Shown: positions 1 through 64,000 of the stretch, piece after piece
How the letters are laid out: each line of letters opens with the position of its first letter
Numbering within the stretch: the first letter of the stretch is position 1
Assembly (NCBI GenBank): GCA_018268135.1
Contig: JAFDXD010000135.1
Coordinates: 1 to 64,000 of the forward strand
Length of the DNA stretch: 64,000 nt
From: Bacteroidota bacterium
GTDB lineage: Bacteria; Bacteroidota; Bacteroidia; Chitinophagales; Chitinophagaceae
Reading direction: 5' to 3'
Made by a program: the position numbers and the translations under genes
The notes under the pieces: generated by a model
Seen by the model: only the letters and a program-made list of their open reading frames with translations
Database searches by the model: none
Told to the model about the DNA's origin: nothing

Positions 1-9
1 GTAAATATT

Positions 10-17
10 TACCTTTG
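10..17 (+). promoter_or_regulatory. Bacteroidota-type -7 promoter element of smpB
   Basis: TACCTTTG fits the TAnnTTTG consensus of the primary sigma factor in Bacteroidota. The -33 element would lie outside the window. The expected transcription start, about 5-7 nt downstream, falls only a few bases before the TTG start of smpB, so the mRNA would be almost leaderless. Confidence 0.55.
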
Positions 18-28
18 TAAAAAAAAGT

Positions 29-466
29 TTGGAACTCAGCAATAAAAAAGCATACTACGAATATTTTTTTGAAGCAAAATATATTGCAGGCATTGTACTG
101 CGTGGTACCGAAATAAAATCATTAAGGGCAGGTAAGGCCAGTTTTAATGATAGTTATTGCATGTTTCACAATGGAGAATTGTTTGTAAAAAGCCTGCACA
201 TATCAGAATATGCTTTTGGCACTTATACCAACCACGAGCCCATGCAGGAAAGAAAATTACTGCTTACAAAGCGTGAATTAAAAAAACTGGAAGGTAAAAT
301 AAAAGAAAAAGGCTATAGCATCATTCCATTAAAAATATTTCTCAGCGATAAAGGCCTGGCCAAAATAGAAATTGGCCTTGGCAAAGGAAAAAAGAATTAC
401 GATAAAAGAGAAACCATTAAGGCAAGAGAAAATGAACGGGATGTAAAACGTAAATATGGAGTATAG
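29..466 (+). CDS. smpB: SsrA-binding protein SmpB
   Basis: SmpB binds tmRNA and brings it to stalled ribosomes for trans-translation. The 145-residue product has the usual length and the family core: NKKAYYEYFF near the start, GTEIKSLRAGKASFNDSY in the first third, a KSLHISEY stretch, and a basic C-terminal tail ending in a GKKNYDKRETIKARE-like segment. The reading frame is closed by a TAA at 2-4 and holds no ATG or GTG before residue 1, so the TTG at 29 is the only plausible start, and it puts the conserved N-terminus exactly where the family begins. No Shine-Dalgarno sequence is present. A dispersed repeat begins directly after the stop codon. Family assignment is secure; the TTG start is inferred. 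Confidence 0.95.
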   Translation: MELSNKKAYYEYFFEAKYIAGIVLRGTEIKSLRAGKASFNDSYCMFHNGELFVKSLHISEYAFGTYTNHEPMQERKLLLTKRELKKLEGKIKEKGYSIIPLKIFLSDKGLAKIEIGLGKGKKNYDKRETIKARENERDVKRKYGV

Positions 467-574
467 TTTTTTTATGCAGCCTTGATTTTTTTGTTACTTT
501 TTGTATCAAGACAAAAAGTAAATAAAGAAAAACCTAATAGGAATAAAGTTTTGATATAAAATACCTAATCCTGT
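467..574 (+). repeat. Dispersed 3'-end repeat, copy 1
   Basis: About 108 bp that recur nearly unchanged at 34801-34909 and, in reverse orientation, at 40048-40152. The first 60 bp are almost identical in all copies; the rest is more diverged. The core carries a perfect hairpin, TTACTTTTTGT at 494-504 and ACAAAAAGTAA at 511-521, around the loop ATCAAG. Here it starts directly after the smpB stop codon. No protein is convincingly encoded. The remaining 188 bases up to the next gene show nothing recognisable. Confidence 0.8.
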
Positions 575-762
575 TACTGTTAAATAGTTCAAAAAACTAT
601 TTAATTTTTATCAGAATATGAAATTTACAATGTTTTTTAAAAATTTTATTTCAGAAAATAAAATGCTTAATCCTCTGAGTACAGCATAAATTGATTGGGT
701 AGAGGATTTAACAAAGCAGCCCTCTCATTTTAGAAAAGAGCTACTTTATTTATATTTATCTT

Positions 763-1185
763 TTACTTTGCAGCGGTTGTTTTTTCTTTAGCAACTTTTG
801 GCTTAGCCGCAGCTTTTGGGCCGGCCTCTTTTACAGCAACTTTCTTTTTAGCCGGGGCTTTTGGCTTTGTTTCTTTTTTTGGTTTTGGGTTTACATCTAA
901 TACCTCATCTACTGTTATGATACAGTTTTCTATTTCGTAGCCAGATACCGGCACGTAGTTTTGGGCATTATAATCATTTACCCATCTGCCATCATTTAGC
1001 AAAAAACGATATTGATAAGATCTTCCTGTTTCTAACTGTGTTGATACTTTAAAGGAGCCGTCTTTTTGCTTTTTCAATACAATTCCTTTTTCTGCATTCC
1101 AATCATTAAAATCTCCTAATAATAATGCTTCAGTAGCATCTGCCAAAGCTTCTGCAGGCAATGTAAAAGTTACTTTCTTTTTCAT
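763..1185 (-). CDS. CBM48 (AMPK-type glycogen-binding) protein with Lys/Ala/Pro-rich tail
   Basis: Residues 1-95 look like a stand-alone carbohydrate-binding module of family 48, the domain found in AMPK beta subunits and in branching enzymes: GDFNDWN at 24-30 and YQYRFLLNDGRW at 57-68 are its hallmarks. From about residue 99 to 140 the protein is a low-complexity tail of Lys, Ala and Pro resembling histone H1 or bacterial H1-like tails. There is no signal peptide, so a cytoplasmic location is expected. Such CBM48 proteins could bind glycogen, while the basic tail suggests contact with nucleic acid or another polyanion; both are inference. The gene lies downstream of the 518-residue gene, separated by a hairpin, and converges on smpB. 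Confidence 0.75.
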   Translation of the reverse strand: MKKKVTFTLPAEALADATEALLLGDFNDWNAEKGIVLKKQKDGSFKVSTQLETGRSYQYRFLLNDGRWVNDYNAQNYVPVSGYEIENCIITVDEVLDVNPKPKKETKPKAPAKKKVAVKEAGPKAAAKPKVAKEKTTAAK

Positions 1186-1217
1186 AGTTGTGTTGTTTTA
1201 CAAAATTTTTTAAACAA

Positions 1218-1245
1218 AAGCCCATAAACATACGTCTATGGGCTT
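1218..1245 (-). terminator. Probable intrinsic terminator downstream of the 518-residue gene
   Basis: Inverted repeat AAGCCCATA (1218-1226) and TATGGGCTT (1237-1245) with a 10-nt loop. Read on the minus strand it is followed by a T-rich run broken by a G. It sits 55 bases after the stop of the large minus-strand gene and before the CBM48 gene, so it may separate the two transcripts. Confidence 0.55.
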
Positions 1246-1299
1246 ATTGCAATTGATGCTGCAAATATAGTAAAAATTTACATACTGAAAAAGTTTGGG

Positions 1300-2856
1300 T
1301 TATTGCTCCTCATGCTTGCTTGTTTTTTCAAATTTGTCTTTAATGATATTTTGCACAGGTACTCCATCTATTTTACTCTCCAGCCAGCTTACAATATCAA
1401 GGTATTGATAAGAGCGTCGATTGTATTTGCTTTCCGAAATTTTTTCTAATTTATCTCTTAGCTGTACAAATGATTTTTTTACATCTTTTGGTTTAGACGA
1501 TAATGAGCGCCTTAAAAAAGTAAATACTTCAGCCAATACTGCATCAAGATTTTCCATTTTTGATAAAAACCGGTAAACAGATTTTATGAGGTACTCAACC
1601 AATATCATATTTCCCAATTCGTAATGAGCAATTAGGTGAAGCAACCTTGCAAAACATTGAATGTCGGTGCGTAACTGTCCTACTCTTAAATGTATGATCC
1701 GATTTAAATATACAATGGCATTTTCATTATCGCCAGAGCCAAAATACAAGCTTGCTATTTTATAATAAAAAACAAGAACTCTGTGAGTATCAATGTATTG
1801 TTGATATTGCTTCAATTTTAATTCAATAGGATGCACCAGGCTTAATCCTTCTGTAAAAGTGCCTTCTAAAAAGTGAACATTTATTTTTGCGGTATAGAGA
1901 TATACAAAGGCTTGTATCTCCAGGTTTTCATTAAATGCTCCGGATATGGCATAAAATTTTTCAAAATGCTCCAGCTCTTTCAGCATCTTTTTATGCCTGC
2001 CAATAATAAACAAAGCATTTAAAAGATTGTGCATGGCTTTTACATATAAAAAGGGATCTTCCTTTTTTACCTCGGGGTGTTTTTCAAAAAGATGTACCCA
2101 TTTTTCGGCATGACGGTAATATTTTGTAAAGTCGAGTTGAATTATATAATACCAGCAATAACTTTGGTGCAAATATGCTTTTCCAAAAAAACTCACTTGC
2201 TCTTCGTTAATGCCTGCAATGTTTTTCCTAAAAATTTTTTCAATTTCATGGCTATGCTTTTCATCGGTTACGTGCCCATTGTCGAGATAAAGCTCATACA
2301 TTCTCAATGCAAGGTTTGATAAGTGTGTAACTTCATTAATTTGGCCAATTACATAATTGGTTTCATCAATAAGTGCACCTGCCCTACCCTTTAGGCTGCG
2401 GGTAATATGTCTTCCTTCAATATCTTTTTCAAACTGAAGAATCTCAAGGGTAAGAATAAAATGACTGTTTGCCTTTGCCAGGTTTTTAGCCTTGTCCAAT
2501 ATTTTAAGGGCTTGTAAAATCAACCCCCTGTTATATAAAATTTTTGCAAAATCTATCTGCTCCCTTATTTGAATTTCCAGGTTTTTTACACTGTGCAGCA
2601 ATCTTAAGGCTTTGAGCAATTCTCCATACAAATGTGCTTTAATATTGGGCAATTGCTGGCGTACGATAGTGGGGCATTTTTTTAGAATTTGCTCTTCATT
2701 ATACTCACGAATACTTTCTAAAGCATCAAAAAGCTTTACAAATTTTGCCTCTTCATTTGACTGGTTTCGGGAAATATATAGTTTAAAATGGCGCTTTTCG
2801 GCAGCCGTTAGTGACTTTATCAACAAAAAAAGAGAATCATTAATATTGTTTGGCAT
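1300..2856 (-). CDS. Conserved hypothetical alpha-helical (TPR-like) protein
   Basis: The 518-residue product has no signal peptide or membrane segment and is predicted from composition to be almost entirely helical. Repeated blocks of the kind A-x-x-Y-x-x-G-x-x-x-x-A-L-x-x-L occur around residues 105-130 (FAKILYNRGLILQALKILDK) and 345-395 (YKIASLYFGSGDNENAIVYL), which suggests tetratricopeptide-like repeats acting as a protein-interaction scaffold. I do not recognise a more specific family; long proteins of this appearance are common in Chitinophagaceae. ATG start at 2856 is preceded by a leader of about 100 nt with a good -7 element. It is transcribed divergently from the leucine genes, but nothing in the sequence ties it to that pathway. 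Confidence 0.6.
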   Translation of the reverse strand: MPNNINDSLFLLIKSLTAAEKRHFKLYISRNQSNEEAKFVKLFDALESIREYNEEQILKKCPTIVRQQLPNIKAHLYGELLKALRLLHSVKNLEIQIREQIDFAKILYNRGLILQALKILDKAKNLAKANSHFILTLEILQFEKDIEGRHITRSLKGRAGALIDETNYVIGQINEVTHLSNLALRMYELYLDNGHVTDEKHSHEIEKIFRKNIAGINEEQVSFFGKAYLHQSYCWYYIIQLDFTKYYRHAEKWVHLFEKHPEVKKEDPFLYVKAMHNLLNALFIIGRHKKMLKELEHFEKFYAISGAFNENLEIQAFVYLYTAKINVHFLEGTFTEGLSLVHPIELKLKQYQQYIDTHRVLVFYYKIASLYFGSGDNENAIVYLNRIIHLRVGQLRTDIQCFARLLHLIAHYELGNMILVEYLIKSVYRFLSKMENLDAVLAEVFTFLRRSLSSKPKDVKKSFVQLRDKLEKISESKYNRRSYQYLDIVSWLESKIDGVPVQNIIKDKFEKTSKHEEQ

Positions 2857-2962
2857 CGTAAATTATTTTGTCAAAATGCCATACCACAGGCACTTTCATG
2901 CATTTAACCCACGTTTTTAGCAGCGTATTTAGCCTTTATTTTAATTTATTTATACCTGATAA

Positions 2963-2970
2963 CAAAGGTA
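2963..2970 (-). promoter_or_regulatory. -7 promoter element for the 518-residue gene
   Basis: On the minus strand the bases read TACCTTTG, a full match to TAnnTTTG. A TTTG lies about 14 bases further upstream, shorter than the usual 17-21. Transcription would start near 2957, giving a leader of about 100 nt. Confidence 0.45.
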
Positions 2971-3024
2971 ATTTACATGCTACTCAAACTTACATGAAAT
3001 TTTTCATTCATTACCGGTTACTTG

Positions 3025-3056
3025 TTTGAAAAGAAAAATAGATACTGGTAGGTTTC
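3025..3056 (+). promoter_or_regulatory. Candidate promoter of the leu operon
   Basis: TTTG at 3025-3028, a 20-base spacer, then TAGGTTTC at 3049-3056, one mismatch from TAnnTTTG. The predicted leader to leuA is about 70 nt. It contains no ATG and no strong terminator, so no attenuator of the ilv kind is visible here; the only structure seen is a short GGCA/TGCC hairpin near 3093-3105. Confidence 0.45.
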
Positions 3057-3130
3057 GTAGGAACATTTTATACATTTTTAAAATAAAAAATAAGGCAAAA
3101 TTGCCCAATTAAGTTTCAAACTATACTATC

Positions 3131-4294
3131 ATGGCAGAAAATAAAATTTTCATTTTTGATACTACCTTAAGAGATGGCGAACAGGTGCCCGGTTGTAAAC
3201 TAAATACTGCTGAAAAAATAGAACTCGCCTTGCAGCTTGAAGAACTGGGCGTAGATATTATTGAAGCAGGCTTCCCTATCTCCTCTCCCGGCGATTTTTC
3301 GTCAGTAAACGAAATATCTAAAGCAATTAAAAATGCATCTGTATGTGGCCTTACCCGTGCAGTACAAAAAGATATTGAAGTAGCCGCTGATGCTTTAAAA
3401 TATGCCAAACGCCCACGCATACATACGGGCATCGGCACATCTGATTTGCATATAAAAGCAAAATTTAATGCTACCCGTGAGGAAATATTGGAAAGAGCCA
3501 AACAAGCTGTAAAATGGGCTAAAAATTTTGTAGATGATGTAGAGTTTTATGCAGAAGACGCCGGGCGTACTGAAAATGAATATTTAGCTCGTGTAACCGA
3601 AGCCGTTATTGAAGCCGGCGCCACTACGGTAAACATTCCGGATACCACAGGCTATTGCCTACCACATCAATATGGCGAAAAAATTGCTTACTTAATGAAC
3701 CATGTACCCAATATTGACAAAGCAGTTATTTCCTGCCATTGCCACAATGACCTTGGCCTGGCAACAGCCAACTCAATCTCGGGCATTATCAATGGGGCAA
3801 GGCAAATAGAATGTACCATCAATGGCCTGGGCGAAAGAGCCGGCAACACTTCCTTAGAAGAAGTAGCCATGATTATTCAGCAACATAAAACCCTTGGATT
3901 TTATACTGGAATTCAAAGCCGACTGCTTAATCCTTTAAGCCGAACAGTATCTGATGTAATGCGCATGCCGGTGCAACCTAATAAAGCCATTGTAGGCAGC
4001 AATGCTTTCTCGCATTCATCCGGCATACACCAGGATGGATTTTTGAAAGATGCTTTAACATATGAAATCATTAATCCCGAAGAAGTGGGTGCAGACAGTT
4101 CTAAAATTGTACTAACAGCAAGGAGTGGACGAAGCGCCCTGGCTTTTAGGTTTCAAAAATTAGGATTTCAATTTGACCGGAATGATGTAGATACTCTGTA
4201 CAACGAATTTTTAAAAATAGCAGATAGTAAAAAAGAAGTAAGCGATGACGACCTGCAAATAATCGGCAAATCACATTCAGCACAAACGGCCTGA
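3131..4294 (+). CDS. leuA: 2-isopropylmalate synthase
   Basis: Condenses acetyl-CoA with 2-oxoisovalerate, the first committed step to leucine. The 387 residues hold the DRE-TIM barrel with [12 protein letters not shown] near the N-terminus, the metal-binding [14 protein letters not shown] motif and the NGLGERAGN motif, then the linker with [10 protein letters not shown]. The protein stops at about the position where the roughly 130-residue leucine-binding dimer domain of E. coli LeuA (523 residues) would begin, so it is the short type and may be insensitive to leucine feedback; that last point is inference. First gene of the cluster; leuC follows after 70 bases. The homologous homocitrate synthase is less likely given the leu neighbours. 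Confidence 0.95.
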
Positions 4295-4364
4295 TAACTT
4301 TGGATAAACAGCTTAATGATACATTAAAATTTAATAATCAACGATTCCAATAGGAGATATTAAT

Positions 4365-5762
4365 ATGAGCAAAACATTATTTGAAAAGATTTGGGACAAG
4401 CATATTGTAAAAACAATTGACGGCGGCCCCTCTGTATTGTATATTGATAAGCATTTAATACATGAAGTAACAAGCCCTCAGGCATTTGCCGGAATAGAAA
4501 AGCGTGGAATACAAATTTTTCGCCCAAAACAAATTGTGGCAACGGCAGATCATAATGTACCAACGCTCAATCAGCATTTGCCTATTAAAGAGCAATTAAG
4601 CCGCCTGCAGGTAGAAACATTAATAAAAAATTGTGCAAATCATAATATAGAATTGTATGGTCTGGGCCATCCTTACCAGGGTATTGTACATGTAATAGGC
4701 CCCGAGCTTGGTATTACTCAACCCGGCATGACCATTGTATGTGGCGATAGCCATACCAGCACCCATGGCGCATTTGGCTCTATTGCATTTGGTATTGGCA
4801 CCAGCGAAGTAGAAATGGTATTTGCTACACAATGTTTGCTGCAAAGCAAGCCTAAGCAAATGCGTATAAACGTAAACGGTAGTTTAAAGAAAGCGGTGCT
4901 TGCAAAAGATATTGTACTTTATATACTTGCCAAAATATCGGCCAGTGGCGCCACAGGTTATGCAGTAGAATACGCAGGCAGCACCATTAGAAGCTTATCA
5001 ATGGAAGGCAGGATGACCGTGTGCAATATGAGTATTGAAATGGGCGCCCGGTGCGGATTAATAGCTCCGGATGAAACTACTTTTAATTACATGCAGGGCA
5101 AAAAATTTGCACCACAAGGCAATGATTGGGATAAGGCATTACAATATTGGAAAACATTGTACAGTGATGACGATGCAACATTTGACAAAGAAATAAATAT
5201 AGATGCCGCCGATATTTCGCCAATGATAACTTATGGCACCAACCCGGGTATGGGAATTGGCGTAAATGAATTAATACCATCTGATAGTGCCATTAATGAG
5301 GGCGACCGTCCATCATTTGAAAAAGCCATGAAATATATGGGTATTGCCCCCGGCGCTGCCATCAAAGGGCAAAAAGTAGATTATGTTTTTATTGGTAGTT
5401 GCACCAACAGCCGTATTGAAGATCTCAGGCTGGTAGCAAATTTTGTAAAAGGAAAACATAAAGCAAAAGATGTAGAAGTGTGGATAGTACCGGGTAGCAA
5501 ACAGGTAGAGCAGCAAGCCAAAAATGAAGGTATAGACAAAATATTTGAAGAAGCAGGGTTTCAGCTAAGGCAGCCGGGATGTAGCGCATGCCTGGGAATG
5601 AATGAAGATAAAATTCCGGCAGGTAAATATTGCATCAGCACCAGCAACAGAAACTTTGAAGGAAGGCAGGGCGCAGGTGCCAGAACTTTACTGGCTAGCC
5701 CCTTAAGTGCAGCAGCAGCAGCCATTACAGGGCATGTAACCGATGTAAGCGAACTGATTTAA
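4365..5762 (+). CDS. leuC: 3-isopropylmalate dehydratase, large subunit
   Basis: With LeuD it isomerises 2-isopropylmalate to 3-isopropylmalate. The 465-residue product belongs to the aconitase family: [20 protein letters not shown] in the N-terminal half, [11 protein letters not shown] and GCSACLGMN further on, which together supply the three cysteine ligands of the [4Fe-4S] cluster. Length is normal for the family. AGGAG at 4352-4356, 8-9 bases before the ATG, is one of the few Shine-Dalgarno-like sequences in this window. It lies between leuA and leuD in the leu operon. Confidence 0.96.
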
Positions 5763-5807
5763 AAAAACTGAAACGGTAATGTTTCATAAAAACAGCAACT
5801 TAATACA

Positions 5808-6401
5808 ATGAGTAAAAATAAAATAAGCATTATACACTCCGGGTTTGTGCCACTAAATATTGAAAATGTAGACACAGATCAAATTATACCTGCCCGCTTT
5901 TTAAAAGCCACTACAAGAGAAGGGTTTGGGAAAAATCTTTTTAGAGACTGGAGATATGAAAATGATGATGAAACAAAACCCAAAAAAGATTTTGCTTTAA
6001 ATAATCCAAAGTACCGGGGAGAGATACTGGTTGCTGGTAAAAATTTTGGATGTGGTTCCTCAAGAGAGCATGCTGCCTGGGCAATACACGATTATGGGTT
6101 TAGAGCAGTAGTAAGTAGTTTTTTTGCAGATATATTTAAAAACAATGCCTTGAATAATGGGGTGTTACCCGTTACCGTTAGTGAAAGTTTTTTGAAAAAA
6201 ATATTTGCATTAAATGAAGATGCTACCATCAGCATTAGCCTTCCTGACCAAACCATTACTATTGACGCAACAGGTGAAAAAGAAAATTTTGAAATAAACA
6301 GTTATAAAAAGGAGTGCCTAATAAATGGATTCGACGACATTGATTACTTAATCAACATTAAAAGCGATATCGAAAAATTTGAATCTGCAAGGAGCATATA
6401 A
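5808..6401 (+). CDS. leuD: 3-isopropylmalate dehydratase, small subunit
   Basis: Swivel-domain partner of LeuC. The 197-residue product shows [16 protein letters not shown] near the start and the active-site loop [16 protein letters not shown]. Normal length. It starts 45 bases after leuC and ends 7 bases before the ABC ATPase gene, so both are surely in one transcript. Confidence 0.96.
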
Positions 6402-6408
6402 TTGATAC

Positions 6409-7851
6409 ATGCAAAAATCAACCATTTTAGAAGTCAATAATCTTACGGTACAATTTGCGGGTAAAAAGGTACTGAATAACCTTTCTTTTACCATAAAGGA
6501 AGGCGAGACTCTTGCTATTGTTGGCTCTTCAGGAAGTGGAAAAACTACATTAATTAAAACCCTTGCAAGCAGGCATACCAATGGAAGTGTTGCCTTTGCA
6601 GGCGCTCCCCGTATAGCTACTATTTCTCAGCAGCATGTATTTAAAAATCTTTCTAACACTTCTAACTTTTATTATCAACAACGATTTAACTCTTGCGATT
6701 CAGAAGATGCACTTAGCATAAATGATGTACTGGCAACAACCGGGTGTAAGGAAGATAAAATTATAGAAACCCTTCAGGTGTTAGGGATGAGCCATTTAAG
6801 GTTTACCAGGTTAATCCAACTATCTAACGGAGAGCATAAACGCTTTCAAATTGCAAAAGCCATATTGCAAAATGCAGAATGGATACTTTTTGACAGCCCT
6901 TATGCAGGCCTTGATGCTTCTGCAAGGGATTTATTAAATACCATCATCACTTCGCTTATTTCAAAAAAAATAAATATCATCCTTGTAACTTCTTACGGCG
7001 AAATGCCCTCATTTGTTACTCATATTGCCGAATTAGAAAAAGGAAATTTAAAAGAAAAAATAACGCTGACAGCTTTCAATAATAACATTGCCACTAATAA
7101 TTATCAAAAACATCTGCCTTCAATTGATATTAATACATTAGCAACAGTATCTGGTTTTCAGGAATCAGAAAATTGTACAGTGATACTCAAAATGGTTAAT
7201 ACTAATGTAAGGTATCAGCAAAAGCAAATTCTTTACAATATTAACTGGAGAGTAAACAGAGGGGAATGTTGGAGTATTATCGGACATAATGGTTCCGGTA
7301 AATCAACCCTGCTCAGCCTCATTACCGGCGATAACCCACAAGCATTTGCAAATGAAATATATTTATTTGGCCAAAAAAAAGGGAGTGGAGAAACCATTTG
7401 GGAAATCAAGAAAAAAATAGGATATGTATCACCGGAATTGCATCATTATTTTGATGCCAGCAGTACTTGCTTTGATGTGGTTGCCTCTGGTTTATTCGAT
7501 ACCATTGGATTATTTAAATCACTCAACTCTTCACAAAAGAAATTAGTAAGGCAATGGATGGATTTGTTTCATATAAGTAAGTTTGAAAAAAATGCTTTCA
7601 GGCAATTGTCTAATGGGGAGCAAAGGCTTGTGTTGCTTGCCAGGGCGCTTATTAAAAACCCACCTTTACTGATTTTAGATGAACCATGCCAGGGGCTTGA
7701 TGCTGAAAATGCTACATGGTTTATTTCGCTTATCAACAATATTTGTAAGAATCAAAATAAAACATTGATTTATGTTACACATTACGAACATGAAATTCCT
7801 GAATGTGTAACCAAAACATTAAAACTACACCAGGGAAAAATTGCAGTTTAA
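6409..7851 (+). CDS. Twin-domain ABC ATPase, ModF/PhrA-like
   Basis: The 480-residue protein is two ABC ATPase domains in tandem with no membrane segment. Domain 1: Walker A GSSGSGKTT at 39-47, signature LSNGE at 138-142, Walker B ILFDSP at 159-164. Domain 2: Walker A GHNGSGKST at 292-300, signature LSNGE at 400-404, Walker B LILDEP at 421-426, switch histidine at 458. In domain 1 the catalytic Glu after Walker B is Ser163 and the switch His is replaced (VTSYGE), so only the second site looks hydrolytically complete. The layout resembles E. coli ModF (PhrA), whose role is poorly known. It sits inside the leu operon, 7 bases after leuD and 15 before leuB. A transport role without a permease is unlikely; any link to leucine synthesis is open. 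Confidence 0.8.
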   Translation: MQKSTILEVNNLTVQFAGKKVLNNLSFTIKEGETLAIVGSSGSGKTTLIKTLASRHTNGSVAFAGAPRIATISQQHVFKNLSNTSNFYYQQRFNSCDSEDALSINDVLATTGCKEDKIIETLQVLGMSHLRFTRLIQLSNGEHKRFQIAKAILQNAEWILFDSPYAGLDASARDLLNTIITSLISKKINIILVTSYGEMPSFVTHIAELEKGNLKEKITLTAFNNNIATNNYQKHLPSIDINTLATVSGFQESENCTVILKMVNTNVRYQQKQILYNINWRVNRGECWSIIGHNGSGKSTLLSLITGDNPQAFANEIYLFGQKKGSGETIWEIKKKIGYVSPELHHYFDASSTCFDVVASGLFDTIGLFKSLNSSQKKLVRQWMDLFHISKFEKNAFRQLSNGEQRLVLLARALIKNPPLLILDEPCQGLDAENATWFISLINNICKNQNKTLIYVTHYEHEIPECVTKTLKLHQGKIAV

Positions 7852-7866
7852 AATAAAATAAAACCC

Positions 7867-8982
7867 ATGATAAAAAAAATAGCAGTATTAAATGGAGATG
7901 GTATTGGGCCGGAAGTAACCTCCCAGTCTGTAAATATTTTAAAAGCCATTGCTGAGCAATATGGCCATCAGTTTGAATTTAAATATGCACTGATAGGAGC
8001 TGATGCAATTGACAAAACAGGTAACCCACTGCCTACCGAAACTATTGACATTTGCTTAGACAGTGATGCCATTTTATTTGGTGCTATTGGGCACCCCAAA
8101 TACGATAATGACCCTACAGCCAAAGTGAGGCCGGAGCAGGGTTTGCTCGGTTTGAGAAAAGCCCTTCAACTGTATGCCAATATCCGCCCGGTTACCACCT
8201 ACCCTACCCTTCATTTTTTGTCACCTTTAAAGAGTAAAAATATTGAAGAAGTAGATTTTGTAATATACCGTGAGCTTACGGGTGGTATATATTTTGGCAA
8301 AAAAACATTAAGCGATGATGGCCAAACAGCATCAGACGATTGCGCATATACGAAAACAGAAATAGAGAGAGTTGCTCAGCTTGCTTTTAAAGCAGCCCAG
8401 CAAAGAAGAAAAAAATTAACGCTGGTAGATAAAGCCAATGTATTAGAAACCTCAAGGCTTTGGCGGAAAATTGTACAGGAAATTTCTTCACAATATTCTG
8501 ACGTAACGGTAGAATATTTATTTGTAGATAATGCTGCAATGCAAATTATTTTAAATCCAAAACAATTTGATGTAATCCTTACAGAAAATATGTTTGGAGA
8601 TATCATTAGCGATGAAGCCAGTGTTATAAGCGGCTCGCTTGGGTTGCTGCCTTCAGCATCTGTAGGTAACAGAACAGCTTTATTTGAACCCATTCATGGG
8701 TCGTACCCACAGGCTGCCGGTAAAGATATTGCTAACCCCATTGGCTCTATTTTATCTGCTGCAATGCTGCTTGACCACCTTGATTTAAAAGCAGAAGCTG
8801 CATTGGTACGAAATGCAGTGGCCTGGACTATCAACAACAAATTTGTAACAAAAGATATTGATCCTATCAATTTCTATTTTACTACCACAGTTGGCGAGTT
8901 GGTGATAGATTTTATTAAAAAGAATTTTGCCGAGAGAATTCATGATGAAAATATTGAGTTGAGAAAATCAACCATTATTTAA
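7867..8982 (+). CDS. leuB: 3-isopropylmalate dehydrogenase
   Basis: NAD-dependent oxidation and decarboxylation of 3-isopropylmalate to 4-methyl-2-oxopentanoate. The 371 residues show AVLNGDGIGPEV at the start, the substrate-binding ELTGGIYFG, the lysine region LTLVDKANVLETS, the metal-binding LTENMFGDIISDEASVISGS, and EPIHGSYPQAAGKDIANPIG at the cofactor site. Full length and intact. The gene closes the leu half of the cluster. The promoter of the ilv half begins about 17 bases after its stop codon, and no terminator of its own is visible, so leu transcripts would have to pass the ilv attenuator to enter ilvD. Confidence 0.96.
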   Translation: MIKKIAVLNGDGIGPEVTSQSVNILKAIAEQYGHQFEFKYALIGADAIDKTGNPLPTETIDICLDSDAILFGAIGHPKYDNDPTAKVRPEQGLLGLRKALQLYANIRPVTTYPTLHFLSPLKSKNIEEVDFVIYRELTGGIYFGKKTLSDDGQTASDDCAYTKTEIERVAQLAFKAAQQRRKKLTLVDKANVLETSRLWRKIVQEISSQYSDVTVEYLFVDNAAMQIILNPKQFDVILTENMFGDIISDEASVISGSLGLLPSASVGNRTALFEPIHGSYPQAAGKDIANPIGSILSAAMLLDHLDLKAEAALVRNAVAWTINNKFVTKDIDPINFYFTTTVGELVIDFIKKNFAERIHDENIELRKSTII

Positions 8983-8999
8983 AAAAAATAAAAAAGTTC

Positions 9000-9030
9000 T
9001 TTGTTTATATAACAGGCAGTTGTACTTTCG
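9000..9030 (+). promoter_or_regulatory. Promoter of the ilv attenuator and operon
   Basis: TTTG at 9000-9003, a spacer of exactly 19 bases, then TACTTTCG at 9023-9030, one mismatch from TAnnTTTG. Transcription is expected to start near 9036, about 10 bases before the leader peptide ATG. This spacing is among the best of any promoter in the window. Confidence 0.7.
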
Positions 9031-9046
9031 TGGCATAATTTTCTTC

Positions 9047-9154
9047 ATGCAAAAAGCGAAAGTATATAATGTAATGAATGCCATCAGCAGTATTATTATT
9101 GTGGCTGTCATTATTATTATTCCTGCTCTGCATGGAGGAAGCGCTATCTTTTAA
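9047..9154 (+). CDS. ilv operon leader peptide (35 residues)
   Basis: A short ORF, ATG at 9047 and TAA at 9152, ending 21 bases before a terminator hairpin and 117 before ilvD. Residues 13-25 are ISSIIIVAVIIII, that is eight consecutive-region Ile codons plus two Val (nine Ile counting residue 13), followed by PALHGG near the C-terminus; Val also occurs at 6 and 9, and Ile at 34. The core resembles E. coli IlvL, which contains VVVIIIPP. Codons 30-33 double as the 5' arm of the predicted antiterminator. When Ile-tRNA or Val-tRNA is scarce the ribosome should stall at codons 16-25. The peptide itself probably has no function. No Shine-Dalgarno site is present. Start and frame are read directly; the regulatory role is inferred from the whole arrangement. 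Confidence 0.85.
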   Translation: MQKAKVYNVMNAISSIIIVAVIIIIPALHGGSAIF

Positions 9155-9191
9155 AATAACAAAATTAAAAAATACAAAGCGGTTCATCTCC
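9134..9191 (+). promoter_or_regulatory. Predicted antiterminator of the ilv attenuator
   Basis: GGAGGAAGCGCT (9134-9145, leader codons 30-33) can pair with AGCGGTTCATCTCC (9178-9191): four pairs, a two-base bulge (9186-9187), three pairs, one G-G mismatch, four pairs. This pairing takes up the left arm of the terminator at 9176-9186, so the two hairpins exclude each other. A ribosome stalled in the Ile/Val run leaves 9134-9145 free; one at the stop codon covers it. Confidence 0.7.
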
Positions 9192-9213
9192 AAAAAGGTG
9201 AACCGCTTTTTTT
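9176..9213 (+). terminator. Intrinsic terminator of the ilv attenuator
   Basis: Perfect 11-bp stem, AAAGCGGTTCA (9176-9186) with TGAACCGCTTT (9199-9209), a 12-base loop and a run of seven T from 9207. It lies after the leader peptide and 58 bases before ilvD, the position of a classical attenuator. Confidence 0.88.
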
Positions 9214-9271
9214 ATTTATATATTATACTTAAGAATTAGTAACCATCAATTAGACATCTGAAAAAATAAAT

Positions 9272-10960
9272 ATGAACGAACTAAATAAACATTCAAAAAC
9301 ACTCACCCAGGACGATACCTTACCGGGTGCACAGGCCATGTACTATGCCATTGGTTTTAAAGAAGAAGATTTTAAAAAAGCACAGGTTGGTATAGTAAGT
9401 ATGGGCTGGGATGGTAACCCATGCAATATGCATCTTAATGATTTATCAAACCTGGTAAAAACAAGTGTAAACGCTGTGGATGGATTGTTGGGGTTAAGAT
9501 TTTATACCATTGGAGTAAGCGATGGTATTAGCATGGGAACCGATGGTATGCGTTATAGCCTTGTAAGCAGAGATTTGATTGCAGATAGTATTGAAACAAA
9601 TGCAGGTGCCCAATATTATGATGGCATTATTGCCATACCCGGTTGCGATAAAAATATGCCTGGCTCTGTAATTGCCATGGGAAGGTTAAACAGGCCGTCC
9701 ATTATGTTGTACGGCGGCACCATTGAGCCAGGCCATTACAAAGGCGAAGACTTAAATATTGTAAGTGCATTTGAGGCATTGGGGCAAAAAATTGCAGGCA
9801 ATTTAGATGAAGCAGATTTTAAAGGAATTGTACAACACAGTTGCCCCGGAGCAGGCGCTTGCGGAGGCATGTACACAGCCAATACTATGGCAAGTGCGAT
9901 AGAAGCCCTTGGCATGAGCCTGCCAAACAGTAGCAGCAACCCGGCTTTAAGCATAGATAAACAAAATGAATGCAATGTCATTGGTGAAGCCATCAAAATA
10001 TTATTAGAAAAAGATATTAAGCCTAAAGATATCATGACAAGAAAGGCTTTTGAAAATGCAATGACGATAGTGATGGTTTTGGGTGGAAGCACAAATGCTG
10101 TACTGCATTTAATAGCCATTGCAAAAAGTGTTGATATCACATTAACGCCAGACGATTTTCAGGCGATTAGTAATAAAGTGCCGTTGCTTGCTGATTTTAA
10201 ACCTAGTGGAAAATACTTAATGGCAGACTTACATGCACATGGCGGTGTGCCGGCAGTGATGAAATACTTATACAGCAAAGGTTTGTTGCATGGCGACTGC
10301 ATTACGGTAACCGGTAAAACAGTGGCAGAGAATTTGAAAAATGCGCCTGATTTAGATTTTGAGAAACAAAAAATTATCATGCCATTAGAAACACCACTAA
10401 AACCAACAGGGCACCTGCAAATATTGTATGGCAACCTGGCAGAAAAAGGAAGTGTAGCAAAAATTTCAGGAAAAGAGGGTGAGCGTTTTGAAGGAACTGC
10501 AAGAGTATTTAATGGCGAAAAAGATTTAATATCCGGAATACAATCGGGCAAAGTACACAAAGGTGATGTGGTCGTCATACGATACATCGGGCCAAAGGGA
10601 GCACCCGGTATGCCCGAAATGCTAAAACCCACAGGAGCTATAATAGGCGCAGGTTTGGGAAAATCTGTTGCCTTGATAACTGATGGTAGATTTAGCGGCG
10701 GTACACACGGTTTTGTAGTTGGGCATATTACGCCCGAAGCTTATGATGGCGGATTAATTGGATTGGTAGAAGACAATGATATCATTGAAATAGATGCTGT
10801 CAACAACAAGCTGACTTTAAAAGTATCTGAAGAAATTATTGCTCAACGTAAAAGAAATTGGAAACAGCCTGCATTAAAAGCCACTAAAGGAGTTTTATAC
10901 AAATATGCTATAAGTGTAAAAAATGCAAGTGAAGGTTGCGTAACAGATCAGGCACAATAA
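9272..10960 (+). CDS. ilvD: Dihydroxy-acid dehydratase
   Basis: Dehydrates the dihydroxy acids in isoleucine and valine synthesis. The 562-residue protein carries the three cluster cysteines expected of the [2Fe-2S] type: GNPCNMH near residue 50, [11 protein letters not shown] near 125, and [18 protein letters not shown] near 195, and the C-terminal [21 protein letters not shown]. Normal length. First structural gene behind the attenuator; ilvB follows after 22 bases. Confidence 0.97.
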
Positions 10961-10982
10961 AATACTAAACAAAAAAATTATT

Positions 10983-12719
10983 ATGGAAACACTAGAAATT
11001 GCAAAAGCAAAAAAGGCAAAAGCAGAAACAACTTCTATTTCAGGCTCAGTTGCTGTGTTAGAAGCTTTGATAGCCGAAAATGTAACGGAAATATTTGGTT
11101 ACCCCGGCGGCGCTATTATGCCAATCTATGATGCATTGTATGATTATGAAAGAAAACTTCATCATATTTTAGTAAGGCATGAGCAAGGTGCCATACATGC
11201 TGCACAAGGCTATGCAAGAGCCAGTGGCAAAACCGGGGTAGTATTTGCAACCAGTGGCCCCGGCGCTACAAATCTTGTAACGGGCCTTGCAGATGCCATG
11301 ATAGACAGCACTCCTGTAGTATGCATTACCGGCCAGGTATTTGCCCAACTATTAGGCACAGACGCTTTTCAGGAAACAGATGTAGTAAATATAACCACTC
11401 CCATTACCAAATGGAATTACCAGGTTACAGATGCATCTGAAATTCCTTCTGTATTAGCTAAAGCATTTTATATTGCTTCAAGCGGCAGGCCTGGCCCTGT
11501 GCTGGTTGATATCACTAAAAATGCCCAGCAACAATTATTTGAATATGCCGGGTATAAAAAATGTGATCATATCAGGAGCTATCGTCCTAAACCAATTATC
11601 AGGAAAGAATATGTAGAAAATGCAGCGAAGCTGATAAATGAAGCAAAAAAACCATTCGTAATATTTGGCCAGGGAATTATTTTAGGCAAGGCAGAAAAAG
11701 AATTCACTGCTTTTTTAGAAAAAGGAAATTTACCAGCAGCCTGGACCATTTTAGGTATGAGCGCCATCCCTACAGATCACCCATTGGGGGTTGGCATGTT
11801 GGGTATGCATGGTAATTATGGACCAAATGTATTAACCAACGAATGTGATGTTTTAATAGCTGTAGGTATGCGTTTTGATGACAGGGTTACCGGCAGGCTT
11901 GATAAATATGCAAAGCAAGCCAAAATAATTCACCTTGATATTGACCCGGCCGAAATTGATAAAAATGTAAAAACAACCGTATCGGTATGGGGAGATTGTA
12001 AAGAAACATTGCCGATGCTCACAGCATTAATTGACAAAAAAGATCATAAAAGCTGGCTGCAAAAATTTGCGACACTTAAAAAACAAGAGGATGAAACCTG
12101 CATCAATGCTGAACTAAACCCTACTGGTGAAGAAATGACCATGGGCGAAGTAATCAAAACCCTGAATGAATTAACAAAAGGAAATGCAATTATAGTAACT
12201 GATGTAGGCCAGCACCAAATGGTAGCTTGCCGCTATGCAAAATACAATAACAGCAAAAGCAATATTACCAGCGGAGGGCTTGGCACCATGGGTTTTGCAT
12301 TGCCTGCAGCAATAGGCGCCAAATTAGGAACGCCTAACAACACTGTAATTGCAATAGCCGGTGATGGCGGATTTCAAATGAACATTCAGGAACTGGGAAC
12401 CATTATGCAATCAAATATTGGAGTAAAAATATTGGTACTAAATAATCAGTTTTTAGGAATGGTGCGTCAGTGGCAGGAATTATTTATGGACAAAAGATAT
12501 TCATTTACAAATATTACCAGCCCTGATTTTGTAAAGGTTGCCGAAGCATACAATATTCCCGGAGAAAAAGTAACCGACAGATCAGCCTTAAAAAATGCAT
12601 TGCAAAAAATGCTTGAAAGCAAAGGAGCTTATTTGTTAGAAGTAATGGTTGGTAAAGAAAACAATGTATTTCCAATGGTACCACAGGGCTGTAGTGTGAG
12701 CGAAATAAGATTAAAATAA
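10983..12719 (+). CDS. ilvB: Acetolactate synthase, large (catalytic) subunit
   Basis: Thiamine diphosphate enzyme that makes acetolactate or acetohydroxybutyrate. The 578 residues show the three expected domains: PYR domain with FGYPGGAIMPIYDAL and the active-site Glu in LVRHEQGAIHAAQGYARASG, the middle domain with VGMRFDDRVTG, and the C-terminal domain with the cofactor motif IAGDGGFQMNIQELGT followed by NNQFLGMVRQWQ. The first ~15 residues are Lys/Ala-rich and not conserved. It is followed by its regulatory partner ilvN after 27 bases. Confidence 0.96.
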   Translation: METLEIAKAKKAKAETTSISGSVAVLEALIAENVTEIFGYPGGAIMPIYDALYDYERKLHHILVRHEQGAIHAAQGYARASGKTGVVFATSGPGATNLVTGLADAMIDSTPVVCITGQVFAQLLGTDAFQETDVVNITTPITKWNYQVTDASEIPSVLAKAFYIASSGRPGPVLVDITKNAQQQLFEYAGYKKCDHIRSYRPKPIIRKEYVENAAKLINEAKKPFVIFGQGIILGKAEKEFTAFLEKGNLPAAWTILGMSAIPTDHPLGVGMLGMHGNYGPNVLTNECDVLIAVGMRFDDRVTGRLDKYAKQAKIIHLDIDPAEIDKNVKTTVSVWGDCKETLPMLTALIDKKDHKSWLQKFATLKKQEDETCINAELNPTGEEMTMGEVIKTLNELTKGNAIIVTDVGQHQMVACRYAKYNNSKSNITSGGLGTMGFALPAAIGAKLGTPNNTVIAIAGDGGFQMNIQELGTIMQSNIGVKILVLNNQFLGMVRQWQELFMDKRYSFTNITSPDFVKVAEAYNIPGEKVTDRSALKNALQKMLESKGAYLLEVMVGKENNVFPMVPQGCSVSEIRLK

Positions 12720-12746
12720 TCCACTTGAATAAAAAATGAAATAACG

Positions 12747-13385
12747 ATGACAACACAAAAAACAAATATACCTGCTGCCGCTACTGTTGCCACAGGGCAA
12801 AAAGCAGAATACAGCTTAACGGTTTATACAGAAAATCAAATTGGATTGTTAAACAGAATTGCCATTATGTTTTCTCGTAGAAAAATAAATGTAATTAGTT
12901 TAAATACATCGCCTACTGAAGTAGATAGCGTACACCGCTTCACTATTGTAATTAATGAAACTGAAGAAGTTGTTAGAAAATTATGCAGGCAAATTGAAAA
13001 ACAAGTAGATGTTTTAAAAGCATTTTATAATACCGATGAAGAAATTATTTGGCAGGAAATGGCCTTATACAAAGTACCTACGGATGAAGTTGCCGAAAAA
13101 GTAAAAGTAGAAAGGCTTTTACGAAAGTATGGTGCAAGGGCGGTAGTAATTAGAAAAGATTATACCGTATTTGAAACTACCGGACACAGAGAAGAAACTG
13201 ACAGCCTTATTAAAGCGCTGGAGCCTTATGGACTGATAGAATTTGTACGAAGCGCAAGAGTGGCTATCATTAAAGACAGTAAAGGATTTCATGAAAAATT
13301 AAAATCATACGAAAAATCAGATCCCGGAGAGGAATTAATAGAAAACGAATTTTTGAATCAACAGGATGAAGTATTTACAATGTAA
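12747..13385 (+). CDS. ilvN: Acetolactate synthase, small (regulatory) subunit
   Basis: The 212 residues hold an N-terminal ACT domain (about 20-95, with YTENQIGLLNRIAIMFSRRKINVISLNTSPT) that in the family binds valine and confers feedback inhibition on IlvB, and the C-terminal ALS-SS domain. It is longer than E. coli IlvN (about 96) and similar in layout to the IlvH type, with a non-conserved start of about 18 residues. Adjacent to ilvB, as usual. A 128-base gap to ilvC holds a weak AATACC/GGTATT hairpin with a later T-run at 13418-13426, too far from the stem to be a convincing terminator. Confidence 0.93.
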   Translation: MTTQKTNIPAAATVATGQKAEYSLTVYTENQIGLLNRIAIMFSRRKINVISLNTSPTEVDSVHRFTIVINETEEVVRKLCRQIEKQVDVLKAFYNTDEEIIWQEMALYKVPTDEVAEKVKVERLLRKYGARAVVIRKDYTVFETTGHREETDSLIKALEPYGLIEFVRSARVAIIKDSKGFHEKLKSYEKSDPGEELIENEFLNQQDEVFTM

Positions 13386-13513
13386 AATGAATACCAACAG
13401 ACAGGTATTGAAACCAATTTTTTTTTGAATCATTATCTGTGAACGAGCCATTTGAAAACACATAAAATAAAATTTTAAAAAAAATTAAACTAACATTAAA
13501 ACAAAAAAAAATC

Positions 13514-14560
13514 ATGGCAACATTAAATTTTGCAGGAACTGAAGAGAATGTAGTAACAAGAGAAGAATTTCCCTTATCTAAAGCCCAGCAGGTTTTAAAA
13601 AATGAAACAGTGGCAGTAATTGGCTATGGTGTACAAGGTCCGGGACAGGCTTTGAACCAAAAAGAAAATGGCATAAATGTAATTGTAGGCCAAAGAAAAA
13701 ATTCGAAAAGCTGGGATAAAGCGGTGCAGGATGGATTTGTAGAAGGAGAAACTTTATTTGAAATTGAAGAAGCCCTACAAAGAGGAACTATTATTTGCTA
13801 CCTGCTGAGCGATGCTGCACAAATTGCAATGTGGCCTACCGTTAAAAAATATTTAACTCCGGGAAAAGCATTGTATTTTTCGCATGGCTTTGGTATTACC
13901 TACAATGATCAAACAGGTATTATACCACCTGCAGATGTTGATGTATTTTTAGTAGCACCAAAAGGAAGTGGTACTTCATTGCGCCGTATGTTTTTGCAAG
14001 GCCGTGGATTAAATAGTAGTTACGCCATTTTTCAGGATGCAACAGGCAAAGCATTTGACAGAGTAGTTGCATTGGGCATTGCCATTGGCTCAGGCTATTT
14101 ATTTGAAACTACTTTTAAAAAAGAAGTTTATTCAGACCTTACCGGCGAAAGAGGTACACTCATGGGCGCTATACAAGGAATATTTGCAGCACAATTTGAA
14201 GTGCTTCGCTCTAAAGGCCACTCTCCTTCTGAAGCATTTAACGAAACAGTAGAAGAGCTTACACAATCATTAATGCCATTGGTGGCAGAAAACGGAATGG
14301 ATTGGATGTATGCCAATTGCAGTACCACCGCACAGCGTGGCGCATTAGACTGGTGGAAAAAATTTAGAGATGCTACCCTTCCAGTATTTAACGATTTGTA
14401 CAACAGTGTAGCCGAAGGTAAAGAAGCTGCAAAGTCTATTGAAAGTAATAGCAAGACTGATTATAGAGAAAAATTGAATGCAGAATTAAAAGAACTGCAC
14501 GATAGTGAACTATGGCAGGCAGGCAGAACAGTAAGAAGCCTACGCCCCGAAAATCAATAA
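13514..14560 (+). CDS. ilvC: Ketol-acid reductoisomerase
   Basis: NADPH-dependent isomerisation and reduction of acetohydroxy acids. The 348 residues show a Rossmann start with AVIGYGVQGPGQALN and the phosphate-binding region VGQRKNSKSWDKA, the catalytic histidine in YFSHGFGI, and an all-helical C-terminal domain with metal ligands in FKKEVYSDLTGERGTLMG. The length fits the short class I enzymes. The fingerprint GYGVQGPG replaces the GYGSQGHA seen in many bacteria. It is followed by a strong hairpin before ilvA. Confidence 0.95.
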   Translation: MATLNFAGTEENVVTREEFPLSKAQQVLKNETVAVIGYGVQGPGQALNQKENGINVIVGQRKNSKSWDKAVQDGFVEGETLFEIEEALQRGTIICYLLSDAAQIAMWPTVKKYLTPGKALYFSHGFGITYNDQTGIIPPADVDVFLVAPKGSGTSLRRMFLQGRGLNSSYAIFQDATGKAFDRVVALGIAIGSGYLFETTFKKEVYSDLTGERGTLMGAIQGIFAAQFEVLRSKGHSPSEAFNETVEELTQSLMPLVAENGMDWMYANCSTTAQRGALDWWKKFRDATLPVFNDLYNSVAEGKEAAKSIESNSKTDYREKLNAELKELHDSELWQAGRTVRSLRPENQ

Positions 14561-14573
14561 TCCAAAATCAAAA

Positions 14574-14611
14574 AACAGCCATGTAGAAATCAGCATTACT
14601 ACATGGCTGTT
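14574..14611 (+). repeat. Perfect 13-bp inverted repeat between ilvC and ilvA
   Basis: AACAGCCATGTAG (14574-14586) and CTACATGGCTGTT (14599-14611) with a 12-base loop. It fills the 66-base gap between the two genes. No T-run follows on the plus strand, so it could be a partial terminator, an RNA-processing site or a 3' stabiliser of the ilvDBNC message. Confidence 0.75.
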
Positions 14612-14626
14612 ACCAATTAGAATAAA

Positions 14627-15886
14627 ATGAATAATACATCAGCTACCAGTGTAAAGGCGCTCCATTTTGAAGAAGCAGCCAAAAGGCTGAAACCCGTAGT
14701 GTATCAAACTGCCCTGCAGCTCAATCATCATTTATCGGCAAAGTATAAATGCAATATTTTTTTAAAAAGAGAAGATTTGCAGGTTGTACGCTCCTATAAA
14801 ATTAGAGGGGCATACAATATGATGAGTAGTATTTCAAACGAAGTATTGCAAAAAGGCGTAGTATGTGCAAGCGCAGGTAATCATGCACAGGGGTTTGCAT
14901 ACTCTTGCAAAAAATTAAACTGTAAGGGAGTGGTTTTTATGCCGGTAATTACGCCAAACCAAAAGATTAATCAAACTAAAATGTTTGGTGGCTCTTTTAT
15001 AGAAATAAAATTAGTAGGCGACACTTTTGACGATTGCGCCGCTGCGGCAAAAGAATATACCGAACAAAATCACATGACTTTTATTCCTCCCTTTGATGAT
15101 TTAAAAATTATTGAAGGCCAGGGCACCGTTGCTGTAGAAATATTTGAAGAGCACCAGCAGGTGGACTATTTATTTATACCCGTTGGTGGCGGAGGATTAT
15201 GTGCAGGCATTGGCTCCTACTTTAAAACATTTTCTCCTCATACAAAAATAATTGGAGTAGAGCCTGAGGGCGCTCCTTCTATGTTTGAGGCATTAAAAGC
15301 CGGCAAACCCGTAGAGCTTGAAAGTATTGACAGATTTGTAGATGGAGCATCTGTAAAAAAAGTAGGCGATATCACCTTCTCTATTTGCAAAGATGTGTTG
15401 GATGACATGCACCTGGTAGCAGAAGGTAAAGTATGCTCTACCATTTTAAATTTATACAACGAAGATGCCATTGTAGCTGAGCCGGCAGGCGCTTTATCCA
15501 TTGCTGCACTGGATGATTATGCTGAAGAAATAAAAGGAAAAAATGTAGTATGTATTGTAAGCGGCAGCAATAATGATATTGACCGTATGCAGGAAATAAA
15601 AGAACGCAGCCTGCAGTATGAAGGTTTAAAACATTATTTTCTAATACGCTTTGCTCAGCGCCCGGGTGCATTAAAAGAATTTGTAAATCATGTATTGGGG
15701 CAAACGGATGATATCACCCGTTTTGAATATATGCAAAAGCATAATAAAGAAACCGGCCCTGCCCTTGTTGGTATTGAGCTTAAAGCTAAAGAAGATTACG
15801 ATTTACTCTTAAAAAAATTAGTGGAGTATAAAATTAATTTTACAGAATTAAAGCAGGGCGACAATGCTTTTGGCTATTTGGTATAG
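14627..15886 (+). CDS. ilvA: Threonine ammonia-lyase, biosynthetic
   Basis: PLP enzyme that converts threonine to 2-oxobutanoate and ammonia, the entry to isoleucine. The 419 residues show the PLP lysine in VRSYKIRGAYN, SAGNHAQGFA, the phosphate-binding PVGGGGLCAGI, and AEPAGALSIAAL. After residue about 325 comes one ACT-like regulatory domain (YFLIRFAQRPGALKEFVNHV), as in the short B. subtilis form rather than the two in E. coli. In a complete ilv cluster the biosynthetic role is far likelier than catabolic TdcB, which lacks the regulatory domain. Last gene of the cluster before a terminator. Confidence 0.95.
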   Translation: MNNTSATSVKALHFEEAAKRLKPVVYQTALQLNHHLSAKYKCNIFLKREDLQVVRSYKIRGAYNMMSSISNEVLQKGVVCASAGNHAQGFAYSCKKLNCKGVVFMPVITPNQKINQTKMFGGSFIEIKLVGDTFDDCAAAAKEYTEQNHMTFIPPFDDLKIIEGQGTVAVEIFEEHQQVDYLFIPVGGGGLCAGIGSYFKTFSPHTKIIGVEPEGAPSMFEALKAGKPVELESIDRFVDGASVKKVGDITFSICKDVLDDMHLVAEGKVCSTILNLYNEDAIVAEPAGALSIAALDDYAEEIKGKNVVCIVSGSNNDIDRMQEIKERSLQYEGLKHYFLIRFAQRPGALKEFVNHVLGQTDDITRFEYMQKHNKETGPALVGIELKAKEDYDLLLKKLVEYKINFTELKQGDNAFGYLV

Positions 15887-15935
15887 TCAGGCATCTTTTT
15901 ATATCCTTTTTTTTGACATAATTGATTTTTTCTTT

Positions 15936-15960
15936 AAAACCCTTTATAGTAAAGGGTTTT
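15936..15960 (+). terminator. Intrinsic terminator at the end of the ilv operon
   Basis: AAAACCCTTTA (15936-15946), loop TAG, TAAAGGGTTTT (15950-15960): a perfect 11-bp hairpin whose right arm ends in T4, 50 bases after the ilvA stop. Confidence 0.8.
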
Positions 15961-16107
15961 ACAAATTTTAGCCCCGTTGAAGGTCGTAAAATAAGGAGAA
16001 TTTTAATAAAATATTTATCAGTATAAATCTTATTTTGAGAGGAACGGGTAGAGAAATTTGAAGCGCTTATATTAAGTATTTTAAAATAATAAATTAGAGT
16101 TTATCCC

Positions 16108-19100
16108 ATGTTACAAAACAAAGGCTTATACCAACCCCAATTTGAACATGATGCTTGTGGCATTGGCTTTGTTGCCAATGTACGGGGGTCAAAATCGCAC
16201 CAACACATTTCAGATGCCCTCACCGTATTAGAAAATATGGAGCATCGTGGCGCCTGTGGTTGCGAAAACAATACAGGAGATGGAGCAGGCATTTTAATAC
16301 AAATGCCCCACGAATTTTTCTTTGATGAGTGCTTAAAACTCGGCGTTCATTTGCCATCATTTGGTAAATACGGTGTTGGGGTTGTATTTTTTCCAAAAGA
16401 AATAAAGCTGAGAGAAGAATGTAGGGATATATTTAACCGCTCTGCCGAAAAATTAGGGCTGCAGGTACTTGCCTACCGCAAAGTGCCTGTAAACACTGAT
16501 GATATAGGCGATTCGGCACTAAGCGTGGAGCCCAATATGGAGCATGTATTTATAGCTTCGCCAGACAATATTACTGACCCACAGGCCTTTGAAAGAAAAT
16601 TATTTGTACTGCGAAATTATGCTTCGCATACCATCAATAATACCATTAAAAAAGATGAAATTGGTTTTTATATAGCTTCTCTTTCTTATAAAACAATTGT
16701 ATATAAAGGGCAACTAACGAGTACGCAGGTACGAAATTATTTTCCTGACTTGAGCGATAAAAGATTAGTGAGCGCCTTTGGTCTGGTACATTCCCGATTT
16801 GCAACCAACACTTTTCCATCGTGGAAACTGGCACAGCCTTTCCGTTTTATAGCACACAATGGCGAAATAAATACTTTACAGGGAAATGTAAACTGGTTTA
16901 AAACCGGGCAACATGCATTTTCATCTCCCTATTTTACCAAAGAAGAAATGGACATGATTGTACCCATCATTACAGATGGACAATCAGACTCTGCCTGCCT
17001 GGATAATGTGATAGAATTATTAACGCTTTGCGGCAGAAGCCTGCCACACGTTTTAATGATGCTGATACCCGAAGCATGGGATGATAATGAACAAATGGAT
17101 GCCGTAAAAAAAGCTTTTTACGAATTTCATGCATCATTACTTGAGCCCTGGGATGGCCCTGCTTCTATTTCATTTACCGATGGAAAAATAATTGGTGCAA
17201 CACTCGACAGAAATGGATTACGCCCATCACGCTATTGCATCACACACGACGACAGAGTAATCATGGCTTCAGAAGCTGGTGTACTTCCCATAGCGCCTGA
17301 GTTAATAAAAGAAAATGGAAGGTTGCAACCGGGCAAAATGTTTGTGGTAGATATGGAGCAGGGGCGTATTATAAGTGATGACGAATTAAAACAAACCATT
17401 TGTTCGCAAAAGCCTTATGCAGACTGGCTAAACCAATATAAAATAAGATTGGAAGACCTGGCAGAACCAAGGGTTGGGTTTACACATCTGTCCGATGAAT
17501 CTATTTTAAAATATCAAAAAGTATTTGGCTATTCTAAAGAAGATATTGACAGCATTATAAAACCCATGGCATTAAATGCAAAAGAGCCAATTGGCTCCAT
17601 GGGCACCGATACGCCTTTGGCAATTTTAAGCGATCAGCCACAGCATTTAAGTTCATATTTTAAACAATTATTTGCACAGGTTACCAACCCGCCTATCGAC
17701 CCCATCAGAGAAAAAATGGTGATGAGCCTCTCCATCTTTGTTGGTAATATTGGTAATCTTTTAGATGAGTCGCCCTTGCATTGCCATAATGTAGCATTAA
17801 AACAACCCATCCTCAGCAATACCAAATTAGAAAAAATAAGAAGTATTGATACCGGTATTTTTCAGGCAAAAACTTTGCAGACTTATTTTAGAGCAGATGG
17901 TAAACCAGGCTCTTTGCAACGTGGCCTCGACAGGCTTTGCCGCTATGCCGAAGATGCAGTAAATGATGGCTATGAAGTACTCGTATTAACCGACCGGGCA
18001 GTAGATAGCGACCATGCTTCTATCCCCACATTGCTTGCTACTGCTGCCGTACATCATCATCTTATTCGTAAGGGTATGCGTGGACAGGTGGGTATAATTG
18101 TAGAAGCCGGCGATGTGTGGGAAGTTCACCATTTTGCCTGCCTGCTTGCATTTGGAGCTACAGCCATTAATCCTTACCTGGCGCTCTCTACCATTCGCAG
18201 TATAAAATATAATGGCTCTTTAAAAACTGATTTTACGGCCTATGAGTTACGAAAAAATTATATAAAAGCTGTGGGCGATGGCTTGCTGAAAGTGTTTTCA
18301 AAAATGGGCATATCCACGCTTCAATCATACCAGGGTGCACAAATTTTAGAAATTCTTGGCCTCAATAAAGATGTAGTTGATAAATATTTTACAGGCGCAA
18401 CTTCACGTATTGAAGGCATTGGGTTAGATGAAATTGCAAAAGAAGCATTGGCAAAACACGCTATTGCATTTAGTCAAAAAAGTATTCCCGTAGAGTTATT
18501 GCCCGCAGGAGGTATTTACCAATGGAAACGCAAGGGTGAATTTCATTTATTCAATCCGCAAACCATCCATTTGTTGCAACATTCTACCAAAACAAATGAT
18601 TACAATTTATTTAAAAAATATTCTAAGCTGATAAATGATCAGTCAGAAAAAGCCGCTACCCTACGGAGTCTTTTTCAATTTAAAAAAAGCAGGCCATCTA
18701 TTTCTATTGATGAAGTAGAGCCTGCCGAAAATATTTATAAAAGATTTGCAACCGGCGCCATGTCATTTGGTTCCATATCATGGGAAGCCCATACCACATT
18801 AGCAATTGCCATGAACAGGCTTGGAGGAAAAAGCAATACCGGCGAAGGAGGAGAAGATGAAACCCGTTACAATCCTCTGCCTAACGGTGACAGTATGCGA
18901 AGTTCTATCAAACAGGTAGCTAGTGCAAGATTTGGGGTAACCAGTTTATATTTATCAGAAGCAGATGAAATACAAATTAAAATGGCTCAAGGCGCCAAAC
19001 CCGGTGAGGGCGGGCAATTGCCGGGATATAAAGTAGATGACTGGATTGGAAGAACAAGGCACTCCACACCGGGTGTAGGATTAATTTCTCCGCCGCCTCA

Positions 19101-20625
19101 TCACGATATTTATTCTATTGAAGATTTGGCACAATTAATTTTTGATCTTAAAAATGCAAACCGTGCCGCAAGAATAAATGTAAAATTGGTAAGCAAAGCA
19201 GGCGTGGGCACTATTGCTGCCGGAGTAGCTAAAGCAAAAGCCGATGTTATTTTAATTGCAGGCCATGATGGAGGTACCGGCGCCTCTCCCCTGTCAAGTA
19301 TTCGCCACGCAGGATTACCCTGGGAGCTTGGCCTGGCAGAAGCACAGCAAACTTTATTGAAAAATAAATTAAGAAGCCGGGTAGTATTGCAAGCCGATGG
19401 GCAAATGAAAACCGGCCGTGATATTGCAGTGGCTGCCCTGCTTGGCGCTGAAGAATGGGGCGTAGCAACTGCCGCCCTTGTGGTAGAAGGATGTATTATG
19501 ATGCGCAAATGCCACTTAAATACCTGCCCGGTAGGTGTGGCTACGCAAGACCAGGATTTAAGAAAACAATTTACCGGCAATCCAGATCATGTTGTGAACT
19601 TTTTTAGATTTATAGTACAAGAGTTGAGAGAAATAATGGCAGAACTTGGATATAAAACTGTAAATGAAATGATAGGCCAGGTGCAGGATTTAGAAATGAA
19701 GCATCATATAGACCATTGGAAATATAGTAAACTGGACCTTTCACCCATTTTATTTAAAGAGCCTGTATCTGCTTATACCAGTATGTACAATTCTGAAACG
19801 CAGGATCATGGCTTGCAAAATGTATTAGATTGGAAAATAATAGAAGCCTCTAAAAATGCTTTGGAAAATGCACAAAAAATTGAAGCAGTTTTTGAAGTAA
19901 AAAATACTGACCGCACTATTGGTACAATACTAAGCAATGAGGTTACAAAAAAATACAAAGCTGCCGGGCTGCCTGAAGATACAATACAGTTAAAATTTAA
20001 TGGTATAGCAGGCCAAAGTTTTGCAGCCTTTGCTACCAAAGGCATTACCATGGAGTTGGAAGGGGCTGCCAACGATTATTTTGGCAAAGGGCTAAGTGGG
20101 GCAAAGCTCATTATTTACCCTCCCAAAAAATCAAATTTTGTACCTGAAGAAAACAATATCATTGGTAATGTAGCTTTTTATGGAGCTACTGCTGGCGATG
20201 CATTTATAAGAGGAAAAGCAGGCGAGCGTTTTGCTGTTCGCAACTCTGGCGCTAACGTGGTGGTAGAGGGTATTGGCGACCATGGATGTGAATACATGAC
20301 CGGAGGAAGAGTGGCAATATTAGGTGATACAGGCCGCAATTTTGCAGCAGGTATGAGTGGCGGCATTGCCTATTGCTATGATGTTAACGGACATTTAGAG
20401 CAAAATTGCAATAAAGAAATGGTGGACCTCGACCCCATAAATAATGAGGATGCTAAAGAGTTATTTTCCATGCTGCAAAAACACCAGCAATACACCAACA
20501 GCAGCGTTGCAAAATTTGTACTTGACGATTTTGAAAATCAATTACTGCATTTTGTAAAAGTGTTTCCAAAAGATTATAAAAAAGTGTTGCAGGATAAACA
20601 GGCTAAAATAAATGCAGAAAAATAA
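16108..20625 (+). CDS. gltB: Glutamate synthase, large (alpha) subunit
   Basis: Transfers the amide of glutamine to 2-oxoglutarate. The 1505 residues have the full layout: a type II glutamine amidotransferase domain whose catalytic Cys17 (HDACGIGFVA) must be freed by removal of a 16-residue propeptide; a central linker domain; the FMN-binding synthase domain with SFGSISWEAHTTLAIAMN and KPGEGGQLPGYKV; the cysteines of a [3Fe-4S] cluster in CIMMRKCHLNTCPVG; and the C-terminal GXGXG beta-helix. Full length and intact. The 221-base gap before it carries the ilv terminator and no clear promoter, although CCCGTT near 15972 and AACGGG near 16044 could pair. gltD follows. Confidence 0.97.
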   Translation: MLQNKGLYQPQFEHDACGIGFVANVRGSKSHQHISDALTVLENMEHRGACGCENNTGDGAGILIQMPHEFFFDECLKLGVHLPSFGKYGVGVVFFPKEIKLREECRDIFNRSAEKLGLQVLAYRKVPVNTDDIGDSALSVEPNMEHVFIASPDNITDPQAFERKLFVLRNYASHTINNTIKKDEIGFYIASLSYKTIVYKGQLTSTQVRNYFPDLSDKRLVSAFGLVHSRFATNTFPSWKLAQPFRFIAHNGEINTLQGNVNWFKTGQHAFSSPYFTKEEMDMIVPIITDGQSDSACLDNVIELLTLCGRSLPHVLMMLIPEAWDDNEQMDAVKKAFYEFHASLLEPWDGPASISFTDGKIIGATLDRNGLRPSRYCITHDDRVIMASEAGVLPIAPELIKENGRLQPGKMFVVDMEQGRIISDDELKQTICSQKPYADWLNQYKIRLEDLAEPRVGFTHLSDESILKYQKVFGYSKEDIDSIIKPMALNAKEPIGSMGTDTPLAILSDQPQHLSSYFKQLFAQVTNPPIDPIREKMVMSLSIFVGNIGNLLDESPLHCHNVALKQPILSNTKLEKIRSIDTGIFQAKTLQTYFRADGKPGSLQRGLDRLCRYAEDAVNDGYEVLVLTDRAVDSDHASIPTLLATAAVHHHLIRKGMRGQVGIIVEAGDVWEVHHFACLLAFGATAINPYLALSTIRSIKYNGSLKTDFTAYELRKNYIKAVGDGLLKVFSKMGISTLQSYQGAQILEILGLNKDVVDKYFTGATSRIEGIGLDEIAKEALAKHAIAFSQKSIPVELLPAGGIYQWKRKGEFHLFNPQTIHLLQHSTKTNDYNLFKKYSKLINDQSEKAATLRSLFQFKKSRPSISIDEVEPAENIYKRFATGAMSFGSISWEAHTTLAIAMNRLGGKSNTGEGGEDETRYNPLPNGDSMRSSIKQVASARFGVTSLYLSEADEIQIKMAQGAKPGEGGQLPGYKVDDWIGRTRHSTPGVGLISPPPHHDIYSIEDLAQLIFDLKNANRAARINVKLVSKAGVGTIAAGVAKAKADVILIAGHDGGTGASPLSSIRHAGLPWELGLAEAQQTLLKNKLRSRVVLQADGQMKTGRDIAVAALLGAEEWGVATAALVVEGCIMMRKCHLNTCPVGVATQDQDLRKQFTGNPDHVVNFFRFIVQELREIMAELGYKTVNEMIGQVQDLEMKHHIDHWKYSKLDLSPILFKEPVSAYTSMYNSETQDHGLQNVLDWKIIEASKNALENAQKIEAVFEVKNTDRTIGTILSNEVTKKYKAAGLPEDTIQLKFNGIAGQSFAAFATKGITMELEGAANDYFGKGLSGAKLIIYPPKKSNFVPEENNIIGNVAFYGATAGDAFIRGKAGERFAVRNSGANVVVEGIGDHGCEYMTGGRVAILGDTGRNFAAGMSGGIAYCYDVNGHLEQNCNKEMVDLDPINNEDAKELFSMLQKHQQYTNSSVAKFVLDDFENQLLHFVKVFPKDYKKVLQDKQAKINAEK

Positions 20626-20743
20626 AACTAAAAACAGTTTTATAAAAAATAGCTAAGATTATCAAAGTACAAAATAAAAATTGAGGCAGCTATAACGGTG
20701 AAGCATATCTGAAAAAACAGCAGAAGCAAATAAAAAATTGAAA

Positions 20744-20768
20744 AATTAATACAACATAATTAATACAA
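20744..20768 (+). repeat. Short direct repeat abutting the gltD start codon
   Basis: AATTAATACAA occurs at 20744-20754 and again at 20758-20768, the second copy ending on the A of the gltD ATG. It duplicates the A/T-rich segment that takes the place of a Shine-Dalgarno site in this phylum. Confidence 0.6.
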
Positions 20769-22270
20769 TGGGCAAACCAACAGGCTTTAAAGAATTTACA
20801 AGAGAATTACCAACCAAACGCCCGGTGGCAGAGCGTTTGAATGATTACAAAGAATTTGTAAATCTATATCCCGAACAGAAATTGACAGAGCAAAGCAGCC
20901 GCTGTATGGATTGTGGTGTACCCTTTTGCCACAATGGCTGCCCTCTCGGAAATGTAATTCCAGAGTTTAATGATGCTGTGTATAAGCAAGAATGGAAGCT
21001 GGCTTATGATATCCTCACTTCTACCAATAATTTTCCGGAATTTACCGGCCGCATTTGCCCGGCGCCATGCGAAAGCGCCTGTGTACTCGGCATAAACCAA
21101 CCTGCTGTGGTGATAGAGGAAATAGAGAAACATATAATTGAAATAGCGTTTGAAAAAGGATTTGTACAACCAAATATTTGCAATGTACGCACCGGTAAAA
21201 AAGTAGCCATCGTAGGGAGTGGGCCGGCAGGCTTAGCCGCCGCAGCCCAATTAAATGCAGCGGGGCATTGGGTAACAGTGTTTGAAAAAGATGATGCAGC
21301 AGGTGGCCTCTTACGGTATGGCATACCCGATTTTAAATTAGAAAAATGGGTGATCGACAGGCGTATCAGCATCATGGAGCAAGAAGGTATTGTGTTTAAA
21401 TACCATGCAAATGTGGGAGTAAATATCAGTATCAACGATTTGCTGAGAGAGTATCATGCTATTGTATTAACCATTGGCTCTACCGTACCAAGAGATTTAA
21501 ACATTCCAGGCAGAAATTTAAATGGGGTACATTTTGCCATGCAGTTTTTAAAACAGCAAAATAAAAGAAATGCCGCAAAAGACCCTTTTGCCAATGCATC
21601 TATCGAAAGCAATATTTTAAATCAGGATATACTTGCAACCAATAAAAATGTGGTAGTAATTGGCGGTGGAGATACCGGCAGCGATTGTGTAGGCACGTCT
21701 CATCGTCAGAAAGCAGCTTCGGTTACCCAATTTGAATTATTGCCAAAACCACCCGAAAGCAGAACAGCACAAATGCCCTGGCCAAGTTATCCAATGATAT
21801 TAAAAACTTCTTCTTCGCATGAAGAAGGAGGCGACAGAAAATGGGCCATTGCTACTAAAGAATTTATGGGCGATGATAAGGGAAATTTAAAAGCACTGAA
21901 AATTGTATCGCTTGAATGGAAAACCCCGCCAACCGGTGGCCCGGCAGGCTTTACAGAAATACCCGGCAGCGAAGAAATTATTAATTGTGAACTTGCCCTG
22001 CTGGCAATGGGTTTTTTGCATCCGCAAAAAGAAGGCATACTCAATGAACTTGATATTGCTTTAGATGAAAGAGGAAATGTAATGGCTACAGAAAAAGATT
22101 ACAGTACCTCTATCCCTCGTGTGTTTGCAGCAGGCGATGCAAGGCGTGGCCAATCATTGGTAGTATGGGCTATTAGCGAAGGAAGAGAATGTGCACGAAA
22201 AGTTGATGAAAGCATTATGGGCTATTCGCTTTTAGAAAATAAAGACGCTGTTTTACAAAAAGCACTTTAG
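20768..22270 (+). CDS. gltD: Glutamate synthase, small (beta) subunit
   Basis: Passes electrons from NAD(P)H through FAD and two [4Fe-4S] clusters to GltB. The 500 residues show the N-terminal ferredoxin-like cysteines (CMDCGVPFCHNGCPLGN and GRICPAPCESACV), the FAD motif VGSGPAGLAAAAQL near 150, the NAD(P) motif VIGGGDTGSDCVG near 300, and the C-terminal AGDARRGQSLVVWAI. It begins 142 bases after gltB; no promoter is obvious in the gap, so co-transcription is likely. Confidence 0.97.
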   Translation: MGKPTGFKEFTRELPTKRPVAERLNDYKEFVNLYPEQKLTEQSSRCMDCGVPFCHNGCPLGNVIPEFNDAVYKQEWKLAYDILTSTNNFPEFTGRICPAPCESACVLGINQPAVVIEEIEKHIIEIAFEKGFVQPNICNVRTGKKVAIVGSGPAGLAAAAQLNAAGHWVTVFEKDDAAGGLLRYGIPDFKLEKWVIDRRISIMEQEGIVFKYHANVGVNISINDLLREYHAIVLTIGSTVPRDLNIPGRNLNGVHFAMQFLKQQNKRNAAKDPFANASIESNILNQDILATNKNVVVIGGGDTGSDCVGTSHRQKAASVTQFELLPKPPESRTAQMPWPSYPMILKTSSSHEEGGDRKWAIATKEFMGDDKGNLKALKIVSLEWKTPPTGGPAGFTEIPGSEEIINCELALLAMGFLHPQKEGILNELDIALDERGNVMATEKDYSTSIPRVFAAGDARRGQSLVVWAISEGRECARKVDESIMGYSLLENKDAVLQKAL

Positions 22271-22330
22271 CAAAATGATGTCAGCGCCCTACTCTATTTT
22301 TTCAAGGAAAAAAGTAAGGCTGCACTTTAG

Positions 22331-22981
22331 TTATTTATTAAGCCCATGTACATTTTTTCGGTCTACTTTTAATAGTTGATTGTCTCTAAAAACAAATGTA
22401 GAATCTTTGTTAGCTAACCAGCTAATTAATTTTACAATACCCAATACATTAATAATGAGCCCGAGCAAAATACCAATTATATAATCTGTGGTAGTGGCCA
22501 TTTTGCCTTCCTGTATTATTTTAAAGAAAAAGTAAATACAGGGAATAAAAAATAGCAAGCTTGTGGCCATACCAGCGTTGTAAAATGTTTTGCCTTTAAT
22601 GTTAAATATAAAAATATGCGCTATTACATTTCCCAACGAAACCAGGATAGTTGCCATGCCTAACCATACCAATTGCTCCCCGGCTAAAGCGGCAAATAAA
22701 TAAAGCGTCCATCCCATCCATACATTTATAATTAAAGAGGTATTACTATTTAATGGATACCTATTGGGAATATTACTTTTAAAAATTACCCTGTTAATCA
22801 TTCCCGGAAAAGTGCCTACTATCCTGTATTCTTCTAATTGATGCAAAAAAAGAGACACTAAACTTAGCCACATTAATATTTTGTACCCAGATAAATTTGT
22901 ATAAAAGAAATACAAATAAATAAGTGTAAATATTGCAAGAATTCCACCAATGTCGTACCAATGATTTCTAAATAAATTCAT
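22331..22981 (-). CDS. HXXEE domain membrane protein
   Basis: The 216-residue protein has about six hydrophobic segments and the motif HQLEEY near residue 47, followed by FPGMIN and a second conserved histidine (NVIAHIF) in a later helix, which is the pattern of the HXXEE family (named after this motif). Function of the family is unknown; the paired His/Glu residues in a membrane setting suggest metal binding or a hydrolase-like role, but that is speculation. Encoded on the minus strand, converging on gltD with 60 bases between the stops; no partner gene is adjacent. Confidence 0.7.
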   Translation of the reverse strand: MNLFRNHWYDIGGILAIFTLIYLYFFYTNLSGYKILMWLSLVSLFLHQLEEYRIVGTFPGMINRVIFKSNIPNRYPLNSNTSLIINVWMGWTLYLFAALAGEQLVWLGMATILVSLGNVIAHIFIFNIKGKTFYNAGMATSLLFFIPCIYFFFKIIQEGKMATTTDYIIGILLGLIINVLGIVKLISWLANKDSTFVFRDNQLLKVDRKNVHGLNK

Positions 22982-23127
22982 TTAAATATTTTTTGTTATT
23001 TAGTAAACCGGGAAACAAACAAAACCAATTAGGCATAAACATTCTTTGAGATTTCAAAAAAATTTTTAGCCTTTACACTATTTAAATAAAGAATAAAAAT
23101 ACAGAAAATGTACAAAGCCAAAGTAAA

Positions 23128-23145
23128 GGCTACCCGAAAGTAGCC
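23128..23145. repeat. Intergenic hairpin
   Basis: GGCTAC and GTAGCC around CCGAAA; flanking AAGTAAA and TTTATACTT extend the pairing imperfectly. It lies about 150 bases upstream of the HXXEE gene and is not followed by a T-run, so a terminator is not supported. Confidence 0.45.
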
Positions 23146-23468
23146 GCATTTATACTTACGAAAAAAACTCATTTCTCAAAATAAAATTTCAACATGAATA
23201 AGGTTCATGCCAGGCATAATTGCATTACTTAACTTTAGTTTTTCTATTTGAAGTGATACTAGTTAAGTATGTTAAAATGCTAAGCACATTCTTGTACAAT
23301 GATCAATTCAATGCATTATTTACTTCTCCCTGTCATGAAAAATATATTACTAATTTTAAATAAAGACTATCCAGTTACATACCCCGAAAAAGAAAAAATT
23401 AAAAGGAAAGTAGGCAAATATTTCACATATATTCCAATAAAATCATATAGCTATAAACGCACATTTTT

Positions 23469-23482
23469 ATGATATATATCAT
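23469..23482. promoter_or_regulatory. Candidate Crp/Fnr-family operator upstream of ccmE
   Basis: ATGATATATATCAT is a perfect 14-bp palindrome. Its half-sites (TGAT-N4-ATCA) match the core of the FNR box TTGAT-N4-ATCAA. Its centre is about 77 bases before the predicted ccmE transcription start. An AT-rich palindrome can occur by chance, so the role is inferred from its place before cytochrome c genes. Confidence 0.4.
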
Positions 23483-23538
23483 CATTTACGCAAAGTGAAA
23501 TTTATTAAATATTTAGCATGTAAATAGCTGTTTTTAAG

Positions 23539-23546
23539 TAATTTTG
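23539..23546 (+). promoter_or_regulatory. -7 promoter element of ccmE-ccmF
   Basis: TAATTTTG, a full match to TAnnTTTG. A TTTA lies 23 bases upstream at 23512-23515. The expected leader is about 60 nt. Confidence 0.55.
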
Positions 23547-23615
23547 CACGTTCATTAAATACGATATGTAGTTATACCGGCCACTTGCCAAACAGTTGCC
23601 TTCTAAATAAATAAC

Positions 23616-24041
23616 ATGAAAAAATCTCACATCATTATTTTAATCGGAATTGCAGTACTTATTGGGTGCTTATTAGCCTATTCAGCAGATTTCTCTACCT
23701 ATGATACGGTAAGCTCTGCCAGGCAAAAAGAAGGCAAGTTTGTGCACCTGATTGCAAAGCTCGATAAAACCAAGCCCATTCAATACGACCCAATCAATAA
23801 TCCCAATTATTTATCTTTTTATGCAATTGACAGCCTTGGTGGTCAAACTAAAGTAGTGTACCGCAATAGTAAACCAAACGACCTGGAAAAAAGTGAACGC
23901 ATAGTGATGAAAGGAAAAATGCAAAGCGACCATTTTGAATGTAGCGATATTTTATTAAAATGCCCCAGCAAATACAAAGATGATAAAGAGCAACTTGAAA
24001 AAACAGTTCAGGAGCAACAAGCCACCTCATCTACTAATTAA
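23616..24041 (+). CDS. ccmE: Cytochrome c maturation haem chaperone CcmE, Cys variant
   Basis: CcmE carries haem covalently from the CcmABCD complex to the CcmF lyase outside the cytoplasmic membrane. The 141 residues have an N-terminal membrane anchor (about 5-22) and the OB-fold region with VVYRNSKPND and ERIVMKGKM. The haem-binding motif reads KCPSKYKDD with Cys116 and Tyr120, that is CxxxY in place of the HxxxY of E. coli; this variant is known from archaea and some bacteria. A charged, Gln-rich tail follows. ccmF starts 24 bases downstream. The call rests on motif and context because overall similarity to E. coli CcmE is low. Confidence 0.85.
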   Translation: MKKSHIIILIGIAVLIGCLLAYSADFSTYDTVSSARQKEGKFVHLIAKLDKTKPIQYDPINNPNYLSFYAIDSLGGQTKVVYRNSKPNDLEKSERIVMKGKMQSDHFECSDILLKCPSKYKDDKEQLEKTVQEQQATSSTN

Positions 24042-24065
24042 TCTTTTTGCAAACCTAACTGTGTC

Positions 24066-26585
24066 ATGATGAAATTTGAAGGCGAACATTTATTCCCCGG
24101 CCAATTAGGCCATTTTTTTGTAATCTTATCTTTTATAGCTGCGCTCATTGCTACCATTTCTTTTTTTACGGCAAGCCGTCAACAAGATCCTCTGCAAAAG
24201 CAAAGTTGGCTTCGTTTTGCCCGTATGGCGTTTTTTATTCAGGTAATTGGCGTTATCATTGTTTTTAGTACCATTTTTTATATATGCTCTCATCATTATT
24301 ACGAGTACATGTATGCCTACAAGCATACATCGCAGGAGCTTGAGTATAAATATCTGCTGGCCTGTATTTGGGAAGGACAGGAAGGTAGTTTTTTACTTTG
24401 GACAATTTGGCAAAGCGTAATTGGCATCATCCTTATATTTAAAAGCAAGGAATGGGAAGCCCCGGTAATGTCGGTGATAAGTCTTGCTCAGTTTTTTTTA
24501 TTAATGATGATATTGGGCATTTATTTTTTTGATATACGAATTGGTAATAGCCCTTTTACATTAACCCGAAATGAAATTGCAGGACCTATTTTTTCGCAAC
24601 CCAATTATTTAAGTTTTATAAAAGATGGTATTGGGCTTAATGTTTTGCTTCGCAATTATTGGATGGTAATTCATCCACCAGTATTGTTTTTAGGCTTTGC
24701 CAGTACCGTTGTACCCTTTGCCTATGCGTACGCAGGGTTGCAAACTAAGCGATATGGCGATTGGATAAAACCACTTTTGCCCTGGGCATTAATGAGTGCA
24801 ACCGTATTAGGTGTTGGTATTATGATGGGGGGCAAATGGGCATACGAATCTTTAAACTTTGGCGGATACTGGGCCTGGGATCCAGTAGAAAATGCATCGT
24901 TTGTTCCCTGGCTGATACTAATAGCAGGTTTACACACCATGGTAGTATATAAGGCTACAGGGCATTCTCTGCGGGCAAGTTATTTATTTGCTATGCTTGC
25001 CTTTATTTTCATTTTATACTCTACCTATCTCACCCGTACCGGTATATTGGGCGATACTTCGGTACATGCATTTACAGAGGCAGGCAAGGCCATTAATTTA
25101 ATGATACTTCTGTTTTTATTATTTTTTGCCGTGTCGGGTTTAAGTCTCTTATTTTTTCATTATAAAAAAATACCTGCTATCCACACTGAAGAAAATACCA
25201 ACTCACGGGAGTTTTGGATGTTTATCGGCTCCCTTGTTATTTTTCTCACAGCCCTATTTATCAGTGCAAAAACCTCTGTGCCGGTTTATAATAAAATATT
25301 TAATACCCATATTGCCCCGCCTGAAGATGTAGAATTTTCATACAACAAAATAGTGGTACTGGTAGCCATCATTGTAGGTGTGCTTACCGCCATTACCCAA
25401 TATTTTAAATACAAAACTACCGGTAAAGCATACCTGCTAAAAAATATTGTATGGCCCACCGCTATTGCAGCTGCTTTGGCTTTACTATTAGCTGTACTAT
25501 ACCCCTATACATTTTGGAAACATGGCGTCGGCTTCTTAGGCGCAATTTATTTAGCCTCCTTTGCCTGTATCTATGCAGTGGTAGCTAATGCATTTTATAT
25601 TTTTAAAATACTAAAAGGCAAATTTGTAAATGCCGGAGGCTCGGTAGCACACGCAGGTTTTGCTCTTATGATAGTGGGTATGCTCATTTCTGCCGGAAAC
25701 AAGGAGGTAATTAGCAGCAGCATGGTAAATGGTATCAACTTACCAGCCAGCAAAGACCCCATGACAAAGCAGGATGATGATCCTAAAGAAAACCTCACAC
25801 TTATTCGTGAGCTTCCTACAAAAATGGCCGATTACCAGGTAACCTACATCAAAGACTCTGCAGGTCATGAAAAAGGACGTAACTTTTATGAACTGCATTT
25901 TGAAAGAAAAAACCCGACTACTCAAAAAATTACCGAATCATTTGTACTACAACCGGATGTGTATATAATGAAAGATAACAACATGAGTAGCAACCCCGAT
26001 ACCAAGGCTTATCTTACTAAAGATATTTTTACCTATGTTACTTTTGCTTTAAATAAAAATTCAAATACTGACACCAGCACATTTAAAGTGAGAGAGTTAA
26101 ATGAAGGAGATACTACGTTTTACAGTAATGGAATGCTCATTTTAAATAAAGTAGAAAAGAACCCTTCTCAATCAAAATTTGACTATGATAAGGCTGCCAT
26201 TGCCCTGCAGGCAGATATTACTGTAATTAGTAAAGACAGTATGCATTACAAAGCCAAGCCTTTAATATTGGTAGATAGCCTCGGTATCAGCCAGGTAGAT
26301 GACACCGTTTTTGCTCAAAACCTGTATGTAAGGTTTAGTGGCGTTACAGATACTCATAAAATTAAAATAGGTGTAAAAGAGTCAGACAAACTCATAGATT
26401 TTGTTACCGTAAAAGCCTATGTTTTTCCTTATATCAACCTGGTATGGTTGGGGCTAATTATTATGGCCGTAGGCCTCGTAATGAGTATGATTAAAAGAGG
26501 AAATTTTTCTAAAACACAATCTATTGCCATACTTGTATTTGTAACAATAGCGTTATTCTATATGTTTTTACTGGCTAACCAATAG
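24066..26585 (+). CDS. ccmF: Cytochrome c haem lyase CcmF (CcsA/CcmF family)
   Basis: Integral membrane protein that joins haem to apocytochrome c. The 839 residues contain around 14 membrane segments, the tryptophan-rich haem-handling WWD signature FGGYWAWDPVENASFVPWL near residue 280, conserved histidines on the periplasmic side (HPPVLFLGF, GLHTMVVYK, GDTSVHAF), and a large soluble domain of about 200 residues before the last two membrane helices. An ATG one codon before the assigned one (24063?) is not in frame with a better site; the MMKFEGEHLFPGQLGH start fits the family. No other ccm genes are in the window. Confidence 0.93.
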   Translation: MMKFEGEHLFPGQLGHFFVILSFIAALIATISFFTASRQQDPLQKQSWLRFARMAFFIQVIGVIIVFSTIFYICSHHYYEYMYAYKHTSQELEYKYLLACIWEGQEGSFLLWTIWQSVIGIILIFKSKEWEAPVMSVISLAQFFLLMMILGIYFFDIRIGNSPFTLTRNEIAGPIFSQPNYLSFIKDGIGLNVLLRNYWMVIHPPVLFLGFASTVVPFAYAYAGLQTKRYGDWIKPLLPWALMSATVLGVGIMMGGKWAYESLNFGGYWAWDPVENASFVPWLILIAGLHTMVVYKATGHSLRASYLFAMLAFIFILYSTYLTRTGILGDTSVHAFTEAGKAINLMILLFLLFFAVSGLSLLFFHYKKIPAIHTEENTNSREFWMFIGSLVIFLTALFISAKTSVPVYNKIFNTHIAPPEDVEFSYNKIVVLVAIIVGVLTAITQYFKYKTTGKAYLLKNIVWPTAIAAALALLLAVLYPYTFWKHGVGFLGAIYLASFACIYAVVANAFYIFKILKGKFVNAGGSVAHAGFALMIVGMLISAGNKEVISSSMVNGINLPASKDPMTKQDDDPKENLTLIRELPTKMADYQVTYIKDSAGHEKGRNFYELHFERKNPTTQKITESFVLQPDVYIMKDNNMSSNPDTKAYLTKDIFTYVTFALNKNSNTDTSTFKVRELNEGDTTFYSNGMLILNKVEKNPSQSKFDYDKAAIALQADITVISKDSMHYKAKPLILVDSLGISQVDDTVFAQNLYVRFSGVTDTHKIKIGVKESDKLIDFVTVKAYVFPYINLVWLGLIIMAVGLVMSMIKRGNFSKTQSIAILVFVTIALFYMFLLANQ

Positions 26586-26648
26586 ACCTTCATGCAACTT
26601 TAAGGTTACTTTTCAAGTCTATTAGTATTAAACCATAGAGCCTTAGTA

Positions 26649-26656
26649 TAATTTTG
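26649..26656 (+). promoter_or_regulatory. -7 promoter element giving a leaderless DUF4294 mRNA
   Basis: TAATTTTG, a full match to TAnnTTTG, ends only 5 bases before the ATG at 26662. If the transcription start lies at the usual distance, it coincides with the start codon. Confidence 0.5.
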
Positions 26657-26661
26657 TACTT

Positions 26662-27312
26662 ATGTATTTGTTGCACCAAAAAAAAATCTATTGTTTCCTC
26701 ATCGGCATTAGCTTTCTTTATATAATGCCGGCTACATTGTGTGCACAAACCGCTATCATCATCAACGATAGTCTATTGCGTGAAGCTGTTATTTACAATG
26801 GCGACACTATTGAAGCCAAAACACTCGATAATGTTTATTTATATGCCCATCCTAACGAGGCGCAGTTAAGTGCATTGGCAAAGTACAACCGCTTACGCAA
26901 TGCAGTGTATGTAACCTACCCTTATGCCCGGCGTGCAGGCTCCATTATGAATGATATCAATACACAATTGCTAAAAATACCCGAAGAGTCCGACAGAAAA
27001 AAATACATCAAAACCAGGGAAGCAGAGTTAAAAAAAGAATTTACCGAGCCACTCACCAACTTATCTATTTATCAGGGCAAAGTATTAATGAAACTCATCA
27101 ATCGGGAAACAGGCAACAACTGCTATGAAATCATTAAGGATTACAGAGGCGGATTTACTGCACGTTTTTATCAAACAGTTGCTTTCTTTTTTAACAGTAA
27201 TTTAAAGCAGCCTTATGATGCAAAAAATGAAGATGCCCTCATCGAAAAATTTGTGATGGAAGTGCAACGTATGTATGGTTTTAGAGATATTGCAAAATCA
27301 AAAACTCTGTAA
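26662..27312 (+). CDS. DUF4294 family exported protein
   Basis: The 216-residue protein begins with a hydrophobic segment (about residues 8-28, ending in LCAQ) typical of a signal peptide, so it is probably periplasmic. The region VIYNGDTIEAKTLDNVYLY and, later, YNRLRNAVYVTYPYARRAG and LINRETGNNCYEIIKDYRGG match the DUF4294 family, which is found mainly in Bacteroidota and has no known function. It stands alone between ccmF and bshB1; a good promoter element just upstream suggests its own transcript. Confidence 0.8.
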   Translation: MYLLHQKKIYCFLIGISFLYIMPATLCAQTAIIINDSLLREAVIYNGDTIEAKTLDNVYLYAHPNEAQLSALAKYNRLRNAVYVTYPYARRAGSIMNDINTQLLKIPEESDRKKYIKTREAELKKEFTEPLTNLSIYQGKVLMKLINRETGNNCYEIIKDYRGGFTARFYQTVAFFFNSNLKQPYDAKNEDALIEKFVMEVQRMYGFRDIAKSKTL

Positions 27313-27420
27313 ATCATTCATTATCCACACAGGTGCATAATCCCTTACGAGATAACTGTTCAATTATGCTCAAAACCCGTATTTTTATTGTACCTTGCGC
27401 ACAAATTACCACACGCTTTT

Positions 27421-28152
27421 ATGAAGTTAGATGTTTTGGCTTTTGGGGTGCATCCTGATGATGTGGAATTGAGTTGTGCAGGGGCGCTGCTGGTAGAAAA
27501 ACTACAGGGCAAAAAAACCGGAATTATCGACCTCACACAAGGCGAATTAGGCACAAGGGGCTCAGCAGAAATAAGGCTTAAAGAAGCAACAGCAGCAGCA
27601 GCCATTTTAAAAGTAGATATCAGGGAAAACCTTGGGCTTGCTGACGGTTTTTTTAAAAATGAAAAAGAAGATCAGCTAAAAGTAATAACAGCCATCAGAA
27701 AATATCGGCCGGAGATAATATTTTGCAATGCTCCCGAAGACAGGCATCCCGATCATGGCAGAAGCTCGAGACTGGTAGCAGATGCGGCATTTTTGGCAGG
27801 ATTAGTAAAAATAGAAACATTAAGCGACGAAAAGGTACAACTACCTTGGAAAACTAAATATGTATTTCAATACATACAAGATAGGTTTATACAACCAAAT
27901 TTTGTAATAGATATCAGCAATGTATTTGAGGATAAGCTGGAATCCATAAAAGCTTATGGCACACAGTTTCACAATCCGGAAGATACAAGTGGGCCGCAAA
28001 CATATATTTCCACACCCGATTTTTTAGACAGCGTAATTTATCGCTCTAAAATGTTTGGAAAAATGATAGGTGTAAAATATGCAGAAGGCTTTATTTCAGA
28101 AAAAATGATTGGCATCAAATCAACAGATGCCTTTATTCAAAATATTACGTAA
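27421..28152 (+). CDS. bshB1: Bacillithiol biosynthesis deacetylase BshB1
   Basis: Removes the acetyl group from GlcNAc-malate in bacillithiol synthesis. LmbE-like fold: zinc motif VHPDDVE at residues 10-16, DLTQGELGTRG, and EDRHPDHGRSS further on. I place the start at the ATG at 27421, giving 243 residues; the frame is open to a TTG at 27388, but the extra 11 residues are not conserved and MKLDVLAFGVHPDD is the standard N-terminus. bshA and bshC are not in the window. A weak -7 candidate (TACCTTGC) lies near 27391. The desaturase gene follows after 11 bases. Confidence 0.93.
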   Translation: MKLDVLAFGVHPDDVELSCAGALLVEKLQGKKTGIIDLTQGELGTRGSAEIRLKEATAAAAILKVDIRENLGLADGFFKNEKEDQLKVITAIRKYRPEIIFCNAPEDRHPDHGRSSRLVADAAFLAGLVKIETLSDEKVQLPWKTKYVFQYIQDRFIQPNFVIDISNVFEDKLESIKAYGTQFHNPEDTSGPQTYISTPDFLDSVIYRSKMFGKMIGVKYAEGFISEKMIGIKSTDAFIQNIT

Positions 28153-28163
28153 AAAAAATTAAA

Positions 28164-29246
28164 ATGGGTACATCATCAGTAACTCCAAAGTTTAGAAACA
28201 TTCATGGTTCTAATTTTCACCAGGAGCTCAAAAAAAGAGTAAACAATTATTTTATTGAAAACAATAAAGCCAGTACCGGCAATTTTTCACTCTATTTTAA
28301 AGCAGGCCTGCTATGGGCGCTTTACATTGCATTGTATGTGCATGTAGTATTTTTTACACCCGGCATTTGGGTAGGCATTGCAGAATGTGTAATGATGGGC
28401 GGCCTTACTGCTGCCATTGGTTTCAATGTAATGCATGATGGAGGCCACGGTAGTTTTAGCAACAGCAAATTTTGGAATTATATAGCCGCATTTTCTGTAA
28501 ATGGCCTTGGCGCAAGCGCCCTTATGTGGAACAATAAACACAATATTGTACACCACACTTATACCAATATTGATGGCGTAGATGATGATATTGAAATAAA
28601 ACCAATGCTACGCATGTGCCCCACACAAAAAAAATATTTAATACACCGCTACCAACATATTTATGTGTGGCTACTTTATACCATGCTGCTCATCATTTGG
28701 GTATTTGCTACAGATTATACAAAATATTTTAAAAAGAAAGTAGGCATTGTAACAATCAAAAAATTAAGCATCTTCAATCATATAGCATTTTGGATAGCTA
28801 AAGTAGGGTACTATTTTATGATGATTGTATTACCAATTTACATGGTAGGTTTTACAAGTTGGCTGGTAGGCTTTCTTATCATTACCATGTTTGCAGGTTT
28901 TGTATTGAGCGTAGTATTTCAGTTGGCGCATACGGTAGAAGATACAGCCTTTCCAATAGCAATGGCCAACACCAACAATATTGAAAATGAATGGGCCATA
29001 CATCAAATAGAAACCACAGCAAATTTTGCCACCAAAAATAAACTCATCTCATGGCTCGTAGGCGGTCTTAATTTTCAAATAGAGCATCATCTCTTTCCAA
29101 AAATTTCGCATGTGCACTACCCTGCCATCAGCAAAATTATCAAATCTACCTGTGCAGAATTTAATGTAAAATACATTGAGTTTAAAAAAATGCGTCATGC
29201 TGTTCTATCTCATGCCATGCACTTAAAACGGATGGGCGTAGCATAA
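28164..29246 (+). CDS. Membrane fatty acid desaturase, front-end type
   Basis: The 360-residue protein has four or more membrane helices and three histidine boxes: HDGGH at 91-95, HNIVHH at 126-131, and QIEHH at 305-309. Gln in place of the first His of box 3 is the mark of the front-end (delta-5/6) desaturases and of bacterial linoleoyl-CoA desaturase-like proteins. It has no fused cytochrome b5 domain. Substrate and regioselectivity cannot be read from the sequence. Immediately downstream of bshB1 and probably co-transcribed, with a hairpin about 100 bases after the stop. Confidence 0.88.
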   Translation: MGTSSVTPKFRNIHGSNFHQELKKRVNNYFIENNKASTGNFSLYFKAGLLWALYIALYVHVVFFTPGIWVGIAECVMMGGLTAAIGFNVMHDGGHGSFSNSKFWNYIAAFSVNGLGASALMWNNKHNIVHHTYTNIDGVDDDIEIKPMLRMCPTQKKYLIHRYQHIYVWLLYTMLLIIWVFATDYTKYFKKKVGIVTIKKLSIFNHIAFWIAKVGYYFMMIVLPIYMVGFTSWLVGFLIITMFAGFVLSVVFQLAHTVEDTAFPIAMANTNNIENEWAIHQIETTANFATKNKLISWLVGGLNFQIEHHLFPKISHVHYPAISKIIKSTCAEFNVKYIEFKKMRHAVLSHAMHLKRMGVA

Positions 29247-29342
29247 TATTTTTTTATAGAGGGGTAGAAGCGCCGGCAAAAGTTTTTCAATAAAGCTGCA
29301 AGCCTGCTTTACGCCTTTACTCCGGCACAAAGCCTGCACACA

Positions 29343-29376
29343 AGCCCTCACCGGGGTACCGGCTCCAATCAGGGCT
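29343..29376 (+). terminator. Probable terminator after the desaturase gene
   Basis: AGCCCT (29343-29348) pairs with AGGGCT (29371-29376), and an inner CCGG/CCGG pair forms around GGTA. ATTTAT follows. The stem is GC-rich against an AT-rich background, but the T-run is short. Confidence 0.45.
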
Positions 29377-29483
29377 ATTTATCTCGTCAGCATATTTTCA
29401 TGGCAACATTTAACATACCCCTATTTATTAAATACTTCACACTGCAATAAATAAGTAGCATAAAAAACCAAATGCTAACAGCC

Positions 29484-29514
29484 TTTAGCAACCCAATAAA
29501 ATAGCCTAAATTTG
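29484..29514 (+). promoter_or_regulatory. Promoter of glnS
   Basis: TTTA at 29484-29487, a 19-base spacer and TAAATTTG at 29507-29514. Transcription should start near 29520, leaving a leader of about 12 nt that contains a two-codon ORF (ATG TTA TGA at 29527-29535) overlapping the glnS start codon. Confidence 0.6.
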
Positions 29515-29531
29515 CAGGCACAAAAAATGTT

Positions 29532-31187
29532 ATGAGCGAAGAAAAAAGCCTCAATTTTATTGAAGAAATTATTGAAGAAGGAATAGCCTCAGGAAAATAT
29601 AAAACCATCGTTACCCGTTTTCCGCCGGAGCCTAATGGATACCTGCACATGGGGCATGCTACCAGCATCTGCCTCAACTTTGGCCTTACAAAAAAATACC
29701 CGGGCTATACCAACCTGCGCTTTGACGATACCAACCCCATTACAGAAGATACAGAGTATGTAGAAAGTATAAAGGAAGATATAAAATGGCTGGGCTTTGA
29801 GTGGAAAAACGAACTGTACGCCTCCGACTATTTTGATGAATTATATAACTATGCCGTACAACTTATTAATAAAGGCCTTGCTTATGTAGATGATTTAACC
29901 TCAGAAGAAATTGCAACATATAAAGGCACCCCTACCCAGCCCGGTAAAGACAGCCCTTACCGCAATCGCACAGTAGCCGAAAACCTTTCCCTGTTTGAAA
30001 AAATGAAAGCCGGCGAGTTTGAAGATGGCAGTAAAACGCTAAGAGCAAAAATTGATATGGCGCATACCAACATGCTCATGCGAGACCCTCTGATATACCG
30101 CATCAAACATGCCCATCATCACCGCACTGGCAATAAGTGGTGCATATATCCCATGTACGATTTTGCCCACGGCCAAAGTGATTCTATCGAACATATCACC
30201 CACTCTATTTGTACTTTAGAATTTATACCTCACAGGGAGCTATACGATTGGTTTATAGAAAAATTAGAAATTTACCCATCGCATCAATACGAGTTTGCCC
30301 GCCGCAACCTTAGCTATACGGTAATGAGTAAACGAAAACTGCTGCAACTGGTAAATGAAAAACATGTAAATGGCTGGGACGACCCTCGTATGCCCACCAT
30401 AAGTGGCATGAGACGAAGGGGCTTTACCGCCAGTAGCATCCGCAAATTTTGCGATACCATCGGCATTGCAAAAAGAGACAATGTTACCGATTTTAGCTTA
30501 CTGGAATTTTGCCTGCGTGAAGATCTCAATAATACCGCCTTGCGTGCCATGGCAGTTTTAGACCCTATAAAATTAGTCATTACCAATTACCCTGAAAATG
30601 CTACTGAAGAGCTTTTGAGCGAAAATGGCCCGGATGAAATGCAGGGCAAAAGAACAGTGCCTTTTAGCAAAGAACTTTGGATAGAAAGAGAAGATTTTTT
30701 GGAAGTACCCATAAAAAAATGGTTTAGATTAGCACCCGGTGCAAGCGTAAGGCTCAAAAGCGCTTACATTGTTACCTGCACCGGTTTTGATAAAGATGCA
30801 CATGGAAATATCACAACAATATATTGTACTTATCACCCCGATAGTAAAAGCGGTGGCGACCATAGTGGCCTCACAGTAAAAGGCACTATTCATTGGGTAT
30901 CGGTAGCACATGCAGCCACTGCAGAAGTGCGCTTATACGACAGGCTTTTTAAAGTAGAAAACCCTTCAAATGAAGAAGGCGATTTTAAAGATTATATAAA
31001 CCCCGGCTCTTTACAAATCATTAAAGCCTACATTGAGCCATCGCTCCTGTCTGCGTCTATTGATAAGCGTTATCAATTTTTACGCAAAGGTTATTTTTGT
31101 GTTGATAAAGAATCTACAGCCGATAAACTGGTATTTAACCGAACTGTTACCTTGAAGGATACCTGGGGAGGCAATGCAAAAAAATAA
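29532..31187 (+). CDS. glnS: Glutaminyl-tRNA synthetase
   Basis: Charges tRNA-Gln. The 551 residues form a class I synthetase: the HIGH motif appears in [16 protein letters not shown] near residue 30, DDTNP shortly after, the KMSKS motif as [11 protein letters not shown] near 260, and a C-terminal beta-barrel anticodon domain. The GlnRS-specific pattern [13 protein letters not shown] and the length separate it from GluRS. A bacterium with GlnRS does not need the amidotransferase route for Gln-tRNA. The next gene is convergent, with a single base between the stop codons. Confidence 0.96.
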
Positions 31188-31188
31188 A

Positions 31189-31602
31189 TTATTCCTGTTC
31201 CTGTTTTTTATCCAGGTTCGGAAAAATTGATGCGGCTAATATTACAAAGGGTAATATGGCCACTAAGTGTATAGCCGGGTATTTTATTAATTCGTTTTCA
31301 AATAATGCGCTGGTAAATATGATGTAAGTACGAATACCATAAGCGGCCAATACTGCCGCAACAAAAAGATTGACTCTCTTTGCCCATATTTTTTTACTAA
31401 GCATACCAAGCAGTAATAAAAAGCTAAGAAAACTAATAGCGTACCCAGACTTGCCATAATAATTTCCCGTAGGAAATGGGGTTACATTAAAGCCATTAAA
31501 AGTTAAATTAACATTGTTATAATGCACCCAGGGCATAAAACAAGCTGCCAATAATAGCAAACAAGCTGCAATGCCTGCATAATGTAATATTTTGCTCAAC
31601 AT
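31189..31602 (-). CDS. Small four-helix membrane protein of unknown function
   Basis: The 137 residues contain four hydrophobic segments at about 7-24, 50-66, 78-96 and 106-126 and a charged tail (NLDKKQEQE). I recognise no family. The gene starts just after the terminator that follows tRNA-Cys and ends one base from the glnS stop. Long run of hydrophobic residues and good start make it a probable real gene. Confidence 0.6.
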   Translation of the reverse strand: MLSKILHYAGIAACLLLLAACFMPWVHYNNVNLTFNGFNVTPFPTGNYYGKSGYAISFLSFLLLLGMLSKKIWAKRVNLFVAAVLAAYGIRTYIIFTSALFENELIKYPAIHLVAILPFVILAASIFPNLDKKQEQE

Positions 31603-31620
31603 AAATACTATAATAAAAAA

Positions 31621-31642
31621 GCCCCGAAATCAACTGCGGGGC
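31621..31642 (-). terminator. Terminator of the tRNA-Cys transcript
   Basis: GCCCCG (31621-31626) and CGGGGC (31637-31642) form a GC-only stem. On the minus strand a T6 run follows (31620-31615). A T-run also flanks it on the plus strand, so it may act both ways. Confidence 0.8.
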
Positions 31643-31654
31643 AAGTTTTTTTAG

Positions 31655-31725
31655 AGGTCCCGACCAGATTCGAACTGGTGTAGAAGCTTTTGCAGAGCTT
31701 TGCCTAGCCACTCGGCCACAGGACC
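31655..31725 (-). tRNA. tRNA-Cys (GCA)
   Basis: Read on the minus strand from 31725: acceptor GGTCCTG pairs with CGGGACC, with U73 as discriminator, the base used by CysRS. D arm with GGCCGAGTGGC, anticodon stem AAGCT/AGCTT around the loop CTGCAAA (anticodon GCA), T arm with AGTTCGAATCT. Length 71 nt; CCA is not encoded. Confidence 0.95.
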
Positions 31726-31736
31726 ATTTATCATTA

Positions 31737-31767
31737 AAAAATCAACCTCTAATAAAGGTTGATTTTT
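31737..31767. repeat. 12-bp hairpin in the tRNA-Cys leader
   Basis: AAAAATCAACCT (31737-31748) and AGGTTGATTTTT (31756-31767) with a 7-base loop. It looks like an intrinsic terminator in both directions, yet on the minus strand it lies between the predicted promoter and the tRNA. It may instead protect the divergent phosphorylase gene, or mark pre-tRNA processing. Confidence 0.6.
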
Positions 31768-31774
31768 AGTGTTG

Positions 31775-31807
31775 CAAAAATAGGGTATTTTTAACCATAA
31801 TTTCAAA
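31775..31807 (-). promoter_or_regulatory. Promoter of tRNA-Cys
   Basis: On the minus strand TTTG (31807-31804), a 21-base spacer and TATTTTTG (31782-31775). The transcription start would be near 31768, at the outer edge of the hairpin. Confidence 0.5.
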
Positions 31808-31856
31808 AAAATCAGTTGCCGGTTTTTTCTTTATTTAAAATTTAAAAAAGTAAAAA

Positions 31857-32735
31857 ATGAATAGTATAGAACCTTCTGAATTAATTATCAACAATCGTGG
31901 AGCCATTTATCATATCAACTGCAGGCCCGAAGAAATTGCAGATACCATCATCACCGTAGGCGACCCCGATCGTGTAAAAGAAGTGAGCAAACATTTTGAT
32001 CAAATTGAATATAAAAACAATCACAGAGAATTTATTACACATACCGGATATATTGGTAAAAAAAGAATATCGGTAACCAGCACCGGCATTGGGCCAGACA
32101 ATATTGATATTGTATTAAATGAACTGGATGCTTTGGTAAATATTGATTTTGCTACAAGAACCATCAAAGAAAAACTTCAATCTTTAACCATCATAAGGGT
32201 GGGCACTACCGGTTCTTTACAAAAAGAAATACCGGTAGATAGTTTTGTAGCAAGCACCCATGGCCTCGGGCTCGACAACCTTTTAAATTTTTACCAGCAC
32301 AGCAACAATGATGAAGAAAAGCAAATATTACAGGCATTTGACACACATACCCAATTGCATCAGGGCATTTCATCGCCATACATAACCGGTGCAAGTGTAT
32401 CAGTTTTAAAAAATTTTGTAGAAGGTTTTCATCATGGCATTACAGTTACCTGCCCGGGTTTTTATGGTCCGCAGGGGCGTGTATTGCGTATGGGGCTTAC
32501 ACATCCTCATTTAATAGACAGGCTTACTACCTTCAATTTTGGCAATCACCGTATTAGTAATTTTGAAATGGAAACCTCAGCAATTTATGGCATGGGAAAA
32601 ATTTTAGGCCACCATTGCTTATCCTTAAGTACCATTGTAGCAAACCGTATTTCAAAAGAATTTAGCAAAGACGGCACAGCTGCTGTAGAAAAATTAATTA
32701 TTAAAACTTTAGAAACCATTTCTAAAAATTTATAA
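31857..32735 (+). CDS. Nucleoside phosphorylase, uridine phosphorylase-like
   Basis: Phosphorolysis of a nucleoside for salvage. The 292 residues belong to the NP-I family: VGDPDRV near 38 binds phosphate, IIRVGTTGSLQ near 117 forms the central glycine-rich loop, and ISNFEMETSAIYGM near 235 is the ribose-binding Met-Glu motif. The last motif and size favour uridine phosphorylase over purine nucleoside phosphorylase, but base specificity cannot be settled by eye. Its stop codon overlaps the dapF start (TAATG), so the two are translated from one message. Confidence 0.82.
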   Translation: MNSIEPSELIINNRGAIYHINCRPEEIADTIITVGDPDRVKEVSKHFDQIEYKNNHREFITHTGYIGKKRISVTSTGIGPDNIDIVLNELDALVNIDFATRTIKEKLQSLTIIRVGTTGSLQKEIPVDSFVASTHGLGLDNLLNFYQHSNNDEEKQILQAFDTHTQLHQGISSPYITGASVSVLKNFVEGFHHGITVTCPGFYGPQGRVLRMGLTHPHLIDRLTTFNFGNHRISNFEMETSAIYGMGKILGHHCLSLSTIVANRISKEFSKDGTAAVEKLIIKTLETISKNL

Positions 32736-33517
32736 TGACACATATATTTTATAAATACCAGGGCACCGGAAACGATTTTATCATTTTTGACAACAGAGAT
32801 GGCGCCCTCAATAATATCAGCAACAGGCAGGTAAAGCATCTTTGCGACAGAAGGTTTGGCATTGGCGCCGATGGCCTAATGCTCCTCAGTAAAAAAGAAG
32901 GCTACCATTTTGAAATGATTTATTATAATGCAGATGGCAATACCAGCTCAATGTGTGGCAACGGCGGCAGGTGTCTGGTAAAATTTGCATCTACAATGGG
33001 AATACATGCCCCCACTTATAAATTTATTGCATCAGATGGGCCTCACGAAGCCGAAATTGAAAATGATGGCACTGTGCGTTTGAAAATGAAAGATGTAAAT
33101 AATGTAGAAGAACATTTGACCTATTCGGTGCTCAATACAGGCTCGCCGCATTATATAAAATTTGTTACCGACATTCATCGAATAGATGTAGTAAATAGCG
33201 GCAGAGAAATACGCAATAGCAAAGCTTTTGCCGAAAAAGGTATCAATGTAAATTTTTTGGAGCCCACCGGCGAAGATTCTATTTATGTACGTACTTACGA
33301 ACGGGGTGTGGAAGATGAAACGTATAGTTGTGGCACCGGAGTTACAGCAGCTGCTTTGGTAAGCGCCCATAATCACAGGGGGTTTAATCATATAGAAGTG
33401 CAAACTAACGGTGGCAACCTGAGTGTAGAATTTACCAAAAAAGATGATACGCATTTTGAAAACATCTGGCTTTGCGGGCCTGCCGTTCTTACATTTAAAG
33501 GCGAAGTAGAAATTTAA
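32735..33517 (+). CDS. dapF: Diaminopimelate epimerase
   Basis: Interconverts LL- and meso-diaminopimelate for lysine and peptidoglycan synthesis. The 260 residues show the two halves of the fold, each with its catalytic cysteine: GNDFIIFDN then MCGNGGRC in the first, YSCGTGVTAAA in the second. Normal length, intact. Translationally coupled to the phosphorylase gene and followed after 5 bases by the Nudix gene. Confidence 0.95.
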   Translation: MTHIFYKYQGTGNDFIIFDNRDGALNNISNRQVKHLCDRRFGIGADGLMLLSKKEGYHFEMIYYNADGNTSSMCGNGGRCLVKFASTMGIHAPTYKFIASDGPHEAEIENDGTVRLKMKDVNNVEEHLTYSVLNTGSPHYIKFVTDIHRIDVVNSGREIRNSKAFAEKGINVNFLEPTGEDSIYVRTYERGVEDETYSCGTGVTAAALVSAHNHRGFNHIEVQTNGGNLSVEFTKKDDTHFENIWLCGPAVLTFKGEVEI

Positions 33518-33522
33518 ATAAT

Positions 33523-33984
33523 ATGTTTAACATTAGAGTGTATGGTATTTTAATAAACTCCAAAAATCAGGTATTGGTAAGTGATGAATTGATACGAGGG
33601 CAATACATTACAAAATTTTGTGGGGGCGGTTTAGAATTTGGCGAAGGCACTATTGATTGCCTCAAAAGAGAATTTATGGAAGAGATGAATTTGAAAATTG
33701 ATGTAACCGCACATTTATACAGCACAGATTTTTTTCAGCAAAGCGCTTTTAATCCTGAGCATCAAATTATTTCTATTTATTATTATGTAAAAGCTTTGGA
33801 GGATATTACTGCTGCTATCAAAACAAAACCATTTGATTTTGATGATGAGCAAATGCGCCTGTACCAGCAAACCGGCGAAACGGAAACTTTTAGATTTATT
33901 GACTGGGACGATTTTAATGAAGCATCTGTTACACTTCCGATAGATAAAGTAGTAGCAGGATTATTAAAGAAAAAAGAAAACTAA
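33523..33984 (+). CDS. Nudix hydrolase
   Basis: The 153-residue protein contains the full Nudix box, GGLEFGEGTIDCLKREFMEE, at about residues 32-51, with the REFMEE core that binds magnesium. The substrate, some nucleoside diphosphate linked to X, is unknown. Genes on both sides are spaced by 5 and 8 bases, so it belongs to the phosphorylase-dapF transcript. No signal peptide. Confidence 0.88.
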   Translation: MFNIRVYGILINSKNQVLVSDELIRGQYITKFCGGGLEFGEGTIDCLKREFMEEMNLKIDVTAHLYSTDFFQQSAFNPEHQIISIYYYVKALEDITAAIKTKPFDFDDEQMRLYQQTGETETFRFIDWDDFNEASVTLPIDKVVAGLLKKKEN

Positions 33985-33992
33985 AAAAACAG

Positions 33993-34583
33993 ATGAACAA
34001 TTTTTTACAGCGTGAGATTGTTTTAGAAAATGATATAGCCCGGTTAGAGCCGCTCAATGAAAATCATTTTGAACCACTGTGGGAGCAAGCTAAGCATGAA
34101 GAACTGTGGACCCTCTCTACTTTTAGCGTAAAGCAAAAAGACGATTTTAGAAAGTATTTTGATATTGCCCTTACTGATAAATTACATAAGCGAAGTTGCC
34201 CTTATGCAATATTCGACAAACGTGTAAGTAAATATGCCGGCAGCACAAGGTTAGGCAATATTGTGCCGGAACATAAAAGGCTCGAAATTGGCTGGACCTG
34301 GTACGGCCCGTCTTTTCAACGAACAGGGTTGAATAGAAATTGCAAATTTTTATTACTAAGATGGGGCTTTGAAACCCTTGAATTGAACAGGATAGAATTA
34401 AAAACAAGCCTGCTAAATATGCGCTCTCAAAAGGCTATGGAACAAATTGGCGCTGTAAAAGAAGGTATTTTTAGAAATCACATGATTAATCCTGATGGCA
34501 GCTTAAGAGATTCGATTTATTATAGTTTTATCATTCAAGACTGGCCTGCAATAAAAGACAGTATTTTTAAAAATTATTTTTGA
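33993..34583 (+). CDS. GNAT-family N-acetyltransferase, RimJ/RimL-like
   Basis: The 196 residues fit the Acetyltransf_3 group: LENDIARLEPL at the N-terminus, EIGWTWYGPSFQRTGLNRNCK as the acetyl-CoA loop, then FETLELNRIELKTSLLNMRSQKAMEQIGAVKEGIFRNH, which is the typical end of the RimL type (quoted here only as a region, residues about 128-165). Likely substrate is a small molecule or protein N-terminus; it cannot be named. Last gene of the short operon that starts with the phosphorylase. Confidence 0.82.
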   Translation: MNNFLQREIVLENDIARLEPLNENHFEPLWEQAKHEELWTLSTFSVKQKDDFRKYFDIALTDKLHKRSCPYAIFDKRVSKYAGSTRLGNIVPEHKRLEIGWTWYGPSFQRTGLNRNCKFLLLRWGFETLELNRIELKTSLLNMRSQKAMEQIGAVKEGIFRNHMINPDGSLRDSIYYSFIIQDWPAIKDSIFKNYF

Positions 34584-34950
34584 TTAGGATTATGTAGAAT
34601 GAGAGAAAAAAGAATTTGAGAGGCTTAGGTCTTCGGCCTCATAAAAAAAGCGTTAAGAAAATTTGAATGGCAGCCGTTAAGAAATAAAATTAATGCTGAA
34701 AAAGCTGAATGTTGCAGGTAGTTGGTAAGTCGCACTATAGCTGGGACATGGTCTATGGTCTGAACTAATTTTATTTTAGGCGGACATACAAATTTTTAGC
34801 TTTTTTTATGCAGCCTTGATTTTTTTGTTACTTTTTGTATCAAGACAAAAAGTAAATAAAGAATAACCTAAAAGGAATAATGGTTTGAAATAAAAATACC
34901 AAATCCTGTAAATGATTGATAAAATCATTAATTAAATAAAGCTAAAAAAT
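34584..34950. other. 367-base intergenic region holding repeat copy 2
   Basis: Between the convergent acetyltransferase and RNase P RNA genes. It holds a small GAGGC/GCCTC hairpin near 34620-34642 followed by A7, a short tandem duplication ATGGTCT near 34749, and the dispersed repeat at 34801-34909. No ORF is supported. Confidence 0.7.
34801..34909 (+). repeat. Dispersed 3'-end repeat, copy 2
   Basis: Same element as 467-574 and in the same orientation as the gene upstream of it. The first 60 bases, including the TTACTTTTTGT/ACAAAAAGTAA hairpin, are identical to copy 1, after which scattered substitutions appear. Confidence 0.8.
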
Positions 34951-35343
34951 CTATCAGCCATAAGCCGGATTCTGTTCCCGGCAAGCCGGGAGGCTATCAT
35001 TTATCTGGCTGCAACATTACTGTTGCAATCTTGCTGCCTACCCTTCCGGTTATTTCTGAAAAAATCAAAAATAATAAACGAGCCATTTATTTCTTCTTTC
35101 GAAGACACCGGGTTTACATGGCATTACAGCACACAAGGTTTACCCACAAATATTGTTACCAATATTTGTCGTGAGCTCTTACCTCACGTTTTCACCTTTG
35201 CCCCGGCAAGCCGGGATAGTTATTTTCTGTGGCACTGTCTCTCCCCGCTTTTAAGCGGGGGCCGGCTGTTAACCGGTGTGTTGCTCTTTGCTGTCCGGAC
35301 TTTCCTTACCGCATTTAATACGGTACGATAGCCGGCTGATAGA
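34951..35343 (-). ncRNA. rnpB: RNase P RNA, bacterial type A
   Basis: Catalytic RNA that matures tRNA 5' ends. On the minus strand the 5' end carries GGAAAGTCCGGACA, the universal CR-I element, and the 3' end ACAGAATCCGGCTTATGG, its CR-V partner; GGTAAGAGCTCACG and GGGTAAACC in the middle match CR-II and CR-III. The ends TATCAGCC and GGCTGATAG pair with each other. About 393 nt, normal for the type. The predicted transcription start agrees with the 5' end. Two helices carry the same 14-nt cap, CCCGGCUUGCCGGG, at 34977-34990 and 35202-35215. Confidence 0.95.
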
Positions 35344-35347
35344 AATA

Positions 35348-35355
35348 CAAAATTA
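35348..35355 (-). promoter_or_regulatory. -7 promoter element of rnpB
   Basis: TAATTTTG on the minus strand, 5 bases upstream of the RNA 5' end, exactly where the start of a non-coding RNA should place it. This supports use of TAnnTTTG by the host sigma factor. Confidence 0.65.
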
Positions 35356-35636
35356 GTTTTAAAATACTTATTAAATAAATTCTTTATCAGGATGATAAAA
35401 GGAGAGAAAAATATCCGGAGTTTTTAAAAACAATAATATTTTATTTTTAATATTTATAAACTTAGTGAATATGAAAAATAACATAGTAATAGTAAAAAAA
35501 TGAGAGAAATTGACTGCTGTAAATCACTTTAGGAATGATATTTGCCTATTGTACAAAGTAAGTTTACAATCTTACAGTATTTAATCAGATTGTTATTTAA
35601 ACTTATCTAATATTTTTTCCTAATAAAATTTATAAA

Positions 35637-36512
35637 ATGATGAACTACAAATTTTTTCTACTTCCCATTTTTGGCTTTTCCATTGTTCTAAGCTCTTGTG
35701 TTAGCAAAAAAGCAATGAAATCAGAAAAGGTACGATATGTAACCCTGCAAACTCAATATGACAAATTACAGGCCGACCTAAAAAACTGTAATGATCTATC
35801 TGATGAAAATGCAAGAAAAAAGAATGAACTAATGGCAGAGTTAGACAATCTTAAAAAACAAAATGAATTTTTAAAAGATAACAATTCACAGGCATTAAAG
35901 CAATTAGAAAACCTCTCTGTTATTTCAAGTTCACAGGCAGAAAGTATCAAAAAATCTTTGGATAATATTGGAGCTAAAGATGCATACATACAAAATTTAC
36001 AAACTGCCATGGCAAGAAAAGATTCATTAAATATGAATTTAGTAATGAACCTAAAAGGCGCTATTGGCAACCTTGATGACAAGGACATTAATATTAAAGT
36101 GGATAAGGGGGTTGTATATATTGATATTTCAGATAAATTGTTATTTAAAAGCGGCAGCTATGACATTACTGAAAATGCAAAAACAGTACTTGGTAAAGTA
36201 GCCCAGGTTTTAAAAAATCAACCAGACATAGAATTTATGGTAGAAGGCCATACAGATAATGTGGCCTACAAAGGAAATGCATTTTTGAAAGACAATTGGG
36301 ACCTAAGTGTAAAACGTGCCACAGCAGTAGTAAGAGTGTTGCAAAATCAATACGGCCTCGACCCAAGCCACATGGCTGCAGCCGGACGCAGCGAATATAA
36401 GCCTATTGCAGATAACACTACAGCAGAAGGCAGGGCTGCTAACCGTAGAACAAGAATTGTAATTTTACCCCAGCTTGATCAGTTTTTTAAATTACTGGAA
36501 CATAAAGATTAA
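35637..36512 (+). CDS. OmpA-family outer membrane lipoprotein
   Basis: The 291-residue protein begins with a lipoprotein signal (VLSSC, Cys21), continues with a long heptad-like helical region at about 30-140 that should form a coiled coil, and ends in an OmpA peptidoglycan-binding domain: EFMVEGHTDNVAYKGN, then LSVKRATAVVRVL and AAGRSEYKPIADN...RAANRRTRI. It probably anchors the outer membrane to the cell wall. Two adjacent ATGs (35637, 35640) are possible starts. The 293 bases upstream contain only a near-match promoter (GATATTTG at 35537). Confidence 0.9.
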   Translation: MMNYKFFLLPIFGFSIVLSSCVSKKAMKSEKVRYVTLQTQYDKLQADLKNCNDLSDENARKKNELMAELDNLKKQNEFLKDNNSQALKQLENLSVISSSQAESIKKSLDNIGAKDAYIQNLQTAMARKDSLNMNLVMNLKGAIGNLDDKDINIKVDKGVVYIDISDKLLFKSGSYDITENAKTVLGKVAQVLKNQPDIEFMVEGHTDNVAYKGNAFLKDNWDLSVKRATAVVRVLQNQYGLDPSHMAAAGRSEYKPIADNTTAEGRAANRRTRIVILPQLDQFFKLLEHKD

Positions 36513-36529
36513 ATCTTTTTGAATAATAA

Positions 36530-36567
36530 TTAAAAAGGAGCTGTTTTAAATTACTGCTCCTTTTTAA
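36530..36567 (+). terminator. Terminator after the OmpA-family gene
   Basis: TTAAAAAGGAGC (36530-36541) and GCTCCTTTTTAA (36556-36567), a 12-bp stem with a T5 tail in the right arm, 18 bases after the stop codon. The A-rich left arm makes it a possible terminator for the convergent hutU as well. Confidence 0.8.
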
Positions 36568-36655
36568 CTTTGCTTTGTAACTGTTGCAAATTTTTATAAA
36601 CCCCGGTGATTCATTTTAAAGAAAAAAATCTTTTCGAGAATAATAATTTTGTTTT

Positions 36656-38332
36656 CTATTTCAGTCTCTCTTTAATATCCAGCTTATATTTTCTTGCATA
36701 ATCTTTGGCTACATCGTAGCCTGCATCTGCATGCCTGATTACCCCCATACCCGGGTCGTTACGCAGTACACGGCTTAGTCTTGCTGCCGCCTCTTCTGTA
36801 CCATCGGCTACAATTACCATCCCTGCATGAATACTATAGCCCATACCTACTCCACCGCCATGATGAAGACTTACCCAGCTTGCGCCGCCGGCAGTATTTA
36901 CCAGGGCATTTAATATTGGCCAGTCGGCTACGGCATCACTCCCATCCAGCATTGCTTCAGTTTCACGGTTGGGCGATGCTACACTACCGGTATCTAAATG
37001 ATCTCGCCCAATTACTATGGGAGCTTTTACTTTGCCTGTGCGAACCAGTTCATTAAATGCCAGTCCGGCTTTTTCTCTATCGCCCTGCCCTATCCAGCAT
37101 ATTCGTGCAGGCAACCCCTGAAAAGCAATTTTTTCCTGAGCCATTTTTATCCAGCGTATCATCCCCTTATTTTCAGGAAATAATTCCATCATAACGTTGT
37201 CGGTTACACGAATATCTTCAGGGTCGCCACTTAAAGCAGCCCATCTAAAGGGGCCTTTTCCTTCGCAAAATAATGGGCGAATGTATGCAGGCACAAAACC
37301 GGGAAAATCAAATGCATTTTGCAATCCTCTTTCTTTAGCCCTTGCCCTTATATTATTTCCATAATCAAATGTGATAGCTCCTTTTTGCATTAATTGCAAC
37401 ATGAGCTGCACATGCAAGTACATACTATTATAACTCAATTGTATATATTCATCAGGGTTTTGCGCACGCAAAATATTTGCCTGCTCATTGCTTAAAGTAT
37501 GAGGTACATACCCAATTAATGGGTCATGGGCAGAGGTTTGGTCTGTTAAAGTATCCGGGATGATGTTTCTATCTAACAAGCGTTGTAATAAAGTAACAGC
37601 ATTGCATAATACTCCGATGCTTACGGCTTTGCCTTCCGATTTATATTTTAATGCTTTATCAATAGCTTCATCAATATCTGAATATTTTTCATCGAGGTAT
37701 TTTGTTTCTATTCGTTTATCAATCCTCCATTCTTCCACTTCTGCTATCAATGCTACCCCTTCATTCATAGTAATAGCAAGAGGCTGAGCGCCACCCATAC
37801 CACCAAGGCCGGCAGTTACATTTAAAGTGCCTTTTAGAGAGCCTCCAAAATGCCTGGCAGCAGCAGCTCCATAGGTTTCATAAGTACCTTGCACTATCCC
37901 CTGCGATCCAATATATATCCAGCTTCCGGCTGTCATTTGCCCATACATCATCAACCCTTTTTTTTCCAATTCGTCAAAGTGTTTCCAATTAGCCCAATTG
38001 GGTACTAACTGGCTGTTTGAAATTAAAACCCTGGGAGCATCTTTATGAGTTTTTAACATGGCAACCGGCTTACCACTCTGTATTAAAAGGCTTTCATCTT
38101 CTTCTAAATCTTTTAAAGCTTTTACTATTAACTCCAGCGATTCTAAATTTCTTGCAGCTTTGCCCCTGCCGCCATACACAATTAATTCCTCTGGCCTTTC
38201 GGCTACTTCAGGGTCAAGATTGTTGAGCAACATTCTTAAAGCTGCTTCCTGTATCCAGCCTTTGCAATGCAATGCAGTACCGGTTGGTGTTTTGTATTTA
38301 GCAAAATCAAAATTGGCGGTAGTAGTCATCAT
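36656..38332 (-). CDS. hutU: Urocanate hydratase
   Basis: Second step of histidine degradation, urocanate to imidazolone propionate, using tightly bound NAD. The 558 residues show [20 protein letters not shown] near 130, the NAD-binding [13 protein letters not shown], and the catalytic cysteine in [13 protein letters not shown] near 410, and the C-terminal [18 protein letters not shown]. Full length. It lies 52 bases downstream of hutH. hutI and the formiminoglutamate step are not in the window. Confidence 0.96.
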
Positions 38333-38384
38333 GATAATTTTTTATTTCAATACGGTATTATTAGATTGGTTTATTCTGGTAATA

Positions 38385-39875
38385 TCAGGCCTCTTTATTT
38401 AAAAATGAAAATGCTTTTTCCATATCCTCATGCATCACTCTGTCTGCATCATTAAAAGTTACTACTTTTCTGAATGATGCAATAATTTTTTGCAAAGGCT
38501 CAGATGTAGAAAGAGGTTTTCTAAATTCTATTGCCTGTGCGGCAGTAAGTAATTCTATTGCCAGTACTTTTTGCACATTGTCCATTACTCTTTTACATTT
38601 TGTAGCTGCATTGGCACCCATACTTACATGGTCTTCCTGATTGTTGCTTGACGGAATGGTATCAACAGATGCAGGTGTGCAAAGCTGTTTATTTTCACTA
38701 ACAATACCTGCTGCAGTATATTGTGGAATCATAAAGCCCGAATGTAAGCCCGGGTTTTTAACTAAAAATGCTGGTAACCCTCTTTGCCCTCCTATTAACT
38801 GATAGGTTCTTCTTTCACTAATGCTTGCTAATTCGCTCATAGCAATGGCAAAAAAATCTAAAGCCAATGCCAATGGTTGCCCATGAAAATTGCCGCCACT
38901 CACAATCAAATCATCATCAGGAAAAATATTGGGATTATCTGTTACAGCATTTATTTCTTTCATAAATACACTTTGTACATAATCAAATGTATCCTGTGTG
39001 GCGCCATGTACCTGAGGTATGCATCTAAATGAATAGGGATCCTGCACCTGCACTTTTTTCTGTGAAGAAATTTTGCTACCGTCTAACAATTCCCGTATTT
39101 TTTTTGCTGTAGTTAACTGCCCTTTGTGCGGCCTTAATTGATGAATATGCTCATTTAGTGGCTCGCTCAGGCAATCAAAGGCATCAAAACTAATTGCAGA
39201 AATTACATTTGCCCAATCTAACAAACGCTCTGCCTGTATTAAAAGATAAATTCCGTAAGCGCTCATAAATTGAGTGCCATTTATTAAAGCAAGGCCCTCT
39301 TTGCTCTGTAATTTTATAGGTGCCCAATTAAGCTCATCCAATACGGCTTTTGTAGAAGATTTGGTATTTTTAAAATTCACTTCGCCTAAGCCAATTAATG
39401 GAAGGCTTAAATGGCTCAATGGCGCTAAATCGCCGGAAGCACCCAATGAACCTTGTGTATAAATAACAGGAAGTACATTGTAATTGTACATATCTACCAG
39501 GCGGTTTACTGTATCAATTTGTACCCCTGAGTGGCCATAACTTAAAGATTTAATTTTAAGCATTAGCATCAGCTTCACAATAGATGCAGGAACTTCTTCT
39601 CCCATGCCGCAAGCATGAGATTTCAGCAAGTTGCTTTGCAATTTTTCCAATTGGTCATTATCAATTTTTACATTTTGTAAAAATCCAAACCCGGTATTGA
39701 TGCCGTAAAATAATTGCTGAGTAGTTTCCAGTTTACGATCCAGATATTCTCTACACTTAATAATTTGTTGCTGAGCAGTGGGAGTAATTGAAATTTTTTG
39801 TTGAAACTGAAGTAACTCTTTTAGTTGCTCAAATTCAGTTGGGTTTCCGTCAAGCGGCAATTCATTATCTTTCAT
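38385..39875 (-). CDS. hutH: Histidine ammonia-lyase
   Basis: Removes ammonia from histidine to give urocanate. The 496 residues carry the self-forming MIO cofactor triad Ala-Ser-Gly in GSLGASGDLAPLSH near 150, the active-site YGINTGFG near 60, and VTDNPNIF with SGGNFHGQPLA further on. Full length. First gene of the pair with hutU; the leader of about 29 nt contains a palindrome. Confidence 0.95.
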   Translation of the reverse strand: MKDNELPLDGNPTEFEQLKELLQFQQKISITPTAQQQIIKCREYLDRKLETTQQLFYGINTGFGFLQNVKIDNDQLEKLQSNLLKSHACGMGEEVPASIVKLMLMLKIKSLSYGHSGVQIDTVNRLVDMYNYNVLPVIYTQGSLGASGDLAPLSHLSLPLIGLGEVNFKNTKSSTKAVLDELNWAPIKLQSKEGLALINGTQFMSAYGIYLLIQAERLLDWANVISAISFDAFDCLSEPLNEHIHQLRPHKGQLTTAKKIRELLDGSKISSQKKVQVQDPYSFRCIPQVHGATQDTFDYVQSVFMKEINAVTDNPNIFPDDDLIVSGGNFHGQPLALALDFFAIAMSELASISERRTYQLIGGQRGLPAFLVKNPGLHSGFMIPQYTAAGIVSENKQLCTPASVDTIPSSNNQEDHVSMGANAATKCKRVMDNVQKVLAIELLTAAQAIEFRKPLSTSEPLQKIIASFRKVVTFNDADRVMHEDMEKAFSFLNKEA

Positions 39876-39884
39876 CTGGCGTTA

Positions 39885-39896
39885 AGTATTAATACT
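39885..39896. promoter_or_regulatory. Candidate operator of the hut genes
   Basis: AGTATTAATACT, a perfect 12-bp palindrome between the predicted transcription start and the hutH ATG, the place for a repressor site. No regulator gene is adjacent. Confidence 0.35.
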
Positions 39897-39909
39897 AATA
39901 TTTATGCCG

Positions 39910-39917
39910 CAAAAGTA
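39910..39917 (-). promoter_or_regulatory. -7 promoter element of hutH-hutU
   Basis: TACTTTTG on the minus strand, a full match to TAnnTTTG. No good -33 element is seen at 19 bases. The leader would be about 29 nt. Confidence 0.5.
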
Positions 39918-40047
39918 TGAAAAGAAATGTAGCCACTTGTAAAATACATAATAGATAGAGCTTAAATTGAAATATTATTATCTTATTGCTTTTTCAGAGC
40001 AATTTTACTATCTAATATGCCCATTTTTTAAAAAATAAATGCTTTAA

Positions 40048-40152
40048 GTATTATTTATTTTGAAATCAAAACTTCATACTTATCAAGTTTTTCTTTAATT
40101 ACTTTTTGTCTTGATACAAAAAGTAACAAAAAAATCAAGGCTGCATAAAAAA
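40048..40152 (-). repeat. Dispersed 3'-end repeat, copy 3
   Basis: Reverse-orientation copy of the element at 467-574. The core hairpin and the adjoining CTTGATTTTTTTGTTAC segment are intact; the distal half is more diverged than in the other two copies. It follows the minus-strand DUF4412 gene, again in the orientation of the gene upstream. Confidence 0.75.
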
Positions 40153-40315
40153 TGCAAAAAATTTGAATTGAGTTTATTCTACTCAATTCTAAAGATTTAT
40201 TTTATTTGCAAAAATATCAAAGCACCACATTGTTGCAATAGTCGAAAATTGCCAGTACGAATACTGGCAAATATATTTTTAAAGAAACATCGGGTAATGA
40301 CACTGAGTATTTTTT

Positions 40316-41083
40316 TTAGAAACCCGGTATTTCTTTATAATCTTTTGGAATCTCAAACATACTCTCCGAAAAATTGTCATGCGAAATTTTAGTTAGGTTT
40401 GAAATTACAGAAGACTTTTCGCTATGCATTTGAAATTTAACAGGAAAACCTGTGCAATCCATTTGAAGCAATTGATTAGCTACATCATTATTGTAAGCTA
40501 TTCCCATGCTCTTTGCAAATTTACTTTGCATAGCTGCCGGCATCGGAATATCTTTTGTCATCCACAAATCGGTTGTATCATTTGAATTCATAAAACTTTG
40601 AATGCCTGAAAACTTCATTGTTTTAATTATTTGGGCATGTACGCAATTTAACCCTTGTATTGTTTCATTGCCAACTTTTGCCACTGCATAAGTAGTATGT
40701 TTGTCTAAAATGTTATCTTCTGACTTTGCTGTGTCAATTTTATTGATGGAATAGGTTTTTGCACTATCGTCTATAAGAATAGATTGCGTGGGTTTGTTCA
40801 TATCCGAAATACCTATCATTATTAAAGAAGGTTTTCCATCATTCATTTTGTACATTTCAACCCTACCCTTACCGGTATGCGATAAATAAATTTTTTGTAA
40901 CATAGCCATTTCAATATTTTCGCCTTTAGTGTTCATACTCATTTCAAGATAAGTATCCTCTCCTCCTCCTGATGAACTTATGTCAACTTTTTGACTATTG
41001 CCTGATTTGCTGCTATTGGATTGGCAACTAAGCAGTGTAGCAGCCATTAATAATGTCATTGCAATTTTTGATGTCATTTTCAT
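40316..41083 (-). CDS. DUF4412 lipoprotein
   Basis: The 255-residue product has a lipoprotein signal ending in LLSC (Cys20) and a Ser-rich linker. The body resembles the DUF4412 family: SILIDDSAKTYSINKID, ETIQGLNCVHAQI and DLWMTKDIPMP, ending in FEIPKDYKEI. Such proteins are exported and of unknown function. It shares this order of motifs with the product of 41814-42872 though overall identity is low, so the two look like diverged paralogues. Third gene of a minus-strand group of three. Confidence 0.7.
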   Translation of the reverse strand: MKMTSKIAMTLLMAATLLSCQSNSSKSGNSQKVDISSSGGGEDTYLEMSMNTKGENIEMAMLQKIYLSHTGKGRVEMYKMNDGKPSLIMIGISDMNKPTQSILIDDSAKTYSINKIDTAKSEDNILDKHTTYAVAKVGNETIQGLNCVHAQIIKTMKFSGIQSFMNSNDTTDLWMTKDIPMPAAMQSKFAKSMGIAYNNDVANQLLQMDCTGFPVKFQMHSEKSSVISNLTKISHDNFSESMFEIPKDYKEIPGF

Positions 41084-41113
41084 TTTTTTGATTTGAATGT
41101 TTAATAATTTTTT

Positions 41114-41701
41114 TTACTTTAATACAAAAATTGGCAGGTTAAACTTTCCATTGGTTACAGGCAATAGTGTTTTACCATCTTCAGCAATCACAGTTCCGGA
41201 GAAGGTGCCTGATACTCTTGTATCTGACAACTGATCTACACTAATTGTAATACTGTTTACATGAGGGTCAATTTTTACATCTGCTCCGTGCCCCGTCGCC
41301 CCGGTGTAAGTACACATATAAGCAGTATCATTTATTATATCATTCTCTTTTGTAAAAGTGCAACTACCTGTTTTAATAGGCACTTCAAATGCAAAGGTTG
41401 AAACGCTGCCATCTGTGGCGCTGGCGTTAGTTAATATTAAGGATAGTGTGTTATCACTTTTGTTGACATTTGCTTTGTACCCCTCCATTAAACTTCCTTT
41501 TTCATTCACCACATTTCCATTTACAGAAAAAGAATAAGACCCCTCATTATCGGACAGGCTATTAGATGCCTGAGTGGAATTACTGGAATTGCTTTCTGAA
41601 ATATTATTTTCTGAGGTTTTGATTGAACTGTTACTACAACCACTGGCAAATAAAATAACTACCAATAGAATGGCTGAATAAATAATTTTTAAATTTTTCA
41701 T
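41114..41701 (-). CDS. Small lipoprotein of unknown family
   Basis: 195 residues with a lipoprotein signal ending in FASGC (Cys22), a Ser/Asn-rich linker of about 25 residues and a beta-rich domain. The end, VSGTFSGTVIAEDGKTLLPVTNGKFNLP, is quoted as a region only (about 165-190); it resembles small Bacteroidota lipoproteins with a GTF-x-G-x-V...V-x-N-G-x-F ending, for which I cannot name a family with confidence. It sits 30 bases upstream of the DUF4412 lipoprotein gene and is probably co-transcribed with it. Confidence 0.55.
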   Translation of the reverse strand: MKNLKIIYSAILLVVILFASGCSNSSIKTSENNISESNSSNSTQASNSLSDNEGSYSFSVNGNVVNEKGSLMEGYKANVNKSDNTLSLILTNASATDGSVSTFAFEVPIKTGSCTFTKENDIINDTAYMCTYTGATGHGADVKIDPHVNSITISVDQLSDTRVSGTFSGTVIAEDGKTLLPVTNGKFNLPIFVLK

Positions 41702-41813
41702 GTATGAGTATTATATTTTGGTTTATAAATTTTAAAGATTAAAAACTAATAACAACTAACTATAAAGTTTAAGCGCAAATTGGCTAAAGTAAAACCTGCA
41801 AAAAAAAAGTAAA

Positions 41814-42872
41814 TTATTTGTGGCCTCCTGCGCCTGCTTTCATTAAATTGGTAATAACTCCGTTATTAGCAGCCATTTTGTAGTTGGCCGGAATTTCAAA
41901 AAAACTATTACTTACTCCAATAAAAGTTGCTTTAGTAAGCGTCATACTTGCTCCAGAGTTTTCAACAATAATTTTTACAGGGTAACCTGTTACACCGGCT
42001 TTTTTTAGGGCATCGTAGTAACTTGCACTTGACCCTGAGCTTGCAGTGGCAGCTGCTTTTTGATACACATCGTACCCCGGCACTGCAGTACTCATCCACA
42101 TATCCATCATCATTTTATGGCCCTTTACTAGTATATGCTTACAAGGATATCCATTTACGTTTTCGCTACCAATTTCGTGTACAGAATAAGAAGAAGCATC
42201 TTTGTTTAACAAGGCCTGATCAATAATATTAAGAGAATATTCTTTGTTTTCATCATCCAATGTAATTCCATAATTTGGCATATCTGCATGTGATAGCATT
42301 ACTATTGGCTTTGAGTTAATATGATACCCTGCAGCCCCGGCAATCATAGCTGCCAAATTCATTTCGCCCCTTGCATGACCATTGCCAGTAAACCAATACT
42401 TGGTTATGCTGTTGCTTGTAACCCCTTTATCGGTAGTAATGCTATTAGTAACTTCATAATAAACACACCTGGTATTACCCTTTGAGCCAGTAGGCTTAAA
42501 AGCATTTATTGCTTTAGCAGAGTCTTCAGCCGATACTCCATTGCCACCCATCATATTTGCCAATGATTTCGCCAGAAGGTCGGCAGTAGAGGTATCGTTG
42601 GGGTTATCTTCTGCTGCTTTTGCAAAGCCCCCTAATACTCTATCCTTATCGCTTTTGTCTCCACTATTGGGAGTAGAGGGTTTTTGAGTAGGATCTATTT
42701 TATTTAAAGCTTTGTCCGTAGCGTTAGATGCAGAATTATTTACATGATTCTGAGCAGTATTTTTTACAGAATTAATAATATTTTTTAAAAATTGTGCATG
42801 TATGGTTACCGTAGTACATGACAGAAAAAAAGTAAAAATGATTATTTTTTTTCTATGAAGGATAGTTTTCAT
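41814..42872 (-). CDS. DUF4412 exported protein
   Basis: 352 residues with a signal peptide (cleavage near IHAQ, residue 26), then a low-complexity region rich in Asn, Ser and Asp (about 35-110) and a DUF4412-like domain: ITLDDENKEYSLNIID, SENVNGYPCKHILVKG, MMMDMWMSTAVPGYD, and near the end FFEIPANYKM. The same motifs recur in the lipoprotein at 40316-41083. Function unknown. A promoter match (TACGTTTG) lies about 80 bases upstream. Confidence 0.68.
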   Translation of the reverse strand: MKTILHRKKIIIFTFFLSCTTVTIHAQFLKNIINSVKNTAQNHVNNSASNATDKALNKIDPTQKPSTPNSGDKSDKDRVLGGFAKAAEDNPNDTSTADLLAKSLANMMGGNGVSAEDSAKAINAFKPTGSKGNTRCVYYEVTNSITTDKGVTSNSITKYWFTGNGHARGEMNLAAMIAGAAGYHINSKPIVMLSHADMPNYGITLDDENKEYSLNIIDQALLNKDASSYSVHEIGSENVNGYPCKHILVKGHKMMMDMWMSTAVPGYDVYQKAAATASSGSSASYYDALKKAGVTGYPVKIIVENSGASMTLTKATFIGVSNSFFEIPANYKMAANNGVITNLMKAGAGGHK

Positions 42873-42951
42873 AAAAATTAAGTTTAGTTGATAATGAATT
42901 CAAATTTTACACTCTTTATTCAATCAAATTCAAGTTATCGACAAACGTATT

Positions 42952-42959
42952 TTTATAAT
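42952..42959 (-). promoter_or_regulatory. -7 promoter element of the DUF4412 gene group
   Basis: TACGTTTG on the minus strand, a full match to TAnnTTTG; no -33 element at proper distance. The leader would be about 74 nt. Confidence 0.4.
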
Positions 42960-43145
42960 CGTCAGAAATTTTTAAAGGATAATGATGGTGCTTTTTTTTT
43001 ACCTAAAGTGCTAAATAATATTACTTATGTGAGTATATTTTAAAAAATTGATTTGCAAATAATAACCAGTCAGGAGGAAGATATTAGCAATTATATTTTG
43101 AAGAAATAAAATTGGGTTATTTAAAACCCTAAAGAAATTAATTTA

Positions 43146-43178
43146 TAAAAAAGCTCCCTGCTAAAAAAACAGGGAGCT
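43146..43178 (-). terminator. Terminator at the end of the ROK-susC-susD operon
   Basis: AGCTCCCTG (43152-43160) and CAGGGAGCT (43170-43178), a perfect 9-bp stem, with TTTTTTATAA following on the minus strand, 37 bases after the susD stop. Confidence 0.88.
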
Positions 43179-43214
43179 AACGGTTATAGAAAAAAAACAA
43201 AAACTAAGAGACTA

Positions 43215-45179
43215 TTAATGTTGTGCCCACCAAAGCGGAGTTAATACCAAGTCATCGCCATTCAATGCAGCTTTGGCCTGGTTATAACCATTAATGTTTG
43301 AATTTTGCAAGCCAGATGGATATTTCATCCTTTGAGGGAAAAATTTCACACTGCTGGTCATATAGGTAGATGCTGTTAAATCCGGTAAAGTAGGAATTAC
43401 ATCTTCTAACACTACATTGTCAAAGAAAGGCAAACCCAATCTTCTGTGGTCGCTCCAGGTTTCTAATGGAAGCCATGGAGTTTGTGCTATAAATTTCTGA
43501 GTAATGATTTTAGTTAATAAATCATTTCTTACTGTACCATTTTGATATAGATTATTTACAGGATAGTTCACTACCATTGTACTTGTATCTACTAAATTTA
43601 GTCCATCAACATAGGTCATGGTACGAGATGCACCGGGCTCTGTAGTATTTGTCCAGCTAACAGAAGTACCGTTTCTATTATAATCTGTAGAAGTTAAATA
43701 AGTAGGAAGGAAACTTGAAATACCCCAATATGCAAAGCTACTGGAAATACCAGATTCATAAGCAGTTTGTCCGCTTACTGGTGTAGCCCAACCTCTTACA
43801 GCGCCTTCAGCTAAAAGGAAATAAGTTTCCCAGGGAGCAAAGAATACTCTTTTAGCAGTTTGGCCTCTAAACTTTTGAGACAAAGTAGGAACCATACCCA
43901 TGGTAGTAGTAATATCAATGGCTTTAAACATGTGATCGCCATATCCGCCTTTTACTCCCCAGTTACCATCGGGAACCCCGTTCCAGGTATATTTTGCATC
44001 AATATTCCTAATTGTATGCATAGCAGCATCTTTAATGGGGCCTACAGTTACATTATTAACTGCTCCGCAAGTACCACTTGGGAAAGAGGGATCGCTACTA
44101 TTGCCCGGCATGTAAAAAATTTGAAATGCACGAGGGTCAATGGTATAAGGTAAACCATCCATCCAGAAAGCAGAATAAGGATTATTGGTTTTTGTGGTAA
44201 GCTGAGCTGGAAAGTACTGACCAACATAATTAGCCGGTTTAACATTGGCTTGTGCTAATGCCTGCTCAGAAGGCGAAGCAATTACACCTGCAATTTGATC
44301 AGAAGATTTTACACTACCTAGACCTTTCATTAGGTTATCTAAAGTTGTAGATATAGGCAACTGATACCAGCATCTTGTATATGCACCGGATAAATCATCC
44401 CATCCTGGTTTTTCCTGTATCTGAAATATTTGATTGTTATTAGTTAACAAAGATTGTGAAGCCGCTGCTTCAAATTCTGTTTTTGCTTTAGCAGCGTCAA
44501 CTTGTGATAAGCGCATTGCCAGTCTTAACCTTAAAGAATTGCAATAAGCTTTCCAATTAGTAAAGTTAAATGCATAAGCAGGGTCTTCTTTTGTTACGGC
44601 ATTATCAGTAACTGTTACAGAAGGGTCTAATTTAGTATTAGCATCTTTCAATTCATCCAGCATATAATAATACACTGATTTTACATCAACAAAGTTGGGG
44701 TTTACACCCTGAAATCCGTCGATGGGCATAGGACCATAACAGTCACTCATTTCGCTAAGTAAATAAGCACGCCAAATACGAGATACCTGTAGGAGGTTAT
44801 TGGTATATGCTTTGGAAGTACCCGCTAAAATCTGCTGATTGGCTACTGAGATAGCGCTATTGATAAAATTCAAAGCACTCGATTGATTGGCATAAACATT
44901 GGAAGTCCAGCCATCATCGTAACCTCCCCAAGAGAAAGTGGCGCCATCAGCATCACCCATTTGCCTACCGGCTGCTACCCAATACAATACAAAACCACGC
45001 TCAGATACATCAGGATTTTGCTGAGCTTTAATGATTGAATTATCAATAAAATATTCTACCTGTACCTGATCGGTACTTGCTGCTACAGGATTGGTGTTTA
45101 TATCCTGAAACTTTTTACATGATAATAACAGCAGCGGAGCAGCCATTAATATCAAAATATAATTTTTTAACTTTTTCAT
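43215..45179 (-). CDS. SusD/RagB-family nutrient-binding lipoprotein
   Basis: Surface lipoprotein that lids the SusC channel and binds the incoming substrate. 654 residues with lipoprotein signal ending in LLLSC (Cys21) followed by KKFQDINTNP, the standard opening. The sequence up to about 110 and the stretch RVSRIWRAYLLSEMSDCYGPMP near 140 (TPR-containing half) fit the SusD-like_2 group. It is longer than most SusD proteins (about 500-550), with the excess spread over the middle. The substrate cannot be read from it. It follows susC after 26 bases. Confidence 0.88.
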   Translation of the reverse strand: MKKLKNYILILMAAPLLLLSCKKFQDINTNPVAASTDQVQVEYFIDNSIIKAQQNPDVSERGFVLYWVAAGRQMGDADGATFSWGGYDDGWTSNVYANQSSALNFINSAISVANQQILAGTSKAYTNNLLQVSRIWRAYLLSEMSDCYGPMPIDGFQGVNPNFVDVKSVYYYMLDELKDANTKLDPSVTVTDNAVTKEDPAYAFNFTNWKAYCNSLRLRLAMRLSQVDAAKAKTEFEAAASQSLLTNNNQIFQIQEKPGWDDLSGAYTRCWYQLPISTTLDNLMKGLGSVKSSDQIAGVIASPSEQALAQANVKPANYVGQYFPAQLTTKTNNPYSAFWMDGLPYTIDPRAFQIFYMPGNSSDPSFPSGTCGAVNNVTVGPIKDAAMHTIRNIDAKYTWNGVPDGNWGVKGGYGDHMFKAIDITTTMGMVPTLSQKFRGQTAKRVFFAPWETYFLLAEGAVRGWATPVSGQTAYESGISSSFAYWGISSFLPTYLTSTDYNRNGTSVSWTNTTEPGASRTMTYVDGLNLVDTSTMVVNYPVNNLYQNGTVRNDLLTKIITQKFIAQTPWLPLETWSDHRRLGLPFFDNVVLEDVIPTLPDLTASTYMTSSVKFFPQRMKYPSGLQNSNINGYNQAKAALNGDDLVLTPLWWAQH

Positions 45180-45205
45180 TTTTTAAAAATTTTGAGATGA
45201 ATAGA

Positions 45206-48200
45206 TTAGAATCCTAAAGCAAGGTTTACATAAAAAATCCTTGAAGTAGGTGCAGCTCCATTTTCAAAACCTACGGCCGGAGTACCGGTTGCATAAGAAG
45301 ATTCTGGATCTATACCATGCATGTGGCTTGATATAAGCCAAACATTATTGCAGGATACTGATACGATTGCTTTTTGTACAAAGCTTCTTTGCAACACACT
45401 CTTTGGTAAAGTATAGCTAAGCTGAATATTTCTTAAGCGTACATTTGAAGCGTCGTATAAGTTGGCTTCTGTAATGCCAAGGTTTCCACTACCTGCTAAT
45501 CCACTTACCCAATATTGTTGTGTAGAAATTTTTGTAGTGTTTGGTACATATTTATTTTGACCAGCATCAAATACTACACCTGGCACTATTAATGAGTCTC
45601 TTCCATTAGCAACTGTCCATCCGGCAGTACCGCTTCTTTCCATAGAAAATGCTGTACCGGAGAAAATTTTACCACCAATGCGGGCATCAATTTGAAATGA
45701 TAAACCAAATCCTTTATAAGAGAATGTATTGGTAAAACCTAACAAGGCATTTGCCTGTTGGTTTCCTAATCGTACAGGAGCACCTGGTGTGGGTTGGGGT
45801 AATCCGTTTTTCAAAATCCATTTGCCATAACTAGGATCAGTAGGGCTGGAAACTCTATAAATTTGTGAACCATATATTTCACCATATTTCTGACCTTCAA
45901 CCGCTAAAATTTGGATATTGTCAAATCCACCTAAACCATAACGTGGCACATTTGGATAAATTGATTTAACCACATTATTGTTATGAGAATAATTGAAACC
46001 TACTGTCCAGTTTAATCCTTTAGGATTGCTTAACACCTGGCCATCTATTACTAATTCTACACCTGAGTTTTGTACATCACCTGCATTAATTTTTTTAGAA
46101 CTGTAACCACTCAATGGGTCTAATGGTAAATTAATCAACTGACGGGTGGAGTTTGTTTTATAAATAGAGAGGTCAAACCCAATCCTATTATGTAAGAAAC
46201 GCATTTCCAAACCGCCTTCTATAGATTTCATTAACTGGCTTCTAACGGTAGAATCGTATAAAGTAGAATTGCTGTAAGCAGTAGTATTTCCGTTAGGATC
46301 GTTACCAATAAAATAAGTATTGTATAATTGATAAGGATCAAGATCGCTACCTGCCATTGCATAAGTACCTCTTAATTTACCATAGCTAAGCCATGAAGGC
46401 ATATTTATCCCTGTTTTGCGGAACATATCTGTAAATACATAAGACAAACTTACAGATGGATAAAAATAAGATTGGTTTGCTTTACTTAAAGCTGATGACC
46501 AGTCATTTCTGAAAGTAGCATTTAAGAATAAATATTGATCAAAGTTTACATCAACTGAACCGTACAAAGAATTGATTTTCTTTTGGCTGAAACTTTGTCC
46601 AAAATCAGGCATACCTACTGAGTTATTGATAGAGAAAAGATTGGGTACATTTAGTTTTGAAGTAGAAGCATTGAGGGCGCTATTTTGATAAGACATTAAA
46701 TTACCACCCACCATTAAAGCACCGCCTAACTTACCAATTAAGTTATCTTTAGATGCTGTAAACATGGCGCTATAATTTGTTTGCTGATAAGTTTGTTTAC
46801 CTAAGCCATAGCTGTTGTTACTTAAAGACCCTGTATATACTTTTGACTCCGTATTGGTAGTGTACATATCTGCACCGGCATTTATTTCACCTTTTAACCA
46901 TGAAGTAAAGTTGTGCTTCAATGAACCGTATAAAAAGAACCTGTTTCTGATATCTGAGTTTTGATTATACTTAGTAGACCAATAAGGGTTGGTACCACTT
47001 TTATTATACCAAATCATTTTGCCCAAATTGTCAGTAGCGGCACTAAATTGAGTAAGGTCTAATGTTACAGGCAGGTTGTAAATAGAGGCAAACATACCTG
47101 AATTTTGTCCTACTAGAGAGCGGTTGTCGGCTTCGGCATTAATGAATTGGATTTTAGAATCTAATGTCCAATTTTCGTTATTTCCAAATTTTGTAACGGC
47201 TCTAGCAGTAATGTTGTTTCTAATAAGTTTTGAACCCGGAACCATACTCTTAGCATCAAAACGATTATAAGAAGTATAGATTGAAGTAGATTTATATTGT
47301 TGTTGAAAAGATATTTCCTGGTTAGAAACGATGCCTGTATTAAAAAAATTAGCAGCGTTATCATAAGCCCTTAGAGGTGTATTTTTACCAGACCAGTCAT
47401 TAACTAATTGACCAGTAATTTTTGGTCCCCAGCTTGTACCGGCAGATGAATCGTAAATTCCGGTACTTCCTTGTCCAAACTGATTTTGCATATCTGCCCT
47501 TGTAAATACTTTTTCAAAACCCACAGAGGAAGAAACGCTAAAACCTAAGCCAGGTTGTTTTTTACCGGTTTTGGTAGTTATTAAAATTACACCATTACCA
47601 CCCAAAGAGCCATAAAGTGAAGCAGCAGCCGGGCCTTTAAGAACAGTTATAGAAGCTATGTCATCTGCATTGATATCGCTAAGGCCATTACCCATATCTA
47701 AAGAAGGGTTCCAAAAATCGTTGGTAGCGCCAATACCTACACGTCCGGTAGAGTTATCCATTGGTACTCCATCTACCACTATGAGTGGCTGAGAAAGACC
47801 GCTAAGTGAGTTATTACCACGAAGCAGAATTTGTGATGACCCACCCAATCCATTACCCGAACGGGCAATTTGCAAGCCGGCTACTTTACCGGTTAATGCA
47901 TTGGTAAGGTTTGGCTCCCTTGCCTGTACAAGCGATTCGCCTTTTACATCCTGAGCTGTATAGCCAATAGATTTTTTTTCTTTTTTAATGCCCAATGCAG
48001 TTACAATTACTTCATTTAATTGTTCTGTATTTTGCTTTAAAGAAACCGTTACCGGGCTACCAGCGGTAACTCTTACATCGGTTGGAGTATATCCAACACT
48101 TGAAATTTGCAAAGTTGCAGTAGAACCGGGTATTGCAATGGTAAAATTGCCCTGTGCATCTGAAACTACAGATGTTTTGGCACCTTTTACTTTAATTGTA

Positions 48201-48328
48201 ACACCGGTAAGTGGGTTACCAGAATTATCGGCTACTGTGCCGCTAACACTTTTTTTACCCTGTGCAAATGCAATAAGGCTGCACATGCTAATAAATGCAA
48301 CCATTAATAAGCGCATTGTTTTTTTCAT
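45206..48328 (-). CDS. SusC/RagA-family TonB-dependent outer membrane channel
   Basis: 1040 residues: signal peptide ending near AFAQG, then a carboxypeptidase-like beta-sandwich (VSGTVADNSGNPLTGVTIKV), the linker LNEVIVTALGIKKEKKSIGY, the plug domain (LTGKVAGLQIARSG, LIVVDGVPMDNS, ITVLKGPAAASLYGS) and a 22-strand beta-barrel ending in an aromatic residue (VNLALGF). It takes up a nutrient, usually an oligosaccharide or peptide, with energy from TonB. Start codon and ROK stop are 50 bases apart without a promoter match, so it is likely expressed from the ROK promoter. Confidence 0.93.
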   Translation of the reverse strand: MKKTMRLLMVAFISMCSLIAFAQGKKSVSGTVADNSGNPLTGVTIKVKGAKTSVVSDAQGNFTIAIPGSTATLQISSVGYTPTDVRVTAGSPVTVSLKQNTEQLNEVIVTALGIKKEKKSIGYTAQDVKGESLVQAREPNLTNALTGKVAGLQIARSGNGLGGSSQILLRGNNSLSGLSQPLIVVDGVPMDNSTGRVGIGATNDFWNPSLDMGNGLSDINADDIASITVLKGPAAASLYGSLGGNGVILITTKTGKKQPGLGFSVSSSVGFEKVFTRADMQNQFGQGSTGIYDSSAGTSWGPKITGQLVNDWSGKNTPLRAYDNAANFFNTGIVSNQEISFQQQYKSTSIYTSYNRFDAKSMVPGSKLIRNNITARAVTKFGNNENWTLDSKIQFINAEADNRSLVGQNSGMFASIYNLPVTLDLTQFSAATDNLGKMIWYNKSGTNPYWSTKYNQNSDIRNRFFLYGSLKHNFTSWLKGEINAGADMYTTNTESKVYTGSLSNNSYGLGKQTYQQTNYSAMFTASKDNLIGKLGGALMVGGNLMSYQNSALNASTSKLNVPNLFSINNSVGMPDFGQSFSQKKINSLYGSVDVNFDQYLFLNATFRNDWSSALSKANQSYFYPSVSLSYVFTDMFRKTGINMPSWLSYGKLRGTYAMAGSDLDPYQLYNTYFIGNDPNGNTTAYSNSTLYDSTVRSQLMKSIEGGLEMRFLHNRIGFDLSIYKTNSTRQLINLPLDPLSGYSSKKINAGDVQNSGVELVIDGQVLSNPKGLNWTVGFNYSHNNNVVKSIYPNVPRYGLGGFDNIQILAVEGQKYGEIYGSQIYRVSSPTDPSYGKWILKNGLPQPTPGAPVRLGNQQANALLGFTNTFSYKGFGLSFQIDARIGGKIFSGTAFSMERSGTAGWTVANGRDSLIVPGVVFDAGQNKYVPNTTKISTQQYWVSGLAGSGNLGITEANLYDASNVRLRNIQLSYTLPKSVLQRSFVQKAIVSVSCNNVWLISSHMHGIDPESSYATGTPAVGFENGAAPTSRIFYVNLALGF

Positions 48329-48378
48329 AACAGTTGTGTTTTTAAATTGATAATAGAAAACATTTTACTTTTTAGTAT

Positions 48379-49611
48379 TTATTTGATTAAAAGGATTTTT
48401 TTTTGTTTATGTTTTTCAGAATGTGGATGATAGTCTATTGTTTTATTTTCCATTACCAACGCTGCAGCGCCATATAAAGCAGCATTATACCCAAGTTTAG
48501 ATACTTCTATCACTGTATTTTCGGCAAGCCTGGGAATACAATGTTTATTTAAAGCCTGCTGTATGGGAGCTTCCCACATTTTACCTGCAAATGCGCCAAG
48601 CCCACTTAATATTACAATTTCAGGATTTAATAAATGAATTAAAATGGCAATCCCTCTTCCAATATTATACCCCGCATCTGAAAATAATTCTACTGCAAAT
48701 TGATCTCCTTTAAGCGCAGCATCAATTATCATTTCATAATCTGTTTCGTAATGCCCCGTCGGAAAATCTTTTGCTAAACCAGATAACCTTCCGCCCTTAA
48801 GCCCCTCTTTTGCTTTTTCTATTAATACCTGCAAAGAAGTTTCTGTTTCGAGGCATCCCGTTTTACCACAGCTACAAAGCTTATTGTTGTTAAACATTGG
48901 TATATGGCTAAACTCTCCGGCAAAACCATTTTGACCTCTATATAATTCTGCATTTAAAATCATTCCTAAGCCTACCCCCCAGCCTACATTTATAACCATT
49001 GCATTTTTTTTGCCTCTTGCTCTTCCCATTTTTAATTCTGTGAGGGCAATGATGCTCGAATCGTTATCTATCAACACTGGGATTTTTAAGGCATTTTCAA
49101 TACATGCATTGATACTTTCCCCATGTAAGGTTTTTAAAAATGAATAGTTGATACCTTTTTTTACATCAATAAAGCCGGGCATGCTAATGCCAATGCCGGC
49201 AAATTTTTCTTTTGAAATACCTGATGCTTTTATAAAGCCCTGGATGTTTGAAATGATTTCAGTTAGGGCATTTGGATTATTGGCAAGCTTTAGTTCAATT
49301 TTTTTTACATCGCCTACAAAATTATGATGCATATCAAGTATAGCAACTCTTGTAATCAACTGATCCATTGCTACTGCTATGATATAAACCTGACCGGCAT
49401 TTAATTCATACTTCTGTGCTCTTCTTCCTCCTGTTGACTCTGCTAATCCTGTTTCTAAAACAAAATCACTTTCCATCAACTCATTTAATACTTTAGCAGT
49501 AAGTGGTACGCTCTTTTTTATCAGGATACTTAATTCGGCACAAGAAAGACTCCCGGCAAAATATAAATGCTTTATTATTTGCTGATGATAATTGGCCTTT
49601 TTTGCAATCAT
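48379..49611 (-). CDS. ROK-family transcriptional regulator (NagC/XylR type)
   Basis: 410 residues. The first 75 form a winged helix-turn-helix (LSCAELSILIKKSVPLTAKV) that fits DNA binding, the rest is a ROK sugar-kinase-like domain: GIGISMPGFIDVKKG, VLIDNDSSIIAL, NVGWGVGLGMI, and the zinc site CSCGKTGCLE. The HTH marks it as a regulator rather than a kinase, although the ATP/sugar fold is retained. It is the first gene of the transcript with susC and susD, so it probably senses the sugar brought in by them. Confidence 0.85.
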   Translation of the reverse strand: MIAKKANYHQQIIKHLYFAGSLSCAELSILIKKSVPLTAKVLNELMESDFVLETGLAESTGGRRAQKYELNAGQVYIIAVAMDQLITRVAILDMHHNFVGDVKKIELKLANNPNALTEIISNIQGFIKASGISKEKFAGIGISMPGFIDVKKGINYSFLKTLHGESINACIENALKIPVLIDNDSSIIALTELKMGRARGKKNAMVINVGWGVGLGMILNAELYRGQNGFAGEFSHIPMFNNNKLCSCGKTGCLETETSLQVLIEKAKEGLKGGRLSGLAKDFPTGHYETDYEMIIDAALKGDQFAVELFSDAGYNIGRGIAILIHLLNPEIVILSGLGAFAGKMWEAPIQQALNKHCIPRLAENTVIEVSKLGYNAALYGAAALVMENKTIDYHPHSEKHKQKKILLIK

Positions 49612-50394
49612 ACTACTTGTTAGTTGGTAATAACTTTACTAATAATTTTGCCAAGGTAAAATTACTTTTTAAAATATTTAAATAAGTTTATTGCTTTTTT
49701 TAAAAAAGTTATTAACATTTTAAAGAATTTACTAAAAGCAGATTTTATTAGATAATTTTTATTAAAGTATATGTAATTATTGTATCATATAATATTTCTT
49801 ATAGGTAGTAAGCAATTGATAGAATACCAGATTGTAATTAAAAAACCTGGGAAAAGAGTGGAATGAATTTTCCTTAAAATTTTAATAAAGGGTTGGTTAA
49901 GGTAATAAAGTGGACAATGCACTGAATCTACAGTTATAAAAACAATTGGTTTTTTCCGAAAATACCAGATAATTATTGGTGCCTATTTCCAAATCATACA
50001 CTACATTATTTACTTGGGATATGCCGCCGCAGGCTGAGCCGCCAAATTCAGGTTTACTTACTTTAACTTTATTCAACACAATTCATAATAATTTCTGCCT
50101 TTAGACTAACCAACTTCCTGAGAATTTTAGAGTACAATTCTTCATTTTCATTTTTGCAGCCATCACGGTTGTTTCCCTTTTCTTTTTTCAAAGAAAATAC
50201 AATAAATATTATATTATAATTTAGTATATGTGTAATATTTATATGAAGTATTCCTTTTATTTCATGTTTTATACTTATTTTATGTATATATTTTTTGAAT
50301 TATTCTAAATTTTTAAGATTGTGTTCGACTAATTGGTATGTTTATTTAGATTTGGTGTAAATTATTTCATATATTATTAAACTTAATGTAACAA
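49612..50394. other. 783-base intergenic region between ROK gene and amt
   Basis: Very AT-rich control region of two divergent genes. It holds the ROK promoter near 49651-49682 and a small AGAATT/AATTCT hairpin near 50121. I see no clear promoter for amt and no sigma-54 site. A 60-codon frame at 49897-50079 on the minus strand starts with GTG directly after a stop and has no recognisable product, so I do not call it a gene. Confidence 0.65.
49651..49682 (-). promoter_or_regulatory. Candidate promoter of ROK-susC-susD
   Basis: On the minus strand TTTA (49682-49679), a 20-base spacer, TACCTTGG (49658-49651), one mismatch from TAnnTTTG. The leader would be about 34 nt. Confidence 0.4.
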
Positions 50395-51786
50395 ATGAAA
50401 AAAACATCCCTACTTAAATTTGCACCATTTTTTGTACTTGGCATTGTTGCCATTGCTGCGGTTTTCATTCCATCACTGCCAAATTTTGATGATGGAAAAT
50501 TTAATGCTGCTGACATTGCCTGGATATTAGTAGCTACTGCCCTGGTATTTTTAATGACACCCGGGCTTGCATTTTTTTATGGAGGTATGGTACATAGAAA
50601 AAATGTAATCAGTACCATGATAAAAAGTGTAGTGGCTGCCGGAGTGGTAAGTGTACTTTGGGTAACTGTAGGGTACAGCCTGTGTTTTGGAGATACTATC
50701 GGTGGCTTTATTGGAAATCCTATGACTCATTTATTTTTTAAAGGAGTAGCTTCCGGCAAAGCTGCATTGCAGGGAGGTGCGCCACTTTCCATACCATTGT
50801 TATTGTTTGCCATGTTTCAATTAATGTTTGCCATTATTACTCCGGGGCTGGTAGTTGGTGCAGTGGCAGAGAGGATAAAGTTTACAGCCTACATATTATT
50901 TATAGTATTATTTAGCTTGTTGGTTTATGCACCACTGGCACATTGGACCTGGCATCCACAGGGATTTTTAGCTAAAATGGGTGTTCTTGATTTTGCCGGA
51001 GGCACTGTAGTTCATATTTCAGCAGGATGTGCTGCATTGGCTGGTGCAATGGTGTTAAAAAGAAGGCAATCTCATATTGAGCATAAAGAAATTCCGCCTG
51101 CAAATATTCCTTATGTATTAATTGGCACAGGTTTACTTTGGTTTGGCTGGTTTGGTTTTAATGCAGGCTCTGCATTAGCAGCCAATACTCTTGCCGTATC
51201 TGCATTTGCTACAACCAATACTGCAGCCGGAGCCGCAGGCTTAAGCTGGATGTTTTTTGATGTCATTCGGGGTAAAAAGCCATCAGTACTTGGTTTTTGT
51301 ATTGGAGCCGTTGTAGGTTTAGTTGCCATTACACCCGCCGCTGGTTTTGTAGCAATACCTCAAAGTATTTTTATTGGTTTTATCGCAGCTATCATTTCTA
51401 ATATTGCGGTGCATTACAAATCAAAATCTAAATTGGATGATACCTTAGATGTATTTCCATGTCATGGACTTGGAGGTATAGTGGGTATGATATTTACAGG
51501 CATATTTGCTACCAAAACGGTAAATGCTGCCGGCGCAGATGGTTTATTTTATGGTGGCACTGCATTTTTTCTTACACAACTAAAGGGCCTTGCAATTGTG
51601 GTGGCTTATAGTTTTAGTATGTCTTATGCCATTTTTAAATTTATCAATTTTATATTACCTATCAGGGTAAGCCAGGAAGATGAATTATTGGGATTAGATG
51701 AATCGCAACATGATGAAAAATACACTCAGGGTACATTACTTGTACATACGGATGGAGAAATAAAAGAAACCTCTATTGAAGCTTAA
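50395..51786 (+). CDS. amt: Ammonium transporter (Amt family)
   Basis: Conducts ammonium through the cytoplasmic membrane. The 463 residues show an N-terminal hydrophobic segment (signal or extra helix) then the eleven expected helices, with FYGGMVHRKNVISTM near 60, the first pore histidine in DFAGGTVVHISAG near 205 and the second in FPCHGLGGIVGMIFTG near 350. No GlnK gene is adjacent, which is unusual for this family. The outer-membrane protein gene follows after 80 bases that hold a long hairpin. Confidence 0.95.
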   Translation: MKKTSLLKFAPFFVLGIVAIAAVFIPSLPNFDDGKFNAADIAWILVATALVFLMTPGLAFFYGGMVHRKNVISTMIKSVVAAGVVSVLWVTVGYSLCFGDTIGGFIGNPMTHLFFKGVASGKAALQGGAPLSIPLLLFAMFQLMFAIITPGLVVGAVAERIKFTAYILFIVLFSLLVYAPLAHWTWHPQGFLAKMGVLDFAGGTVVHISAGCAALAGAMVLKRRQSHIEHKEIPPANIPYVLIGTGLLWFGWFGFNAGSALAANTLAVSAFATTNTAAGAAGLSWMFFDVIRGKKPSVLGFCIGAVVGLVAITPAAGFVAIPQSIFIGFIAAIISNIAVHYKSKSKLDDTLDVFPCHGLGGIVGMIFTGIFATKTVNAAGADGLFYGGTAFFLTQLKGLAIVVAYSFSMSYAIFKFINFILPIRVSQEDELLGLDESQHDEKYTQGTLLVHTDGEIKETSIEA

Positions 51787-51793
51787 AATAAAA

Positions 51794-51840
51794 AGGTACA
51801 ACTGTAATTGAACTTCTCGACAAAGCTCAAAGTTGTACCT
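51794..51840 (+). terminator. Long hairpin between amt and the beta-barrel gene
   Basis: AGGTACAACT (51794-51803) pairs perfectly with AGTTGTACCT (51831-51840); TTGA and TCAA extend the stem inward. CTTCTTTAATT follows, a weak T-run. It may be a partial terminator that lowers expression of the second gene or an RNA-processing site. Confidence 0.55.
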
Positions 51841-51866
51841 CTTCTTTAATTATTAAACTTATTACA

Positions 51867-52940
51867 ATGTTAAGAAAACTCTCTTTATCATTTGGCAGTT
51901 TTATGTTATTTTTTTTAGCTACGGCACAAGATAGCAGCAAGACTCTTACTTTTTCGGGTTCTGTAGATGCCTACTACCGGTACAATTTTTCTGGAAAACA
52001 AAATAATTTCACCAGTTTCACCAATTCTCAAAGCTCATTTGAATTAGGCATGGCATCAGTAAGAGCCGATGCTACTGCCCTTAAAGGAAAAGCAACAGCC
52101 ACAGTAGATTTGGGCTTTGGCCCTCGAGCCGAAGAGTTTTCTTATCCTGATGGTGAAAAAAGCGCAGGCAAAAATGGATTTGCAACGTTAACTGCATTAA
52201 AACAGGCGTTTATTACTTATAATGTCTCACCCACTGTAAAACTTACCGCCGGTAAATTTGCTACTCATGTTGGGTACGAGCTTTTAGATGCAACTTCTAA
52301 CAGGAATTATAGTATGAGTTATATGTTTACCAACGGACCATTTTCTCATACGGGTTTAAAAGCAGATATTACAGCAGGCGCCCTATCCATGATGATTGGA
52401 ATTAGCAATTTTACCGATCAGGCAACATCTACTACATCTGTAAAAAACCTGATTGCACAGGTAAGCGGCACCGGATTCAATAGCAAGCTAAAATTTTACC
52501 TCAATTATTCTGGCTTTACCGGATCTAAAAATGGAGATAATCCAAGCGGGCTACAATCTTTGCAGCAGGCAGATGCGGTACTAACGGCAACGATTAGTAG
52601 CAAATTTAATATAGGATACAATGGTACCATACAATTTAGAAAACCAACCATTGGCAATAATGGAAACTGGTTTGGCAATGCTTTGTATCTCAACTTAGAC
52701 CCCACAGAAAAGTTTGGCCTAACGCTAAGAAGTGAATACATCAGTGATGAAAAAATGATTTTCTTCACTACAAAAAATATTTTTGCAAACACTTTATCTG
52801 CCAATATTAAACTTGGTCCCCTCACTGTGATACCGGAGCTGAGGTTTGAATCTGCCCAAAGCTCCATTTATACTAAAAGCAATGGAGCAGGTGTAAAGTC
52901 AACAGGCACGGGGCTTATGGCGGTTGTGTATAAATTTTAA
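51867..52940 (+). CDS. Outer membrane beta-barrel porin (bbp2/OmpL-like)
   Basis: 357 residues with a signal peptide (cleavage near ATAQ, residue 20) and an all-beta body of alternating hydrophobic residues, ending in the C-terminal aromatic VVYKF typical of outer-membrane barrels. GSVDAYYRYNF near the start is the opening of the putative porin-2 group. It contains no TonB box or plug. Directly after amt, which suggests a role in passage of ammonium or another small solute through the outer membrane, but this is inferred from position only. Confidence 0.78.
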   Translation: MLRKLSLSFGSFMLFFLATAQDSSKTLTFSGSVDAYYRYNFSGKQNNFTSFTNSQSSFELGMASVRADATALKGKATATVDLGFGPRAEEFSYPDGEKSAGKNGFATLTALKQAFITYNVSPTVKLTAGKFATHVGYELLDATSNRNYSMSYMFTNGPFSHTGLKADITAGALSMMIGISNFTDQATSTTSVKNLIAQVSGTGFNSKLKFYLNYSGFTGSKNGDNPSGLQSLQQADAVLTATISSKFNIGYNGTIQFRKPTIGNNGNWFGNALYLNLDPTEKFGLTLRSEYISDEKMIFFTTKNIFANTLSANIKLGPLTVIPELRFESAQSSIYTKSNGAGVKSTGTGLMAVVYKF

Positions 52941-52972
52941 TACCAATAATTTTAAAAGAAAATAGTACATAT

Positions 52973-53006
52973 AAAAAGCCGGAGGTAATTTACTTCCGGC
53001 TTTTTT
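52973..53006. terminator. Bidirectional terminator between porin and uronate operon
   Basis: AAAAAGCCGGAGGTA (from 52973) and TACTTCCGGCTTTTTT (to 53006) form a 15-bp stem with one G-T pair. A-rich left arm and T-rich right arm give T-runs on both strands, so it can end both the plus-strand porin message and the minus-strand operon. Confidence 0.9.
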
Positions 53007-53068
53007 ATTCCACTTCGTTTGGTGGTAAAAGTTTAGTCTTTTATTTTATCAATATAAAATGACTGGCA

Positions 53069-54382
53069 TTATAAATCTATTCTTTTTAAAGTAGGAACCA
53101 TAAAGTGCATAATTATCCATGCTATTAGATAAGATAACCCACAAATAAAAAACATGATGTAATACCCGGTATCTATTTTCCCTAATTTTTCAAAATATAC
53201 AAACATATTTTTTTGAACGGCCCATGAAAGTACAATACCACCAAGACCTCCGGCCATGCCACCAATACCTGTAACCACCCCTACTGTTTTTTTAGGAAAC
53301 ATATCGCTCACTGTTGTAAAAATATTTGCGCTCCATGCCTGATGAGCAGAGGCTGCTAACCCTATTAATATTACTGCGCCCCACATATTCACACTGCCAG
53401 CCAATTGAGCAAACACAATGGGAAAAACACAAAAGGCATATATCAGCATTGATGTTTTTCGGGCTTTAAAAACAGGCCAGCCTTTATTTATTAAATACAT
53501 TGGCAAAAACCCACCATAAATGCTTCCAAACATTGCCATGATGTACACTACTGCTACCGGAATAGATACCTGCGTGCCTACAAGGCCATATTGTTTGTTC
53601 AAAAAATCGGGCAACCAAAAAAGATAAAACCACCAAATAGGATCTGTAATAAATTTTCCGATGGCAAATGCCCATGTTTGCTTATAACTTAAAAGTTTAG
53701 CCCAGGAAATTTTCTCTACTGATTTATTATTTTGCTGTGATTCTTCTTCTTTATCACTGTGTATATAATCGAACTCGGCTTTGCTTAACCTGGCCTGCTT
53801 TGCTGGTATTTCGTAATAAATAAACCAAAGAATTAGCCAAATAAAACCAATACTGCCGGTGATAATAAAAGCCCATTGCCATCCAAGATGTATGGCTATC
53901 CAGGGTACAGAAACAGGCGCTACAATTGCACCAATACTAGAGCCGGAATTAAACACGCCAGTAGCATAAGCCCTTTCTTTTTTAGGAAACCACTCTGCAG
54001 TAGCCTTAATAGCTGCCGGAAAATTACCGGCTTCAAATATTCCTAAAAATCCACGGGCAACCCCAAAGCCGATAGTACCTGTAGCTATTGCATGTGCTAC
54101 GGCTGAAATACTCCACATTAGTGTTGATAAGGCATAGCCAATTTTGGTCCCAAGCCGGTCTATCAACCTGCCTGCGCCAAGCATACCAATGGTATAGGCT
54201 ATTTTAAATACAATTTCAATATCGGCATAATTTTTAATCTCAGCTACCGCATCCCAATGAAAAGCCTCTGCTATAAAGGGTTTCAGCAGGGATATGACTG
54301 CCCTGTCTAAATAATTAATAGTGGTAGCTAAAAATAATAAGGAACATATTGTCCACCTGTATTTACCTATGGCAGCCTGCAT
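53069..54382 (-). CDS. MFS transporter, hexuronate (ExuT-like)
   Basis: 437 residues, twelve membrane helices, of the anion:cation symporter branch of the major facilitator superfamily. NYLDRAVISLLKPFIAEAF near residue 25 and the loop GRLIDRLGTKIGY are typical, as is the mid loop at about 200-225 rich in charged residues. The genes next to it degrade galacturonate and glucuronate, so the substrate is probably hexuronate. Last gene of the operon. A glycerol-phosphate or tartrate substrate is possible in this family but unlikely here. Confidence 0.85.
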   Translation of the reverse strand: MQAAIGKYRWTICSLLFLATTINYLDRAVISLLKPFIAEAFHWDAVAEIKNYADIEIVFKIAYTIGMLGAGRLIDRLGTKIGYALSTLMWSISAVAHAIATGTIGFGVARGFLGIFEAGNFPAAIKATAEWFPKKERAYATGVFNSGSSIGAIVAPVSVPWIAIHLGWQWAFIITGSIGFIWLILWFIYYEIPAKQARLSKAEFDYIHSDKEEESQQNNKSVEKISWAKLLSYKQTWAFAIGKFITDPIWWFYLFWLPDFLNKQYGLVGTQVSIPVAVVYIMAMFGSIYGGFLPMYLINKGWPVFKARKTSMLIYAFCVFPIVFAQLAGSVNMWGAVILIGLAASAHQAWSANIFTTVSDMFPKKTVGVVTGIGGMAGGLGGIVLSWAVQKNMFVYFEKLGKIDTGYYIMFFICGLSYLIAWIIMHFMVPTLKRIDL

Positions 54383-54414
54383 TTGATTTATATTACTAAT
54401 TAAAAAATCATCTT

Positions 54415-55077
54415 TTAGTTATGCAAAGATTTTATTTTACCCAATATTTCTGCAGCAAGTTTGGTAATACCGGCATAATCTTTTTGTTGCAGTATAGATT
54501 TACTGATGAGTTTACTTCCCATCCCTACGGCGCATACGCCTGCGTCAAACCATTCTTTTAAATTTTCGATTGTAGTATCCACACCACCGGTTGGCATAAA
54601 ATTCATTGAAGGAAAAAGATCATTAATTGCCTGTACATAGCCTGGGCCAAGTACATTACCGGGAAATAATTTTACCAAGGCCAGGCCAAATTGCTCTGCT
54701 TTTAAAATTTCTGTAGGAGTCATACAGCCTGGTATCCATAAAATTTTATTATTGTAAGCAATATCATAAACATCTTCTGCCACAGCGGGGCTTATTAAAA
54801 AATCAGCTCCGGCTTTTATAAAAAGCTCTGCTTGATGAGCATCTTTTATGGTGCCTGCACCTACATATAGATCTGTATATTTTTTTTCTGCAACTTCCTT
54901 CATGGCAGAAAAATTTTGCAATGCCTCTGCTCCCCTGTTTGTATATTCAATAAGCCTAACCCCTGAATGATACAGGGCTTCCATAGTATCCATACAAACT
55001 TTTGCATCTGCATGAAAAAATAAAGGCATTAAACGTTGCTCTTTTAGTTTTGCAATTATTAAATCTCTTTTATCCAT
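54415..55077 (-). CDS. KDPG aldolase (2-dehydro-3-deoxyphosphogluconate aldolase)
   Basis: Cleaves KDPG to pyruvate and glyceraldehyde 3-phosphate. 220 residues of the Eda family: the active-site Glu in VRLIEYTNRG near 40, VGAGTIKD near 74, FLISPAV, WIPGCMTPTEI, and the Schiff-base lysine in LVKLFPGN near 136, then MPTGGV at the phosphate site. The start overlaps the kinase gene by 8 bases. Final enzyme of the route encoded upstream. Confidence 0.93.
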   Translation of the reverse strand: MDKRDLIIAKLKEQRLMPLFFHADAKVCMDTMEALYHSGVRLIEYTNRGAEALQNFSAMKEVAEKKYTDLYVGAGTIKDAHQAELFIKAGADFLISPAVAEDVYDIAYNNKILWIPGCMTPTEILKAEQFGLALVKLFPGNVLGPGYVQAINDLFPSMNFMPTGGVDTTIENLKEWFDAGVCAVGMGSKLISKSILQQKDYAGITKLAAEILGKIKSLHN

Positions 55078-56101
55078 TTGCTGTTATTATTTTTTTGATG
55101 TCGTCCACTGTGTTACTGGTAGTGTCACCTTTAATGTGTAATTTTCCAAAAGCTGCGGCAGCAGCAAATTCAATGATATTTTGAGTCGGGTGATTATTAA
55201 AAATTCCATAAATAAGCCCGCCCATAAAGCAATCGCCACTCCCTACTTTATCTACAATATTTTGGGCATGATAGGTAGTAGAATGAAAATTTGCTTCTTT
55301 ACTTTTTAAAGAAGCAAAATAACGGATGCCATCATTTTCATCAAAGCGAAAAGTATTGGCAACAAATTTACACTTAGGAAAGCGTTTCATTATTTCATCA
55401 GCAGTTTTATCTGCCTGAAGCAAATAAGTATTTTTTGTTGCGCCAGAATGTGAAAATCCACTATCAACTTTTACTTGCAGCAAACTTTCTGCCGACCATA
55501 CATTACCCATTACTACATCACAATGTTGCACTATTTCAGGCATTATATCTATAGGATTTACGCCATATTGCCAAAGTTTTGCTCTATAGTTTAAATCAAT
55601 AGACACGGTAATATCTTTATCTGAAGCGGCTTTTACTGCTTCAAGGCAAACGGCAGCCGCCTGAGCACTTAGTGCAGGGCTTATAGCACTTACATGCAGC
55701 CAGGCAATATTTTCGAGCGCTTTGTCCCAATTAATTTGGCCGGGATACAAGGATGAAAAGGAAGAATGGTTGCGATCGTAAATCACTGCATTGTGTTTCA
55801 TATCTGCCCCCTGAGGCAAATAATAAATACCGATTCTTTCTCCGCAAAGAATAACATTATTTACAGCAATATTTTTTGAGGCAATAGCATCCAAAATTTC
55901 TTTAGACAAAAAATTATCAGGAAGAGCCGAAATATAATTTACGGGCAAACCCCAATTAGCAAGTGCAGTAGCTACATTTAATTCTGCCCCACCCACATAC
56001 ATTGGCATCAACGATTCTTTAATAAATACGCCCTGCATCCTGGGAGAAAATCTTAAGAGCAACTCTCCAAAACAACAAATTATATTACCTGACTTTTGCA
56101 A
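55070..56101 (-). CDS. kdgK: 2-keto-3-deoxygluconate kinase, PfkB family
   Basis: Phosphorylates KDG to KDPG. 343 residues of the ribokinase fold: GGAELNVATALANWG near 37 and the catalytic loop DKVGSGDCFMGGLIYG near 300, where Asp of GSGD is the catalytic base. The place between kduI and the aldolase gene fixes the substrate as KDG; the sequence alone would only say sugar kinase. Overlaps the aldolase start. Confidence 0.87.
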   Translation of the reverse strand: MQKSGNIICCFGELLLRFSPRMQGVFIKESLMPMYVGGAELNVATALANWGLPVNYISALPDNFLSKEILDAIASKNIAVNNVILCGERIGIYYLPQGADMKHNAVIYDRNHSSFSSLYPGQINWDKALENIAWLHVSAISPALSAQAAAVCLEAVKAASDKDITVSIDLNYRAKLWQYGVNPIDIMPEIVQHCDVVMGNVWSAESLLQVKVDSGFSHSGATKNTYLLQADKTADEIMKRFPKCKFVANTFRFDENDGIRYFASLKSKEANFHSTTYHAQNIVDKVGSGDCFMGGLIYGIFNNHPTQNIIEFAAAAAFGKLHIKGDTTSNTVDDIKKIITANG

Positions 56102-56132
56102 ATTGTAAAATTATATTTTAAAGAAATTTTGC

Positions 56133-56963
56133 TTACAACAAAGTATCAACCGGCGCTGCATCCATATCAGTAAATTCCTGATTTTCGCCTGCCATTGCCC
56201 AAATAAATCCATAGTTCATGGTGCCACATCCAAAATGTACAGACCATGGAGGCGAAATAACCGCTTCATTATTTTGCATTACAAGATGGCGGGTTTGCCT
56301 GGGTTGCCCCATAAAATGAAATAATCTTTGTCCATCTGGTATATCAAAATAAAAATATACTTCAGTGCGGCGAGTATGAGTATGAGGTGGCACGGAGTTC
56401 CATACACTGCCACTATCCAACACCGTTAGTCCCATTACCAATTGACAACTTTTAATGCCATTTAAATGAATGTATTTGTAAATGGTGCGTTTGTTACCAG
56501 TTTCCTGGCTGCCCATGGCTACCGGAGTAGCCTGCTCTTTTGTGCACAAGGTATTTTCATATTTTGCATGTGCAGGCACTGAAATAATAAAATACAGTGC
56601 AGGATTACTGTTTACCTCGCTTTTAAAACTTACCTGTTTTGTACCTTTACCCAGATAAAGACAATCTAATTTACTGAGAGAAAAAGTTTTCTCATCAGCC
56701 ACCACACTGCCCTGCCCTCCTACATTTATAATACCTATTTCTCTTCTTTCTAAAAAATAATCAGCTTTTAGTTCATTTATTTCAGGCAATTTCAAAGTAT
56801 TATTTACCGGCATTATTCCTCCTACTATCATACGGTCGTAATGAGTGTAGGTAAGGTTTACGGCATCAGGCACCATTAAATTTTCTATCAAAAAATTACT
56901 CCTGATAGCTTCTGTATTCATTGCAACCGTTTCGGCCGGGCTGCTTTCAAATCTTATATTCAT
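56133..56963 (-). CDS. kduI: 5-dehydro-4-deoxy-D-glucuronate isomerase
   Basis: Isomerises the unsaturated uronate product of pectin lyases (DKI) to 2,5-diketo-3-deoxygluconate. 276 residues, a double cupin with the zinc ligands in HTHTRRTEVYFYFD near 198 and ISPPWSVHFGCGTMNYGFIWAMAGEN at the end (residues about 245-270). Normal length. Adjacent to kduD, the next step. Confidence 0.95.
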   Translation of the reverse strand: MNIRFESSPAETVAMNTEAIRSNFLIENLMVPDAVNLTYTHYDRMIVGGIMPVNNTLKLPEINELKADYFLERREIGIINVGGQGSVVADEKTFSLSKLDCLYLGKGTKQVSFKSEVNSNPALYFIISVPAHAKYENTLCTKEQATPVAMGSQETGNKRTIYKYIHLNGIKSCQLVMGLTVLDSGSVWNSVPPHTHTRRTEVYFYFDIPDGQRLFHFMGQPRQTRHLVMQNNEAVISPPWSVHFGCGTMNYGFIWAMAGENQEFTDMDAAPVDTLL

Positions 56964-56988
56964 TACATATTTTTTTTAAATAAAATAA

Positions 56989-57759
56989 TTATCTGCCCAT
57001 CCATCCTCCATCCACTGTAAGTATAGTACCATGCACGTATTGAGAAGCATCAGATGCTAAAAAAACGGTAGCTCCCTGCAGATCTTCTGCCCTGCCCCAT
57101 CTTGCTGCCGGTATTCTTGCTAAGATAGCTTTATTTCTATCTTCATCGCTTCTTAAAGCAGATGTGTTATCTGTAGCAATATATCCGGGTGCAATGCCAT
57201 TTACATTTATACCCTGCGAAGCCCATTCATTTGCAAATGCTTTTACAAGGCCTGCAATAGCGCCTTTGCTGGCTGTATATCCAGGAACAGTTACACCGCC
57301 CTGAAAACTCAGAAGAGAACAGGTGAAAATTATTTTACCGCTTTTAAGAGGCAACATTTGTTTGCCAATTTCTCTGGCAAGAATAAATGGTGCATCTAAA
57401 TTAATATTTAATACTTCATCCCAAAGGGCATCGCTATGATCAGCTACCGGCGCTCTTTTAATAGTGCCTGCATTGTTAATTAAAATATCAATCTTGTTAT
57501 TTTCTGCCAATACTTTCAAAATAAAATCATACACATTTTTTCTTTGAGAAAAATCAGACTGGTATGCTTTAAATTTTCTTCCAAGAGCCATTACTTCTTT
57601 TTCTACATCGCTACCTACCGACTCCAGAGAGTGAGATACCCCCAAAATATCGGCACCTGCAGAAGCAAGAGCTATCGCCATAGCCTTACCAATTCCCCTG
57701 CTACAACCCGTTACCAGCGCCGTTTTCCCTGTCAGGTTAAATTGTTTTAAAATATCCAT
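56989..57759 (-). CDS. kduD: 2-deoxy-D-gluconate 3-dehydrogenase / KduD
   Basis: NADH-dependent reduction of 2,5-diketo-3-deoxygluconate to KDG. 256 residues of the short-chain dehydrogenase family: TGCSRGIGKAMA at 18-29, INNAGTIKRAPV near 92, catalytic Ser near 145 and YTASKGA near 158, and a C-terminal VDGGWMGR, a common ending of KduD. Context with kduI supports this over other SDR activities. Confidence 0.92.
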   Translation of the reverse strand: MDILKQFNLTGKTALVTGCSRGIGKAMAIALASAGADILGVSHSLESVGSDVEKEVMALGRKFKAYQSDFSQRKNVYDFILKVLAENNKIDILINNAGTIKRAPVADHSDALWDEVLNINLDAPFILAREIGKQMLPLKSGKIIFTCSLLSFQGGVTVPGYTASKGAIAGLVKAFANEWASQGINVNGIAPGYIATDNTSALRSDEDRNKAILARIPAARWGRAEDLQGATVFLASDASQYVHGTILTVDGGWMGR

Positions 57760-57768
57760 TGCAATGAT

Positions 57769-59169
57769 TTAAAAAGAAAAATATTGTTTAGCATTATGGT
57801 AACAAATATCCTCAATTATCTTCCCCGTCCAATTTAGGTCAGCAGGCAATTCGCCATTTTCTATTTCGCTGCCAAACAAGTTGCATAAAATTCTGCGAAA
57901 GTACTCATGCCTGGGGTAAGAAAGAAAACTTCTTGAATCTGTAAGCATACCAACAAATTTACTCAACAATCCCATGTTTGACAAGGCATTAATTTGTTTG
58001 ATCATTCCATCTTTTTGATCTAAAAACCACCATGCTGATCCCCATTGAATTTTTCCGGCAGATGAGCCATCATTAAAATTACCAATCATTGTTGCCATTA
58101 CTTCATTATCTGCAGGATTTAAATTATAGAGAATGGTTTTGGCCAGTTTATTATTTTGATCTAATGTATTTAAAAATTTAGCCAATGATTTTGCATGAGA
58201 AAAATCGCCGATAGAATCCCAGCCGGTATCGGCGCCCAATGACTGATACATGCGGCCATTATTGTTTCGCAATGCGCCCAAATGAAATTGCTGTACCCAT
58301 CCCTTTTCTGCATCTAACTCTGCCAAATAAAATAGTACCGCAGATTTAAATTTGCGAACTTCCATCAATTCTAAATCTTTAGAACTTCTTACCTTATTAA
58401 AAATCGATTCAATTTCTTTATCTGTATAATTTTCAGCATAAATTTCTTCGAGGCCATGGTCAGAGAGGGTGCAACCGTTTTCATTAAAAAAATGATGCAA
58501 TACTTTTAGTGCATCCAAATAATTTTGATAAGAATTTATCTCAAGGCCGGAGGCGGCTTCCATTTTTTTCAAATATTTACAAAACAATTCTGCGTTAGAC
58601 ACTTCCATTGCCGCATCTGGCCGAAATGCAGGCAATACCTTTATTTCAAATCCATCTGCTTTTATTTTTTTATGATGTTCTAAAGTATCTACAGGGTCAT
58701 CAGTAGTACAGATTACCTCAACCTTCATTTTTCTCAAAAGGTTTTTTACAGAATACTCAGGCAAGGGCATTTTTGCAGAACATTCTTCATAAATTGATGA
58801 AGCTGTATCTTTATTCAATATTTTATTTACATCAAAATAGCGTTGCAATTCAAGGTGGGTCCAGTGATACAGAGGGTTTCTTAAAGTATAAGGAACCGTT
58901 TCTGCCCATTTCAAAAATTTTTCTTTATCAGATTTTTTTCCGGTAATATAATCTTCAGCAATACCATTGGTACGCATTGCTCTCCACTTATAATGATCTC
59001 CATTAAGCCAAACCTGTGTAAGATTTTCAAACTGTGTATCATCTGCAATACTAGCCGGTGGCAGATGACAATGGTAATCTATCACAGGCATTTGACTGGC
59101 AAAATCATGATATAAAATCTGTGCAGTTCTTGTTTCCAATAAAAAATGCTCATCTAAAAAATTCTTCAT
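57769..59169 (-). CDS. uxaC: Uronate (glucuronate/galacturonate) isomerase
   Basis: Converts galacturonate to tagaturonate and glucuronate to fructuronate. 466 residues, amidohydrolase-like barrel: PVIDYHCHLPPASIADD near 29, TTDDPVDTLEHH near 153, FHLGALRNNN near 297, and the C-terminal YPRHEYFRRILCN. Length matches E. coli UxaC (470). It lies 10 bases before kduD. Confidence 0.96.
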   Translation of the reverse strand: MKNFLDEHFLLETRTAQILYHDFASQMPVIDYHCHLPPASIADDTQFENLTQVWLNGDHYKWRAMRTNGIAEDYITGKKSDKEKFLKWAETVPYTLRNPLYHWTHLELQRYFDVNKILNKDTASSIYEECSAKMPLPEYSVKNLLRKMKVEVICTTDDPVDTLEHHKKIKADGFEIKVLPAFRPDAAMEVSNAELFCKYLKKMEAASGLEINSYQNYLDALKVLHHFFNENGCTLSDHGLEEIYAENYTDKEIESIFNKVRSSKDLELMEVRKFKSAVLFYLAELDAEKGWVQQFHLGALRNNNGRMYQSLGADTGWDSIGDFSHAKSLAKFLNTLDQNNKLAKTILYNLNPADNEVMATMIGNFNDGSSAGKIQWGSAWWFLDQKDGMIKQINALSNMGLLSKFVGMLTDSRSFLSYPRHEYFRRILCNLFGSEIENGELPADLNWTGKIIEDICYHNAKQYFSF

Positions 59170-59199
59170 ACAAAATGTATATTTCTAAAAAAATATTAT

Positions 59200-60837
59200 T
59201 TATAAACTTACCCCTCTTTTCCAGGGAATAAAGTCATCCTGATTCAACAGCACTGCTTTAGGTATCACTTCTCCACTTGCAGCTTTAATACAGTATTCTA
59301 AAATTTCTTCTCCCATTTGTTCAACTGTTTTTTCTCCATCAATTACAGGCCCTGCATCAATATCAATAATGTCAGCCATTCTTTTAGCCAGAGTAGTGTT
59401 GGTAGAAATTTTTATAGTAGGGCAAACAGGGTTGCCGGTAGGTGTACCCAAACCGGTAGTAAATAATATTAAAGTAGCACCTGCTGCTGCTTTGCCTGTA
59501 GTAGCTTCCACATCATTGCCCGGGGTACATACCAGGCTCAAACCGGCTTTGGTAGCCCGTTCTGTATAATCTAGTACATCTACAATGGGTGAAGTGCCCC
59601 CTTTTTTTGCAGCGCCTGCGCTTTTAATAGCATCAGTAATAAGGCCATCTTTAATATTTCCCGGCGAGGGGTTCATACTAAAATCTGACCCGGCATCTGT
59701 CACATTTTTTTGAAAACGATGCATTAAGTCAATAAATTTTTCGGCCTTATCTTTTTGAAGTGTTCTATCAATTAAATTTTGCTCTACACCACATAATTCG
59801 GGAAACTCCGCCAGCAATACTTTGCCCCCAAGTGCTACTAACATATCTGCACAAACGCCAACAGCAGGGTTGGCAGAAATACCGCTAAACCCATCGCTGC
59901 CACCACATTTTACTCCAAGGCATAATTTATCGAGTGTTGCCGGCTTGCGATGTTGTTGATTTATTTCTATAAGCCCGTTAAAGGTCTTTTTAATAGCATC
60001 ACTTATCAATTGTTCTTCACTCTGTGATTGCTGTTGCTCAAAAATATATAGTGGTTTATCAAATTGTGGATTTAATACTTTAAGGTCAGCTAAAAAATCT
60101 TTTGTCTGCAAATTTTGGCAACCAAGGCTTAAAACTGTTACCCCTGCTACATTTGGATGATCGGCATAGGCTGCCAGTAATTTACTCAATACAGCAGCAT
60201 CCTGACGAATTCCTCCGCAGCCTCCCTGGTGATTTAAAAATTTAATACCATCTACATTTTCAAAAACCCTTTGATTTTTTTTAGTGGATGCTTCAAATGT
60301 TATATCCTCTATATTAGTATTTTGCTGATAAGCACTTGCCAAAAGATGCACAAAAGATTTGTATTTTTCTGTAATACCATATCCAAGTTGATTGTGCAAT
60401 GCTTCTTTTATCACATCCAAATTTCTGTTTTCGCAAAATACAGTTGGAATAAAAAGCCAATAATTAGCGGTGCCTACCCTGCCATCAGTACGATGATAAC
60501 CATTAAATGTTTTGTTTTTAAATTTTGACACATCAGGAGCTGTCCAATGAAAATGTTTATCCTGATATCCAAATCCACTCGAAGCATGTTTTACATTATC
60601 CGTAGTCATTCTCACTCCCGGCAATAAATGTGTTTGCGCTTTACCTACCAATACGCCATACATGATGATGTCATCGCCTTTTTGAATTTCGTCTAAAAAA
60701 AATTTGTGCTTTGCCGGAATGTCTTCCATTAAAATGATAGTTTTATCGCCATCTGTTACCTCTGTTTCTTTTGCAAGATTTTGCAAGGCTACCATTACAT
60801 TATCGGCCGGGCTTATTTTTAATGTGGAATTTTTCAT
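59200..60837 (-). CDS. uxaA: Altronate dehydratase
   Basis: Dehydrates altronate to KDG. 545 residues with an N-terminal SAF domain (about 10-90, DNVMVALQNLAKE and FFLDEIQKGDDIIMYG) and the large UxaA/GarD domain: GYHRTDGRVGTANYW, HQGGCGG near 205, LGVKCGGSDGFSGISANPAVG near 310, ending in GGEEILEY-like motif GEEILEYCI. Its ATG overlaps the uxaB stop by 4 bases. Confidence 0.94.
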   Translation of the reverse strand: MKNSTLKISPADNVMVALQNLAKETEVTDGDKTIILMEDIPAKHKFFLDEIQKGDDIIMYGVLVGKAQTHLLPGVRMTTDNVKHASSGFGYQDKHFHWTAPDVSKFKNKTFNGYHRTDGRVGTANYWLFIPTVFCENRNLDVIKEALHNQLGYGITEKYKSFVHLLASAYQQNTNIEDITFEASTKKNQRVFENVDGIKFLNHQGGCGGIRQDAAVLSKLLAAYADHPNVAGVTVLSLGCQNLQTKDFLADLKVLNPQFDKPLYIFEQQQSQSEEQLISDAIKKTFNGLIEINQQHRKPATLDKLCLGVKCGGSDGFSGISANPAVGVCADMLVALGGKVLLAEFPELCGVEQNLIDRTLQKDKAEKFIDLMHRFQKNVTDAGSDFSMNPSPGNIKDGLITDAIKSAGAAKKGGTSPIVDVLDYTERATKAGLSLVCTPGNDVEATTGKAAAGATLILFTTGLGTPTGNPVCPTIKISTNTTLAKRMADIIDIDAGPVIDGEKTVEQMGEEILEYCIKAASGEVIPKAVLLNQDDFIPWKRGVSL

Positions 60838-62366
60838 GCTGACTTTACATTTTTTGAATTCACAATTTGAATGGCATGCTCCACACCCTTACTTAGCAAT
60901 ATATCAAGCCAATCAACTACTTCGGGTTTAAATATTTCTGCGATATCAGAGCCCCATTCAAATAGATTTTCATTAGACAGCACTTTATCAACTATTTCTT
61001 TTGTATTATTTTGTTCCCAAATTTTAGAAAAGTATGGGGCATTATCATCAGTTATAAAATACCTATTCCCATTAAGGTTGCCGTAAAATTTTCCATCATC
61101 TGCTTGCTTACATCGCATAAATAAAAGAAATGAAGCCATACCAAAAGCCATAAGGGTTGGGGCTGAATTAAATCTGCGAATATAGTTTTCGATAATAAAA
61201 CTATTGCGCAAATTCATTTTGTATGAAAATTGTGCAGTGATACTGAGCCAGTGATGATCTATAAAAACATTTCGATACCTGTCTAAAGTATTATTTGCAA
61301 ATTTTGTTGCTTCTTCTGTTGATATGGTATCGCTAGTAATAGCAGGGATCATTTCTCCATACATTAAATGCTCGATAAATTGCTTAAAGTCCTCATTTTG
61401 CATGGCAATTCTAACCAAATCAAAGCCGGCTAAAAATGCAACTGCACATGTAAAAGTATGTGAGCCGTTGAGCAGCCTTAATTTTAACTCTCTATATTTT
61501 TCAATATCATCACAAATGATAACCGCACTATTTTCAGATGCAAAAGAAAATAATTCTTTTACTTTAGAAGATGAACTTTGAATTGCCCATAAACTGTATA
61601 TTTCGCTTTTAATCATTAATTCATCAGTACAATCTAATTTTTTTTCCACTTCTTTTTGTTCCTGATCATTTAGCTTACCGGGTACAATTCTATCTACTAA
61701 AGAGTTACAGAAACAATTTGAATTTTCCAGCCAGTCTAAAAAGGCAGATTCTAAATTATTAAAATGAGCAAGCTCTAATAAAATGGAAAGTAGCCTATCA
61801 CCATTAAAAGGGATTAACTCTGTTGGTACAATTACCATTCCTTTATCAGGATCAGCATTAAAAAATTTGTACCGGTGGTATAAAAAAGATAAAAGTTTAC
61901 CCGGAAAAGATAGTGGAGGGTCTGCATGAATATTTTCTTTTACAAGAGCAATACCAACTTCAGTAGTATTTGAAATAATTAGTTGCATGTGAGGATTGGC
62001 AGCACATTGCAGCACTTCATCCCATTCATTCATAGCAGACAACACCCGGCTAATGGTTGCCACTACATGATCTTGCGATACTTTTACTCCATCTTGAATG
62101 CCTCTTACACATACCGTATATAAACCATCTTGTTCTACAAAATGATCAGTACTTCCATTGCCTGTAGATTTTACAACCACAATTCTCCCATTAAAGAGCC
62201 CTTGATTATTAGCTTCGTTAAAAATAAAATCTGGCAACCCACGCAAAAGTACTCCAGTACCAAATTGTAAAATTTTTTCAGGCAAATCAAAGACCTGCTT
62301 GTCCGGCAATACAAGGCCCGGATATGTTTTTATATTTGGTAATATCGCTTTGCTCAGTTTCATCAT
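60834..62366 (-). CDS. uxaB: Tagaturonate reductase
   Basis: NADH-dependent reduction of tagaturonate to altronate. 510 residues of the mannitol dehydrogenase family: ILQFGTGVLLRGLPDFI near 32, IIVVPTELIPFNGD-like segment near 185, FCNSLVDRIVPG near 215, and the lysine/histidine region RLLNGSHTFTCAVAFLAG near 300. Somewhat longer than the E. coli protein (483). Starts 4 bases after the pectinesterase stop region. Confidence 0.93.
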   Translation of the reverse strand: MMKLSKAILPNIKTYPGLVLPDKQVFDLPEKILQFGTGVLLRGLPDFIFNEANNQGLFNGRIVVVKSTGNGSTDHFVEQDGLYTVCVRGIQDGVKVSQDHVVATISRVLSAMNEWDEVLQCAANPHMQLIISNTTEVGIALVKENIHADPPLSFPGKLLSFLYHRYKFFNADPDKGMVIVPTELIPFNGDRLLSILLELAHFNNLESAFLDWLENSNCFCNSLVDRIVPGKLNDQEQKEVEKKLDCTDELMIKSEIYSLWAIQSSSSKVKELFSFASENSAVIICDDIEKYRELKLRLLNGSHTFTCAVAFLAGFDLVRIAMQNEDFKQFIEHLMYGEMIPAITSDTISTEEATKFANNTLDRYRNVFIDHHWLSITAQFSYKMNLRNSFIIENYIRRFNSAPTLMAFGMASFLLFMRCKQADDGKFYGNLNGNRYFITDDNAPYFSKIWEQNNTKEIVDKVLSNENLFEWGSDIAEIFKPEVVDWLDILLSKGVEHAIQIVNSKNVKSA

Positions 62367-62370
62367 TAGT

Positions 62371-63399
62371 TTAATTTATTAATGGATTCCATCTATTGGC
62401 AAAAACCCAATTTGCATTAATTTCTTCCGGAGATATATGCTGTAAGGAGGTTTGCAAATTATTTTTAAACCATGCAAAATCTCCTCCTGATCTGTGGCAA
62501 TTAAAAAAGTAAACTCTGTTTCCCCAATTAAGTTTAGCAGCAGATGCTACAAGTGAAATTGGCTTATCGGCCATCTTATTACTAAAATTGCAATTGATTA
62601 AATAAAATTGAGCGTCTCTATGATACCTTCCAAGTTTAAAGCCATTGTAACCATCAAAGCTACAGTGTACAAGTACGGTTTTTGAATCTGCATTTGCTGA
62701 TCCATCGTGCCAAATGATTGCATCTCCTGTATGTGCAAAAAAAGTGCAGCCTTCAGCATAAGCCCAACCACGTGGGCAGTATAAATCCACACCACCTTCC
62801 ATGATGCAATCTTTGAAATAAAACATTCCTCCTTCTACATTCCATGGGCTTACTGTATCGCCTGCAAAAGATTTAAAATGACAATTAATTGCTTTGAACC
62901 TGGTTCCACTCATGGTTCGCAAAGCCATTTGATGGCCATTGGGCTTTATCATTTTTTGTTTAAGTGCCGATGTATCGCTTTTACAATAAATCATTCGGTC
63001 TTTATCATTATCAAAACCATAACTATTAATAATGCTGAGGTTTTTTAATGTAATATCGCTTCCATCAACATTTATAGTAGCAACTCCCCAATCGTCACTA
63101 TGAGCACAGCGCCATTCATCTCTTGCGATTGATTGTGTAATAATAGTTTTGTCCTTATCTTCTCCTTCGAGAATTACAAAGCTCTTTTCCAGATAAATTT
63201 TTTCATCATATTTACCATTCTTAATAAAAATAGTAACAGGTTGTGTAGCATTAATTGGCAGGCTATTAATAGCTGCCTGTATAGATTTAAAATTGCCGGA
63301 GCCATCTGCTGCCACTATAATTTTTATTTGCTGAGCCCATCCTACAGTACAAATGCAACAGAGTTGGAAAGTAAATAATATGGTAGTAATTTTTTTCAA
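62371..63399 (-). CDS. Pectinesterase family protein (CE8)
   Basis: Secreted: 342 residues, signal peptide ending near GWAQQ. Right-handed beta-helix with the opening VAADGSGNFKSIQAAINSLP, the acid pair in AGDTVS (Asp181) and GGVDLYCPRGWAYAEGC (Asp205), and LGRYH with Arg258. Compared with plant and Erwinia enzymes the usual QDTL is GDTV and LGRPW is LGRYH, so the two Asp and the Arg remain while the Gln and Trp are changed. It removes methyl groups from pectin in the usual case; altered substrate preference is possible. In one operon with the uronate genes. Confidence 0.85.
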   Translation of the reverse strand: MKKITTILFTFQLCCICTVGWAQQIKIIVAADGSGNFKSIQAAINSLPINATQPVTIFIKNGKYDEKIYLEKSFVILEGEDKDKTIITQSIARDEWRCAHSDDWGVATINVDGSDITLKNLSIINSYGFDNDKDRMIYCKSDTSALKQKMIKPNGHQMALRTMSGTRFKAINCHFKSFAGDTVSPWNVEGGMFYFKDCIMEGGVDLYCPRGWAYAEGCTFFAHTGDAIIWHDGSANADSKTVLVHCSFDGYNGFKLGRYHRDAQFYLINCNFSNKMADKPISLVASAAKLNWGNRVYFFNCHRSGGDFAWFKNNLQTSLQHISPEEINANWVFANRWNPLIN

Positions 63400-63408
63400 A
63401 AAAAATAA

Positions 63409-64000
63409 TTAATGTTTTGTTTCTATAATGAGCCATTTAACCAGGTCATTTGCAGCCTGAAAATTTTCAAGATAGGTTGGCAGCTTACGCCCATCTAAAT
63501 ATTCATTGTACAACCAGGGATCGCCAATGGCAAACACTGTGCCCTTGCCTACTTTTGATACTGCAATAATTATATCGCCTTTATCAGTAAGAGCCGCTGT
63601 AGCCGGGGCTTTTACAGAAATGGTGGATATTTCTTTTATATAAATATTTTTTGCAGTCTTAAAGATTTTATTGCCCCCGGCAATATTGATAGTACCTGTA
63701 GGATAGTTGTTAGCCTTCACTAAATTTCTCGGATTATTTTCATTAAAATGAATGCCAAATTTTTCTGCCAGTTGATTATAATGAGGAAACTCCACATTAC
63801 CACTGTCATTTGAAAACATCAGGAGTACCCCTCCTTCTTTTACCCAATTGTAAATAGCATCAATATTATCGGGCATGATATAATTGGGATTTGGATTCTC
63901 CTTTGGCCAGTCAGGATCAATGATAAAATAGATATCAACGTTTTTTAAACTTTCTTTGTTTACAGAAGTAGTGAGTAATTCAGTTTTAATACCATATTTG
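63409..64000 (-). CDS. DUF4350-like protein, 5' end outside the window
   Basis: The frame is open to the right edge; an internal ATG at 63876 is unlikely to be the start, because upstream residues read KYGIKTELLTTSVNKE and then NVDIYFIIDPDWPKENPNPNY, which continue the domain. At least 197 residues are present. The visible part fits DUF4350: IIDPDW, AIYNWVKEGGVLLMFSNDSGN, IAIGDPWLYNEYLDG. This domain is sometimes attached to unsaturated glucuronyl hydrolases (GH88/GH105), which would suit the operon; the missing N-terminus decides this. It ends 9 bases before the pectinesterase gene. Confidence 0.7.
   Translation of the reverse strand, partial: KYGIKTELLTTSVNKESLKNVDIYFIIDPDWPKENPNPNYIMPDNIDAIYNWVKEGGVLLMFSNDSGNVEFPHYNQLAEKFGIHFNENNPRNLVKANNYPTGTINIAGGNKIFKTAKNIYIKEISTISVKAPATAALTDKGDIIIAVSKVGKGTVFAIGDPWLYNEYLDGRKLPTYLENFQAANDLVKWLIIETKH

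Follow-up and report, generated by a model that had tools for sequence, protein, structure and literature searches.

A probable Ile/Val leader-peptide attenuator ahead of ilvDBNCA in a Chitinophagaceae genome, and pathway-matched leaders in other Bacteroidota

Results

The stretch of DNA analyzed here (the window; 64,000 nucleotides) very likely carries, ahead of its ilv genes, a ribosome-mediated transcription attenuator that works through the Ile/Val run of a leader open reading frame (ORF) and a predicted antiterminator. The element combines an ORF whose amino acids match the pathway, a terminator before the first gene, an antiterminator that excludes this terminator, and a corresponding ribosome-masking geometry, the last by computation. 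In E. coli, the ilvGMEDA attenuator has a leader peptide, IlvL, that is rich in branched-chain codons and contains a VVVIIIPP stretch similar to the run in the window; its antiterminator and terminator exclude each other. The initial annotation had invoked this E. coli-like logic from a leader and a terminator only, with no antiterminator, and was right as far as sequence can tell. Transcription of ilvDBNCA would thereby be set by the charging of tRNA-Ile and tRNA-Val.

Gene neighborhood, promoter, and leader ORF

The leuB and ilv genes described here lie on the + strand. The first gene behind the attenuator is ilvD (9272-10960; PF00920 match, E = 2.9e-127), followed by ilvB (10983-12719), ilvN (12747-13385), ilvC (13514-14560), and ilvA (14627-15886), all four named by eye from their translations; the five genes are presumed to form one operon. 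Upstream of the leader lies leuB (7867-8982), and the gene order on that side is leuA, leuC, leuD, ABC-type ATPase, leuB (named by eye). The ATPase gene between leuD and leuB (6409-7851) appears by eye to encode two domains, and a relative of it also adjoins leuB in three other loci (L075, L076, and L086). No Leu leader was seen before leuA when positions 2800-3200 were read by eye.

A Bacteroidota-type promoter is evident on the + strand from its sequence (TTTG at 9000-9003, 19 nt, and TACTTTCG at 9023-9030), with the elements present as the initial annotation had described them; the 5′ end of the transcript would fall near 9035. A scan of the leader region for E. coli-type promoters returned no match on the + strand. 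Of 48 aligned relatives, 46 have a TAnnTT[TC][GA] box no more than 60 nt from the ATG; in shuffled sequences the mean was 9.1 and the maximum 16. By eye, a GGCGG-like element recurs in relatives' promoter spacers directly 5′ of the TAnnTTTG box (e.g., L008, L013, L021, and L072), with a weak version in the window (GGCAG at 9015-9019, upstream of the presumed transcript); it is perhaps a promoter part or an operator. In one relative (L086), a GC-rich palindrome, CCGGACTTAAGTCCGG, lies in the 5′ untranslated region, after the promoter and ahead of the leader ORF; it may be a small repeat that was inserted there.

The predicted leader ORF (ATG at 9047; 9047-9154, + strand; 35 codons, MQKAKVYNVMNAISSIIIVAVIIIIPALHGGSAIF*) has related leaders in relatives. 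Its putative control codons, 16 to 25 (9092-9121), read ATT ATT ATT GTG GCT GTC ATT ATT ATT ATT, so that 9 of 10 specify Ile or Val and codon 20 specifies Ala; the claim of a 35-codon ORF with mostly Ile/Val at these positions was thus borne out by counting. No Shine-Dalgarno sequence is evident before the leader. Bacteroidota mostly initiate translation without Shine-Dalgarno sequences.

Terminator, antiterminator, and other pairings in the window

A terminator scan placed an intrinsic terminator at 9176-9219 (+ strand; −19.9 kcal/mol), consisting of a stem-loop at 9176-9209 (AAAGCGGTTCATCTCCAAAAAGGTGAACCGCTTT; strands 3 and 4; 14 pairs by the tool's count, with G-T allowed, and a loop of 6) and a T-rich tail. 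With its run of seven T's at 9207-9213 and ilvD starting at 9272, it is the terminator noted at the outset, and it covaries in relatives. It was the only terminator-like site on either strand of 601 bases (shuffled mean, 0.3). The RNA from 9030 to 9225 is far more stable when folded (−58.7 kcal/mol) than its shuffles (mean, −34.0; z = −6.1), none of 200 reaching the same stability.

The missing antiterminator is found by pairing. Its 5′ half, strand 2 (TGGAGGAAGCGCT; 9133-9145, + strand), spans the third base of the His29 codon through codon Ala33 of the leader; its partner, strand 3 (AGCGGTTCATCTCCA; 9178-9192, + strand), is common to antiterminator and terminator. The duplex of 9133-9145 with 9178-9192 has 12 pairs, one mismatch, and one two-base bulge (−16.4 kcal/mol; P = 0.02 against shuffles; own arm ranked 6th of 63). 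Because strand 2 pairs with the 5′ arm of the terminator, the two structures cannot coexist and are predicted to be mutually exclusive in the window.

A further pairing in the MFE fold suggests a possible strand 1 (UUUUCUUCAUGCA; 9039-9051, + strand) lying over the start codon and complementary to 9129-9141 (duplex, −16.5 kcal/mol; P = 0.007). Were this strong candidate strand 1 to pair, an untranslated leader would terminate in the window. Among relatives, a 1:2 helix appears in the MFE fold of 28 of 48 leaders and reaches P < 0.05 against shuffles in 13 of 48. We looked for covariation of such a protector helix in the 48-leader alignment and found none, and 480 of 500 shuffles paired equally well. 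A protector helix shared by every relative is therefore not supported.

Conservation of the ilv leader in relatives

We searched 151 ilvD upstream regions (the window's own, 30 and then 40 loci from relatives, and 80 named records); left out of this sampling were the high-scoring ilvD loci G131, G146, G158, G169 on C8, and G181, and matches at paralogue level. The detector called an Ile/Val/Leu-rich ORF with a terminator just behind it and complementarity between both. It matched 81 of 151 ilvD regions, compared with 5 of 151 reverse complements. Five matches were discounted by eye as coding-like or chance (L124, L125, L137, L144, and L149), leaving 76 of 151, as were the first hit in L133 and the second in L080, while the reverse-complement hits were kept unthinned. 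Some genomes apparently occur twice among the loci (e.g., L031/L075, L027/L104, and L067/L101), and a peptide-similarity filter reduced the 81 to 63, or to 65 under slightly changed limits.

The nearest named relatives are Chitinophagaceae, in which many leader peptides follow M-x-NN-x-(I/V)9-10-P-A-L-H-GGG and the terminators take the form AAAGCCCGCCTCC-loop-GGCGGGCTTT. The Ile/Val run is present in the aligned relatives by construction, because they were selected for such a run. Cultured carriers of a leader include Niastella populi and Chitinophaga type strains (L090, L126, L127, L133, L143, and L151). Named records of Cyclobacteriaceae/Chryseosolibacter showed a leader in both cases (2 of 2). 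None was accepted among Sphingobacteriaceae (n = 10) or Fermentimonas (n = 2) records, where 4 detector hits and 1, respectively, were discounted by eye. One genome of the same genus that has ilvD (G050) yielded no leader by detector or covariance model.

RNA pairing was assessed on an alignment of 48 of the 65 leaders; it omits 11 with another arm type and, from the other 54, also L017, L126, L127, L128 (second), L134 (second), and L143, for the same reason. In this alignment the terminator helix (3:4) was paired in 90.9% of cells, with changes on both sides at 7 of 11 pairs. All 500 shuffles fell short on four of five measures; the exception was the number of further pair types, which 55 of 500 reached. 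The antiterminator helix (2:3) was paired in 89.1% of cells. Both-sided changes occurred at 2 of its 8 pairs, each in one sequence, as its sequence barely varies within the main type; the observed values were reached by few shuffles (both-sided changes, 3 of 500; paired share, 9 of 500; covariation score, 13 of 500). The initial annotation had looked to related Chitinophagaceae for a conserved short ORF with covarying hairpins: both ORF and terminator prove conserved, with covariation in the terminator, and the antiterminator is conserved but little varied.

We also scored each leader against its own and foreign terminator arms in 63 leaders picked without using complementarity, related leaders being non-independent samples. 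The mean score was 19.9 with the own arm and 16.9 with foreign arms. In 18 leaders unlike the main type, the difference was larger (20.9 versus 14.7), and the own arm was unbeaten within the group in 10 of 18. The own arm came first in only 8 of 63 leaders, many arms being near-identical; shuffled arms were beaten at P < 0.05 in 42 of 63 leaders and not in the other 21.

These data bear on another reading, in which the ORF is a gene for a small hydrophobic membrane protein, the hairpin does no more than end its transcript, and ilvD is transcribed from a promoter of its own. The leader peptides do resemble a single transmembrane segment, and many have PALHGGG-like residues at the C terminus. 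However, leaders with other arms (e.g., L011, L017, L126, L128, and L138) have different C-terminal codons, each matching its own arm. At the first Gly codon of the leaders, the third position takes part in antiterminator pairing and is nearly invariant: 44 of 48 leaders use GGA there, compared with 28.7% of 6,057 Gly codons in the ilvD genes of the fetched loci. A membrane protein would also leave unexplained the His, Trp, and Phe/Tyr leaders of the same layout before hisG, trpE, and pheA (see below). We consider this reading very unlikely and retain that of an attenuator.

At E ≤ 0.01, a covariance model (R1) built from the 48 leaders matched 225 of 394 family genomes and 74 of 101 genera, in a search that included the model's own source genomes. 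No further copy of the ilv element was accepted in the window's own genome, where the next matches had E values of only 0.05 and weaker. Of 37 family loci that were fetched (L160 to L196), 36 carry ilvE or ilvD downstream of the element (ilvE, identified by eye, in 29), and a leuB match lies beside the leader in 35; the leader thus tracks the operon, not ilvD as such. The sole exception, L193, has an Ile/Val leader before a single ACT-domain (ilvN-like) gene away from the main operon.

Across a 395-genome sample of the phylum, R1 matched 47 genomes, 10 in the family and 37 outside it, the latter weakly (E = 7e-6 to 0.01). Among 20 outside-family loci (L197 to L210 and L212 to L217), nine carry Ile/Val leaders before ilv-type genes, three carry His leaders, and four carry Thr/Ile leaders; L202, L206, L213, and L217 show no plausible leader. 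In L204, an Ile/Val leader precedes an ilvA located away from the main operon.

Ribosome position and proposed mechanism

To model ribosome position, 29 nt around the ribosome were masked and the RNA was folded up to strand 3 in 65 leaders. The model gave strand 3 a mean pairing with upstream sequence of 0.59 when the ribosome sat in mid-run and 0.60 when it sat at the run's end; the mean was 0.01 with the ribosome on the stop codon and 0.55 with no ribosome. End-of-run values exceeded those at the stop codon in 65 of 65 leaders, as did mid-run values in 64 of 65; in this model the end-of-run value was above the ribosome-free one in only 28 of 65. In the window, the four conditions gave 0.63, 0.59, 0.01, and 0.31, in the same order. 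By the model, stalling would expose strand 2 and completion of the leader would hide it. The mean of 0.55 with no ribosome would imply that an untranslated leader reads through in most relatives.

We propose the following sequence of events for the window. Transcription would start near 9035, and a ribosome would begin the leader without an evident Shine-Dalgarno sequence. When charged tRNA-Ile and tRNA-Val are ample, the ribosome would reach the stop codon and cover strand 2 (9133-9145), so that strands 3 and 4 (9176-9209) would terminate transcription at about 175 to 180 nt. With either tRNA uncharged, the ribosome would stall within 9092-9121, and the free strand 2 would capture strand 3; the terminator being blocked, RNA polymerase would presumably continue into ilvD-B-N-C-A. 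If the leader is untranslated, strand 2 may instead pair with the start-codon region (9039-9051), a step suggested for the species of the window only.

Termination might also act without ribosome sensing, either as a default read-through fraction or under a DNA-binding regulator at the promoter, for which the GGCGG-like spacer element, recurrent by eye in many relatives, is a possible operator. Such a scheme leaves unexplained both the placement of the Ile/Val codons one ribosome length before strand 2 and the match of amino acid to pathway; we judge it even less probable than the membrane protein, and ribosome-mediated attenuation remains our preferred reading.

Tandem Ile/Val leaders

In 13 loci (L128, L134, L135, L136, L140, L141, L145, L147, L199, L200, L207, L214, and L215), ilvE or an ilvN-like gene is preceded by two consecutive Ile/Val leaders, both of which have their own terminator and a matching antiterminator. 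Seven of these loci are Chryseobacterium by name and one is Flavobacterium; L199, L200, L207, L214, and L215 belong to the same class, their order being assigned from likeness. The pair was present in 8 of 9 named Flavobacteriales records, the Elizabethkingia record (L122) showing one leader. Read-through would require relief of both gates. Two leader ORFs in series, each with a role in attenuation, are also described in the account of Salmonella mgtCBR that we drew on (PMC3641672); the signals there differ (ATP and proline), whereas the tandem leaders here are both Ile/Val-rich.

Leaders of other pathways

Model R1 also drew weak matches with other amino acid runs. His-rich leaders precede hisG (named by eye) in L208, L212, and L216, and a Phe/Tyr-rich leader precedes pheA in L211, a locus within the family whose gene was confirmed by search. 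A Thr/Ile-rich, thr-leader-like ORF precedes aspartokinase in L203, L205, L209, and L210, and also in L322; the enzymes of the first four share 39.5 to 41.7% identity with 218 residues of the own-genome aspartokinase (tblastn).

Because of these weak matches, we looked in the family (30 genomes per gene) for hisG, pheA, trpE, and homoserine dehydrogenase and applied a single rule, an amino-acid-rich ORF followed by a terminator, to 1,500 nt upstream. The ilvD set for this comparison comprised the own locus and 30 others, some from other families of the order. An Ile/Val leader was found in 20 of 31 ilvD regions, the other 11 having none within the 1,500 nt. His leaders preceded hisG in 22 of 24 cases, Phe/Tyr leaders pheA in 21 of 22, and Trp leaders trpE in 22 of 23. 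Under the single rule there were no crossovers between amino acid and pathway in any comparison, and reverse complements gave 1 of 31 and 1 of 23.

The window's own genome likely has counterparts with matching amino acids before its his, trp, and phe genes, each with a terminator. They are a His-containing leader before hisG (MIQINHIHHHHLLPTGKLC; L224, contig C8), a leader with only two Trp before trpE (MTTTKLNNKSWCWHINNN; L302, contig C27), and a Phe/Tyr-containing leader before pheA (MKHINTYNWQSFCFYYFSSKPGMVCTH; L244, contig C57), the latter two weaker than in relatives. The pheA leader was missed by the first rule and found with a lower limit; a weak R1 match (C57:18198-18268; E = 0.35) also lies directly before pheA. 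No Thr leader was found before the own-genome thrA in a 1,601-nt stretch (L321). Two of 20 stretches passed the Thr search in the family, of which L322 is good and L332 looks like chance; the positions of these stretches were estimated, and one spanned only 764 nt.

Discussion

A structured 5′ region with a terminator before an amino acid operon could also be a riboswitch or T-box that senses the free amino acid or the tRNA directly. No Rfam family matched at its curated cutoff at 9000-9213, in 15 ilv-leader loci, or in 13 loci of other pathways, so that none was found at cutoff in the window region or the 28 loci scanned; elsewhere in the window, only RNase P and a tRNA did. Moreover, what is conserved is a reading frame and one switch helix, not an aptamer. 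To direct sensing we assign the smallest probability of the readings considered, next to none, and we keep to an attenuator read by the ribosome. A PyrG leader candidate at 9143-9217 was rejected as chance-level (27.4 bits; cutoff, 65).

Among Rfam entries, RF01692 (Bacteroid-trp RNA), which we take to be a Trp leader, is likewise a Bacteroidota cis-regulatory RNA of an amino acid operon. It matched the window region neither at the gathering threshold nor up to E = 10, and it gave no match to the own-genome trpE leader. The part of its source that we drew on lists it for Bacteroidetes (PMC2864571). The trpB motif (RF04312) matches the own-genome trpE leader over its full length (32 bits; E = 0.0088), below the 59-bit cutoff, and was not reported for the ilv leader.

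In layout, the window element shares with E. coli ilvGMEDA a leader ORF rich in branched-chain codons, a mutually exclusive antiterminator and terminator, and ilv genes behind them. It differs in phylum, in a run without Leu codons, and in the lack of an evident Shine-Dalgarno sequence. Unlike in E. coli, strand 2 of the window is GGA-GGA-AGC (GGA-GGN-GGN in relatives), and its 1:2 protector is only a candidate. Leader-based ilv attenuation outside the Proteobacteria is described for Corynebacterium ilvBNC (PMC11857589 and PMC10272879), an actinobacterial case set beside the window by the descriptions in those papers alone.

The initial annotation had remarked that such attenuation is far better documented in Proteobacteria than in Bacteroidota, and the literature, in the passages relevant here, agrees. 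The leader-peptide systems of Naville and Gautheret (2010; PMC2965389) come from Proteobacteria and Actinobacteria only, with Firmicutes added, and a 2013 survey suggests a gammaproteobacterial origin (PMC3766115). Precedent within the phylum comes from one sentence on Flavobacterium psychrophilum, which reports strong clues for leader-peptide attenuation before amino acid biosynthesis operons, with 5′ elements of pheA and hisG conserved in other Flavobacteriaceae genera (PMC9723704); that organism belongs to another order, and the section of this transcriptome paper does not name ilv. In the portions of two further papers bearing on the subject, a map of Bacteroides thetaiotaomicron notes small ORFs reminiscent of leader peptides (PMC7366714), and a leader-gene study lists Bacteroidetes with the phyla in which short ORFs closely precede genes, an arrangement interpreted in that study as reinitiation and not attenuation (PMC4833913). 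No earlier description of the elements reported here was among the literature matches listed, a search for which subscription journals were mostly outside the scope, and an earlier prediction is possible.

The mechanism is of a known kind, that of classical ribosome-mediated attenuation. What is new is how far it extends in Bacteroidota, and the pathway-matched repertoire and the tandem layout are the parts worth specialist follow-up. On balance, we lean toward the view that Bacteroidota have a full set of ribosome-sensing leaders of their own (ilv, his, phe, trp, and some thr), unmatched by the enterobacterial Rfam leader models, together with a double Ile/Val gate in Flavobacteriales. If so, RNA polymerase and ribosome would be closely coupled in this phylum; since attenuators need a ribosome close behind RNA polymerase, transcription-translation coupling in Bacteroidota becomes directly testable. 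Leader-peptide attenuation would then not be a gammaproteobacterial invention, and a conserved, pathway-matched set in Bacteroidota argues that the mechanism is much older or was repeatedly invented. The leaders would also provide ready-made amino acid sensors and a list of small ORFs for a phylum important in gut and soil.

A side observation concerns the pathway itself. Of 195 relatives from within the genus, family, and order, only 83 gave a PF00920 (IlvD/EDD) match; among the 151 genomes with a completeness of 90% or more, 68 did. This distribution suggests that Ile/Val synthesis has been lost repeatedly.
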